In this document: positions 1 through 36,590 of the stretch, in pieces | Numbering within the stretch: position 1 is the stretch's first letter | Layout: every line of letters begins with the position of its first letter | IMG/VR virus record: IMGVR_UViG_3300035670_000690 | Span: 1-36,590 of that record | Strand: one strand, 5' to 3' | Source of the DNA: a virus | Length of the DNA: 36,590 nucleotides | Notes under the pieces: generated by a model | The model's input: the letters and a program-made list of their open reading frames with translations, nothing else | What the model was told of the DNA's origin: nothing | Databases searched by the model: none | Translations under genes and position numbers: made by a program

Positions 1-127
1 GTGAAGAAGGATTCAGTTCGTGGAGTGAACGCGTTCAACCGTCGCATCGCCGAGCAACGTCTGGAGCGCACATTCCAAAAAGCGATCTGCTTGCCGCGCG
101 ACTACATGTCCGGTTTGAAATATGAGG
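1..127. repeat. Terminal overlap, left copy
   Basis: These 127 bases are identical to the last 127 bases of the window (36464-36590). The repeat lies inside one open reading frame that continues across the join, so it is best read as the overlap left when a circular genome is assembled. 127 is also a common largest k-mer size of short-read assemblers. The non-redundant genome is therefore 36,463 bp. A genuine terminal repeat of this exact length cannot be excluded from sequence alone. Confidence 0.93.
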
Positions 128-798
128 GCATAGTCGTTCACCTCGCTGGCGACACCTTCTCCGGCGACATCCACGAGGAGTTGGCCCGCACCAACGAGGC
201 CACCCCGCTGGAGACACTCCTCTACTGGCTCGACCCGTTCGTCGCCGGGTTCAAGATGCTGGCCGATCAGTACGACAAGGTTCACGTGGTGTCGGTCCCA
301 GGCAACCACGACCGAACCACCAGAAAGCCGGTGATGAAAGGCCGTGTCGAAACGTCGCTGCATTACCTGTTCTCAAAACTTCTCGAACGCGAATTCAAGG
401 GAGACGACCGCATCACCTGGGATATTCCCCAGTCGCCGGACGCGATGACGGTTGTTTACAACACCCGCATTCTCACGACTCACGGCGACCAGTTCCGTGG
501 CGGTGGCGGCATCGGCGGCATCTTGATTCCGATTCTGCGGGGCGACGCCAAGAAGCGTCAACGACAGCAGGCTGTCGGTGAGCCATACGACTTGATGGTG
601 CTCGGACACTTCCACCAGTACATCGCTGGTCCCGGAGTTCTCATCAACGGCTCGCTGAAGGGGTATGACGAGTACGCGTTCCAAAACAACTTCGCGTATG
701 AGGCTCCGCAGCAGGCACTTTTCCTGGTGACCCCGGAGCACGGTCCGAACTTCTATTTGCCGATCCAATGCGCCAATAAGCGTGAAGAGCGCTGGTAA
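1..798 (+). CDS. Metallophosphoesterase with N-terminal HTH, 3' part (continues from 36011)
   Basis: This is the C-terminal part (265 codons) of a 416-residue calcineurin-like metallophosphoesterase whose first 151 codons are at 36011-36463. The GTG at position 1 is an internal valine codon, not a start. In joined numbering the family metal ligands are all present: DLH (D145, H147) in the other part, GDT with D202, GNHD (N253, H254), a later THGD and a final GHFH. Such enzymes hydrolyse phosphomono- or phosphodiesters and include nucleases of the SbcD/Mre11 type. The substrate here is unknown. It is the last gene of the late block, and a strong terminator follows 35 bp after its stop. Phages often carry such enzymes near their structural genes. 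A role in DNA processing or in turnover of host nucleotides is inference. Confidence 0.92.
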   Translation: MKKDSVRGVNAFNRRIAEQRLERTFQKAICLPRDYMSGLKYEGIVVHLAGDTFSGDIHEELARTNEATPLETLLYWLDPFVAGFKMLADQYDKVHVVSVPGNHDRTTRKPVMKGRVETSLHYLFSKLLEREFKGDDRITWDIPQSPDAMTVVYNTRILTTHGDQFRGGGGIGGILIPILRGDAKKRQRQQAVGEPYDLMVLGHFHQYIAGPGVLINGSLKGYDEYAFQNNFAYEAPQQALFLVTPEHGPNFYLPIQCANKREERW

Positions 799-833
799 CA
801 CGCGTCACGAGCGCATTACAGCCGCTTGAAATA

Positions 834-866
834 GGTGGGGGTACATAGAGGTACCCCCACCTTTTC
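834..866. terminator. Bidirectional terminator between the late block and integrase
   Basis: There is a perfect 11 bp stem (834-844 pairing with 851-861) with a 6 nt loop, followed on the + strand by TTTT at 862-865. On the - strand the stem is followed by TATTTC. It sits between the convergent ends of the metallophosphoesterase (stop at 798) and integrase (stop at 873), so it can end both the late transcript and the integrase transcript. Confidence 0.88.
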
Positions 867-872
867 AATGCC

Positions 873-1976
873 CTAAATCGCCTTCTTTACGCGATTGATG
901 TAGTCCGGGTCCGAGTGGAGATACAGCGTCTGGGTGATCGATGGGTTCGCATGACCCATCATCCGCGAGATGTCCTCCAAAGCAATCTTGCCTTCACGAC
1001 GCCACTTCGAACCGCAGTAATGCCGGAGGCTGTGCAACGCCAAGTGCTCGGGGTAGCCAGACTTCTTGCGCAAGCGCTTCATCACGACACACCAGTTGCT
1101 GTTCGTGATTGCATTCCCGGTCTCAGTCTGGGCGATGAACTCGCCATCTTCGCACGTGTCCACGAACTCTTTCAGGACATCGACACGATCCTCGGCGATC
1201 ACTACACGGCGGACACCCGCCTCAGTCTTGGGACGCTTCACCTCACCCGGCTCGCGAGACGTTTTGACAAACACGACGCGCTCGGCAAAGTCGAAGTCTG
1301 AGGGACGCAGGCCGCGGATCTCCGACCAGCGAAGACCACACGTGCGAGCCATCTCGACGATGAACCCGTACAGGGCCTTCATAGCCCAGGCCGTGGCAAC
1401 CAGTGAATTGGCTTCCGATTCCTTGGGAAGTTCCCACGACTCGACGGGACGGAGTTGAACGTCCATCACCCCGTTCTTGCCTCGCGGCATGCGAAGGTTC
1501 GCAGACGGCTCCTGCCCGGCGACCCAGACGCCATGCTTGACACCATAGTTCCCGATGTAGCGCAGAACTTTCTTGGCCTTCGAGACGGTGTGCTTTGAGA
1601 AGCCGGCGTCGGAGATCTGTTTCAAGACCGCCTTGCAGTCCTCCTGGGATACCGTACGCGCCTTCTTCGAGCCGAGCGCTGGGATGATGTGGATGCGCAG
1701 GATCGAGCGAAGGTTCTGATACGCCTTCTCGTTCCAGCCCTCGAACTCGTCCCGTGCCATCGCCTTATCGGCGACACCACCGAACGTGCCTTCAGGTGAG
1801 CCCGAGCCGCCGGCGGCGATGCGGGCCTCGACTTGCCGGGCAAGATCGCAAGCCTCCTGCCAGGAGGTCTTGGTGCGCTCGACGACCTTGCCGTTCTCGC
1901 GCCAACGGATACGGACATGGTCTGCCCGTTCGACCACCGATACGGTGCCGAACTTGGCCTTACGTAGTTTCTTCAT
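873..1976 (-). CDS. int: Tyrosine recombinase (phage integrase)
   Basis: This 367-residue site-specific recombinase would insert the phage genome into the host chromosome by recombining attP with attB. All catalytic positions of the tyrosine recombinase family are visible: R216 (in GLRWSEI), a lysine around 250 (RPKT), H315 and R318 (HSLRH), H342 (GH) and the nucleophile Y352 (TLYLH). Residues 1-60 form a basic, beta-rich segment like the arm-binding domain of lambda-type integrases. Residues 80-165 resemble the SAM-like core-binding domain. The ATG overlaps the stop of the excisionase-like gene in a TAATG, so the two are probably translated together. The gene reads leftward into the terminator at 834-866. 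The length and full set of residues indicate an active enzyme. Confidence 0.96.
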   Translation of the reverse strand: MKKLRKAKFGTVSVVERADHVRIRWRENGKVVERTKTSWQEACDLARQVEARIAAGGSGSPEGTFGGVADKAMARDEFEGWNEKAYQNLRSILRIHIIPALGSKKARTVSQEDCKAVLKQISDAGFSKHTVSKAKKVLRYIGNYGVKHGVWVAGQEPSANLRMPRGKNGVMDVQLRPVESWELPKESEANSLVATAWAMKALYGFIVEMARTCGLRWSEIRGLRPSDFDFAERVVFVKTSREPGEVKRPKTEAGVRRVVIAEDRVDVLKEFVDTCEDGEFIAQTETGNAITNSNWCVVMKRLRKKSGYPEHLALHSLRHYCGSKWRREGKIALEDISRMMGHANPSITQTLYLHSDPDYINRVKKAI

Positions 1977-2233
1977 TATGCAGCCTTCTTTCTTGATTTG
2001 ATTTGAGGCCCGCGGGACTTCCCTCTTAGGAGGTCCGGCGAGATGTACATGTAGTCGCTGTTGATTGATTTGGATCGGGCCACCCAGCGGTCCAGCTCAT
2101 CGCTGTTGATCCGCGGGGACTTGGGCCCGATGTACACGACCGCCGGGAAGGTCGAGTCGGTACGCGCCTTGCGCCATACCGTCGTCCTGTGCCAGCCGAG
2201 TCGCTTAGCTGTCTCTGTGATGCTGATAAGCAT
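1976..2233 (-). CDS. Excisionase-like small DNA-binding protein
   Basis: An 85-residue basic protein begins MLISITETAKRLG. Residues 5-25 look like the MerR/Xis-type winged helix (TETAKRLGWHRTTVWRKA), followed by a wing-like stretch (FPAVVYIGPKSPRINSDELDRW). Proteins of this size and fold directly upstream of an integrase usually act as recombination directionality factors or as regulators of int. The frame stays open upstream to 2605, but that extension runs through the attP repeats and is not protein-like, so the ATG at 2233 is chosen. No good ribosome site is seen before it. The stop overlaps the integrase start (TAATG). The name excisionase rests on position and fold and is not certain. 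Confidence 0.8.
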   Translation of the reverse strand: MLISITETAKRLGWHRTTVWRKARTDSTFPAVVYIGPKSPRINSDELDRWVARSKSINSDYMYISPDLLRGKSRGPQIKSRKKAA

Positions 2234-2252
2234 GAAGAGACGGTGACTGCAA

Positions 2253-2267
2253 GGCTGGCTATGACAC
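2253..2267 (-). promoter_or_regulatory. Shared 15 bp motif before the excisionase gene
   Basis: On the - strand this reads GTGTCATAGCCAGCC and ends 19 bp before the excisionase start. A copy with one mismatch lies at 9472-9486, upstream of the Sak4-like gene and in the same orientation. It could be an operator or the -10 part of an early leftward promoter. No convincing -35 box is seen at normal spacing in either place. Confidence 0.4.
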
Positions 2268-2303
2268 TCCCCGCCAAAGATTCGACATCGACCAGGGCGA
2301 AAC

Positions 2304-2541
2304 GTGGGGAAGAAAATGGGGAAGCACCTGCTAAACGCCAATAATGACGGGGCTAACAGGGCATGAATATCTTGCCTTCCAAGCAAGTTACGACACCTCA
2401 CGCGTTGGGCGCATTTTCGCAAAACCCCGATGATCATTGGCTTTTCGGGCATTCCCCTGGTAGCGGGTGTCAGCAGAAATGTGGGGAAAAACGTGGGGAA
2501 ACGGCACGAAAAGGTCCGATTGTGGGGAAGAACGTGGGGAA
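2304..2541. other. attP: Probable attP: three paired arm repeats around a core site
   Basis: Six copies of GTGGGGAA (one is ATGGGGAA) occur as three tandem pairs starting at 2304/2316, 2481/2493 and 2522/2534. The two copies in every pair are exactly 12 bp apart. Such paired direct repeats are the usual form of integrase arm-type sites. Between the first pair and the other two lies an imperfect dyad at 2371-2387 (CTTGC-CTTCCAA-GCAAG), with 5 bp inverted half-sites around 7 bp, the geometry of a tyrosine recombinase core site. The region lies directly upstream of xis-int. It has no protein-like reading frame and accounts for most of the gene-free stretch 2234-2568. The assignment is by pattern and position only. 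Confidence 0.75.
2371..2387 (+). other. Candidate attP core, shaped like a tRNA-Gly anticodon arm
   Basis: CTTGCCTTCCAAGCAAG folds as a 5 bp stem with a 7 nt loop CTTCCAA, whose middle triplet TCC is the glycine anticodon. The TTACG that follows resembles a tRNA variable loop, but no T-arm or acceptor strand comes after it. It shares the 13-mer TGCCTTCCAAGCA with the true tRNA at 2569-2642 (there at 2596-2608). It is best explained as the crossover site matching a host tRNA-Gly(UCC) gene. Confidence 0.65.
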
Positions 2542-2568
2542 GACTCATATAGTTTGGACAGTACCACT

Positions 2569-2642
2569 GCGGGTGAAGTGTTGTGGTGGCACCTCTGCCT
2601 TCCAAGCAGATAGGGCGGGTTCAATTCCCGTCACCCGCTCCA
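2569..2642 (+). tRNA. tRNA-Gly(UCC) with encoded CCA
   Basis: The 74 nt fold as a complete tRNA. A 7 bp acceptor stem GCGGGTG/CACCCGC is followed by discriminator T and an encoded CCA at 2640-2642. There is a D arm with the GG loop, an anticodon stem TCTGC/GCAGA with loop CTTCCAA (anticodon TCC), and a T arm GCGGG-TTCAATT-CCCGT. The U discriminator fits glycine. Position 8 is A and position 14 is T, whereas nearly all tRNAs have U8 and A14; the pair appears to be swapped. The gene follows the attP arm repeats directly and may replace a host tRNA-Gly disrupted by integration. A TATAGT at 2548-2553 could be a -10 box, without a clear -35. Confidence 0.9.
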
Positions 2643-2671
2643 GGAAACACCGGATGGTTACGGTTTAGAGC

Positions 2672-3781
2672 ATGCCTTCTAAGAAGCCCGCGAAGAAGAG
2701 CCATCCCAAGGCTGCCCCAAAGAGTAAGTCTGGAAAGCCGCGGAAGTCGTTAGCGAGTCCAGCCAAACAAGTTGCAGCAGTTTCAAGCCCCCGGGATCTC
2801 ACCGCGGCGAAGGCCGGAAAGAAGGACGAGTTCTACACCCAACTTCCGGACATCGAACGGGAGATGAGGCACTACAAAGACCACTTCAAGGGCAAGGTTG
2901 TTTATCTCAACTGCGACGACCCACGGGTCAGCAACTTCTTCCACTACTTCTCATACAACTTCGAAGCCCTCGGCCTGAAGAAAGTAATCGCAACTTGCTA
3001 CAAGAGCCAGGCGACGGACCTCTTCAGCCAGAACGACAGTGAGCAAGCCATATGGCTCGAGTACACCGGCGACAAGGACGGCAACCGAGTACCTGACATT
3101 GATGAAATTGGCGTCAAGCCACTGAGTGGTGACGGAGACTTTCGCAGCCAAGAGAGCATTGACTTATTGAAACAGGCCGACATCGTCGTCACTAATCCCC
3201 CGTTCTCACTCTTCCGCGAGTACATCGCACAACTAATGGCCCACGAGAAGAAGTTCATCGTTCTTGGCAACATGAACGCAGTCTCATACAAGGAAGTTTT
3301 CCCACTGTTTCGAGCTAATCGAATTTGGTATGGGCCAAGCATTAGCAGCGGAGATCGCGAATTCGGAGTGCCAGCGAGCTATCCATTAGCAGCAGCCGGA
3401 AGCCGAGTAGATGAACACGGAAACAAATTTGTACGGGTGAAGGGCGTTCGCTGGTTTACCAACCTCGATTTCCCGAAGCGCCACGAGGACCTGATTCTCT
3501 ACAAGACCTACAGTCCCGCGGAGTACCCCACTTACGACAACTACGACGCGATAGAAGTCAGCAAAACCAAAGAAATCCCAATGGACTACCCCGGCGTAAT
3601 GGGTGTTCCAATTACTTTCCTGGACAAATACAACCCAGACCAATTCGAGATACTCGGAATGGCTGCTTCAAGCTATGACGAGTACATGATGGGTATCCCA
3701 TTCAAAGGGCAAAAGGATGGGCGCCCGATAGTGGCTGGAGCAAACGTGTACGCCCGAATCTTCATCAAGAGAAAGCGCTGA
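2672..3781 (+). CDS. EcoRI-family adenine-specific DNA methyltransferase
   Basis: This 369-residue protein resembles the EcoRI methylase family of N6-adenine methyltransferases, which transfer a methyl group from S-adenosylmethionine to adenine in a short DNA site. The catalytic NPPF is at 175-178 (ADIVVTNPPFSLF). An upstream segment around 76-95 (VVYLNCDDPRVSNFF) fits the cofactor-binding motif I region of that family. Residues 1-50 are a basic Lys/Pro/Ala/Ser tail resembling histone H1 tails. This tail is unlikely to be part of the enzyme fold, and the true start could lie further in. The DUF262-HNH gene begins 2 bp after the stop, so the two form an operon. The methyltransferase probably protects phage (and lysogen) DNA against its partner or against host restriction. 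The target site cannot be read from the sequence. Confidence 0.85.
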   Translation: MPSKKPAKKSHPKAAPKSKSGKPRKSLASPAKQVAAVSSPRDLTAAKAGKKDEFYTQLPDIEREMRHYKDHFKGKVVYLNCDDPRVSNFFHYFSYNFEALGLKKVIATCYKSQATDLFSQNDSEQAIWLEYTGDKDGNRVPDIDEIGVKPLSGDGDFRSQESIDLLKQADIVVTNPPFSLFREYIAQLMAHEKKFIVLGNMNAVSYKEVFPLFRANRIWYGPSISSGDREFGVPASYPLAAAGSRVDEHGNKFVRVKGVRWFTNLDFPKRHEDLILYKTYSPAEYPTYDNYDAIEVSKTKEIPMDYPGVMGVPITFLDKYNPDQFEILGMAASSYDEYMMGIPFKGQKDGRPIVAGANVYARIFIKRKR

Positions 3782-3783
3782 TC

Positions 3784-4866
3784 ATGAAAATTGAACTCAC
3801 CAACGTCGCGATCCGAGAACTTGCCAAGGAGTACCAGGACAACGCCGAAGAAGGAGTAGTCGGATACTCCGGCCGCCTCGACATACGACCACCCTTTCAA
3901 CGGGAGTTCGTATATAAAGACAAACAGCGAGACGCTGTCGTCGACACCGTGTTCAAGGGCTACCCACTAAACGTCATGTATTGGGCTGTCAAAGTTGACG
4001 GCAACTTCGAGATCATCGACGGTCAGCAGCGAACCATCTCCGTCTGCCAATACGTCAACGGAGACTTCTCATTCGGCGACCGGTACTTCCACAACCTGCA
4101 AGACGACGAGAAAGAGAAGTTTCTCAACTACGAACTCACCGTCTACCGATGCGAAGGAACTGACAGCGAGAAACTCGCATGGTTCAAAACCATCAACATC
4201 GCCGGTGAGAAACTCACCGACCAAGAACTACGCAACGCTGTGTACTCCGGTCCGTGGGTCACGGCCGCTAAGAAGATATTCAGCAAGACCGGGTGCGCCG
4301 CCTACGGCCTCGGAAGCGACTACGTCTCAGGCTCCCCCATCCGCCAGGACTACCTCGAAACCGTCATCGACTGGATCAACAATGGCGACATCGAGGGCTA
4401 CATGGCCACCCACCAGCACGACCCGAACGCCAACACCGAGTGGCTGTACTTCCAAGGTGTTATCAACTGGGTGAAAGCGACGTTCCCGAAGTACCGAAGA
4501 GAGATGAAGACGGTCGCCTGGGGCCCTCTATACAACGAACACAAAGACAAGCCACAGGATGCGAAGAAACTCGAAGAGAAGATCGCGCAACTGATGGCAG
4601 ACGACGACGTGACGAAGAAGTCCGGGGTCTACCACTACGTTCTCACCGGTCATGAGCCAAGCCTGAGCATTAGGGCATTCACCGACAACCAGAAGCGAGA
4701 AGCGTTCGAGCGCCAAAAAGGCGTCTGCCCGAAGTGCAAGAAGACTTTCGACCTAAACGAGATGCAGGCCGACCACATCACGCCTTGGAGCAAGGGCGGA
4801 AAGACCACTTCCGACAACTGCCAGATGCTGTGCAAGGACGACAACCGTCGCAAAAGCGACGTCTAA
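3784..4866 (+). CDS. DUF262 protein with C-terminal HNH nuclease domain
   Basis: A 360-residue protein with two domains. The N-terminal DUF262 (ParB/GmrS-like) domain shows PPFQREFVY at 36-44 and the signature DGQQR at 79-83, associated with nucleotide hydrolysis. The last 48 residues form a zinc-bound HNH nuclease with CPKC (C315, C318), DH at 330-331, N345, C350 and N354. Related two-domain proteins include GmrSD and SspE, which restrict modified or unmodified foreign DNA, though those end in DUF1524 rather than this classical HNH. Placement 2 bp after an adenine methyltransferase suggests a restriction or exclusion cassette, with the methyl mark setting what is cut. This activity is inferred. 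Its stop overlaps the stop of the opposing gene at 4863. Confidence 0.86.
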   Translation: MKIELTNVAIRELAKEYQDNAEEGVVGYSGRLDIRPPFQREFVYKDKQRDAVVDTVFKGYPLNVMYWAVKVDGNFEIIDGQQRTISVCQYVNGDFSFGDRYFHNLQDDEKEKFLNYELTVYRCEGTDSEKLAWFKTINIAGEKLTDQELRNAVYSGPWVTAAKKIFSKTGCAAYGLGSDYVSGSPIRQDYLETVIDWINNGDIEGYMATHQHDPNANTEWLYFQGVINWVKATFPKYRREMKTVAWGPLYNEHKDKPQDAKKLEEKIAQLMADDDVTKKSGVYHYVLTGHEPSLSIRAFTDNQKREAFERQKGVCPKCKKTFDLNEMQADHITPWSKGGKTTSDNCQMLCKDDNRRKSDV

Positions 4867-5153
4867 ACCTCCCGCTCACGAAACGGTGATTTCAGCGGCG
4901 TCCATGACTGCTTCGTCGGGCTGGATGGCTCACCGTTATGCCACCTCATCATCCGCATCTGAAACTTCTCAAAGACGGGTATCTCCCCACCCGACCGAAT
5001 CGCGCCCATGGCAAGGCCACAGATGAACATCAACAACGGCCCCACAGACTCTCTAAATGCCGACCAGCCGCCGATCCACAAAGCATGGACACTCGCCGAC
5101 AAATAGCCGAGTACGTATGCGGTAAAGAACCGATACAAGAGGCGGTACCTCAC
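4863..5153 (-). CDS. Small membrane protein, unknown function
   Basis: A 96-residue protein has two hydrophobic stretches, about residues 6-30 (FFTAYVLGYLSASVHALWIGGW) and 38-54 (VGPLLMFICGLAMGAI), then a polar, basic C-terminal tail. This is the profile of a two-helix inner-membrane protein. It starts with GTG at 5153, directly after the stop of the upstream gene (TAGGTG), so it is probably translated with it. Its stop overlaps that of the DUF262-HNH gene on the other strand, with no terminator between. No family is recognised. Position beside a putative exclusion cassette would allow a superinfection-exclusion role, but nothing in the sequence proves this. Confidence 0.65.
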   Translation of the reverse strand: MRYRLLYRFFTAYVLGYLSASVHALWIGGWSAFRESVGPLLMFICGLAMGAIRSGGEIPVFEKFQMRMMRWHNGEPSSPTKQSWTPLKSPFREREV

Positions 5154-5615
5154 CTAACTCGCTGTAACCGCCCTGAGACGCTGCATCGCATCTCGTAATG
5201 CCTCTGCCAAAGAACCGGTAGCTGACCCGTCGTCTGATATCACACTGTGCTCATCATCTTGAAACGCAAGTGCAGAGGCGGTATCCAAGTCCCGGTTCAC
5301 CACCGAAACGAGACGAACTCGGCGACGCTTCGGATGCATTGACGGCATCGTCTCGTCATCATCCTTCATGCCTGAAATCGGGGCGGCCCACCCGCAAGTT
5401 TCGAGACCGAGGATCGGGGCATCCCCAAACAGCTCTCCCCCAGCAACAATCATCGTCAAACCGATATACACATCAGGAACGATTGCGAGCAGAGTCAGTT
5501 TCCCTTCCTCGGACACTTTGAAGATGCGTGCCCTCCCCAGTTCGAAAGGGTTCTCGTCATGCATCGAGGTCACCCGGTGGTACGCGGCTACGGCTGTTGC
5601 TTCGAGTTTGTTCAT
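5154..5615 (-). CDS. Hypothetical protein
   Basis: A soluble-looking 153-residue protein from the ATG at 5615; an in-frame TTG two codons earlier is also possible. The N-terminal half is mixed alpha/beta (LEATAVAAYHRV, LTLLAIVPDVYIGLTMIVAGG). The C-terminal half has a basic patch KRRRVRLVSVVNRD, then an acidic stretch (DDEHSVISDDGS) and a final helix. No family or catalytic motif is recognised. It is the first gene of a two-gene leftward unit with the membrane protein downstream. Divergent promoters would lie at 5616-5700, where no clear -10/-35 pair is seen. Confidence 0.7.
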   Translation of the reverse strand: MNKLEATAVAAYHRVTSMHDENPFELGRARIFKVSEEGKLTLLAIVPDVYIGLTMIVAGGELFGDAPILGLETCGWAAPISGMKDDDETMPSMHPKRRRVRLVSVVNRDLDTASALAFQDDEHSVISDDGSATGSLAEALRDAMQRLRAVTAS

Positions 5616-5700
5616 AAACAAATGGTGACGGTGGTTGATTCAGCCACACACCCCGCTACGTCTCGATTGTCGCGTAGCCGCGCGGCGGCACCATGTAGCC

Positions 5701-6096
5701 ATGACCACGACACGCAGGAAACCTCGATCTACCAAGGTTCCACCGTTCGACCCTCGACTCATCACCACCTACAACACGGCCCTAATCGTGACGATTCTCC
5801 GCGAACTACACGACATACCAAAAGAAGTCCTGTTCGACCCCCGTTTCATAGTGCTCGCCAGGACGCGAATTGCGGCTACTCACAGCGTCATCAAAGGCTG
5901 CAAAGGTGCGGCACGTGCAATGGCGAAACTGCAACAAGCTGAACAGCGGGGTCAGTCTCGTGGCAAGACTCGAACAAGCACCAAGTCAGACACCGCCAAC
6001 ACCGGCTCCTCAACAGACACGAACTCGGCTGTGTCGTCCGGCCAGAGCCCAGCGTCCACCAACCCGTCCACGATCGCTTTCACGGCAGGCAGATAA
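5701..6096 (+). CDS. Hypothetical protein with low-complexity tail, overlapping the RusA-like gene
   Basis: A predicted 131-residue protein. Residues 1-85 look like a real, basic alpha-helical domain (RLITTYNTALIVTILRELHD, then FDPRFIVLARTRIAATHSV). Residues 90-131 are Ser/Thr/Asn-rich. The last 145 bp lie antisense to the end of the RusA-like gene (5952-6308), which is the more certain of the two, so the tail may be a by-product of the opposite strand. No ribosome site is seen before the ATG. The stretch 5616-5950 has no other plausible gene. The call is kept with moderate doubt. Confidence 0.5.
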   Translation: MTTTRRKPRSTKVPPFDPRLITTYNTALIVTILRELHDIPKEVLFDPRFIVLARTRIAATHSVIKGCKGAARAMAKLQQAEQRGQSRGKTRTSTKSDTANTGSSTDTNSAVSSGQSPASTNPSTIAFTAGR

Positions 6097-6308
6097 TTCG
6101 ACGGGTCTCGACGCGAAGATGCTTTCGCGAACGCAAGCTGTACCAAGACACGGCTCGGCGGCTGCGGCTCTATTCGAAGGTTCCTGGCCCCAGCCATCGC
6201 GGCGAACCGGTAGGCGCGCGTACGTTTAGCTCGCCACGACCAGTGCTTAGTCCGCTCCTGGTTCAAAGACCACGGCTCGTACGGCGGGTAGAAGGTGAAC
6301 TCAACCAT
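5952..6308 (-). CDS. RusA-like Holliday junction resolvase
   Basis: This 118-residue endodeoxyribonuclease belongs by pattern to the RusA family, which cuts four-way DNA junctions formed in recombination and replication. The family core is visible: RRDPSNYLPAVKAIVDGLV (D68, N71, D81), then LWPDD (D91, D92), the usual order of acidic residues. The length matches RusA (about 120). ATG 6308 is preceded by GGGGGA 5 nt upstream and overlaps the end of the HELLH gene by 8 bp. It is the last gene of a leftward unit 7596-5952. It likely acts with the Sak4-like ATPase to resolve recombination intermediates before packaging. Its 3' end overlaps a rightward frame by 145 bp. Confidence 0.88.
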   Translation of the reverse strand: MVEFTFYPPYEPWSLNQERTKHWSWRAKRTRAYRFAAMAGARNLRIEPQPPSRVLVQLAFAKASSRRDPSNYLPAVKAIVDGLVDAGLWPDDTAEFVSVEEPVLAVSDLVLVRVLPRD

Positions 6309-6699
6309 TGACGTCCCCCGGTAGCGGGAAGTACGGGGCGATAGCCACTGCGATCTGGTCAACGGCCCGCTCCAACTGGTAGCTCACCGCGGCAGTAGTA
6401 GCGGCGGCAGCCTTCTCATCCATCGTTGCGGCGACGATGTCGCCAAGGACTTCTGAGATTGATTCGGTGTGAACATGTAGCAGCTCGTGGACGACGGTTG
6501 AGCGCAAATCATCGAGGCTCCACTCCTGCCACTTCTCGTTGAAACGCAGCCGAGCGAGACGTTGCCCGTAGGTCGTTGCGGTGTCAGCGAGGGTGTCTTC
6601 GTCGTCGGTGAACTCCTCGGAGACAACTATCTCCCAATCGCGCAGCCCGAACACATCGGCGACAACACGGACGTAGCGGACAAGTTCGTCGCGTGTCAT
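6301..6699 (-). CDS. HELLH zincin-like protein
   Basis: A 132-residue protein carries HELLHVH at residues 71-77, the HExxH zinc-binding motif of zincin metallopeptidases, in a helix after SLDDLRSTVV. Small HExxH proteins of this size are common in phage early regions, often annotated as SprT-like or of unknown function. A third ligand cannot be assigned with certainty; candidates are the acidic residues following in ISEVLGDIVAATMDE. ATG 6699 is chosen because AGGAGA lies 11 nt upstream and the start overlaps the preceding stop in ATGA. The longer open frame upstream is antisense to nothing but lies within the next gene. The substrate is unknown. Confidence 0.8.
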   Translation of the reverse strand: MTRDELVRYVRVVADVFGLRDWEIVVSEEFTDDEDTLADTATTYGQRLARLRFNEKWQEWSLDDLRSTVVHELLHVHTESISEVLGDIVAATMDEKAAAATTAAVSYQLERAVDQIAVAIAPYFPLPGDVNG

Positions 6700-6935
6700 A
6701 TATCGAACGTCTCCTCGACTCGCCCCTTTTCCTGCGGGCCGAACTTCCGGTTCGCAAGATCGCGGTCCGGGTGCGAAGCCCAACCGCCCCCACGTAAACG
6801 GACGCCGCCTTGCCAGCGGATCACCCGCTTGGCCGGGCGACCCTCGTGCTCAATCTCATCGGGTGCTTTGCCGAACGGGAAGTCAAGGTCGAACTCTCCG
6901 CCCTGCTCGTCGGTGTACTTGAACGAATACAACAT
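6696..6935 (-). CDS. FmdB-like small protein lacking the zinc-ribbon cysteines
   Basis: A 79-residue protein beginning MLYSFKYTDEQGGEFD. The spacing of Y-x-F/Y-x-Y, GGEFDLDFPFGKAP and GRPAKRVI follows the layout of FmdB-type regulatory zinc ribbons found in many phages, but it contains no cysteine at all. The metal site would therefore be lost. The resemblance is by eye and modest. The C-terminal half (WASHPDRDLANRKFGPQEKG) is polar. The start is either the ATG at 6935 or a GTG three bases earlier, in a GTGATG that overlaps the preceding stop. The stop overlaps the next start in ATGA. Function unknown. Confidence 0.7.
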   Translation of the reverse strand: MLYSFKYTDEQGGEFDLDFPFGKAPDEIEHEGRPAKRVIRWQGGVRLRGGGWASHPDRDLANRKFGPQEKGRVEETFDI

Positions 6936-7177
6936 CACTTGGCCGCCCGCGCCAAACGTCGCGCAAGTTCTTGCTCAGCAAGCGTCTGCAAAACATCGAC
7001 ACCCATACGTAGCTGGTTGCGACACGGGTGCTCCCAAATCTCCCCGTCGATCATGATTGTGTCCAGGAACGCGGTCGTAATCATCAGGTTCGGGTGCGAC
7101 TTCGGTGAACGCCAGCGACGCGAATCCGGGCACTTGTCTTTCGGTAGGAAACGCCAGCCTGAAACCTTCGTCTCCAT
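6935..7177 (-). CDS. Hypothetical protein, 80 residues
   Basis: A small basic protein without a recognised family. The N-terminal half is rich in Lys, Arg, Pro and Ser (KDKCPDSRRWRSPKSHPN). The second half looks globular, then helical (QLRMGVDVLQTLAEQELARR). Two cysteines occur (CPDS and PCRN), not in a ribbon pattern. It starts at ATG 7177, or at the GTG 3 bp upstream, in a GTGATG overlapping the previous stop. The same arrangement ends the gene. It sits in the five-gene leftward unit 7596-5952 that ends with the RusA-like resolvase, so an early role is likely. Confidence 0.72.
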   Translation of the reverse strand: METKVSGWRFLPKDKCPDSRRWRSPKSHPNLMITTAFLDTIMIDGEIWEHPCRNQLRMGVDVLQTLAEQELARRLARAAK

Positions 7178-7596
7178 CACGACACCTCCGTGATGCGGCC
7201 CTTGTGGGTTATCGTCTTCGTCGTCTTAGTGTCCGGGATGATGAGAGATGAAGCAGGTTTGCGACCCTCCAGCAGCGGCTGGTCGGCTGCGAGAAGCCCG
7301 GCGCCACGCAGAAGCGTCTCGAGAAGGCTGATGAGTTTCTGATTGTTCGTGCGGTCCGCTGCATAGATCACACCATCGAGCACCCCCGCAATCGCGCTGA
7401 ACGCACCGGTGCTGATAGCCACCTGGTTGCGCAGCAGAAGGTTCTCGGTTGACAGCTCGTTGATGGCGAGAGCAGCAGCCTCGTTCGACTCTTCGCACGT
7501 GCGCGCCACCTCAACGATTTCAAGAAGCCGCTCCGTCGAGAGCCATTGGTCGTCGATATCGGAGACATCGGGTTGGGGGTTGGTCTGGTTGGTCAT
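7177..7596 (-). CDS. Hypothetical helical protein, first gene of the RusA unit
   Basis: A 139-residue protein that appears mostly alpha-helical from residue 15 to 105 (STERLLEIVEVARTCEESNE, then LLLRNQVAIST, then LISLLETLLRGAG). It has an acidic N-terminus and a basic C-terminal tail (TKTTKTITHKGRIT). No family is recognised. It is the promoter-proximal gene of the leftward unit 7596-5952 and is followed by GTGATG coupling to the next gene. A terminator lies upstream at 7651-7685, so the unit needs its own promoter in 7597-7650. None is clear there, and no strong ribosome site precedes the ATG. Confidence 0.72.
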   Translation of the reverse strand: MTNQTNPQPDVSDIDDQWLSTERLLEIVEVARTCEESNEAAALAINELSTENLLLRNQVAISTGAFSAIAGVLDGVIYAADRTNNQKLISLLETLLRGAGLLAADQPLLEGRKPASSLIIPDTKTTKTITHKGRITEVS

Positions 7597-7650
7597 GCCG
7601 ATAACCGTCCGAGGGAAACGGCGCGAAGCAAGTTCGATTCCGGGCAGCAG

Positions 7651-7685
7651 AAACCCCCGTTCGCCGCCTAAGCAAACGGGGGTTT
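7651..7685. terminator. Terminator downstream of the winged-helix gene
   Basis: An 11 bp perfect stem AAACCCCCGTT/AACGGGGGTTT (7651-7661 with 7675-7685) has a 13 nt loop and begins 2 bp after the stop of the leftward winged-helix gene. The T tract is short (TTT on either side), so termination may be partial. Confidence 0.75.
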
Positions 7686-7687
7686 GA

Positions 7688-7975
7688 CTACTTGACCGGC
7701 TTGGACGGCAAGTTCGCGATGTGCTCTGCGAGAGCCTCGGCTCGCTCGCGGTCTACGGAAACGGAATACTTACCGCCTCGCCGGCCGCTTCGCTGCCACC
7801 TCGTCGAGATGACCTCGGTCCGCTCGAGTTCCGACAGCGCTCTCGAAGTGGAGCGGCGCGAAATCTGAGAACGTTTTGAAAGCCTCTCGATGTTGATGTC
7901 GGAGAGATCCTCGTCCCGCATCGCAATCAAGGTTTCAAGAAGTCTGATTACAGAAGGGATGTTTGAAACCATCAT
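7688..7975 (-). CDS. Winged-helix DNA-binding protein
   Basis: A 95-residue protein whose middle reads as a winged helix-turn-helix. A helix (VIRLLETLIAMRD) is followed by LSDINIERLSKRSQISRRST, then SRALSELERTEVI as recognition helix, and a basic wing (RWQRSGRRGGKYSVSV). This resembles MarR/PadR-type or replication-associated winged helices. It probably controls phage transcription or assists replication, which cannot be told apart here. ATG 7975 is chosen over an upstream GTG because GGAGG lies 8 nt upstream and the ATG overlaps the stop of the preceding small membrane gene in TAATG. No typical CI-like repressor is seen elsewhere, so this is one candidate for the lysogeny or early-gene regulator. 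Confidence 0.78.
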   Translation of the reverse strand: MMVSNIPSVIRLLETLIAMRDEDLSDINIERLSKRSQISRRSTSRALSELERTEVISTRWQRSGRRGGKYSVSVDRERAEALAEHIANLPSKPVK

Positions 7976-8145
7976 TACCACCCCCTCCGCCGTTTACGGC
8001 GAACTCGGAACCCCGACTCGAAGCCCCCAATAAGCAAACAAAGCAACACGACATAGATACCGAACCCGCAACTGAGGATGATCATCCACAGTTCCGGCTC
8101 TGTCCTGCCATCAAGCCAGGCGTTCAACCAGCCGACCGGGTTCAC
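7975..8145 (-). CDS. Small single-pass membrane protein (56 residues)
   Basis: This short gene is supported by its setting and content. It starts with GTG at 8145, overlapping the previous stop as GTGA. It ends with TAA overlapping the next ATG as TAATG. The product has one hydrophobic segment at about residues 20-42 (WMIILSCGFGIYVVLLCLL) and a strongly basic end (RVRRKRRRGW), which would stay in the cytoplasm by the positive-inside rule. No family is recognised. It could anchor something at the membrane or act in exclusion. Tight coupling on both sides argues that it is translated. Confidence 0.68.
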   Translation of the reverse strand: MNPVGWLNAWLDGRTEPELWMIILSCGFGIYVVLLCLLIGGFESGFRVRRKRRRGW

Positions 8146-8345
8146 AGGACCCCGTACTCGTGGATCTGCGAGTCCACGTAGATGGCGAAGGTGGTGATCG
8201 TTGCGGCCATGTGCTCATCAAGAGTCGCTTGCGACTCTTTACGCGACATCTCGTTTAGCTTGTCCATACCAATCTCGTACATCGCCAAACGGCGCACCAT
8301 GTTGTGCAGCCGGTTGAGCGCATCCTCGGTCTTGGTCGTCTTCAT
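8142..8345 (-). CDS. Hypothetical helical protein, 67 residues
   Basis: A small, probably all-helical protein (DALNRLHNMVRRLAMYEIGM, then KLNEMSRKESQATLDEHMAA). No family is recognised. The start ATG overlaps the upstream stop in ATGA, preceded by AAGGAG about 9 nt before. The end overlaps the next gene in GTGA. It belongs to the leftward unit running from the Sak4-like ATPase (9426) to the winged-helix gene (7688). Confidence 0.75.
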   Translation of the reverse strand: MKTTKTEDALNRLHNMVRRLAMYEIGMDKLNEMSRKESQATLDEHMAATITTFAIYVDSQIHEYGVL

Positions 8346-8497
8346 GACGCCAACTCCTTGGTCTTGACAGCAAACACGTCAGTTGCGTTGGCAAGAGCCA
8401 TGTTTGCTCCTTGGTACAGGGAGCGCTTCTTCAGTCCAGGTACGTCGGCTGATTTGGCAAGAGCCATATTTGCTCCGCGAGATGGAGAACGTTTCAT
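8342..8497 (-). CDS. 51-residue protein built from a tandem 22-residue duplication
   Basis: This short gene starts at ATG 8497, with GAGGAGG 7-8 nt upstream and an ATGA overlap with the Sak4-like gene, and ends in an ATGA overlap with the next gene. The protein contains two copies of a 22-residue unit, KRSPSRGANMALAKSADV and KRSLYQGANMALANATDV. The DNA copies at 8441-8476 and 8375-8410 match at 30 of 36 positions. Its last residues (DVFAVKTKELAS) echo the end of the Sak4-like protein (DVFAVASEEVAS), probably because both encode the ribosome site for the next gene. No family is recognised. A small partner or regulator of the recombinase is a guess. Confidence 0.7.
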   Translation of the reverse strand: MKRSPSRGANMALAKSADVPGLKKRSLYQGANMALANATDVFAVKTKELAS

Positions 8498-9426
8498 GAC
8501 GCCACCTCCTCTGATGCAACGGCGAACACATCGACATCGACAAGCGCGTTAGGCACACGTGCGAGCAGCGCGTCAAGATCGTTCTGGGCGATCTGGTCCC
8601 CGGAGACCTGGGCCTCAGACCAGAGGTGGGCAGCCTGGGACTTCGCATCTTTCGCGTCCCAACCTTTCTCGATGAACGCGTTGTACAGACGCACCTTCGC
8701 CGTTTTCACCGGGACGGTGGCAGTGTCGCCCTCGCCGAGCCAAGTGATGAACGTGGCAATCAGGTTCGGCAGATCCGAACTTGGGACGAACGACGTTGTC
8801 TCAAGTGCAGCGCAGCGAGTCTTGGAGATGCCGACCGAGTGGTCGCGGTCAAGGTCAAGCACGAGCGTGAACTCGTATTCGAGACCGTCGCGCTGGACGG
8901 GAGCCTGACCAACTTTGCGCGGCACGCTCTTCCCGTTGACAGTCTCGACGGCGTAGGCCGTCTTGCTGCGAAGGGTCACGATGACGTGGCCCGGATACGA
9001 GAGAATCTTTTCAACCATCTTGTTCTGAATCGGTGTGGCGGTCTTCCACCCGTTCGCGAACTTGTTCCCGGTTGTCGCATCGACCTGCTCCAAGATGCCG
9101 CCCTCGCCTGACCAGAAGTGAGACAGCGAGTCGATGATGAGCACCTTGAACCCTGCGCCTGCAGCGGCGTCAATCGCATCGCACAAGTTGCGTGGGTCAT
9201 ACGGTGGTGTGAAGTCGACGGTCTGGAAACCGGGGAACCGATCCGAGTACAGCGAAGCGCTGCCCCGTTCGGTGTCGATTACCGCGACGTCTTCGAGGGA
9301 ACCGACGAGCGCCTTTGCAAACTGCAGAGCGTTCGTGGTTTTGCCCGAACCTGCCGGGCCACTGATTGCAACACGGGCACGCATCTGCTGCTTGGTTGCT
9401 TTCTGGAATGTGTATTGCTTGGACAT
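8494..9426 (-). CDS. Sak4-like RecA-fold ATPase (phage recombination)
   Basis: A 310-residue ATPase has Walker A GPAGSGKTT at 23-31, a DTERGSA segment at 51-57 and Walker B VLIIDS ending at D99. Residues 1-220 match the RecA-like core of phage AAA_24/Sak4 proteins. These work with single-strand annealing or single-strand binding proteins in phage recombination and replication. The C-terminal 90 residues (PVKTAKVRLYNAFIEKGWDA onward) form a helical tail that may bind DNA or partners. ATG 9426 is chosen because AGGAGG lies 5 nt upstream. It is the first gene of a leftward unit (8342, 8142, 7975, 7688 follow), joined by overlapping start and stop codons. No separate annealing protein or SSB is recognised nearby. 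Confidence 0.88.
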   Translation of the reverse strand: MSKQYTFQKATKQQMRARVAISGPAGSGKTTNALQFAKALVGSLEDVAVIDTERGSASLYSDRFPGFQTVDFTPPYDPRNLCDAIDAAAGAGFKVLIIDSLSHFWSGEGGILEQVDATTGNKFANGWKTATPIQNKMVEKILSYPGHVIVTLRSKTAYAVETVNGKSVPRKVGQAPVQRDGLEYEFTLVLDLDRDHSVGISKTRCAALETTSFVPSSDLPNLIATFITWLGEGDTATVPVKTAKVRLYNAFIEKGWDAKDAKSQAAHLWSEAQVSGDQIAQNDLDALLARVPNALVDVDVFAVASEEVAS

Positions 9427-9471
9427 GTGTACCTCCTGAGGTTTGTGATCCACCAGAAACTGTCCATCTCT

Positions 9472-9486
9472 GGCTTGCTATGACAC
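9472..9486 (-). promoter_or_regulatory. Shared 15 bp motif before the Sak4-like gene
   Basis: On the - strand this reads GTGTCATAGCAAGCC, 45 bp before the Sak4-like start. It differs by one base from the copy at 2253-2267 upstream of xis. A common operator or promoter element for the leftward early genes is the simplest reading. The surrounding gap 9427-9542 holds nothing else recognisable. Confidence 0.4.
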
Positions 9487-9542
9487 AGTCCGCGCCCCGG
9501 CCCCAAATGCAACCCCTTTTGTCAGGCCCCGCCCGCATTGGC

Positions 9543-9734
9543 ATGAGCACCAACGTTCGAGACATCATCATCCGCGCCGCCAAGACCGCCCTCCAGGCGG
9601 GTCTCTCAGTAGTAGTCGCCGCCGGCACCGGCTACATCGACATCCAAGTATGGAAAGTCGCCGGGATAGCTGCTGGCGCAGCCTTCTTTTCGGCCCTCCA
9701 AAACGCCCTAACCACCGCCGTACGCGGGGAGTAA
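9543..9734 (+). CDS. Small membrane protein, possible holin
   Basis: A 63-residue protein has a basic amphipathic start (STNVRDIIIRAAKTALQAG) and two hydrophobic segments, about 20-32 (SVVVAAGTGYIDI) and 36-55 (WKVAGIAAGAAFFSALQNAL), ending in VRGE. The layout (RAAKTALQ, short TM, turn with ID, second TM) resembles r1t-type holins of phages of Gram-positive bacteria, as far as can be judged by eye. The location among early genes, far from the endolysin at 33864, is unusual for a holin. An alternative is a small membrane exclusion protein. The ATG at 9543 is preferred; an in-frame ATG at 9480 would add an unlikely Pro-rich lead. Confidence 0.6.
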   Translation: MSTNVRDIIIRAAKTALQAGLSVVVAAGTGYIDIQVWKVAGIAAGAAFFSALQNALTTAVRGE

Positions 9735-9863
9735 CGGGACCTGGCATTATTTCCGCCAGCCGACCGGAAAACCAGCCATGAGCGGGGATTGCGAGGAAAC
9801 ATCAAATCGGCACAATTCCTTGTGGCGTAAAGCTTTCAGGTCTTTTAAAAACTGGCAAGCGAC

Positions 9864-9904
9864 GCGCAAAAATGCGCACTACCCAATAGGTAGCGCAGGA
9901 GGAG
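9864..9904 (+). promoter_or_regulatory. Two competing hairpins ahead of a ribosome site
   Basis: Hairpin 1 pairs GCGCA (9864-9868) with TGCGC (9873-9877) over an AAAA loop. Hairpin 2 uses the same TGCG (9873-9876) plus CTACC (9879-9883), loop CAATA, then GGTAG and CGCA (9889-9897). It ends at the first base of the ribosome site AGGAGGAG (9897-9904) for the gene at 9907. The two are mutually exclusive, as in attenuators or translational switches. No ligand or leader peptide is evident. The rest of the gap 9735-9906 holds nothing recognisable. Confidence 0.45.
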
Positions 9905-9906
9905 CC

Positions 9907-10320
9907 ATGGGAGAAATCGCAACACAACAGCCAATGCACACACTCCAAGCAGAAGGAGGGGCGATCTATGCCTTCTGCTCAGACCTGTGCTACGAGAACT
10001 ACATGGGTCGAGTCGACCAGGAAGCTGACTACGTTGGCATTAAACCGCCGTGGTACGAGTGCATCGCCTGCTACTGGTGCGGCAAGGTAGTCCACGACGT
10101 AGCCGACTGCTTCCGCCACGGACCAAGCTGCCCGCAGATGGACTGGAAAATGACGTACCAGGCGAACGTCGTCCTCTACGCCCTGTCCCAGCTCGTCCAA
10201 GGCGAGATCCCCGAAGGGTTGGTTGAAGACTGTGAACATCTCGCCACGAACATGTCGCCCGACGTCGACGGTCGCATCATTGCCCGCTCTTGCTACATCG
10301 GATGGAAGATGTTCGAGTAA
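9907..10320 (+). CDS. Cysteine-rich, possible zinc-binding protein
   Basis: A 137-residue protein has cysteine pairs FCSDLC (C24, C28) and CIACYWC (C52, C55, C58), with further cysteines at 68 and 75. FCSxxC followed by CxxC suggests a treble-clef or TRASH-like zinc site, inferred from cysteine spacing alone. The C-terminal half is helical (QANVVLYALSQLVQGEIPEG). ATG 9907 is chosen because AGGAGGAG ends 2 nt upstream; the longer frame from 9778 lacks any signal. Competing hairpins precede the ribosome site. A bidirectional terminator follows within 10 bp. No known family is recognised. Confidence 0.78.
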   Translation: MGEIATQQPMHTLQAEGGAIYAFCSDLCYENYMGRVDQEADYVGIKPPWYECIACYWCGKVVHDVADCFRHGPSCPQMDWKMTYQANVVLYALSQLVQGEIPEGLVEDCEHLATNMSPDVDGRIIARSCYIGWKMFE

Positions 10321-10326
10321 CGAAAA

Positions 10327-10355
10327 CCTCCCCGGTGCATTGAGCACCAGGGAGG
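10327..10355. terminator. Bidirectional terminator between convergent genes
   Basis: The stem CCTCCC-GGTGC / GCACC-GGGAGG (10327-10338 with 10344-10355, one mismatch) has loop ATTGA. On the - strand it is followed by TTTTCGTT and on the + strand by GTTTCGTTT slightly further on. It separates the stops at 10320 (+) and 10373 (-). Confidence 0.85.
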
Positions 10356-10372
10356 CCAGCGTTTCGTTTACT

Positions 10373-10765
10373 TCAGGCTGAGATCATGTCCCACACGGAA
10401 CGATCTCGGAACATCCACAAGTCGGCTTCGCCGACACAGATTGGGCATTCCGGTCCGTGACCGAGGTCGTCGATTAGATCGACGCACTCGTCAAACATGT
10501 TCAGGTCCGCGCCATTCGCGAGACAAGCAAACCTCAAAGACATGTCTTCGAAGACTTGCTTGGCCTCGTGAAGCCTGGGCGCATCGTCGGGTAGACCGCC
10601 GTTGCGCTCATGCCAAGTGATGCAGTGCACCATTGCTCTCGCGGCCAACGCCACTCGAACGAAGGTTCCCAGCTGTGCTGGTAAACCTTTCATCCACGTG
10701 CGCCGGTATTCAGCCGACTGTTCACATTCATCGAGAATGTCGTCGATGTCATTTCTGTTTCTCAT
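10373..10765 (-). CDS. Hypothetical protein, 130 residues
   Basis: A mostly helical, acidic protein (RNDIDDILDECEQSAEYRRT, then VALAARAMVHCITWHERNGG), with a CPIC pair near the C-terminus (GHGPECPICVGEADLW) that could bind metal with other residues. No family is recognised. ATG 10765 is chosen over the longer frame: the upstream extension is not protein-like, and AAGGAAA lies 12 nt before this ATG. It ends at the bidirectional terminator 10327-10355. Confidence 0.7.
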   Translation of the reverse strand: MRNRNDIDDILDECEQSAEYRRTWMKGLPAQLGTFVRVALAARAMVHCITWHERNGGLPDDAPRLHEAKQVFEDMSLRFACLANGADLNMFDECVDLIDDLGHGPECPICVGEADLWMFRDRSVWDMISA

Positions 10766-10788
10766 GTTGCTGTTGTTTCCTTTGTGAT

Positions 10789-10807
10789 GCTGGCTTCCTA
10801 AGCCAGC
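10789..10807. other. Perfect inverted repeat upstream of the 130-residue gene
   Basis: GCTGGCTT/AAGCCAGC, 8 bp arms around CCT, lies 24 bp before the leftward start at 10765. With only three loop bases it could be an operator for a dimeric protein or a hairpin in the 5' leader. There is no T tract, so a terminator is less likely. The rest of 10766-10858 holds nothing recognised. Confidence 0.45.
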
Positions 10808-10840
10808 GAGAAACACCGTCCGCGCGGAAACTTGAAAAGC

Positions 10841-10894
10841 AAGGGATACAAAAACAAAGAGGCCGGGGCGGCCATTGCCAACCACCCCGACCTC
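10841..10894 (-). terminator. Rho-independent terminator after the RepA-like helicase gene
   Basis: On the - strand a stem GAGG-x-CGGGG (from CCCCG at 10885-10889 and CCTC at 10891-10894, pairing with 10859-10868) is followed by TTTGTTTTTG (10858 down to 10849). It begins 12 bp after the stop at 10907 and has the form of a strong intrinsic terminator for the leftward helicase transcript. Confidence 0.85.
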
Positions 10895-10906
10895 CGATTG
10901 TTTGCG

Positions 10907-12013
10907 TCAGAACGGGTCTGCTACAACCCCTGACGCGACCTGCACTGCGCCGACCGCTTGATCATCTTCCGCTTCCCGATAAGGCTTCACGTGCTCAATC
11001 TTTTGACCCTTCGGCCATTTGATGTAGCCCTCATCGCGCAACGCAACGAGCGCAGCATCGACGACGACCCGCTTAGGTTTACCGCCCTGCTTCCCGACCG
11101 GGGCTTCACGGGCCTGTCGCCAGGACACCGGCTGATTCATCTGCTGCAGCCACTCGGACAACTTCTGCATCGTCCACGTGAAACGGGGGGCTTCCTTCGC
11201 CGACTCCGGTTCCGGTTGCACGATTGAGAAGTTGATGGTGCCGTCCTCGTTGTTCGACATCGACACCTCGCACGCGATCATCCCGTGCTTACGCCAACCG
11301 AAACGACACTTCTTCGTCCACAACTTGAACCGCCCCTCCTCTTCGCGAGACGGTGCGCTAATCACGTCAAGGTAATAGGCGGCACCGTTCACGGCTGCGC
11401 GTTTGCGCTGCGAACCGATCTGGAAGTCGACGGTGCGTCCACCCTGCTGGGGCTTTGGCACGTGGTCAATCAAGATCACCGCAGCGCCATGGTCGGCGAG
11501 GCAACGGGCAGCACCACGGAACCAGCGGGCCACCTCATCATCACTATTCGGGTTCACCCCATCGAGGGCCATACCCTCACCCGTCGAGTCGAACACTGCG
11601 ACCGCGGCGTTGCGACCATCGAGCCCGGCAAGCAGATGCTTCTCGGCAGCTGGGTTCCACTTCTCATGTGGCTGTACATAGATGAGGTACTGCAAGATTG
11701 CGGACCGTTCACAACCCAACTGTTCGAGACGCTGGATGCAAGCACCAGGGTGATCTTCGTAGTCGATGAGGACGGCACTGCGCTTTTGCTCAATCGCTTC
11801 CTTGATCGTCCAAAGAGCGACCCAGGTCTTGCCGCCGCCAGAATCCCCGAACAGGGCGTTGATACGACCCTCATAGAAAAGTCCGAACTCGCTGTTGACC
11901 ACCATGCACACTCCCGGGCGGGGTGGCGTGTAGCCCTTCTCGACAACCGCGGCAAGATCCACCGGTGTCCACGTCGAACCCATGCGACGCGTAATCTCAG
12001 TCGTCTCGTTCAT
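10907..12013 (-). CDS. RepA/DnaB-like replicative helicase ATPase
   Basis: A 368-residue AAA_25/RepA-type ATPase. Walker A is GDSGGGKT (56-63). VLIDYEDHPG (81-90) is typical of RepA-like helicases. Walker B is AVAVFDS (D142), and LIDHVPK (D183, H184) follows. Residues 280-345 look like a C-terminal winged helix (MQKLSEWLQQMNQPVSWRQA, then VVVDAALVALRDEGYIKW). It is the best candidate for the helicase that starts phage replication and loads host polymerase. No phage DNA polymerase or primase is recognised. It is translationally coupled to the small upstream gene by an ATGA overlap preceded by GAGGAGGTGGC. A strong terminator follows. Confidence 0.88.
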   Translation of the reverse strand: MNETTEITRRMGSTWTPVDLAAVVEKGYTPPRPGVCMVVNSEFGLFYEGRINALFGDSGGGKTWVALWTIKEAIEQKRSAVLIDYEDHPGACIQRLEQLGCERSAILQYLIYVQPHEKWNPAAEKHLLAGLDGRNAAVAVFDSTGEGMALDGVNPNSDDEVARWFRGAARCLADHGAAVILIDHVPKPQQGGRTVDFQIGSQRKRAAVNGAAYYLDVISAPSREEEGRFKLWTKKCRFGWRKHGMIACEVSMSNNEDGTINFSIVQPEPESAKEAPRFTWTMQKLSEWLQQMNQPVSWRQAREAPVGKQGGKPKRVVVDAALVALRDEGYIKWPKGQKIEHVKPYREAEDDQAVGAVQVASGVVADPF

Positions 12014-12348
12014 GAAGCCACCTCCTCGAGGGCGAGAACCGCCCAGAGAAAATGTTCACGGATCACCTTGATGGTGCGAGCCATCGAAGAGTCGGCAGTG
12101 CGAGGACCGCGCTTGCGGCGTTCAAACTCGATCGCACCGAGCCGCTCCAGAAGTTCAAGCGAATCGCGCAGCGCCTGCTCTGGATACTTCCAGGGCTCAC
12201 TGTCAGCAACGACGCTCGACATCAGCGGCAACGCGCGACCAATCAACGTCTCATCAGAGACGACCACCTCGCCACTCTCTTCTGCGAGAGAAGCGATAGC
12301 ACGAGCGAAAACGATTGTTCGCTCACCAATCTTTGGCAATGTATTCAT
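12010..12348 (-). CDS. Winged-helix-like partner of the helicase, possible replication initiator
   Basis: A 112-residue protein looks like a compact winged helix: IVFARAIASLAEESG, VVVSDETLIGRALPLM, ALRDSLELLERLGAIEFERRKR. It is followed by a helical end (IREHFLWAVLALEEVAS). Small winged-helix proteins upstream of RepA-like helicases often bind the origin or load the helicase, but that role is inferred from position. ATG 12348 is supported by AGGAGG 5 nt upstream. That ribosome site is itself inside a 7 bp hairpin at 12355-12372. The stop overlaps the helicase start (ATGA). Confidence 0.75.
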   Translation of the reverse strand: MNTLPKIGERTIVFARAIASLAEESGEVVVSDETLIGRALPLMSSVVADSEPWKYPEQALRDSLELLERLGAIEFERRKRGPRTADSSMARTIKVIREHFLWAVLALEEVAS

Positions 12349-12354
12349 TACAAC

Positions 12355-12372
12355 CTCCTGAGTTGTCAGGAG
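12355..12372 (-). promoter_or_regulatory. Hairpin that buries the ribosome site of the 112-residue gene
   Basis: On the - strand CTCCTGA (12372-12366) pairs with TCAGGAG (12361-12355) over CAAC. The second arm contains most of the ribosome site AGGAGG before ATG 12348. An alternative fold, ACAAC with GTTGT, would leave the site in the loop. This could let a protein or RNA control synthesis of the replication genes. Confidence 0.5.
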
Positions 12373-12538
12373 ATACAGTGCTGGCGATTTTCTCTGGCGC
12401 AATACTTGTTTTTCCCTTGCCTGGTAACGACAGAACCTCCCCAACCGTGAAGGCTGAGGAGGTTCCGCAGGAGAAGCCAACAGCAACGATGGCCACTACA
12501 AACCGTCCGCGCCACGCTGCACCGCGCAATAGTTCACA

Positions 12539-12560
12539 TTTCGGTTGCACAACACCGAAA
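12539..12560. promoter_or_regulatory. Inverted repeat, possible operator, before the sigma-like gene
   Basis: TTTCGGT (12539-12545) and ACCGAAA (12554-12560) form a 7 bp dyad with a further GTTG/CAAC inside. It lies 20 bp before the + strand start at 12580 and between divergent genes, so it could bind a dimeric regulator controlling either. No clear -10/-35 pair accompanies it in 12349-12579. Confidence 0.45.
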
Positions 12561-12579
12561 CGCCCGAACGGTCATCTAC

Positions 12580-12945
12580 ATGACCAGCAACCGAGAACCC
12601 CGATCACACAAGGCTCGCGACCGCTGGTACGCCTCCGAACAGCCGGCTCGAACCAGCGACGGCGACGTCGACCCAGGCATCTGGCTGTATCGCAACATGA
12701 TCATCCCAGAATCGCCAGCCGAAAACACACCAGAAAAGGTGGCGGCTGCTGAAACACTCCTCTCCAAGCTCTCTGCTGCACAACGCGAGGCCGTAGAACT
12801 CTGCATCATGCAAGGAATACCCCACTCCGCTGCAGCAGAGATGCTCGGAGTCTCGGTCAACGCCATCGACCAGCGCCTCTCACGTGCGAGACGCATCATG
12901 CAACGATCAGCCCGCGAAGCAGGCAAACTTCTCGGCATCCAGTAA
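12580..12945 (+). CDS. Sigma-70 region 4-like transcription factor
   Basis: A 121-residue protein whose residues 62-110 match sigma-70 region 4, the part that contacts the -35 promoter box. LSAAQREAVELCIMQGIPHS is followed by AAAEMLGVSVNAIDQRLSRA and RRIMQ. Region 2, needed for -10 recognition in a full sigma factor, is absent. The N-terminal 60 residues are polar. It may modify host RNA polymerase or act as a stand-alone HTH regulator for late genes. It is a candidate for recognising the repeated intergenic elements of the late block, which is speculation. No ribosome site is seen before the ATG. It stands alone between an inverted repeat and a bidirectional terminator. Confidence 0.75.
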   Translation: MTSNREPRSHKARDRWYASEQPARTSDGDVDPGIWLYRNMIIPESPAENTPEKVAAAETLLSKLSAAQREAVELCIMQGIPHSAAAEMLGVSVNAIDQRLSRARRIMQRSAREAGKLLGIQ

Positions 12946-12953
12946 CGAGAAAA

Positions 12954-12977
12954 ACCCCGGGACCAAAGCCCCGGGGT
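12954..12977. terminator. Bidirectional terminator between convergent genes
   Basis: An 8 bp stem ACCCCGGG/CCCGGGGT (12954-12961 with 12970-12977). The + strand continues CTTCCC; the - strand continues TTTTCTCG. It lies between the stops at 12945 (+) and 12993 (-). Confidence 0.85.
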
Positions 12978-12992
12978 CTTCCCTGGATTGCG

Positions 12993-13184
12993 CTACGGAC
13001 GAATCGCCTCACCCAACAGGCGAGACATCAAGGCCGCTTCGGCATCACCGTTGTCATCGAGGTCGAGAGACCACGCGAGCAGCAACGCGCCGACGATACG
13101 CCGAGCCTCCAAATCTGAACTCGCGACATTAGCGAGAAGCACCGGGTGAGTCAGACGCGAAACGGGATCATCATTCAGTTTCAT
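12993..13184 (-). CDS. Hypothetical protein, 63 residues
   Basis: A small helical protein (VSRLTHPVLLANVASSDLEA, then RRIVGALLLAWSLDLDD), ending AALMSRLLGEAIRP. No family is recognised. ATG 13184 lies inside the end of the upstream gene (14 bp overlap) with GAGG 6 nt before it. The short hydrophobic stretch GALLLAWSL is too brief for a clear membrane segment. It forms a two-gene leftward unit with 13171-13485 and ends at the terminator 12954-12977. Confidence 0.68.
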   Translation of the reverse strand: MKLNDDPVSRLTHPVLLANVASSDLEARRIVGALLLAWSLDLDDNGDAEAALMSRLLGEAIRP

Positions 13185-13485
13185 AAGAAACCTCACTGGC
13201 ACGTTCACGAGCTTCCGCCCGGGCTTCTGCCTCAGCATTCACATCACGCGAATACTCGAGCAAGAAACGCTCGTAGCCGGCTGGGTCGTTCTTCTCGAAC
13301 TCCCGTTCAGCCAGCCACGCCTGGCGCTCCTCCTCTGCCTCGGTTAGCGGCCGCACGTTGGTGCATTGCGCAAACTCGTTGCAGAACTCTTCATAAGACA
13401 TCACCGCTTGACGGCGTGCCTCGTTCTCTGCTGCGATAGATGGTGCCATCGCTTCACGTTCCTGTTTGTTGAAAATCAGGTTCAT
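13171..13485 (-). CDS. Glu/Ala/Arg-rich helical protein, unknown
   Basis: A 104-residue, very charged protein, probably one long helix or coiled coil in its second half (LTEAEEERQAWLAEREFEKN, then RDVNAEAEARAEARERASEV). ATG 13485 is supported by AGGAG 7 nt upstream; the open frame continues to 13674 but is not protein-like. No family is recognised. It is co-translated with the following 63-residue gene. Confidence 0.7.
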   Translation of the reverse strand: MNLIFNKQEREAMAPSIAAENEARRQAVMSYEEFCNEFAQCTNVRPLTEAEEERQAWLAEREFEKNDPAGYERFLLEYSRDVNAEAEARAEARERASEVSYETE

Positions 13486-13673
13486 GTTGTTTCTCCTGGC
13501 CCGGTCCGGTCGAGGTGTCGGGCACCCCATACACCGTGCGGGCATGGCATGCCAGCGCAACAGGCTCGACCAGAAATAGCCAAACGGTTGACACGGACCC
13601 CCGGCGAATGCCACAAACGAGCGAAACGGCACCATCCAAATGCGAGACAAACAAGCTCGCAGAAAGCCAATCA

Positions 13674-13928
13674 ATGATCATCACATCAACCCTCAACGTC
13701 ATCGCAACCGGCGACTACGCCGAAGACACCGGCGGATTAACAATCACCGTCTCCTACCACGATGGCGAAGGCAACATCTACACCGATGACGCCGTTCTCA
13801 TCTCCGACCAAGCCGGCTTAGACATCGACTGGTTCGACGGCTGCCCACAAACACTCTCCAACATCCTCGAACAACTCACCCAGGACGACTTGCAACACCT
13901 CGACCGGCAAGCAGGAGAATTGACCTAA
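13674..13928 (+). CDS. Hypothetical acidic protein, 84 residues
   Basis: A beta-rich N-terminal part (MIITSTLNVIATGDYAEDTG, then LTITVSYHDGEGNIYTDDAV) is followed by an acidic helical end (TLSNILEQLTQDDLQHLDRQ). It is strongly acidic and has no cysteine pairs apart from a single cysteine. No family is recognised. Acidic proteins of this size in phage early regions can be inhibitors of host or defence proteins; nothing here tests that. The ATG has only a weak AGAAAG before it. It ends at the terminator 13956-13984. Confidence 0.68.
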   Translation: MIITSTLNVIATGDYAEDTGGLTITVSYHDGEGNIYTDDAVLISDQAGLDIDWFDGCPQTLSNILEQLTQDDLQHLDRQAGELT

Positions 13929-13955
13929 CCCACAAACAACCAGGACAAAACAAAA

Positions 13956-13984
13956 GAGAGACCGACTACTAAAGCCGGTCTCTC
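13956..13984. terminator. Bidirectional terminator between convergent genes
   Basis: A 9 bp stem GAGAGACCG/CGGTCTCTC (13956-13964 with 13976-13984). The - strand continues TTTTGTTTTG, a good U tract for the leftward gene ending at 13997. The + strand tail is weaker. Confidence 0.87.
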
Positions 13985-13996
13985 CTCGATGTTTGA

Positions 13997-14629
13997 TTAG
14001 GTCAACTGTGGAAAAATCACTGGCGTCAAATCCAGGCGCCAGCCCCACATGTAAGCACACCACTCATTCAATCTCTGCTTCGACTCGTCATCCTCCTTTG
14101 CGTTCTCTCGAAGACCGCAAGGCTCGATAACTACATCAGTAGGCGAAGATGGACAGAACAGGTAGGTCACCGCAAAATCCAGGTGGCCTCCACGTTTGTT
14201 CAATGCATGAACATGCTTAGACCAAGTCATGGCGACAGCTGCGGAAGGCAACGTCGTCTCACGTAGCGCGAACACCTCAGGGTCTCCCCCGGTGATCCCG
14301 CTGCCGTCTGCAAAGTCCTCCGTGTATTCATAAATCCATCTGTACCAAGTGAATGGCATTGGGTAGCTAATACCCAGATGATTTACTTTCGGGAACTCGT
14401 AAGGCTTCGGTTGAAAAACTGCAAAGCATCCCTCTCGATCGTTGAACCCGGTCGAGCGGACATTCCAGTCCATCGTTGAACCCTTCGGAGTAAGCACCGT
14501 GAACCAGTCGAGAGGACGGTCATCTGGGGAAAGCCCCTCGCGGTACATCCTCTTGACGTATTCGCCATACTCGTGATTTACTTCCGTTGCATACGCATAA
14601 GCCTGCGCCGGATTGATTGCTTGTTTCAT
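13997..14629 (-). CDS. Hypothetical protein, 210 residues
   Basis: A soluble globular protein without a recognised family. It is rich in aromatic residues (YAYATEVNHEYGEYVKRMYR, FTWYRWIYEYTEDFADGSG, WCAYMWGWRLDLTPVIFPQ). A central part has SKHVHALNKRGGHLDFAVTY. It has no membrane segment or obvious catalytic motif. ATG 14629 is preferred (AGAAAGAA upstream) over ATG 14668, which lacks a ribosome site. It is the last leftward gene before the gene-free region and the late block. Its function cannot be guessed. Confidence 0.72.
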   Translation of the reverse strand: MKQAINPAQAYAYATEVNHEYGEYVKRMYREGLSPDDRPLDWFTVLTPKGSTMDWNVRSTGFNDREGCFAVFQPKPYEFPKVNHLGISYPMPFTWYRWIYEYTEDFADGSGITGGDPEVFALRETTLPSAAVAMTWSKHVHALNKRGGHLDFAVTYLFCPSSPTDVVIEPCGLRENAKEDDESKQRLNEWCAYMWGWRLDLTPVIFPQLT

Positions 14630-14809
14630 CTGAATTTCTTTCTCTTGAAGATCAGCGGATGCTGACATACCAAGACAGTGATGGCGCACGTTCGCAACAC
14701 AAGTCTGCCTCCCGTACCAAAAGTGTCAACGGCCCAGGATGACCCTCCCGCCCCGTCCTGTTCTCCTCACGCGATGTCAGCCGCACCGGGTCCCGTGCCA
14801 GGGGTTTGG

Positions 14810-14978
14810 CGTGGCCCGGGCGTGGCCCTAAGCGTGGCTCTTTTTGGGAGGGCCACACCCCCGGAAGGGGGGTCACCCCTCTTAATCGTGGCCCCGTGGC
14901 CCTACCGTGGCTCCCCCCGTGGCTCACCCGTGGCCCTACTCACTTTGGGCCACAGTGGGGGGCGTGGCTCCGTGGCCC
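14810..14978 (+). repeat. Array of ten CGTGGCYC iterons
   Basis: CGTGGCCC or CGTGGCTC begins at 14810, 14821, 14833, 14887, 14895, 14906, 14918, 14929, 14963 and 14971. Most neighbours are 11 or 12 bp apart (about one helical turn), with two 8 bp steps and two larger gaps. GGGCCAC copies in reverse orientation lie among and after them. The array is in the 0.9 kb stretch 14630-15544 without convincing genes, just before the terminase genes. It could be a replication origin or the packaging (pac/cos) recognition region. Confidence 0.7.
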
Positions 14979-15116
14979 CCGTGTTACATAGACACGGGGC
15001 CAAGGGCCACACCCCTAAGCCCCGGCACATCACACCCCGACAAAAGTCAACAGACCATCACCAGGACACCCCCACACCAGGCGACACACCGGGCGACAAG
15101 CTGCAACACCAAGACA

Positions 15117-15156
15117 CCCCCCCCACCCCGGCGACACACACCCACACCCCACCCCC
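15117..15156 (-). other. C-rich tract with G-quadruplex potential on the - strand
   Basis: The + strand has C runs at 15117-15124, 15126-15129, 15141-15143, 15147-15150 and 15152-15156. Read on the - strand these are five G runs of 3-8 with short loops, enough for a G-quadruplex. The surrounding 15018-15200 is almost free of G runs on the + strand, an unusually strong strand bias. Confidence 0.6.
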
Positions 15157-15279
15157 ACCACACCGACACACCGGGAGCCCGGCCACGTGAGACCACGACA
15201 CCCCGGCCACGTAGGGGACGTGGGCGACACACCCCCGACGATCGGCCCCCCAGGGGTCCCCCACTCGCGCGCCACTCAG

Positions 15280-15310
15280 TTGACTTAGCGGATCGCCACA
15301 GATTTTTTAT
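15280..15310 (+). promoter_or_regulatory. Possible late promoter
   Basis: TTGACT at 15280-15285 matches a -35 box. A T-rich TTTTTA/TTTTAT at 15304-15310 could serve as -10, with an 18-19 bp spacer. It lies 235 bp before the first gene of the late block. The -10 match is weak, so this is only a candidate. Confidence 0.3.
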
Positions 15311-15419
15311 GACCTGGGGACCTTCCGCACGACGCTGTTGACCTTCCCGAAGTTGCGACTGTCGAGGAGTGTTGTGTCCCGAACATTCCGCACAGTTCAA
15401 CTCATATGTGGCGTTCCGT

Positions 15420-15447
15420 GTCAGGTGTTGCCCGCACAGGTGAGACC
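15420..15447 (+). promoter_or_regulatory. Late intergenic element, copy A
   Basis: GTCAGG, 4 nt, GCCC, then CACAGGTGAG. This is the first of seven intergenic copies with a fixed 4 nt gap (others at 16822, 21210, 27423, 33831, 34723, 35635). It is about 100 bp before the terminase small subunit gene. Confidence 0.6.
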
Positions 15448-15544
15448 GTTCGGGTCGTCATCTGTTCCGGAGGGTGCCGAGTTCCTCCTTGCTCGGTGAG
15501 CGGACTGGCTCCGGTCCGACGGTCTCAAGTTTTGGAGGTTTGTT

Positions 15545-16069
15545 ATGCCACAGATTGACACGGAAAGGTTCGACGCTTTACGTAAAAGGTTGCTCGCTTG
15601 GAGCGCGATGTCGGATACTGAGCGCAAGTTGGCGGATGAGCCGACGACGGTTATCGCCTGGTGTCAGCGTTATGGGGCTTCTGACCGCTGGGTGTCGAAG
15701 CAGCGTGCGAAGGATGACTTTAAACGCGATCTCGCCGATTTGCAGCGCAAGAAGTTGGATCAGAATCCGTTGAAGCCGGTGGCCGGGTTGTCGGTTGAGG
15801 CTGAGCAGAAGGAGTTGTCGAACGTCGAGCTGTTTGGTGAGGTGGTTCGCAACCAGTTGATGCTCGCCTCCCAGGGCGATAAGACGGCGCTCGATTTCAT
15901 CAAGTCGTCGAACGTGTCGAAGGCGTTCATTGATCAATTGACGGCCGAGTTTCAAACGGAGTTCCCTGACGTGGCTGACGGTGAGTTGGCTGCCCGGTTC
16001 GTGGAGGCGTTTGAGGGTTTGTGTGTCGAGGCGTTGCAGGTTCGAGGTTGGTCGGTTAGCCGTGGCTGA
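15545..16069 (+). CDS. Probable terminase small subunit
   Basis: A 174-residue protein opens the late block. Residues 30-65 look like a helix-turn-helix (TTVIAWCQRYGASDRWVSKQ, then RAKDDFKRDLADL), as in the DNA-binding domain of terminase small subunits. The middle (LFGEVVRNQLMLASQGDKTA) is helical, suited to ring assembly. It would recognise the packaging site, probably in the repeat region just upstream, and hand the DNA to the large subunit at 17539. ATG 15545 has GGAGG 6 nt upstream. The assignment rests on size, HTH and position. Five small genes separate it from the large subunit, which is unusual. Confidence 0.72.
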   Translation: MPQIDTERFDALRKRLLAWSAMSDTERKLADEPTTVIAWCQRYGASDRWVSKQRAKDDFKRDLADLQRKKLDQNPLKPVAGLSVEAEQKELSNVELFGEVVRNQLMLASQGDKTALDFIKSSNVSKAFIDQLTAEFQTEFPDVADGELAARFVEAFEGLCVEALQVRGWSVSRG

Positions 16070-16529
16070 GACTCCTGGTGGCATTCCTTCTGAGGATTGG
16101 GATGTGGTGCAGAAGGTTGCGCGCGCTTACGAGGTGGATCCTCTTTTGATTGTGGCTATCGGGTTTGCCGAAACCCAGTGGTTCAAATCGGGTCTCGGGT
16201 TGCAAGGTTTGGGGTTGGGTGTCGGGGCGTATGACAGTGGCGCCACGTTCCGCTATGCCGGGGTTAAAAAGCAGGTGGAGCGGGGCTGCCAGATTCTGCG
16301 GCGCAACCGGGTGCGGTTCGTTTATGACGTTGCGCTCGGCAAGTTGCACAGCACCGGATGTTGGGAGTGGGTGGACGGGAAACCTGTCCGCTACGTGGGT
16401 GGACCTGGTTCGGTGAAGTGGGCTTCGGCTGACACCGCTGATCGTGGGTTTCCGTGGAGCAGGAACGTGGTGGCGGTTTATCGCCGGCTGCTTGCCGAGC
16501 TTGCAGCAGCGCAAGCCCCTAAAGGATGA
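16062..16529 (+). CDS. Lysozyme/transglycosylase-like protein
   Basis: A 155-residue protein. VDPLLIVAIGFAETQWFKSG (residues 25-44) resembles the catalytic-glutamate helix of soluble lytic transglycosylases (SLT/goose-type), with E37 as candidate acid. It continues with a glycine-rich part (GLGLQGLGLGVGAYDSG), where SLT proteins have their G-L-M/GQ region, and an end helix VYRRLLAELAAA. Such domains cut peptidoglycan during DNA entry or exit. The GTG at 16062 overlaps the end of the upstream gene by 8 bp, and the end overlaps the next gene. There is no signal peptide. The position between terminase subunits suggests a virion-associated enzyme, which is inference. Confidence 0.62.
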   Translation: MAETPGGIPSEDWDVVQKVARAYEVDPLLIVAIGFAETQWFKSGLGLQGLGLGVGAYDSGATFRYAGVKKQVERGCQILRRNRVRFVYDVALGKLHSTGCWEWVDGKPVRYVGGPGSVKWASADTADRGFPWSRNVVAVYRRLLAELAAAQAPKG

Positions 16530-16531
16530 TC

Positions 16532-16822
16532 ATGTCTAAGAATCGTTTGGTCGCCTTGTTGGAGATGGCTGGTGTGGAGAGGGTGAACGCCCCGAAGCGG
16601 ACCCCTAACCATCCGACGAAATCTCACGTGGTGGTCGCCAAATCTGGTGAGCAGGTGAAGTTGATTCGTTTCGGTCAACAAGGGGTGTCTGGTAGTCCGA
16701 AAAAATCTGGGGAGTCCGATTCGTACCGTAAACGTCGGGAATCGTTTAAGGCCCGCCATGCGAGAAACATCGCGAAAGGGAAACTTTCGGCTGCGTATTG
16801 GGCTGACAAAGTGAAGTGGTAG
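16532..16822 (+). CDS. Conserved small basic phage protein (KRTPNHPTKSH family)
   Basis: A 96-residue basic protein with KRTPNHPTKSHVVVAKSGEQ, then VKLIRFGQQGVSGSP, and an end reading FKARHARNIAKGKLSAAYW. I recall this pattern from small proteins in many unrelated phages, grouped as a domain of unknown function (possibly DUF5872; the number is not certain). The high charge and conserved R/K/H suggest nucleic acid binding. ATG 16532 has AAAGGA 5 nt upstream; an ATG at 16526 overlapping the previous stop is also possible. It lies among small genes between the terminase subunits. Confidence 0.8.
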   Translation: MSKNRLVALLEMAGVERVNAPKRTPNHPTKSHVVVAKSGEQVKLIRFGQQGVSGSPKKSGESDSYRKRRESFKARHARNIAKGKLSAAYWADKVKW

Positions 16823-16849
16823 GCAGACTCTGCCCGCAGTGGCATGGAG
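16822..16849 (+). promoter_or_regulatory. Late intergenic element, copy B (divergent)
   Basis: GGCAGA, 4 nt, GCCC, GCAGTGGC. This is the weakest copy of the late element, but its second half equals copy D (GCCCnCAGTGG). It begins at the stop of the preceding gene and runs into the start of the next (16844). Confidence 0.45.
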
Positions 16850-17101
16850 TCGTTAGACAACCTTTTCATCCGTTCCCTGCTCGACTACTCGCTGATGGTC
16901 CTCGACCAGGGGTTGCGAGGTACGACGAGCCGGACTTTGATTTCGGCTGAGGAGGTCCAGAACCTTCTGCTTGATATTCGCGGTTCTCTCGCCGATGCGG
17001 TGGAGACGTTGGAGAACTGGGAGGACGGGGTTTTCGATGCTCGAGGTTGCGTCGCGTGGTTTCGCCCGGACGGTGATTCGCATGAAGTTCAGGGATTTTG
17101 A
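16844..17101 (+). CDS. Hypothetical protein, 85 residues
   Basis: An acidic, mostly helical protein (ESLDNLFIRSLLDYSLMVLD, then SAEEVQNLLLDIRGSLADAV), with no family recognised. ATG 16844 has no good ribosome site; element copy B covers this position. The 3' end overlaps the start of the zinc-ribbon gene by 20 bp. It is one of five small genes between the two terminase genes. Confidence 0.65.
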   Translation: MESLDNLFIRSLLDYSLMVLDQGLRGTTSRTLISAEEVQNLLLDIRGSLADAVETLENWEDGVFDARGCVAWFRPDGDSHEVQGF

Positions 17102-17207
17102 GTGCCGCTATTGCCGTATGGAATACAAGGTTCCACGCGGCCAGTCTGCGCCAAAAGAGTGTGCGAACTGTGGTGGCCCGGTTGGACCTGTTCGGAGGTT
17201 GAGATGA
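17082..17207 (+). CDS. Zinc-ribbon miniprotein, 41 residues
   Basis: A very small protein with two cysteine pairs, CRYC at 9-12 and CANCG near 29-32, plus basic residues. This is the outline of a zinc ribbon. ATG 17082 lies within the end of the previous gene; the stop overlaps the next start (ATGA) with GGAGG encoded just before. Small zinc ribbons often bind DNA or RNA polymerase; no target is evident. Confidence 0.68.
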   Translation: MKFRDFECRYCRMEYKVPRGQSAPKECANCGGPVGPVRRLR

Positions 17208-17539
17208 AGTTCATTGTTGCCAGCGTGTTTGTCGCCATCGGATCGTACGTAGCTATCTCGGAGAGTGAACTCTTTTTGAAAGAGTTCACTCCATCTGCGG
17301 CGGAGACTACGGCCCGTTACTCATTGAGGGCCGTCGCCGACGCCGCCCGCGTCGATGCCGTGCTCGCCGGTTCGAACAACACGTCCGACTTTCTGGAACC
17401 CATTGTGGATCGTGTTGCGAACAAGGATGCGTTGACGGTCGAAGCCGACGGGTCTGTGTCCTGGTCGGATGGGGTTCACTGTTTTCGTCTCTTTGGTGGA
17501 CCTGTGGAGGAGAGCGACCGGATCGTTCCGTGTGATTGA
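17204..17539 (+). CDS. Secreted or membrane-anchored small protein, unknown
   Basis: A 111-residue protein with an N-terminal hydrophobic segment (KFIVASVFVAIGSYVAI, residues 2-18) that could be a signal peptide or anchor. A helical stretch follows (AAETTARYSLRAVADAARVD), then a beta-rich end with two cysteines (GVHCFRLFGG and IVPCD) that could form a disulphide. The layout (hydrophobic helix, long helix, C-terminal disulphide) resembles type IV pilin-like proteins, but no prepilin cleavage motif is seen. It is well supported: GGAGG 5 nt before ATG 17204, with overlapping codons on both sides. An exported phage protein between terminase genes is odd; superinfection exclusion is one possibility. 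Confidence 0.72.
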   Translation: MKFIVASVFVAIGSYVAISESELFLKEFTPSAAETTARYSLRAVADAARVDAVLAGSNNTSDFLEPIVDRVANKDALTVEADGSVSWSDGVHCFRLFGGPVEESDRIVPCD

Positions 17540-19350
17540 TGCAGTCCGCACCCACCTCCCGTCGCCGCCGCCTTCTCGAAGGTTTTGCTGCTGAAGCGGA
17601 GATGCGACGCTGCAAAGAAGATAAGCGCTACTTCATCGAGAACTACTGGTACATCCCGGTCGAAGGCGCCCCGGGCGGTCGCGCGTTGTTCAAGTTTTGG
17701 GATTTCCAACGTGAAGCATTCGACGCTTTGCAAGACAACAAGCGCGTAGTTATAGCCAAATGCCGTCAGTTGGGTATGACGACGTTGACGATGGCGGACA
17801 CCGCCCACGAGTTGCTTTTCGCTGAGGACCGTTTCGAGGCGCTCGTCCTCTCATGGCGCGAAGACATCGCTCAGTCGACTCTCGGCATGATCGAGTTCGG
17901 CTACCAGTATCTGCCCGCCTGGATGCGTGCCCGTCTACCGAAACGCGATGACCGGACGAAAGAAAGGATCACGTTCCGCCACAAAGACGGTCGAACTACC
18001 GCTGCGCAAGCATTCGCCGGTACCGCAAGGTCGGGTGCTTCGAAAACAGCTACACGTGTCATCTTGGACGAGTACGCCCTGATGGACAACCCAGGTGCGG
18101 TGTACCGAGCCGTTGAACCGACGACGTTGGCGGCGATGCGGAACCAGAGAACCGGTGCGGTGTTCATCGTCCTCTCCACTGCTCGCGGTAATCGCAACCA
18201 GTTCGCCCGCATGTTTTGGGATGCGTGGGACAAGAAGACGACTTGGAAAGGTTTGTTCTACTCGGTGGAGTGCAACAAGTTTCTCGCCGAAGAGGGGCAG
18301 GATTTTTGGGAGGCGTGGGAGTTGAAGCGTCGCGAATACGCGGGACGTGAACACGAGTTTTTTGCCGACTATCCGCGAAGCCCTGAGGAGGCTTTCCGGG
18401 AATCGGGTCGAGGGAGGTTCGCCAACGTTCCCGAACTCGCCGACTGTCCCCCGTTTGAGGTGGCCGGGTTTCTGGTTCGAGAATCGGGCAACGTGCGCCT
18501 CGATCTTGCGCGCAACGACATCGATGCCCAAGGTGCCCACATTTTTCTCGGCTGTGAACCAAACGAGCTACCGAAGAATGCGAACTATGTGATCTCAGCC
18601 GACCCGTCTGGTGGTGTCGGCAAGGACTATCACGCCGCCCAGGTGATGTGCCACGAGGGGGCGTTCGTTCGTGTCGTCGGGTTCATCCACCGCAACGACA
18701 TCGACCCGACCGAGTTCGCCGACCTGCTTGACGCTGCCGGCCGCTACTTCAAAGGTGGCAACGGCCGTGCCGCCCTCGTCGTCGTTGAACGCAACGACAA
18801 CAGCGAAGGTGAAGTGTTGGCACGTCTGCGGCAACGGCGGTACCCGAACTTGTTCCGCTACGCGTCGCGGGACAGGGTTACCGAACGGCTCGCCCCGGTG
18901 TTTGGTTGGCCGATCAACAAGGCGACGAAACCCGAGGCGATCAACGCCCTCGCAAGGCTGCTCGGTTCTGAACCTGATGGTGCCGGCGGTTTCCGGCCAG
19001 CCCCGACACTTCTCGGCATCTACCCCGAACTGCGCGACGAGTTGGTGAACTACGTAGTTGTTGAGAAAGACAACGGTCGTATCGAGATGCGTGCCGACGG
19101 CAACGGGCATGACGACTTGGTGACTTCGACCGCTATCGGGTGCGCCGTGTTGGAACGGCTGAAACCGAGAAGGGTGTCAGGTTCTGCCCCCATCAGCGAG
19201 ACCGTCCCTACGGACGGCCCGATAGTCGCGTTCAACCCCACCGAATACTTGGACAAGGAGATGGACAAGGCACGTCGAGTCGAACGCGAGGAGAAGGTTG
19301 CTTGGCGTCGCCTCAACCGTCGATACCGAAACAGGAGTACGAGGACTTAA
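17539..19350 (+). CDS. Terminase large subunit
   Basis: A 603-residue DNA packaging motor: an N-terminal ATPase drives DNA into the prohead and a C-terminal nuclease cuts it. Walker A is the variant AKCRQLGMTT at 73-82. Walker B is RVILDEYALM with D177 and E178. The RNase H-like nuclease shows D around 355 (YVISADPSGG), an acidic residue in LVVVERND, and a final D pair near 524 (GHDDLVTS). The length fits the family. ATG 17539 overlaps the preceding stop as TGATG. The portal gene starts 3 bp after the stop. It is the most reliable marker gene for classification. Confidence 0.95.
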   Translation: MQSAPTSRRRRLLEGFAAEAEMRRCKEDKRYFIENYWYIPVEGAPGGRALFKFWDFQREAFDALQDNKRVVIAKCRQLGMTTLTMADTAHELLFAEDRFEALVLSWREDIAQSTLGMIEFGYQYLPAWMRARLPKRDDRTKERITFRHKDGRTTAAQAFAGTARSGASKTATRVILDEYALMDNPGAVYRAVEPTTLAAMRNQRTGAVFIVLSTARGNRNQFARMFWDAWDKKTTWKGLFYSVECNKFLAEEGQDFWEAWELKRREYAGREHEFFADYPRSPEEAFRESGRGRFANVPELADCPPFEVAGFLVRESGNVRLDLARNDIDAQGAHIFLGCEPNELPKNANYVISADPSGGVGKDYHAAQVMCHEGAFVRVVGFIHRNDIDPTEFADLLDAAGRYFKGGNGRAALVVVERNDNSEGEVLARLRQRRYPNLFRYASRDRVTERLAPVFGWPINKATKPEAINALARLLGSEPDGAGGFRPAPTLLGIYPELRDELVNYVVVEKDNGRIEMRADGNGHDDLVTSTAIGCAVLERLKPRRVSGSAPISETVPTDGPIVAFNPTEYLDKEMDKARRVEREEKVAWRRLNRRYRNRSTRT

Positions 19351-19353
19351 AAC

Positions 19354-21201
19354 ATGGCTAAGAAGAAGAACCCGATCTCTTTCGAAGAGGCACGAACACT
19401 TGTCCAGTCGGTTGAGCAGCGCGACTCGAAGTTGCGTACATTCGTCGCCTCGATGCGCCACCTGTATCGCACCGGGAAGTTGAATACGAGTCTCACCGTC
19501 CACGAACTCGACCGCTACTTGTGGGAACGAGAGGACTACCGCAGCGATCTTGAGGCGTTGAACTTGGCGTGCTCGTACATCAACATCATCGTTGCTTCCA
19601 CGGCGAGCCGTTTGCCGTACATCACCGCCGAACCGTCATACCTGACCCCCGAATCGCAGAAGGCCGCCGATGCGGTCGCCGCCCTGGTTCGCGGTTTTCT
19701 CGAGGAGGATGACACGATCGCGGTCGCCCGACGCGCCGGACTTGACGCCTCAATCTCCGGGGACGGATTCGTTCACGTCCAGTGGGAACTCGATGTCGAA
19801 CCGTTGAGCGACCAAGAGTACGAGGATGCGGTCGTTGCTGCCGCAGCCGAATACCAGCAGATGGCTCTCGCCGCCGGCGATGACCCGACCCCGCCGCAAG
19901 AACTGTTGGATACGGTGCCTCGCGAGAAGTATGCGAGCAACCGTCCCACTGCCCGCTACGTCTCCCCTATTGACGTCTATCTCCCGGCACACATCTCCGA
20001 TGTGAACGAAACACCCTGGTACGCAATCCGATCCGTCGTCCGTGTCGAAGACGTGAAGAACAATCCGGTTTACGACAAAGAAGCGAGCCAAGAAATCAGC
20101 GTCGAAAACACGCTCGCCGACGACCCGGCCCGCCGACAGAACTATGACACCGCAAACACTTACGCCTCCCCGCTCGCCGAGGTGACCACGATCTACACGT
20201 TCTATGACTGCATCGCCCACCGAATCATCGTGTTCGCAAACGGAGGCGAGAAACCCCTGTATGACGGCGTAAACCCGAACGACTTCAAAGACCGCTGCTT
20301 GATCCATTTGCGTGCCTACCGCGACGGTGAGCAGCTGCGTGGCTTCGGCGACCTCGAACTTGTAGCCGGTCTCCTGGACAAGTTGAACTTCGTTATCCGC
20401 CAACAGATGGACAACTTGGAGCGTCAAGGGACCGTGTTCGTCACCCGCGAAGATGTCTTCTCCGACGAGGACCGTCTTGCCCTCGAAGCAGCCCGTCCCG
20501 GCGATGTGGTTGTCGCCAAAGGCCTCGCCGAGGGAACCCGCCTGGGCGACGTGATTGAAGCGTTCCCGGTGACCGCTTTGTCGAACGATGTTTACAACGC
20601 CCGCGAGCAGCTGCAAGGGGACATCGTGAAAGTGCTCGGCCTCTCCGAATTCCAAACTGGGTCTCTCGGACCGTCACGCATGTCTGGTACGGCTGCTGCT
20701 ATCGCCGATGGTGTAGCAACCTTGCGCGCCGCAGCCCGCCTCGAGGCGTACGAAACCTTCTATGCGCGAATCGCGAACCTGTTTTGGAAACTTTGCCGCC
20801 AGCATCTCACCCAGGATCAGGTCGTCAAAATCATCGGCCCCGACGGCTCCACGTTCCAAGAGACAGTTTCGATGGAAACATTGTCGATGGATTTCTATGT
20901 CCGCGTCAGAACGGGCTCGATGGCTGCTGTCAACCCGGCGACGCGCGCGTCTCGCGGTGCTGAGATGATGAACCTCGCCGACCGCCTCGAAGCTTCCGGC
21001 TACGACGCCGACAACCTTCGCCGCTACGCGCTACGCGAAATGGGTGTCGACCCCGAACTGATGGGTGTGCGTCGCAACCCACCTGCTGAAATGCCAGCCG
21101 CTGCACCTTCCCCGATAGTCGCCCCCGACTCTCCGCAGGCCGCGATGATGGACGCTGGCGCTCCCGCTCTTCCCGGTATGGAAGGAAGCTTCGCCTACTG
21201 A
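19354..21201 (+). CDS. Portal protein
   Basis: A 615-residue protein directly after the large terminase, in the usual portal position and size. It has mixed alpha/beta content (LNLACSYINIIVASTASRLP early on, then LDKLNFVIRQQMDNLERQGT in the stem/wing part), typical of portals, and a Pro/Ala-rich C-terminus. It would form the dodecameric ring at one capsid vertex through which DNA enters and leaves. No catalytic residues are expected. The start is ATG 19354, 3 bp after the terminase stop. A 126 bp gap with late element copy C follows. Confidence 0.88.
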   Translation: MAKKKNPISFEEARTLVQSVEQRDSKLRTFVASMRHLYRTGKLNTSLTVHELDRYLWEREDYRSDLEALNLACSYINIIVASTASRLPYITAEPSYLTPESQKAADAVAALVRGFLEEDDTIAVARRAGLDASISGDGFVHVQWELDVEPLSDQEYEDAVVAAAAEYQQMALAAGDDPTPPQELLDTVPREKYASNRPTARYVSPIDVYLPAHISDVNETPWYAIRSVVRVEDVKNNPVYDKEASQEISVENTLADDPARRQNYDTANTYASPLAEVTTIYTFYDCIAHRIIVFANGGEKPLYDGVNPNDFKDRCLIHLRAYRDGEQLRGFGDLELVAGLLDKLNFVIRQQMDNLERQGTVFVTREDVFSDEDRLALEAARPGDVVVAKGLAEGTRLGDVIEAFPVTALSNDVYNAREQLQGDIVKVLGLSEFQTGSLGPSRMSGTAAAIADGVATLRAAARLEAYETFYARIANLFWKLCRQHLTQDQVVKIIGPDGSTFQETVSMETLSMDFYVRVRTGSMAAVNPATRASRGAEMMNLADRLEASGYDADNLRRYALREMGVDPELMGVRRNPPAEMPAAAPSPIVAPDSPQAAMMDAGAPALPGMEGSFAY

Positions 21202-21209
21202 CCTGTTGC

Positions 21210-21237
21210 GTCAGGTGTCGCCCGTAGAGGGTGAAAG
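21210..21237 (+). promoter_or_regulatory. Late intergenic element, copy C
   Basis: GTCAGG, 4 nt, GCCC, GTAGAGGGTGAAAG, 8 bp after the portal stop and about 90 bp before the scaffold gene. It belongs to the seven-copy set with a fixed gap. TGAC/GTCA pairing with the bases just upstream could form a small hairpin. Confidence 0.6.
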
Positions 21238-21327
21238 CGCATCCATTGCTTTCATTCAGACCAGCCATCCCCCACTCGACGCGGATTAGCCGCCATCGAG
21301 GGTTTACGGCCTCTGGGAGTGTTGAAC

Positions 21328-22437
21328 ATGGAACAGTCAAACCGCTACGGCGATCTTGAAGCAATCGTGGACGAGATTTTCAAACCCACAGACGAGAAGC
21401 CGGCAGAGGAACAACCCGCCGCAGAAACAGATACCGGTACGCCAGTTGAGGCCCCGCAGGAAGTTGAAGCAGTCGAGGAAGTCGAGGAAGCCGCAACGGC
21501 AACCGAAGACGGCTCCGAGGAAACCCCCTCCGACGGGGAGTCCGAAGAGGAATCAACCGAAACAGCCGATAAGTCCGATGAGGACGAATCGGTAGAAACA
21601 ACCGACAGCAGCGAAGACGAGAACAGTTTCCTCCAACGTCTGGTGACCGTCAAGGTCAACGGCGAGGAGATGCAGATTCCAGTTGAGCAGGCAGTCAAAG
21701 GGTTCCAGTTGGCGACCGCCGCAAACAAGAAGTTTGAGGAGGCAGCCACTATCCGTAAGGAAGCCGCAGAAGCGGTGGACTTCCGTGAAACCTTTGACCG
21801 CATGTGGCAATCGGATCAGAAAGAACTGATTTCGCACTTCGTGTCCATCTCGGACGACGTAAACGGAATCGTCGAAGCGGTGATTTTGAAGGCTGCGGCC
21901 CTGGGGAAACTCTCCCCGGAGATTGCCGAAGCCCTACAAATCACCCCCGAAGTTTCCCAACGTTTGTCGTTGCAGCATCAACGTGAACAACTCGAATCTG
22001 AGCGCCGTTCACTCGAAGCGCAGCGTCAAAAAACGAACGTCGACCCTGACACTGTCCCCGATGAGCACGGCTACACAGTCGCTGACTATCGGGCCGCAAT
22101 CGACGAGATCGTCAACGTGGCCGGCCTTACGGAGGCCACTGCCGAGGAACGTCGGGCCCTGATTGAAAGCGTCTTTCAGCACGGCGACAAGGTCGGGATT
22201 ACTAACCCGTATCTCGCGTATGCGAGCTACCGGGACGCATTAGCTCGGAAAGAAGTCGAGAGATCTAACCGCGCGAAGAAGGCAGTTGCCAAGGTGGCTT
22301 CCACCACCAAGACATCTGCCGCCCTGTCCCCCAAAGGCCAGGTTCAACACACCCCTACGACTCCAGCAATGAAAAGCACGGCAGACGCCGCTGCTTGGGC
22401 CTTGCAGGAGTTAGAGCGTCAAATAGGCGCTCTATAA
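21328..22437 (+). CDS. Capsid assembly scaffolding protein
   Basis: A 369-residue protein between portal and capsid genes. Residues 15-105 are extremely acidic and low in complexity (long Glu/Ser/Thr stretches). Residues 110-300 are helical and likely coiled coil (LQHQREQLESERRSLEAQRQ). The C-terminus is basic (RSNRAKKAVAKVASTTKTSA) and ends in a helix. A basic C-terminal helix that binds coat protein is a feature of known scaffolds. It would guide prohead assembly and leave before packaging. ATG 21328 is preferred to the in-frame GTG at 21319 because GGGAG lies 8 nt before it. Confidence 0.85.
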   Translation: MEQSNRYGDLEAIVDEIFKPTDEKPAEEQPAAETDTGTPVEAPQEVEAVEEVEEAATATEDGSEETPSDGESEEESTETADKSDEDESVETTDSSEDENSFLQRLVTVKVNGEEMQIPVEQAVKGFQLATAANKKFEEAATIRKEAAEAVDFRETFDRMWQSDQKELISHFVSISDDVNGIVEAVILKAAALGKLSPEIAEALQITPEVSQRLSLQHQREQLESERRSLEAQRQKTNVDPDTVPDEHGYTVADYRAAIDEIVNVAGLTEATAEERRALIESVFQHGDKVGITNPYLAYASYRDALARKEVERSNRAKKAVAKVASTTKTSAALSPKGQVQHTPTTPAMKSTADAAAWALQELERQIGAL

Positions 22438-22481
22438 GCCAAAACCCTTAGTTCCCCTAATCGGGGAGGAGAAAAACAATC

Positions 22482-23477
22482 ATGGCTGCAATCGGCACTA
22501 CTGCCTACGGCTCGGCTCTAAGCCTTGCCCTCAGGAACTTCCTGAGCAACAAACCCATCAACCAGACCTACACGGATCACCCGCTCTTCGACACCTTGAA
22601 GAAGAACGCGTCATCCGCGACTGGTCCGCGCCTCGTAGTCCCCGTAATCGGTGGCTCCGTGGCTCAACCCAACTTCACGTCCAACGGTTCGGGCCTTTTC
22701 GCTCCGACCGTGACTGACGACATCGCAGGTTCCGCTGAGTTCCAGTGGTCCAAGCCGCTCGTCGGTTTCGTTCGTGTTCGCTACCAGGACCTCGAAGAGA
22801 ACGCAGGCAAGACTCAGCTCGCTGACCGCCTCCGCGTGAACATCGACGACCTGCTCGAGCAGACGAAGGTGAAGATCGTGGACTTGCTTCACACCGAGAA
22901 CGGTTCGCTCCCGGCTGGTTCCTTCTCGTCGCTTGACACTCTGTGCAACGACTCGGTAACCACCGTCGGCGGCATCGACTCTTCGGCTGCTGGCAACTCC
23001 TTCTGGACCCCGGTGACGGACTCTTCTCCGGACTCTGATCCGAAGATCGCAATCCGCACGATGGTCCAAAACATCACCAAGAACGCGAAGGGTGTACGCC
23101 CAGACGTCGTTCACGTTGGTGAAGACCTCTGGAACGCCATCCAGGAGTACATCGACTCAAAGGCCACCATCACCTCCGGTATCGGTGGTACCAACGTCGA
23201 ACTCTCCTGGCAGTCCGTCTCGTTCGGCGGCATTGAAGTCCGTTGGGACTACGACTGCCCGGCTGACCGCGCGTACTTCCTGCACACCCCGTCCCTCTAC
23301 TTCAAGTACCTGACCGACAACTTCCTGAAGTCGGCTCCGGCGAAGCAGGTGAACGAGGCCGTGGCCGGTGTTGTGAACACCTCGCTCGACGAAGTGTTCC
23401 CAGTGGTCACCATCATGAGCGTCGGCACTTCACAGCGCCGCGCGCTCGGCATGATCGACGGCTACGTAGCCGCCTAA
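22482..23477 (+). CDS. Major capsid protein
   Basis: A 331-residue protein follows the scaffold and has the best ribosome site of the block (GGGGAGGAG, 10 nt before ATG). It begins with a helical N-terminus, then a beta-rich body (LVVPVIGGSVAQPNFTSN, PLVGFVRVRYQDLEE) and a long spine-like helix region (LADRLRVNIDDLLEQTKVKI). The sequence around WNAIQEYIDSKATITSGIGG and FGGIEVRWDYDCP is typical of HK97-fold coat proteins of podovirus-like phages. It would build the icosahedral shell. A strong hairpin after the gene (23501-23535) may stabilise the message or reduce downstream transcription. Confidence 0.9.
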   Translation: MAAIGTTAYGSALSLALRNFLSNKPINQTYTDHPLFDTLKKNASSATGPRLVVPVIGGSVAQPNFTSNGSGLFAPTVTDDIAGSAEFQWSKPLVGFVRVRYQDLEENAGKTQLADRLRVNIDDLLEQTKVKIVDLLHTENGSLPAGSFSSLDTLCNDSVTTVGGIDSSAAGNSFWTPVTDSSPDSDPKIAIRTMVQNITKNAKGVRPDVVHVGEDLWNAIQEYIDSKATITSGIGGTNVELSWQSVSFGGIEVRWDYDCPADRAYFLHTPSLYFKYLTDNFLKSAPAKQVNEAVAGVVNTSLDEVFPVVTIMSVGTSQRRALGMIDGYVAA

Positions 23478-23500
23478 TCCTGCTGTAAGACACCAGGTTC

Positions 23501-23535
23501 GGGGGGTCGGCCGCCTTAGGGCAGGTCGGCCCCCC
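23501..23535 (+). terminator. Strong hairpin after the capsid gene, possible attenuator
   Basis: A 12 bp stem (GGGGGGTCGGCC with GGTCGGCCCCCC, two G-T pairs) has an 11 nt loop. No U tract follows (AATCGG), so it is more likely a partial terminator or an mRNA 3' end protector that sets high capsid levels relative to the next genes. Confidence 0.6.
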
Positions 23536-23559
23536 AATCGGTGAATAGAGGAAACCATC

Positions 23560-24192
23560 ATGAACCGTTCTGCACTCCGTACCCGCGTCCGCGCCCTCAC
23601 CAACATCAACTCGACGGCGCTTCTTTCGGATGTCCAAGTGAACGATGTGCTCAATGAGGTTCATCTCGAAGTTTGTGGTTCCTTCCAATGGCCTTTTCTG
23701 GCCGATTCAACCGCTGTTTCGGTTGTTGCTGGTGATGCGACTTATGCGCTGCCAGCAGATTGCAAAGCCGTTTCCCGTGTGTCGCGCAGCACTGGAACTA
23801 TCGAACCTCGGCAGCTGCAAGCAATCTCCCTGTTTGACGCCGATGTCCTACCAGACTCATCTTCTAACTGGCCTCGCTACTACACCGTTGAAGGTTCCAC
23901 CCTCACGCTTTATCCAGAACCTGCAGCCAACGAGACTTTGACCGTCCGATACCAGGCTGCAGCCGAAGCTCTCGACGCCGATGGTGATGAGCCTCCTTTC
24001 GATGAAGAGTTTCACCCCCTCTACGCCTACGCCACCGCCGCCCGGTTGCTTGCGGAACGCGGAGCACCGGCCTCGAAGGTGACGGCGATGAACAACCTCG
24101 CATCGCAGTACGTCGAACGGATGCGCCGCTTCTACATGACGAGCTCAGACAATGCGCCCGTCTCTCTCGGTCGGCGGAGGTGGCGCCGGTGA
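23560..24192 (+). CDS. Head-tail connector/adaptor protein
   Basis: A 210-residue protein downstream of the capsid gene. A helical start (NRSALRTRVRALTNINSTAL, then LSDVQVNDVLNEVHLEVCGS) leads to a beta-rich middle (TYALPADCKAVSRVSRSTG, RYYTVEGSTLTLYPEPAAN) and a helical end with FHPLYAYATAARLLAERGAP. This layout matches the phage adaptor proteins (tail tubular protein A/gp4-like) that bind below the portal. ATG 23560 follows GAATAGAGGAAACC, a fair ribosome site. The stop overlaps the next start in GTGA, with GGAGGTGGCG just before. Confidence 0.8.
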   Translation: MNRSALRTRVRALTNINSTALLSDVQVNDVLNEVHLEVCGSFQWPFLADSTAVSVVAGDATYALPADCKAVSRVSRSTGTIEPRQLQAISLFDADVLPDSSSNWPRYYTVEGSTLTLYPEPAANETLTVRYQAAAEALDADGDEPPFDEEFHPLYAYATAARLLAERGAPASKVTAMNNLASQYVERMRRFYMTSSDNAPVSLGRRRWRR

Positions 24193-25988
24193 AACTGGAT
24201 ATCACTGATTTTTCTGGTGGCATTCTCGAAGCCATTTCACCAGCCGATTTCACGGAACGTCAGAACGCCCTGGTGAAAGGTTTCGTCCTTGAAGACGAGG
24301 TTCGCCTACGCACGCAGGGGCCTATTCAGCGTCTCTCTGCTCTTACTGACGTGGTGGCTTGCCGAACGTTTCGTGGTGCCACCCAGTCGTACATTCTCGT
24401 CCTGCGTACTGGTGGCGTGTTGGATTATGCGGTTACGCCTTCGCGTACTGCGACGAATGCGACTACTTCGGCCATCACTTTCACGAACTTGGCGACACTC
24501 GACTCGAACGCTCGGTTCACTGGCGACGCTCGAACCAAGGTCTCTGGCGAGTACAAACCCGCAACTATCGTCCACTCTCTGTCTGGCGCCTCGAACGGTG
24601 TCATCGTTTACGAGAACGATGCCGGGAACGCATTGTTGATTCAGTCGATTGCGAACGTCTACCCGACGATCTCCAAGAAGGTGGCCTTGGTTCAAGTAAC
24701 CAACGACGGCTCCGGGTATACCACCACGCCGACGGTCGTGTTCACCGGAGGTGGCGGTTCTGGTGCGACCGCGATTGCAGTGGTTCAAAACCAAGCGGTG
24801 ATCGGTGTTCAGGTGACTGCGAGCGGCACTGGGTACACATCGGCACCGACAATTTCTTTCACTGGTGGCGGTGGTTCCGGTGCAACTGCGGAAGCGCTAT
24901 TGGAGGAAACGGCCGACATGGCCGGTGGTGTTCTCCCCCGCCACAATGTCGCTTCGATGTGGGGCGACACTTTGGTGATGGCCGACATTCAATGGTCGGA
25001 AGCCAACGCCGTCTCTGGTCTCAACTCTGGGAACGTGAAGCGGTATTCGAACTTCATGTGGCACGCCGTCGACCCGACCGACCTGACGGTTATCGACCCC
25101 CGCTATCCGGGACGTATCGCCGAGGAGTCTTCGGTGGTGGTCGGGTTGCAGGAAACTTCTGAAGGCCTGATGGTGATAACGACCACCACAACTGGCCAAG
25201 CCGGTCTCGTTTTGCTTCGTGGAACTCCAGACGCCTACGACGTCGAGAAACTTCGTCCAGGTCTCGGACTGCTCCCCGGCATCGATTCGACCATGCGCAG
25301 CCCAGTTCATTGCTGGTGGAACGACGTGGCCTCAACGATGTTCGTCGACAGCCTCGGCAAGATTTATCAAGTTCGCGGATCGCAGGTTGAACGAATCGAC
25401 CGCTACGGGGTTCAAGCCCCCGAGATTGGGAGCAGCACGGATTGTGTTGCTGCAATCGGCCAGTGGTTGTTTGCCTCCCGTGGAGGCCGCTTCTTGGTGA
25501 TGCGCTCATTCGGGACGGATGGGGCTTGGACCGAGTTGGTGAAACCGACTGGTACACCCACATCGTTTTCTGTGGATCGAGACTTGTTGAACTTCGTGTG
25601 CGACAACAAGTTGTATCGCTACTGCATCGAGGGTCTATCGGCTGAACGGGGGAAGGTGGACGGCGCTTACGTCGACTTGGAGTTCGGTACTCGGACGCTT
25701 GGCAATCCGGAGGAGAAGTTGGACAAGTGGTGGACGCAAGCTTCTGTACGAATCGAGTCGATTACCGCCGGCGTTTTGAAGAGTGTGGAGTTGCTTGATC
25801 GCGGCGTCTTGGCTCCGAGCCCTGGGTCTGCTCTGTTCACTTTGAACAAGAGCCTGAGCGCTCGCGACCTGACCACTGTCCCGGGTTTAGGTCCATCTAT
25901 TGAGTGTTCTGCCAAGTTGACCGTGACGGGTGATGTTCGTATCGAGTTGGTCTCTTTTGAGGTTGAGGCTGGGGATGATGAGCGATGA
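24189..25988 (+). CDS. Tail tube/nozzle-like structural protein
   Basis: A 599-residue beta-rich protein. It begins VKLDITDFSGGILEAISPAD, like phage tail tubular protein B/nozzle proteins (an early FSGG followed by beta-propeller-like repeats). Residues 175-240 hold two tandem units SGYTTTPTVVFTGGGGSGAT and TGYTSAPTISFTGGGGSGAT, a repeat seen in tail-associated proteins and probably an exposed Ig-like or linker module. The C-terminal part continues as beta repeats. GTG 24189 is chosen (GGAGG 8 nt upstream, overlap GTGA); a GTG at 24180 is in frame. It probably forms the short tail below the connector. Confidence 0.75.
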   Translation: MKLDITDFSGGILEAISPADFTERQNALVKGFVLEDEVRLRTQGPIQRLSALTDVVACRTFRGATQSYILVLRTGGVLDYAVTPSRTATNATTSAITFTNLATLDSNARFTGDARTKVSGEYKPATIVHSLSGASNGVIVYENDAGNALLIQSIANVYPTISKKVALVQVTNDGSGYTTTPTVVFTGGGGSGATAIAVVQNQAVIGVQVTASGTGYTSAPTISFTGGGGSGATAEALLEETADMAGGVLPRHNVASMWGDTLVMADIQWSEANAVSGLNSGNVKRYSNFMWHAVDPTDLTVIDPRYPGRIAEESSVVVGLQETSEGLMVITTTTTGQAGLVLLRGTPDAYDVEKLRPGLGLLPGIDSTMRSPVHCWWNDVASTMFVDSLGKIYQVRGSQVERIDRYGVQAPEIGSSTDCVAAIGQWLFASRGGRFLVMRSFGTDGAWTELVKPTGTPTSFSVDRDLLNFVCDNKLYRYCIEGLSAERGKVDGAYVDLEFGTRTLGNPEEKLDKWWTQASVRIESITAGVLKSVELLDRGVLAPSPGSALFTLNKSLSARDLTTVPGLGPSIECSAKLTVTGDVRIELVSFEVEAGDDER

Positions 25989-27418
25989 CACCCGAAGGAG
26001 ATGTAAAAGTCATTCGAGACCGCAACCAGTTGCTGACTGTCGACGATTCGGCTGCGGCATTGGACAATCTTCGTCGCGTTGAGGACTCAGTTAAAGATGT
26101 TTCACGCATAGCCAGCGGTGGGGGTTCGGCTTCTACCTCAACTTCGACCAGCCTGTCCACCAGCTCATCTTTGGCAGTCAGTGGTTCTGGAACTGCCGCC
26201 ACGAGTTCTGCGCGCATATCCTCTTCGACCCTTCCCCAAGTTCCATCCGTCCCTCGGGTGACGACTACTACTTCAACTTCAACGGTGACCGGAACCGTCA
26301 CTGCATACAGCAGCAACGGAACTGGTACGGCGACAGTGAGCGGGGTGAGCACATCATTCACCAATGGAACTGGCATTACTTTGCTGGCTAATGATGTGAT
26401 TGTTTTGAACAAGCAGGGTTCTACTTATTACGCGGTTGGTTTGATTTCCCGCAGCGGTGTTGGATACCCAGGGTCTACTTCGAGTTCGTTTTTTACACCC
26501 GCTTCCGCAGTTGCCGGTTTGCCATATCAGCCGAGCGTCGGCATAACGGTGTTCGGTGCAGCCGACGGCGCGGTATGGGGATCAACTGGAACCGTCGTAT
26601 CGTACGCGGACGCAACGAACTACACGATCACCAGACCATCAACGTCTTGGGACAACATGTGGGGCTTATCCGACAACCCGAACGGGGTGTGGGTGTTCGT
26701 GAACCGCAGCGCAACATCGAACGGTCTACACGTCATCTATAACGGTTCTGGAACGACACACAACTACGGTACGTGCCAAACGCTCGGCACGTACGATGGC
26801 AAGATTTGGGTGTGGGCCGGATACAAGTCTGGTGTAGTTGATCGTCGCCTTGTATCGATAAGTAGTAATGGAACGGTTGCCGACTACACCAACGCCAACC
26901 TCAACGACCTCTCGACGGGTGCCAACTCAACTTACGGAGTAGCTGGTCCCTGGGGCGTAGTGCTATGGGATGGAGCCGATGTCGTGCTTTACAACGGCAC
27001 CACTTACACAAAATACACATCCACCAACTTCCCGTCTCTGCCGACCGGCGCTACCGCTTACCGGGAGCGCGCATGCATGTCCTCCAGCCACTTCTTCTGG
27101 CTAACCGGGACTACGGCTGACCGCGATTATCGACGCTGGGAGTTTTCCTCTGCAGCCCGGTCCGACTTCAATGACTCCCTCCCATCCGGCTTCAACCATG
27201 ACAGCATCGCAACAACTGGTGGCACCAATGCTGTGATTGCCGGCGATAACGGCACCGATCAGCAGTACCAGCTCACCAGTGGCTCAGGAGTCACCACCGT
27301 TACTTTTACCAGCACTAACGCGACCGAGTCTTTCCTCGTTGCCACCACCCCGACCTTCGAAGTGATTGGGAGGGTGCAGACCGACGCTGGCGTGTCGTCG
27401 ATTGTGGGAATCAGCTAA
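25985..27418 (+). CDS. Tail fibre or receptor-binding protein candidate
   Basis: A 477-residue protein. Residues 1-45 form a possible attachment helix. Residues 46-120 are almost pure Ser/Thr/Gly/Ala, a flexible stalk. From about 130 on it is beta-rich with aromatic-glycine repeats (VWGSTGTVVSYADATNYTIT, KIWVWAGYKSGVVDRRL, WGVVLWDGADVVLYNGTTYT), like a beta-propeller. A stalk and a propeller head fit a receptor-binding protein. Position next to the tail tube gene supports this. The receptor is unknown. ATG 25985 overlaps the previous stop (ATGA). The low-complexity stalk may vary between relatives. Confidence 0.65.
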   Translation: MTPEGDVKVIRDRNQLLTVDDSAAALDNLRRVEDSVKDVSRIASGGGSASTSTSTSLSTSSSLAVSGSGTAATSSARISSSTLPQVPSVPRVTTTTSTSTVTGTVTAYSSNGTGTATVSGVSTSFTNGTGITLLANDVIVLNKQGSTYYAVGLISRSGVGYPGSTSSSFFTPASAVAGLPYQPSVGITVFGAADGAVWGSTGTVVSYADATNYTITRPSTSWDNMWGLSDNPNGVWVFVNRSATSNGLHVIYNGSGTTHNYGTCQTLGTYDGKIWVWAGYKSGVVDRRLVSISSNGTVADYTNANLNDLSTGANSTYGVAGPWGVVLWDGADVVLYNGTTYTKYTSTNFPSLPTGATAYRERACMSSSHFFWLTGTTADRDYRRWEFSSAARSDFNDSLPSGFNHDSIATTGGTNAVIAGDNGTDQQYQLTSGSGVTTVTFTSTNATESFLVATTPTFEVIGRVQTDAGVSSIVGIS

Positions 27419-27422
27419 CCCC

Positions 27423-27448
27423 GTCAGGTTCTGCCCCCAGTGGAGAGG
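27423..27448 (+). promoter_or_regulatory. Late intergenic element, copy D
   Basis: GTCAGG, 4 nt, GCCCCCAGT, GGA, GAGG. It matches copy G (35635) at almost every conserved position. It starts 4 bp after the stop of the tail fibre candidate and lies 30 bp before the next start. Confidence 0.65.
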
Positions 27449-27478
27449 CGTGCCCTCGCATGCCGTTGAGGACTAACC

Positions 27479-28363
27479 ATGACCAGAGAAGAACGCCGCC
27501 AACTCTTCATCCAGCAACGAGCCGCTGAGCTCAGGGCACAAGGGAAACCGGTTGACCGAGCTGCGCTCAGTGCCAGGTTTGATGAACTTGCTTCAACCCA
27601 AGAAGGACGGGAACGCATTACGGAGAAGGTTCAGCTTCGTGTCGCCGCTACAACACCAGCCGCTCCGACACCGGCCGCTCCGACACCGGCCGCCCCCACG
27701 CCAGCCACTCCCACTCCAACTCCGGCAGCTCAAACACCAGCCGCACAAACACCAGCCGCACAAACACCGGCCAATAATCAGTTCGACCAACCAAGCCAAC
27801 CGAGCGGGTCTTCTTTCATTGAAGAGATTCTGAAACGGCAAGAAGAAGCAAACAGGATTCGTGAAGAGCAGTTCGCTCGCGACAGGGCCGCCCAAGCAGA
27901 AGCCCTACGCAAGCAGCAAGAGCGCGCATACAACGAAGCGAAACTCCTCACTGACCGCCAAATTGAACAACTCAACTCCGCAAAAGCTGGAGTCGAGCGA
28001 GACTTCGCCAACCGTCGCACACTCACGCTCAAAGACATCGCAAACATTCAATCCCAGAACCGTGCAAATCTCTCAGGAATAATCCGCCAGACCTCGGGAC
28101 AACGTCGCCAAGGTCTCTCCAGCCTCGCTGCACGTGGACGCGGCATCGACCCGTCCGCCTCCCGCCGCTTCCTGGCTGGACTTAACGCCGACCAAGCAAG
28201 CGCGCTCGCCGGAGCCAGCGGCGGAACGTTCGAACAAATCTCACGTCTCCGTCAAAACCTTGATGCCGACGAGCAAAGCACCCAGGCCAAAATCGCTGAT
28301 CTCAGCCGTCTGTCCACCTATCTCGGCACCAACGTCTCCAACTACTTCCCCGGGGTTTCGTGA
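27479..28363 (+). CDS. Helical internal virion protein candidate with Pro/Ala repeat linker
   Basis: A 294-residue protein. Residues 1-55 are charged helix (REERRQLFIQQRAAELRAQG). Residues 58-100 are a Pro-rich repeat (units PAAPT and PAAQT). Residues 113-260 form a long Arg/Gln/Glu-rich coiled coil (ILKRQEEANRIREEQFARDR, ALRKQQERAYNEAKLLTDRQ). Helical, Ala/Gln-rich proteins between tail and ejection genes in podovirus-like phages are usually internal (ejected) virion proteins. No enzymatic motif is seen. The stop overlaps the next ATG as TGATG. The repeat is encoded by a DNA minisatellite and may vary in copy number. Confidence 0.65.
   Translation: MTREERRQLFIQQRAAELRAQGKPVDRAALSARFDELASTQEGRERITEKVQLRVAATTPAAPTPAAPTPAAPTPATPTPTPAAQTPAAQTPAAQTPANNQFDQPSQPSGSSFIEEILKRQEEANRIREEQFARDRAAQAEALRKQQERAYNEAKLLTDRQIEQLNSAKAGVERDFANRRTLTLKDIANIQSQNRANLSGIIRQTSGQRRQGLSSLAARGRGIDPSASRRFLAGLNADQASALAGASGGTFEQISRLRQNLDADEQSTQAKIADLSRLSTYLGTNVSNYFPGVS
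27652..27773 (+). repeat. Coding minisatellite (PAAPT/PAAQT units)
   Basis: Three copies of a 15 bp unit close to GCTCCGACACCGGCC are followed, after a degenerate middle, by three copies of a 15 bp unit close to GCACAAACACCAGCC. All are in frame within the gene at 27479. Such tandem units change copy number by slippage without breaking the frame. Confidence 0.8.
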
Positions 28364-29799
28364 TGACACCCGATCAGATAGAGCGCTCCATGAAAGCGAA
28401 GGTGAAGACAAGCACCACCAAGCCGAAGACTTCTGTCGCCCCTATAACAAAAGCTAAAGCAACCAGTAATCGGCTTAAGGCGCTCGAATACAAACCGCTT
28501 CCCGTCGTCAACCCGTACCCGGAGTACGAAAACAAGATTTCTGGACTCATCACCTCCACAACGGGTTCACTGCAAGGCGACCTTGACCGGATCGCCGGCG
28601 ACTACACGAAGGTTCGCGACCAGATTCTTGCATCGTTTGGAAACACCGACAACAAAGCACTGCTCAACGCCCGCGACCTCGCCCTCGGTGAACTGAACCG
28701 TCAAGCCGACGATGCGACACGGCAAGTGGCCGCCAACTACGAGGCGGCTCAAGCGCGTCAAGCCGGGTTTGCAGACCGTCAACTCGCACTCGCCGAGCAG
28801 GCCGCAATCCAGAACCAGTCGCTGGCGAACGTGAACGCCGGGAACATGGCTGCCTGGAACCAGCAGTTGGGAGTCACCGACGGGGATAGCACAGACATGG
28901 CTGCGATGTACGCCGACCGTGGCGCACGTGATGCCGCTGTCGCCCGCGCCCTGGGCGCCACCGCTGCAGGGTTTGAGAACGCGATGGGTACATCCATTGG
29001 TGAACAGCAGATGGCTATCCAAGGACAGATTGCTCGCGACCTCGCCAACCGCTCAGGTGTTGTTTCTACTCAAACTGCCCGCGACATAGCCGCCGCCGAG
29101 ATGGCGAACAACGAACGTTTGAATAACGCTCTCCTCGACCTGTCATACCGCCAGTTGGGCGCAGAAGGTGCAGCACGTGATCGTGTTGGCGACCGAACAT
29201 TCGCGCTCGAACAAGCTTTGATTGACGCTGGGCTCGCTGGCGGAATGTTCAACGTAGATAACTTGCGCAGTGAGTCTGACCGCAGATTCAATTACCGCAA
29301 TGCTGCCCTCGACCAGCAGGCCCGTGAGGACGCACGGATAGCTGCAGCAGCAGCAAGTGCCGCCGCCAATGCGCGCTTCGAGCGCGAGTGGGCGCGTGAT
29401 GAAGCCCGCTACCAAGATGCGCTAAACGAAAGCAACCGACAGTTCGGTCTCGATGAGAAGAAAGTGAACGCTGCTGTCGCCGGCGACCAGCCCGCTGCGT
29501 TCGTACCACCGTCGGGACTTGGTGCGACCTACTTCACCATGGTTTCAAACAGCAAGAACCCGAAAGTCAGTGCTGACAGCGAAAAGATGTACACCCTCGG
29601 AACCCTCATGCAGCCAAGGGGCATGCTCACCAATGAACAAGCCGGAACAGCGATGGCAATCTTCGGGACTCTCTCACCCGAAACGAGAGCAGAACTGAAG
29701 AAGAACGGCATCGCCAACTTCGATGACATGCAGCGGAAGTACCGCAGTCTGCAAGGCACCTCCACAGCAGGCAGGGACGCTTACTACGGCGGGAGATAG
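28363..29799 (+). CDS. Alpha-helical internal virion protein candidate
   Basis: A 478-residue protein with a basic N-terminus (MKAKVKTSTTKPKTSVAPIT), then long Ala/Gln/Arg-rich helices (LNRQADDATRQVAANYEAAQ, LALAEQAAIQNQSLANVNAG, RIAAAAASAAANARFEREWA) and a small globular C-terminal domain from about residue 385. This resembles the helical ejection proteins of podovirus-like phages, which leave the capsid with the DNA. ATG 28363 overlaps the previous stop (TGATG), with a GTG just before. It opens with ATGACACCCGA, like the gene at 25985. No enzyme motif is seen. Confidence 0.65.
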   Translation: MTPDQIERSMKAKVKTSTTKPKTSVAPITKAKATSNRLKALEYKPLPVVNPYPEYENKISGLITSTTGSLQGDLDRIAGDYTKVRDQILASFGNTDNKALLNARDLALGELNRQADDATRQVAANYEAAQARQAGFADRQLALAEQAAIQNQSLANVNAGNMAAWNQQLGVTDGDSTDMAAMYADRGARDAAVARALGATAAGFENAMGTSIGEQQMAIQGQIARDLANRSGVVSTQTARDIAAAEMANNERLNNALLDLSYRQLGAEGAARDRVGDRTFALEQALIDAGLAGGMFNVDNLRSESDRRFNYRNAALDQQAREDARIAAAAASAAANARFEREWARDEARYQDALNESNRQFGLDEKKVNAAVAGDQPAAFVPPSGLGATYFTMVSNSKNPKVSADSEKMYTLGTLMQPRGMLTNEQAGTAMAIFGTLSPETRAELKKNGIANFDDMQRKYRSLQGTSTAGRDAYYGGR

Positions 29800-29802
29800 G
29801 TC

Positions 29803-32800
29803 GTGGCTAAGTCGTTTGCCGACGCCTACCTCGATGCGATAGGAGGGGGTTCTGGGTCGTCTGCGCTCGACCGCGCCATCACACGCAACCAAAACAACCA
29901 GGGTCTCTTGGGCAGGCTCGGCGCCATCCCCCGCGCCGGTCTCGGGATCCTCGCCCAAGTGGTATCACCGTTCGACTATCTCGGCGGTATCTCGCGCTCC
30001 ATCATCATGGGTGCTGCGAACGAGGGTCTCATCGGTAAGCCTTCCGCAATTGACATCAATCGAGATGGCGACCCGTCGAACGACTACTCGTTCGCAACGA
30101 ACTTGCGGCGCGCAGTACTGAAAAACCCATTCGACCCCAATCAGCGTGTCGCTGGATTCGGTGAGGTTCCCGGGTTCTTGAAGTGGGATGATGACGACAA
30201 CTTTGCAACCAAGGCCGCCAAATCAGTCGGGGCTTTCACCGCCGACGTCGCCTCCGATCCGCTCACCTACCTCACTGGCGGCATCGGACCGCTCGCCAAG
30301 AAAGCGGGTTTGAAAGCAGTCGGTTCATTAACCGCGAAAGAAGCGTCCGGGTTGTTTGCGAAAGAGATTGCCGAAGGGGCTGGACGCGAGGCTGCCGAGT
30401 CGGTGTTGAAACAGTCGCAGCGTGTCGCCGACCGTGCCCTCCAAGAGATTGGCGACGAGACGTTGACGCAGAGCCAGCGTGTCTCGAAGTATGTTGCGAA
30501 GTTGTCCGCCGACGACCTTGCGCGTGAAGCCGGTGAAGAGATCGGCTTTCAGGCGACAGCAGTGTTTCGCGGTCCCGGCCGCAAATCATTGAAACAGTGG
30601 TTCGAGTCGAAGGCAGATGAGACCGGGATCGACGGGTTTCGCGGGCTGTACAGCAAACAGATTGACGATGTGCGTGGCGGTTTTCGAATCACTTCTCCAA
30701 CCGGAAAGACCTGGGTCAGGCTCACGCCCGGCGGCGTCTCCCCCATTGAGCCTCTTCGCAGCAAGTTGGGCGTCTCGAATCTTGGACAGAAACTGACGCT
30801 CGGCGCCGACCGTGCACTGCAACAGGGCGCGAAACAGTCGGCTGCACAACTCGCCAAGGAAGCTGTCGGAACTGAAGCGTTTCAACGCGTGCTTCGCAAA
30901 GCCGCAACCCAGGAAGCAACCATCACCACCGCGAGAGTTGCGAAGGCGGCAACCCGTCAGGCAACCACAAAGATTTCTCTGCAAGCCCAAGAACTGGTCT
31001 CCAACTTCCAGTCAAAGGTGAAAGAACTCGACGACTTGAACCCCGGGGATGGGGAACTTCTCCGCCAGAAGACGAGCAAGTACATGCAGGAGTTCGACCT
31101 CCCAGATGCGCAGAGGTCGTTCGACGATACGGGTCTACTTGGCGACGCAACCGATCTCGACAACCTCGCACTTGACTACGCCCGACGGATGATCGAGTCG
31201 GACACCGGCACGTACGTCGCATACAAATCGAAACTCGGCAGCGCGTTCTCCGATGTAGGCGTTCGTCAAGGCCCTGGACGCTTCATGACGAAAGAAGCGC
31301 AGGACTTCAACAAGAAAATCAAGGCAAGCACCGTGTCTCGCAAGTCGACCGGGAAGTTCAAAGCATCTGAGAACTACTGGCTGGTCGACCCAGACACGGG
31401 TATCCGTCGTCGCATGACCCTCGACGAGGCGAACGAGGCAGTCCGCCAGGACCTTCTGCGACGCGGTTTCTCCGAGGAGCAGATACCGAAGCAGTGGTTC
31501 GAGACCGACGCACCGACCGTCTACCTCGCTTCGATGGACAAGATCGCTCGACGCGTTGAGCGGGTGTCCCCGGTTAAGGCGCTGCAAGACAAAGGTCTGC
31601 TGATAACCGCTGGGTCGGTGGGTGGCATCGACCCGAAGATTGTTGATGAGCGCGCGACCGCTGAGATTCGCCGCCTCGCCGACGAGATCGACAAAGCACT
31701 TCTCGCTGGCAACCGGGGCGAAGCCGACGAACTGCTCGCGGACGCCAACGAACTACAGGCGATGGTCGATGACGCCTGGACGCAAAGCGGTGCAGCCCAG
31801 AACGAGGCTTTCGGTGAGGTTCTCAGACAGCTCGCCAACTTGAAAGGTGCCGAGGCCCGCCGGGTCGCCCAGAGAATCGGTGCTCAAAGCCCGCAAGCTA
31901 AAGCGGTGCGGGCCGCATACACCCGCCTCAAGAAGGAACTCGACGAAACCGACGAGGAGTTTGCCTCGATGCTGTTCGACAAAACTCGCCTCGGCACCGT
32001 TGAAGATGCCAGCGGAAACCTCGTCCAGATCCAAGACGAGTTCATGAACTTGTTCGCCGAGAAAGAACTTGCCGTCGCCCTCACCAACTATCTGCGGGTG
32101 AACAGCGAGATGGGGCCACTCGCGAAACAACTTGAAGCACAGTTGTCCGCTTGGCGTCGCGCAGCGACAATCGGTCGCGGTCCCGCGTTCGTCTTGAGAA
32201 ACCTCGGCACGTGGTGGAACACTGTCGTAGCCGGCGGTAGTTTCAAGGATTTCGCCGACGGCATCAAATACATGAAGGCACGCGAAGCGGCCATCTCCAA
32301 ATACAAGAAGGCACTCCCGTCTGCCACACCCGAGCAACTTGCAGGCGACACGTCGCTCCTTGACTCGCTCATGAAGAAGGAGATGGAAGGCAAGACGCTC
32401 GGCGGCATGGACATGTTTGCGGCCCACCAGGCGATGGAAAAGCAAGGCATCTTCGGGTCGTCGCTGACGGACACCGCTATAGGCCGCGACGCCGACCTCC
32501 GCCCCGAGGAGATCACGGCACGAGGGATCATCGGTCGTGGTCGCAGTTCGGTGTTCTCCCGCACCCGCAAAGGCGAGGTCCAGGAAATTCGTCCCGAGCG
32601 GTGGCTGCAGCGCGGCTCACTCGGCGAACTCGTCTCCAACGCCCGCTCCCTCGAGCCCGGCCAGTTGCGTCCAATAGCCCGTACAGTCGACGCCGCCGTC
32701 AACAACCCTTACATCTACGGCGTCTCATTCCTCTCAGAACAGTCCGAAGTCTGGTTGCGCGCATCATCGTTCGCAACGGGAGTCCGCAGATACGGCTCCG

Positions 32801-33825
32801 ATGAATTGGGTGGCGAACTTGCCGGCCTGCTCACGAAAGCGACACAGTTCGACTACCGCGACATGTCCGAGTTTGAACGCCGCTACCTGCGACAGATCGC
32901 ACCGTTCTACATTTGGACTAAGAACAACGTCCCGTTCCAACTGCGCGCCCTTCTCGGCAGCCCAGGGAAAGTGAACATGGTTCTACGCGGCCAGCAACAA
33001 GCCGAGAACCTGTTGGGTAGCGACGATGAAACCTTGAACACCTACACCCCGGGCTGGATCAGAGAGCAACTTGGTTTCGCATCACGGTTCGCCCCCGGTG
33101 AAGGCAACCTCGCACTCTCACTCAACCTGCCGCTCACTGACGTGAACCGCTACGTCGTGCTCCCCGACCTGTCCAACCTTCCAGACAGCCCCGGAGAGAT
33201 ACCGGGAGCCCTCGTCGAGTCGGCTGGCGCCATAATCGGAGGCACCCGCGACGACGCGGTCGGTTCCTTGAACCCGTTCGCAAAAGCGTTGATGGAGTCG
33301 ATCACGGGGACGAGCACGTTCACGCAGGCGCCGTTCACCGACCAAGCTTCCGGCCCGCTGTTCTCCTACATTCCAGGTGCGACGTGGATCGACCCCGAGA
33401 CCGGGCAGCGTGTCGGCAGCGGCTTCGCTCAAACCCAACTCAAGAACCTGATTCCGTTCCTCGGTCAAGCAGAACGACTACTCCCCGGGCAGGTCGGCCG
33501 CGAGGGTGTCGAGAATGACCGCCTCCTTGGCAACTATCTCAGCCAAATCACATCCTTCTCCCCACTCGCCGTCTCAGCGACGCTGACGGAAAAACAACTC
33601 ACCGGTGAAGCAAGTGCTCGCAATCGGGCTCTTGAAGACGTAATCAAGCGTGAAGCCCGCAAACTCGGTATTACGACCACAGAGTTGCGCGACTTGTACG
33701 ACCAGGAGGTCAACTTCGCGAAACTGTACAACACCAAGGCGAGCGACAGCACATCATTCGCCCGCGCCTATTTGAAGGCACAGAAGAATCGGAACCGCGC
33801 ACTCGCAGCCGCTCTCGCACCGTAG
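29803..33825 (+). CDS. Large internal virion (ejection) protein candidate
   Basis: At 1340 residues this is the largest gene. It starts with GTG at 29803 (GGGAGATAGG upstream). The protein is mainly helical with Ala/Arg/Lys/Glu-rich stretches, several moderately hydrophobic segments (GLGILAQVVSPFDYLGGISR near residue 50; GGIGPLAKKAGLKAVGSL near 160) and ordered segments such as RGPAFVLRNLGTWWNTVVAG (near 790) and YLRQIAPFYIWTKNNVPFQL (near 1030). Its size and place at the end of the structural genes fit a T7 gp16-like ejection protein that forms a channel across the envelope. No lytic transglycosylase or polymerase motif was recognised. A tape-measure protein is the alternative, but other long-tail genes are missing. 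Confidence 0.72.
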   Translation: MAKSFADAYLDAIGGGSGSSALDRAITRNQNNQGLLGRLGAIPRAGLGILAQVVSPFDYLGGISRSIIMGAANEGLIGKPSAIDINRDGDPSNDYSFATNLRRAVLKNPFDPNQRVAGFGEVPGFLKWDDDDNFATKAAKSVGAFTADVASDPLTYLTGGIGPLAKKAGLKAVGSLTAKEASGLFAKEIAEGAGREAAESVLKQSQRVADRALQEIGDETLTQSQRVSKYVAKLSADDLAREAGEEIGFQATAVFRGPGRKSLKQWFESKADETGIDGFRGLYSKQIDDVRGGFRITSPTGKTWVRLTPGGVSPIEPLRSKLGVSNLGQKLTLGADRALQQGAKQSAAQLAKEAVGTEAFQRVLRKAATQEATITTARVAKAATRQATTKISLQAQELVSNFQSKVKELDDLNPGDGELLRQKTSKYMQEFDLPDAQRSFDDTGLLGDATDLDNLALDYARRMIESDTGTYVAYKSKLGSAFSDVGVRQGPGRFMTKEAQDFNKKIKASTVSRKSTGKFKASENYWLVDPDTGIRRRMTLDEANEAVRQDLLRRGFSEEQIPKQWFETDAPTVYLASMDKIARRVERVSPVKALQDKGLLITAGSVGGIDPKIVDERATAEIRRLADEIDKALLAGNRGEADELLADANELQAMVDDAWTQSGAAQNEAFGEVLRQLANLKGAEARRVAQRIGAQSPQAKAVRAAYTRLKKELDETDEEFASMLFDKTRLGTVEDASGNLVQIQDEFMNLFAEKELAVALTNYLRVNSEMGPLAKQLEAQLSAWRRAATIGRGPAFVLRNLGTWWNTVVAGGSFKDFADGIKYMKAREAAISKYKKALPSATPEQLAGDTSLLDSLMKKEMEGKTLGGMDMFAAHQAMEKQGIFGSSLTDTAIGRDADLRPEEITARGIIGRGRSSVFSRTRKGEVQEIRPERWLQRGSLGELVSNARSLEPGQLRPIARTVDAAVNNPYIYGVSFLSEQSEVWLRASSFATGVRRYGSDELGGELAGLLTKATQFDYRDMSEFERRYLRQIAPFYIWTKNNVPFQLRALLGSPGKVNMVLRGQQQAENLLGSDDETLNTYTPGWIREQLGFASRFAPGEGNLALSLNLPLTDVNRYVVLPDLSNLPDSPGEIPGALVESAGAIIGGTRDDAVGSLNPFAKALMESITGTSTFTQAPFTDQASGPLFSYIPGATWIDPETGQRVGSGFAQTQLKNLIPFLGQAERLLPGQVGREGVENDRLLGNYLSQITSFSPLAVSATLTEKQLTGEASARNRALEDVIKREARKLGITTTELRDLYDQEVNFAKLYNTKASDSTSFARAYLKAQKNRNRALAAALAP

Positions 33826-33830
33826 TCCTT

Positions 33831-33856
33831 GTCAGCAGGCGCCCCAACGCATGAGG
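33831..33856 (+). promoter_or_regulatory. Late intergenic element, copy E
   Basis: GTCAGC, 4 nt, GCCCCAACG, CAT, GAGG. It keeps the fixed gap. Its final GAGG is the ribosome site for the endolysin gene, 7 nt before ATG 33864. Confidence 0.5.
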
Positions 33857-33863
33857 TGCCTGC

Positions 33864-34436
33864 ATGCGTTTACCTGTATCAAAACTTGTTGTGCCGTCCT
33901 GCCTGAAAGGGCAGGAGAACGGGAAACTGGATGCTTCGTTGTTGAAGCCGTGTGGTGTGTCGTCGTTCAAGATGGTGGAGCCAGCGGCAAGGGCTATGCG
34001 CGCACTCGTCGCCGCAGCAGAGCAACGCGGTATCCAGGTGCGAGCCACCTCGACCTACCGCACTTACGCCCAGCAGGTGGCGCTGTTTCGTTCCCGGTAT
34101 CAACTCGAGCCGCTACCGGGCTGCCCGAAGAAGATTTGGAACGGACGAGTCTGGTATCAAAAACCACAAACCGCTGTCGCCGCCGTACCTGGAACATCTA
34201 ACCACGGTCTCGGTCTCGCGATCGACTTCGCGGAGGAACGCGACGGCAGACCACCAGTCGAGTCTGTGTCTGACCGATTCATCAGATGGCTGTGCCGCAA
34301 CGCCGACAAGTACGGATATTCAGCCGAGTTGCAGAGTGAACCGTGGCACTGGCGATACGTGGCTGGGGACAAAATCCCGCAAGCAGTTATCGATTTCGAG
34401 TTGCAACAGGACAACCCCCCAATAGCGAAGCCGTAG
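33864..34436 (+). CDS. Endolysin: M15 (VanY-like) peptidase
   Basis: A 190-residue zinc peptidase of the M15 family, which cuts peptide bonds in peptidoglycan stems (L-Ala-D-Glu or D-Ala-D-Ala). The family pattern is clear: ATSTYRTYAQQ (61-71), the metal motif SNHGLGLAIDF with H114 and D121, and SEPWHWRYV with catalytic E159 and third ligand H162. There is no signal peptide, so export would depend on a holin, probably the small protein encoded next (34465). The start ATG 33864 has GAGG 7 nt upstream, supplied by intergenic element copy E. It would break the host wall at the end of the lytic cycle. Confidence 0.9.
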   Translation: MRLPVSKLVVPSCLKGQENGKLDASLLKPCGVSSFKMVEPAARAMRALVAAAEQRGIQVRATSTYRTYAQQVALFRSRYQLEPLPGCPKKIWNGRVWYQKPQTAVAAVPGTSNHGLGLAIDFAEERDGRPPVESVSDRFIRWLCRNADKYGYSAELQSEPWHWRYVAGDKIPQAVIDFELQQDNPPIAKP

Positions 34437-34464
34437 CCCGGCGGGAGACCACCTTGGAGAAGTC

Positions 34465-34719
34465 ATGGAAGAAGCAAACCTTTACAGAACACTCGGAGAA
34501 CTTGTAGCAGAGGTCCGCGAACTGCGCCGCCTCATCGAGGCGAACGCTGACCAAGTTGACCGCCGCCTCACGGTGCTCGAGCAAGAGGTTTCAGAGATCG
34601 CTGCATGGCGTAATCAGGTGAAAGGTGGAACCATTGCGGCTCGCTGGCTGTGGGTTGCCGCTGGAACCGGGGTCGGTACGGCAATCACAACCCTCGTGGC
34701 GCGCGCTGCAGGCGGCTGA
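34465..34719 (+). CDS. Holin-like protein: coiled coil plus C-terminal membrane helix
   Basis: An 84-residue protein. Residues 5-50 form an amphipathic coiled coil (LVAEVRELRRLIEANADQVD, RRLTVLEQEVSEIAAW). Residues 58-78 form one membrane helix (ARWLWVAAGTGVGTAITTLV). This layout matches XhlA-type hemolysin/holin proteins, which work with endolysins in phages of Gram-positive bacteria. It starts 28 bp after the endolysin stop with GGAGAAG just before the ATG. A lysis role is inferred from architecture and position. Confidence 0.72.
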   Translation: MEEANLYRTLGELVAEVRELRRLIEANADQVDRRLTVLEQEVSEIAAWRNQVKGGTIAARWLWVAAGTGVGTAITTLVARAAGG

Positions 34720-34722
34720 GCC

Positions 34723-34748
34723 GTCAGGCCGAGCCCCTACACATAGAA
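34723..34748 (+). promoter_or_regulatory. Late intergenic element, copy F
   Basis: GTCAGG, 4 nt, GCCCCTACA, CATAGAA. It starts 4 bp after the holin-like stop and 40 bp before the next gene, which has its own GGAGG. It keeps the fixed gap but lacks the closing GAGG at the usual place. Confidence 0.55.
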
Positions 34749-34764
34749 CCTTCGGAGGACAACG

Positions 34765-35631
34765 ATGGCTGTTTATCAACTCGGTGGCGGTGGAGCCAGC
34801 TTCAATCCCCAGCCACGTACCTGGGAAAATGCGGAGTGGCTGACTCTAAGTACAGGTGCAGGAGCACCGTCAAGCAGCTCTGGTGGCTCGGGCTGGTTCT
34901 ATTTTGACACCACTGGCGAAGACCTATACGGCCCTGCCGCATTTGATGGCGGCATCCCTGGATGGGACTGGGGCACCCCACTCGCCAATGTCGTGTTCTC
35001 CGCTACTGGTCCGACAGACGAGGCCGGAGACTGGTACGTCTGGGACGAGAACGGAGACGGTTCGCTTTACACCCTTTTCCAGAAGAAGACCGCCACGAAT
35101 CACGACGACATTATTCGGTCGCAGAGCGGTAGCAGCTGGGAGTCCGTAAGTCCGAAGGTTTCAATTTTGGATATCTATCACGACATGCGTGAGCTCGAGC
35201 CGGTATTCGGAGTGATGAACGGCAATCAAATGATTGGCAACCTCTACACCTTCTCCGCGCAGACGTGGGGCGGCTACTGGTCGGACAAGATCGTCGAAGA
35301 GATTTCAGGAACTTATGAAGTCCAGGCGGGATACGCAAACAACTTCTTTCTGACTCTGACCGATGACACGACGCTCAACCTCCCAACCGACATGAACGCC
35401 AGCGTCGGATACAGCGATGCGCTCGCCAATAAGTCATCCGAAATCTCAGTTCTTATCAAGCAGGGTGGAGAGGGTAATCACACCTTGACCTGGGGATCGA
35501 TGATCTTGGAGCCGAGCGGAGGTCTAACTCTTAGCTCGAACGCCGAATACGTCGATTGGTTCAAACTGATAACCGTTGACAACGGCACAACCTGGTACCT
35601 CAGCCGCGTCGGACAGGGCTACCAGCCATAG
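34765..35631 (+). CDS. Virion accessory or fibre protein, unknown
   Basis: A 288-residue, beta-rich, acidic protein high in Gly, Ser, Trp and Tyr (GWFYFDTTGEDLYGPAAFDG, DWYVWDENGDGSLYTLFQKK). A C-terminal part (YANNFFLTLTDDTTLNLPTD, then TLTWGSMILEPSGGLTLSSN, ending TTWYLSRVGQGYQ) resembles small jelly-roll or tip domains of phage fibres. No catalytic motif is seen. GGAGG lies 6 nt before ATG 34765. It lies after the lysis genes and before another small virion-like gene. It may be a decoration or receptor-binding protein. Confidence 0.6.
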   Translation: MAVYQLGGGGASFNPQPRTWENAEWLTLSTGAGAPSSSSGGSGWFYFDTTGEDLYGPAAFDGGIPGWDWGTPLANVVFSATGPTDEAGDWYVWDENGDGSLYTLFQKKTATNHDDIIRSQSGSSWESVSPKVSILDIYHDMRELEPVFGVMNGNQMIGNLYTFSAQTWGGYWSDKIVEEISGTYEVQAGYANNFFLTLTDDTTLNLPTDMNASVGYSDALANKSSEISVLIKQGGEGNHTLTWGSMILEPSGGLTLSSNAEYVDWFKLITVDNGTTWYLSRVGQGYQP

Positions 35632-35634
35632 GCC

Positions 35635-35660
35635 GTCAGGATTGGCCCCCAGTAGCGAGG
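35635..35660 (+). promoter_or_regulatory. Late intergenic element, copy G
   Basis: GTCAGG, 4 nt, GCCCCCAGT, AGC, GAGG, 3 bp after the preceding stop. The final GAGG lies 7 nt before ATG 35668 and serves as its ribosome site, as in copy E. Confidence 0.65.
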
Positions 35661-35667
35661 TAGACAC

Positions 35668-35925
35668 ATGACCGTAACCACCACCCCATCCAACCTTCTC
35701 GACGAAATGCCCGCAGGTGGCGAGTGGTTGATTCAAAACCTCGGCTCGGCCGCCATCTATCTGGCCCGCACCGAAGCAGACTGCACGACCACTGACGGCG
35801 TGAAGATTTCAGCCAACGAAGCCATCGCAATCGATGAGCCTGCCCGGGATTTCTCTCGCACGGGTCAACTCTGGGCGCGCACCGCGTCTGGAACCGCCGA
35901 CGTTCGTCTTCTCCGCCTCGCCTAA
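35668..35925 (+). CDS. Small beta-rich virion-like protein
   Basis: An 85-residue protein, mostly beta strands (GGEWLIQNLGSAAIYLARTE, GVKISANEAIAIDEPARDF, QLWARTASGTADVRLLRL). It resembles small single-domain proteins that decorate phage capsids or fibres, with the recurring sense of a bulk value followed by WARTASGTADVR. The assignment is by look only. GAGG 7 nt before the ATG is the end of element copy G. The gap to the metallophosphoesterase (35926-36010) has no recognised signal. Confidence 0.65.
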   Translation: MTVTTTPSNLLDEMPAGGEWLIQNLGSAAIYLARTEADCTTTDGVKISANEAIAIDEPARDFSRTGQLWARTASGTADVRLLRLA

Positions 35926-36010
35926 TCCGCAGCAATTGGTCTCATGGCGGGCTTAAAGCCCCTCCAAGAAAGACCTTGCCTGACACTAAAACGCTCGGAC
36001 GGTACTGGTC

Positions 36011-36590
36011 ATGAAACCAGTTGTACCCTCCCACCCTCAGTTCCACAACATCGTCTCCCGTCTCCGCGAAGGTGATTCTCCTTCGGCTATTTGTCGCGAG
36101 ATTGATCCACCTATCTCGAAGAACACCCTCGAATCTTGGTGGAGACGCCACTCTCAAACCATCTTGGCCGTACCAGCAGAAGTGGTGCAACGACCCGATG
36201 AGCCGGTAGTTGAAACCTTGGCCTCCGAGATTCTCGACGAGCGACGCAAACGCGAGATCGCTGAACGAAAACTGAAAGTCCTCGAAGCCCAATTGAAGGA
36301 AGTTGAAACCGAGATGAGTGAACTCGGTGAGATAGCCGCGCTGCTAAGCGGCGCCAACAGCCGCAACACCACGGCCCCTGATTGGACGATCGCGAAGAAG
36401 AGCCAGGACGAGCACGTTGCGATTGCCAACCTGGTGCTCTCTGACCTTCACCTCGACGAGGTCGTGAAGAAGGATTCAGTTCGTGGAGTGAACGCGTTCA
36501 ACCGTCGCATCGCCGAGCAACGTCTGGAGCGCACATTCCAAAAAGCGATCTGCTTGCCGCGCGACTACATGTCCGGTTTGAAATATGAGG
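36011..36590 (+). CDS. Metallophosphoesterase with N-terminal HTH, 5' part (continues at 1)
   Basis: This holds the first 151 codons of the 416-residue protein completed at 1-798, followed here by the 127 repeated bases. Residues 10-50 look like a helix-turn-helix (REGDSPSAICREIDPPISKN, then TLESWWRRH). Residues 68-112 form a coiled coil (EILDERRKREIAERKLKVLE onward). LVLSDLHLDE (141-150) is the first metal motif of the phosphoesterase domain. An HTH plus coiled coil ahead of a calcineurin-like domain suggests a DNA-directed enzyme. The frame is exact across the join: 453 bases from 36011 to 36463. Confidence 0.92.
   Translation, partial: MKPVVPSHPQFHNIVSRLREGDSPSAICREIDPPISKNTLESWWRRHSQTILAVPAEVVQRPDEPVVETLASEILDERRKREIAERKLKVLEAQLKEVETEMSELGEIAALLSGANSRNTTAPDWTIAKKSQDEHVAIANLVLSDLHLDEVVKKDSVRGVNAFNRRIAEQRLERTFQKAICLPRDYMSGLKYE
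36464..36590. repeat. Terminal overlap, right copy
   Basis: Exact copy of bases 1-127, marking closure of the circle. It should be removed once before any genome comparison, giving 36,463 bp. Confidence 0.93.

Follow-up and report, generated by a model that had tools for sequence, protein, structure and literature searches.

An attachment-site core that copies a tRNA-Gly anticodon arm and an adjacent complete tRNA-Gly gene form a probable tRNA-dependent lysogeny module in an uncultured freshwater phage lineage

Why would a phage whose attachment core copies just the anticodon arm of a tRNA-Gly(UCC) carry a complete tRNA-Gly(UCC) gene close by? A sequence-only reading of this locus had proposed that insertion at the core would break a host tRNA-Gly gene and that the neighboring phage gene replaces it. 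The DNA analyzed here (the window) is a 36,590-base virus record. Its initial and terminal 127 bases are identical, and this terminal repeat shows that the record is a complete phage genome, assembled as a circle, with 36,463 unique bases. It encodes terminase, portal, and major capsid proteins. The features of the locus are as follows.

873 to 1976, minus strand: tyrosine integrase, 367 aa (Pfam PF00589, 2.8e-19; PF22022, 2.6e-7)
1976 to 2230, minus strand: probable excisionase, a small MerR-like helix-turn-helix protein (HTH_17, 5.6e-5, slightly below the curated cutoff)
2304 to 2323, plus strand: left (P) arm-type pair, GTGGGGAA and ATGGGGAA, 12 bp apart (same position in the relative L002, sequence altered)
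2371 to 2390, plus strand: attP core CTTGC-CTTCCAA-GCAAG-TTA, a copy of a tRNA-Gly(UCC) anticodon arm plus the start of the variable loop
2481 to 2500, plus strand: right (P') arm-type pair 1 (repeat scan)
2522 to 2541, plus strand: right (P') arm-type pair 2 (repeat scan)
2569 to 2642, plus strand: complete tRNA-Gly(UCC) with encoded CCA, the putative replacement tRNA (ARAGORN; Rfam RF00005, 55.6 bits)
2672 to 3781, plus strand: EcoRI-type adenine methyltransferase (PF13651, 5.7e-142)
3784 to 4866, plus strand: GmrSD-N plus HNH endonuclease-like protein (PF03235, PF01844)

The integrase contains central and catalytic domains, and alignment identified R216, H315, R318, H342, and Y352 as the usual R...HxxR...H...Y residues. 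Its best phage integrase matches are only about 24% identical. A metallophosphoesterase-like gene adjoins the integrase gene, and the attP is placed between the xis and int genes and the DNA methyltransferase gene.

The attP was characterized by its repeats and its core. Exact copies of GTGGGGAA start at 2304, 2481, 2493, 2522, and 2534, five within 240 bp, compared with 1.33 expected in the whole window; five copies were reached in no shuffle. A sixth copy, at 2316, is ATGGGGAA, with one mismatch. The repeats therefore form three pairs with a spacing of exactly 12 bp each, as had been claimed, but only five of the six copies are identical. Pairs with this spacing were found neither on the opposite strand nor in any of 30 mononucleotide shuffles of the window. 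Centrally among these arm sites sits the dyad CTTGC-CTTCCAA-GCAAG (2371 to 2387), which is predicted to fold into a 5-bp stem and a 7-nt loop. This 17-mer occurs at 87 other places in viral_contigs, 86 of which read as tRNA in context (the exception is L056), and of 56 loci checked with ARAGORN, 54 gave a tRNA-Gly(tcc) spanning it; the other two are L056 and one contig end. By arithmetic, the chance expectation for a given 17-mer in a genome of this size is about 4 per million. The proposed likeness to a tRNA-Gly(UCC) anticodon arm is thus upheld, and so is its truncation, since nothing similar to a T-arm or an acceptor 3' strand follows the dyad in the window. The dyad, a 5-bp inverted repeat flanking 7 bp, also has the form that tyrosine integrases generally use, a pair of core-type sites in inverted orientation with an overlap of 7 bp between them, and CTTCCAA is the probable overlap. 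The window therefore has an attP in which arm-type sites flank a short core.

The complete tRNA-Gly(UCC) is the sole tRNA that ARAGORN found in the window. Its anticodon stem is TCTGC/GCAGA, and its loop, CTTCCAA, is identical to that of the core. Core and tRNA have the same orientation, and the gap from the core end to the tRNA start is 181 bp, correcting the 182 bp given earlier. Because the two have 13 bp in common (TGCCTTCCAAGCA), the phage tRNA might itself be an integrase target; published cores are as short as 8 bp (PMC10865867). It is plausible that the differing outer stem pairs (TCTGC/GCAGA versus CTTGC/GCAAG) would spare the phage tRNA from the integrase.

A relative of the integrase, 60% identical, is encoded on contig IMGVR_UViG_3300011113_000662 (L002, also G001), from a virome of Lake Soyang, South Korea (PMC7553992). 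Scans of viral_contigs for further close integrase relatives returned L002 only, so that the module was found in two phages. The L002 contig retains the excisionase (71%) and has both the methyltransferase and the GmrSD-N/HNH gene. The 19-bp sequence TTGCCTTCCAAGCAAGTTA (window positions 2372 to 2390) is identical in the L002 core, whereas the flanks differ. The L002 arm sites differ in sequence, reading GTGGGGAG, GTGGGAG, and GTTGGGAG, with one further single copy. Their positions are kept: the left pair lies 69 bp before the core start in L002 and 68 bp before it in the window, and the right pairs lie 109 and about 150 bp after it in both phages. Drift of arm sites in sequence but not in position is what would be expected of an integrase with its own sites. 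The L002 tRNA-Gly(UCC) has the same place and orientation as that of the window, and three of its acceptor pairs have changed with pairing retained (window to L002: 5-66, GC to CG; 6-65, TA to CG; 7-64, GC to AT). These three compensatory changes indicate that the tRNA is under selection for structure.

Separately, a TGTAAACA-nn-GGGC-n-TT-like stretch recurs on both sides of the core in the L002 contig (L126:5640-5790; G001 25640-25790), and part of it is present in the window. The L002 stretches are possibly sites for the excisionase or a bending protein.

The tRNA was also compared with the integrase for joint presence and absence. Phage contig IMGVR_UViG_3300007216_000280 (G003; 39,954 bp) shares synteny with the window over most of its extent; identities are 81% for terminase, 78% for portal, and 91% for major capsid. 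No match to the window integrase, excisionase, methyltransferase, or HNH gene was found in G003, the attP is absent, and ARAGORN found no tRNA. A different open reading frame lies there between the phosphoesterase gene and the next conserved gene. Among 80 loci with a relative of the neighboring phosphoesterase gene, 79 have neither a window-type integrase nor a tRNA-Gly, the exception being the L002 contig; one other carries a tRNA-Phe. This linkage is supporting and not decisive, as many of the 80 loci are short and only distantly related (about 50% identity).

Two observations concern the neighboring genes themselves. The methyltransferase gene and the GmrSD-N/HNH gene that follows it (2672 to 4866) form one block with int and the tRNA in both module-bearing phages, and neither was found in G003; the prophage possibly expresses them as a pair for restriction-modification or for superinfection exclusion. 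At the corresponding place in G003 (L123:12367-13000), the phosphoesterase gene is directly followed by one open reading frame in the place of int, attP, and the tRNA, and its sequence looks like that of a putative DNA methyltransferase.

Candidate attB sites were sought by searching the 21-bp core pattern TTGCCTTCCAAGCAAGTTAYG across an 84,980-species genome collection. It occurred in few genomes: Clostridium and related Clostridiales, two Pseudoglutamicibacter, and one Puniceibacterium. The tRNA-Gly(UCC) genes of Pseudoglutamicibacter contain CTTGCCTTCCAAGCAAGTTACG, 22 bp identical to the window attP, and several Clostridium tRNA-Gly genes also contain an exact core match. The suggested search for a matching host arm thus yielded genuine tRNA-Gly genes but no obvious freshwater host, and neither an actual attB nor real attL and attR junctions were found in these genomes; the true common core may therefore be shorter, or the host may be unsampled. 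Among 396 Actinomycetota genomes, TTGCCTTCCAAGCAA was found in Pseudoglutamicibacter and in one non-tRNA match, a 19-mer search allowing 2 mismatches returned a few TAGC/GCTA variants, and a profile of the window integrase (E value of 1e-25) gave no match. The best plasmid match of the window methyltransferase, from Gordonia (74%), is a weak hint of an actinobacterial host.

Two further sets of genomic sites were noted. Some actinobacterial genomes (L221, L223, L224, and L225; G007, G200, and G326) contain TAGCCTTCCAAGCTAGTTA, which has two mutually pairing mismatches to the core; one genome has two copies, of which one is at a contig end. These places are possible near-attB variants. In Puniceibacterium confluentis (NZ_VOJI01000030.1; L104:3416-3600), the 5' half of a tRNA-Gly with the same arm, CTTGCCTTCCAAGCAAGTTATG, breaks off just past the variable loop. 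About 120 bp beyond it lies a gene for an unrelated tyrosine integrase, and ARAGORN found no tRNA in the 8 kb of this locus. The locus looks like a tRNA-Gly into which an element has inserted at this arm, or like an element that carries part of such a gene.

The consequence of integration was examined by in silico recombination of either phage with the tRNA-Gly genes of Pseudoglutamicibacter and Clostridium as stand-in hosts. The predicted attL would consist of the tRNA-Gly 5' half, TTGCCTTCCAAGCAAGTTA, and CGACACCTCACGCG, and the predicted attR of GGGCATGAATATC, the core, and the T-arm. The virtual attR contained no tRNA-Gly, the virtual attL contained none within 150 bp of the core start, and the phage's own tRNA-Gly, further in, was the sole survivor. 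Classic restoration uses an attP that holds the tRNA 3' part, leaving one junction whole; the window attP has no such part, and its common core is too short for tRNA rebuilding. With nothing of the tRNA in the attP but the anticodon arm and the variable-loop start, neither junction would hold a whole tRNA and the host gene would be destroyed, as the sequence-only reading had predicted.

From these data, we consider it very probable that the window carries a tRNA-dependent lysogeny module, in which integration destroys a host tRNA-Gly(UCC) gene and the adjacent phage tRNA-Gly(UCC) replaces it. The integrase would bind the paired arm sites, and the attP core would recombine with the matching anticodon arm of the host gene, with crossover probably within the 7-bp loop sequence CTTCCAA. 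The complete tRNA, 181 bp past the core and inside the prophage, would then substitute for the broken gene. A phage-encoded tyrosine integrase and a phage tRNA whose isotype matches the core, conserved in L002, are both in keeping with such a module. The replacement arrangement is further favored by the absence of the tRNA where the integrase is absent and by a mycobacteriophage precedent (PMC10865867). The sequence itself shows how the attP is built and that it is conserved, that the tRNA is intact and linked to the integrase, and that the in silico junctions rebuild no tRNA-Gly; on the host side, an attB at this arm, an essential target gene, and rescue by the phage tRNA are inferred.

Other explanations share parts of this evidence. 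The attP could be as described and the tRNA-Gly an ordinary phage tRNA, serving lytic translation or countering tRNA-cutting defenses, with its proximity to the attP a coincidence. Transfer RNAs are common among phages, and defense-related roles have been discussed (PMC10865867). However, this tRNA is the sole one of the genome, matches the core in isotype, and accompanies the window-type integrase, being absent where the latter is absent. The codons that UCC reads, GGA and GGG, make up 33% of the glycine codons overall but none of the 26 in the major capsid gene, and we regard an ordinary tRNA as improbable. Only slightly better odds attach to a host with several tRNA-Gly(UCC) genes, or a dispensable one, in which integration would be harmless and the phage tRNA of modest benefit. 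Some bacteria with the exact anticodon arm, such as Clostridium, do have several copies, yet the compensatory changes that keep the structure are hard to explain for a dispensable tRNA.

Least probable by far is a reading in which the core at 2371 is a remnant and the complete phage tRNA-Gly serves as the attachment site or marks a prophage boundary. The 13 bp common to both would allow it, but the arm sites flank the core and not the tRNA in both phages, and the tRNA is flanked to the left and right by phage genes that a relative has in common. Since the genome closes on itself through its 127-bp terminal repeat, we rejected a prophage boundary here.

The position of the phage tRNA may bear on its expression. 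As the tRNA is codirectional with the core and lies on the P' side, transcription from the host tRNA promoter would cross the broken 5' half and then the P' arm before reaching the phage tRNA, and the spare tRNA may be transcribed from that promoter after integration. In neither phage did consensus scans of the stretch from xis to the tRNA reveal a sigma-70-like promoter or a terminator, a result that says little, as the generic consensus may not be the host's. We offer only tentatively the idea that the tRNA is placed so that integration swaps tRNA genes behind one host promoter by read-through via the P' arm. If so, the replacement would be expressed mainly after correct integration, and survival of the lysogen would be tied to the right site.

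The idea of a replacement tRNA is not new: the sequence-only reading effectively rederived the published tRNA-dependent lysogeny, which Guerrero-Bustamante and Hatfull (2024; PMC10865867) showed by genetics in mycobacteriophages. There, common cores are 8 to 17 bp, the tRNA is not rebuilt, the phage encodes a tRNA of the same isotype, and deleting that tRNA abolishes lysogeny. The tRNA-dependent cases involve tRNA-Lys-TTT, Ile2-CAT, and Leu-CAA, whereas all phages with a tRNA-Gly attB in the table of that study rebuild the tRNA. Fionnbharth (cluster K4) and the cluster L phages resemble the window in having a tyrosine integrase and arm-site pairs around a short core (9 to 17 bp; PMC10865867 table), and its proposed scheme in having a core inside a host tRNA gene that is not rebuilt and a phage tRNA of the same isotype. 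The Fionnbharth tRNA, however, is encoded on the opposite strand, about 2.8 kb away from int, and has a demonstrated promoter of its own (PMC10865867), unlike the near and codirectional tRNA of the window. Gaia (cluster X; PMC10865867) has an 8-bp core in a tRNA-Leu(CAA) gene and, as in the window, a phage tRNA just past int, but it differs in isotype, integrase family, and cultured host. A shared-word search of the Gaia and Fionnbharth cores against their own tRNAs gave nothing useful. Boilgate and Omega (PMC10865867) also have a tyrosine integrase that recombines inside a tRNA gene, but their cores are about 38 to 52 bp, and the tRNA 3' half present in their attP sites restores the gene, which the window attP does not do. 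The Lactobacillus johnsonii prophage Lj965, in a Firmicute, reportedly does not rebuild the tRNA and encodes the cognate one (via PMC10865867). What is new here is the Gly-UCC isotype, the distant integrase, and the uncultured freshwater lineage.

When tRNA-dependent lysogeny was described in 2024 in cultured Actinobacteria phages, its spread elsewhere was left open (PMC10865867). A short anticodon-arm core between arm sites with an adjacent cognate tRNA gives a signature by which phage genomes from the environment can be screened. The module offers an explanation for phage genomes with just one tRNA gene, and its layout points to a link, open to testing, between integration and the expression of the spare tRNA.
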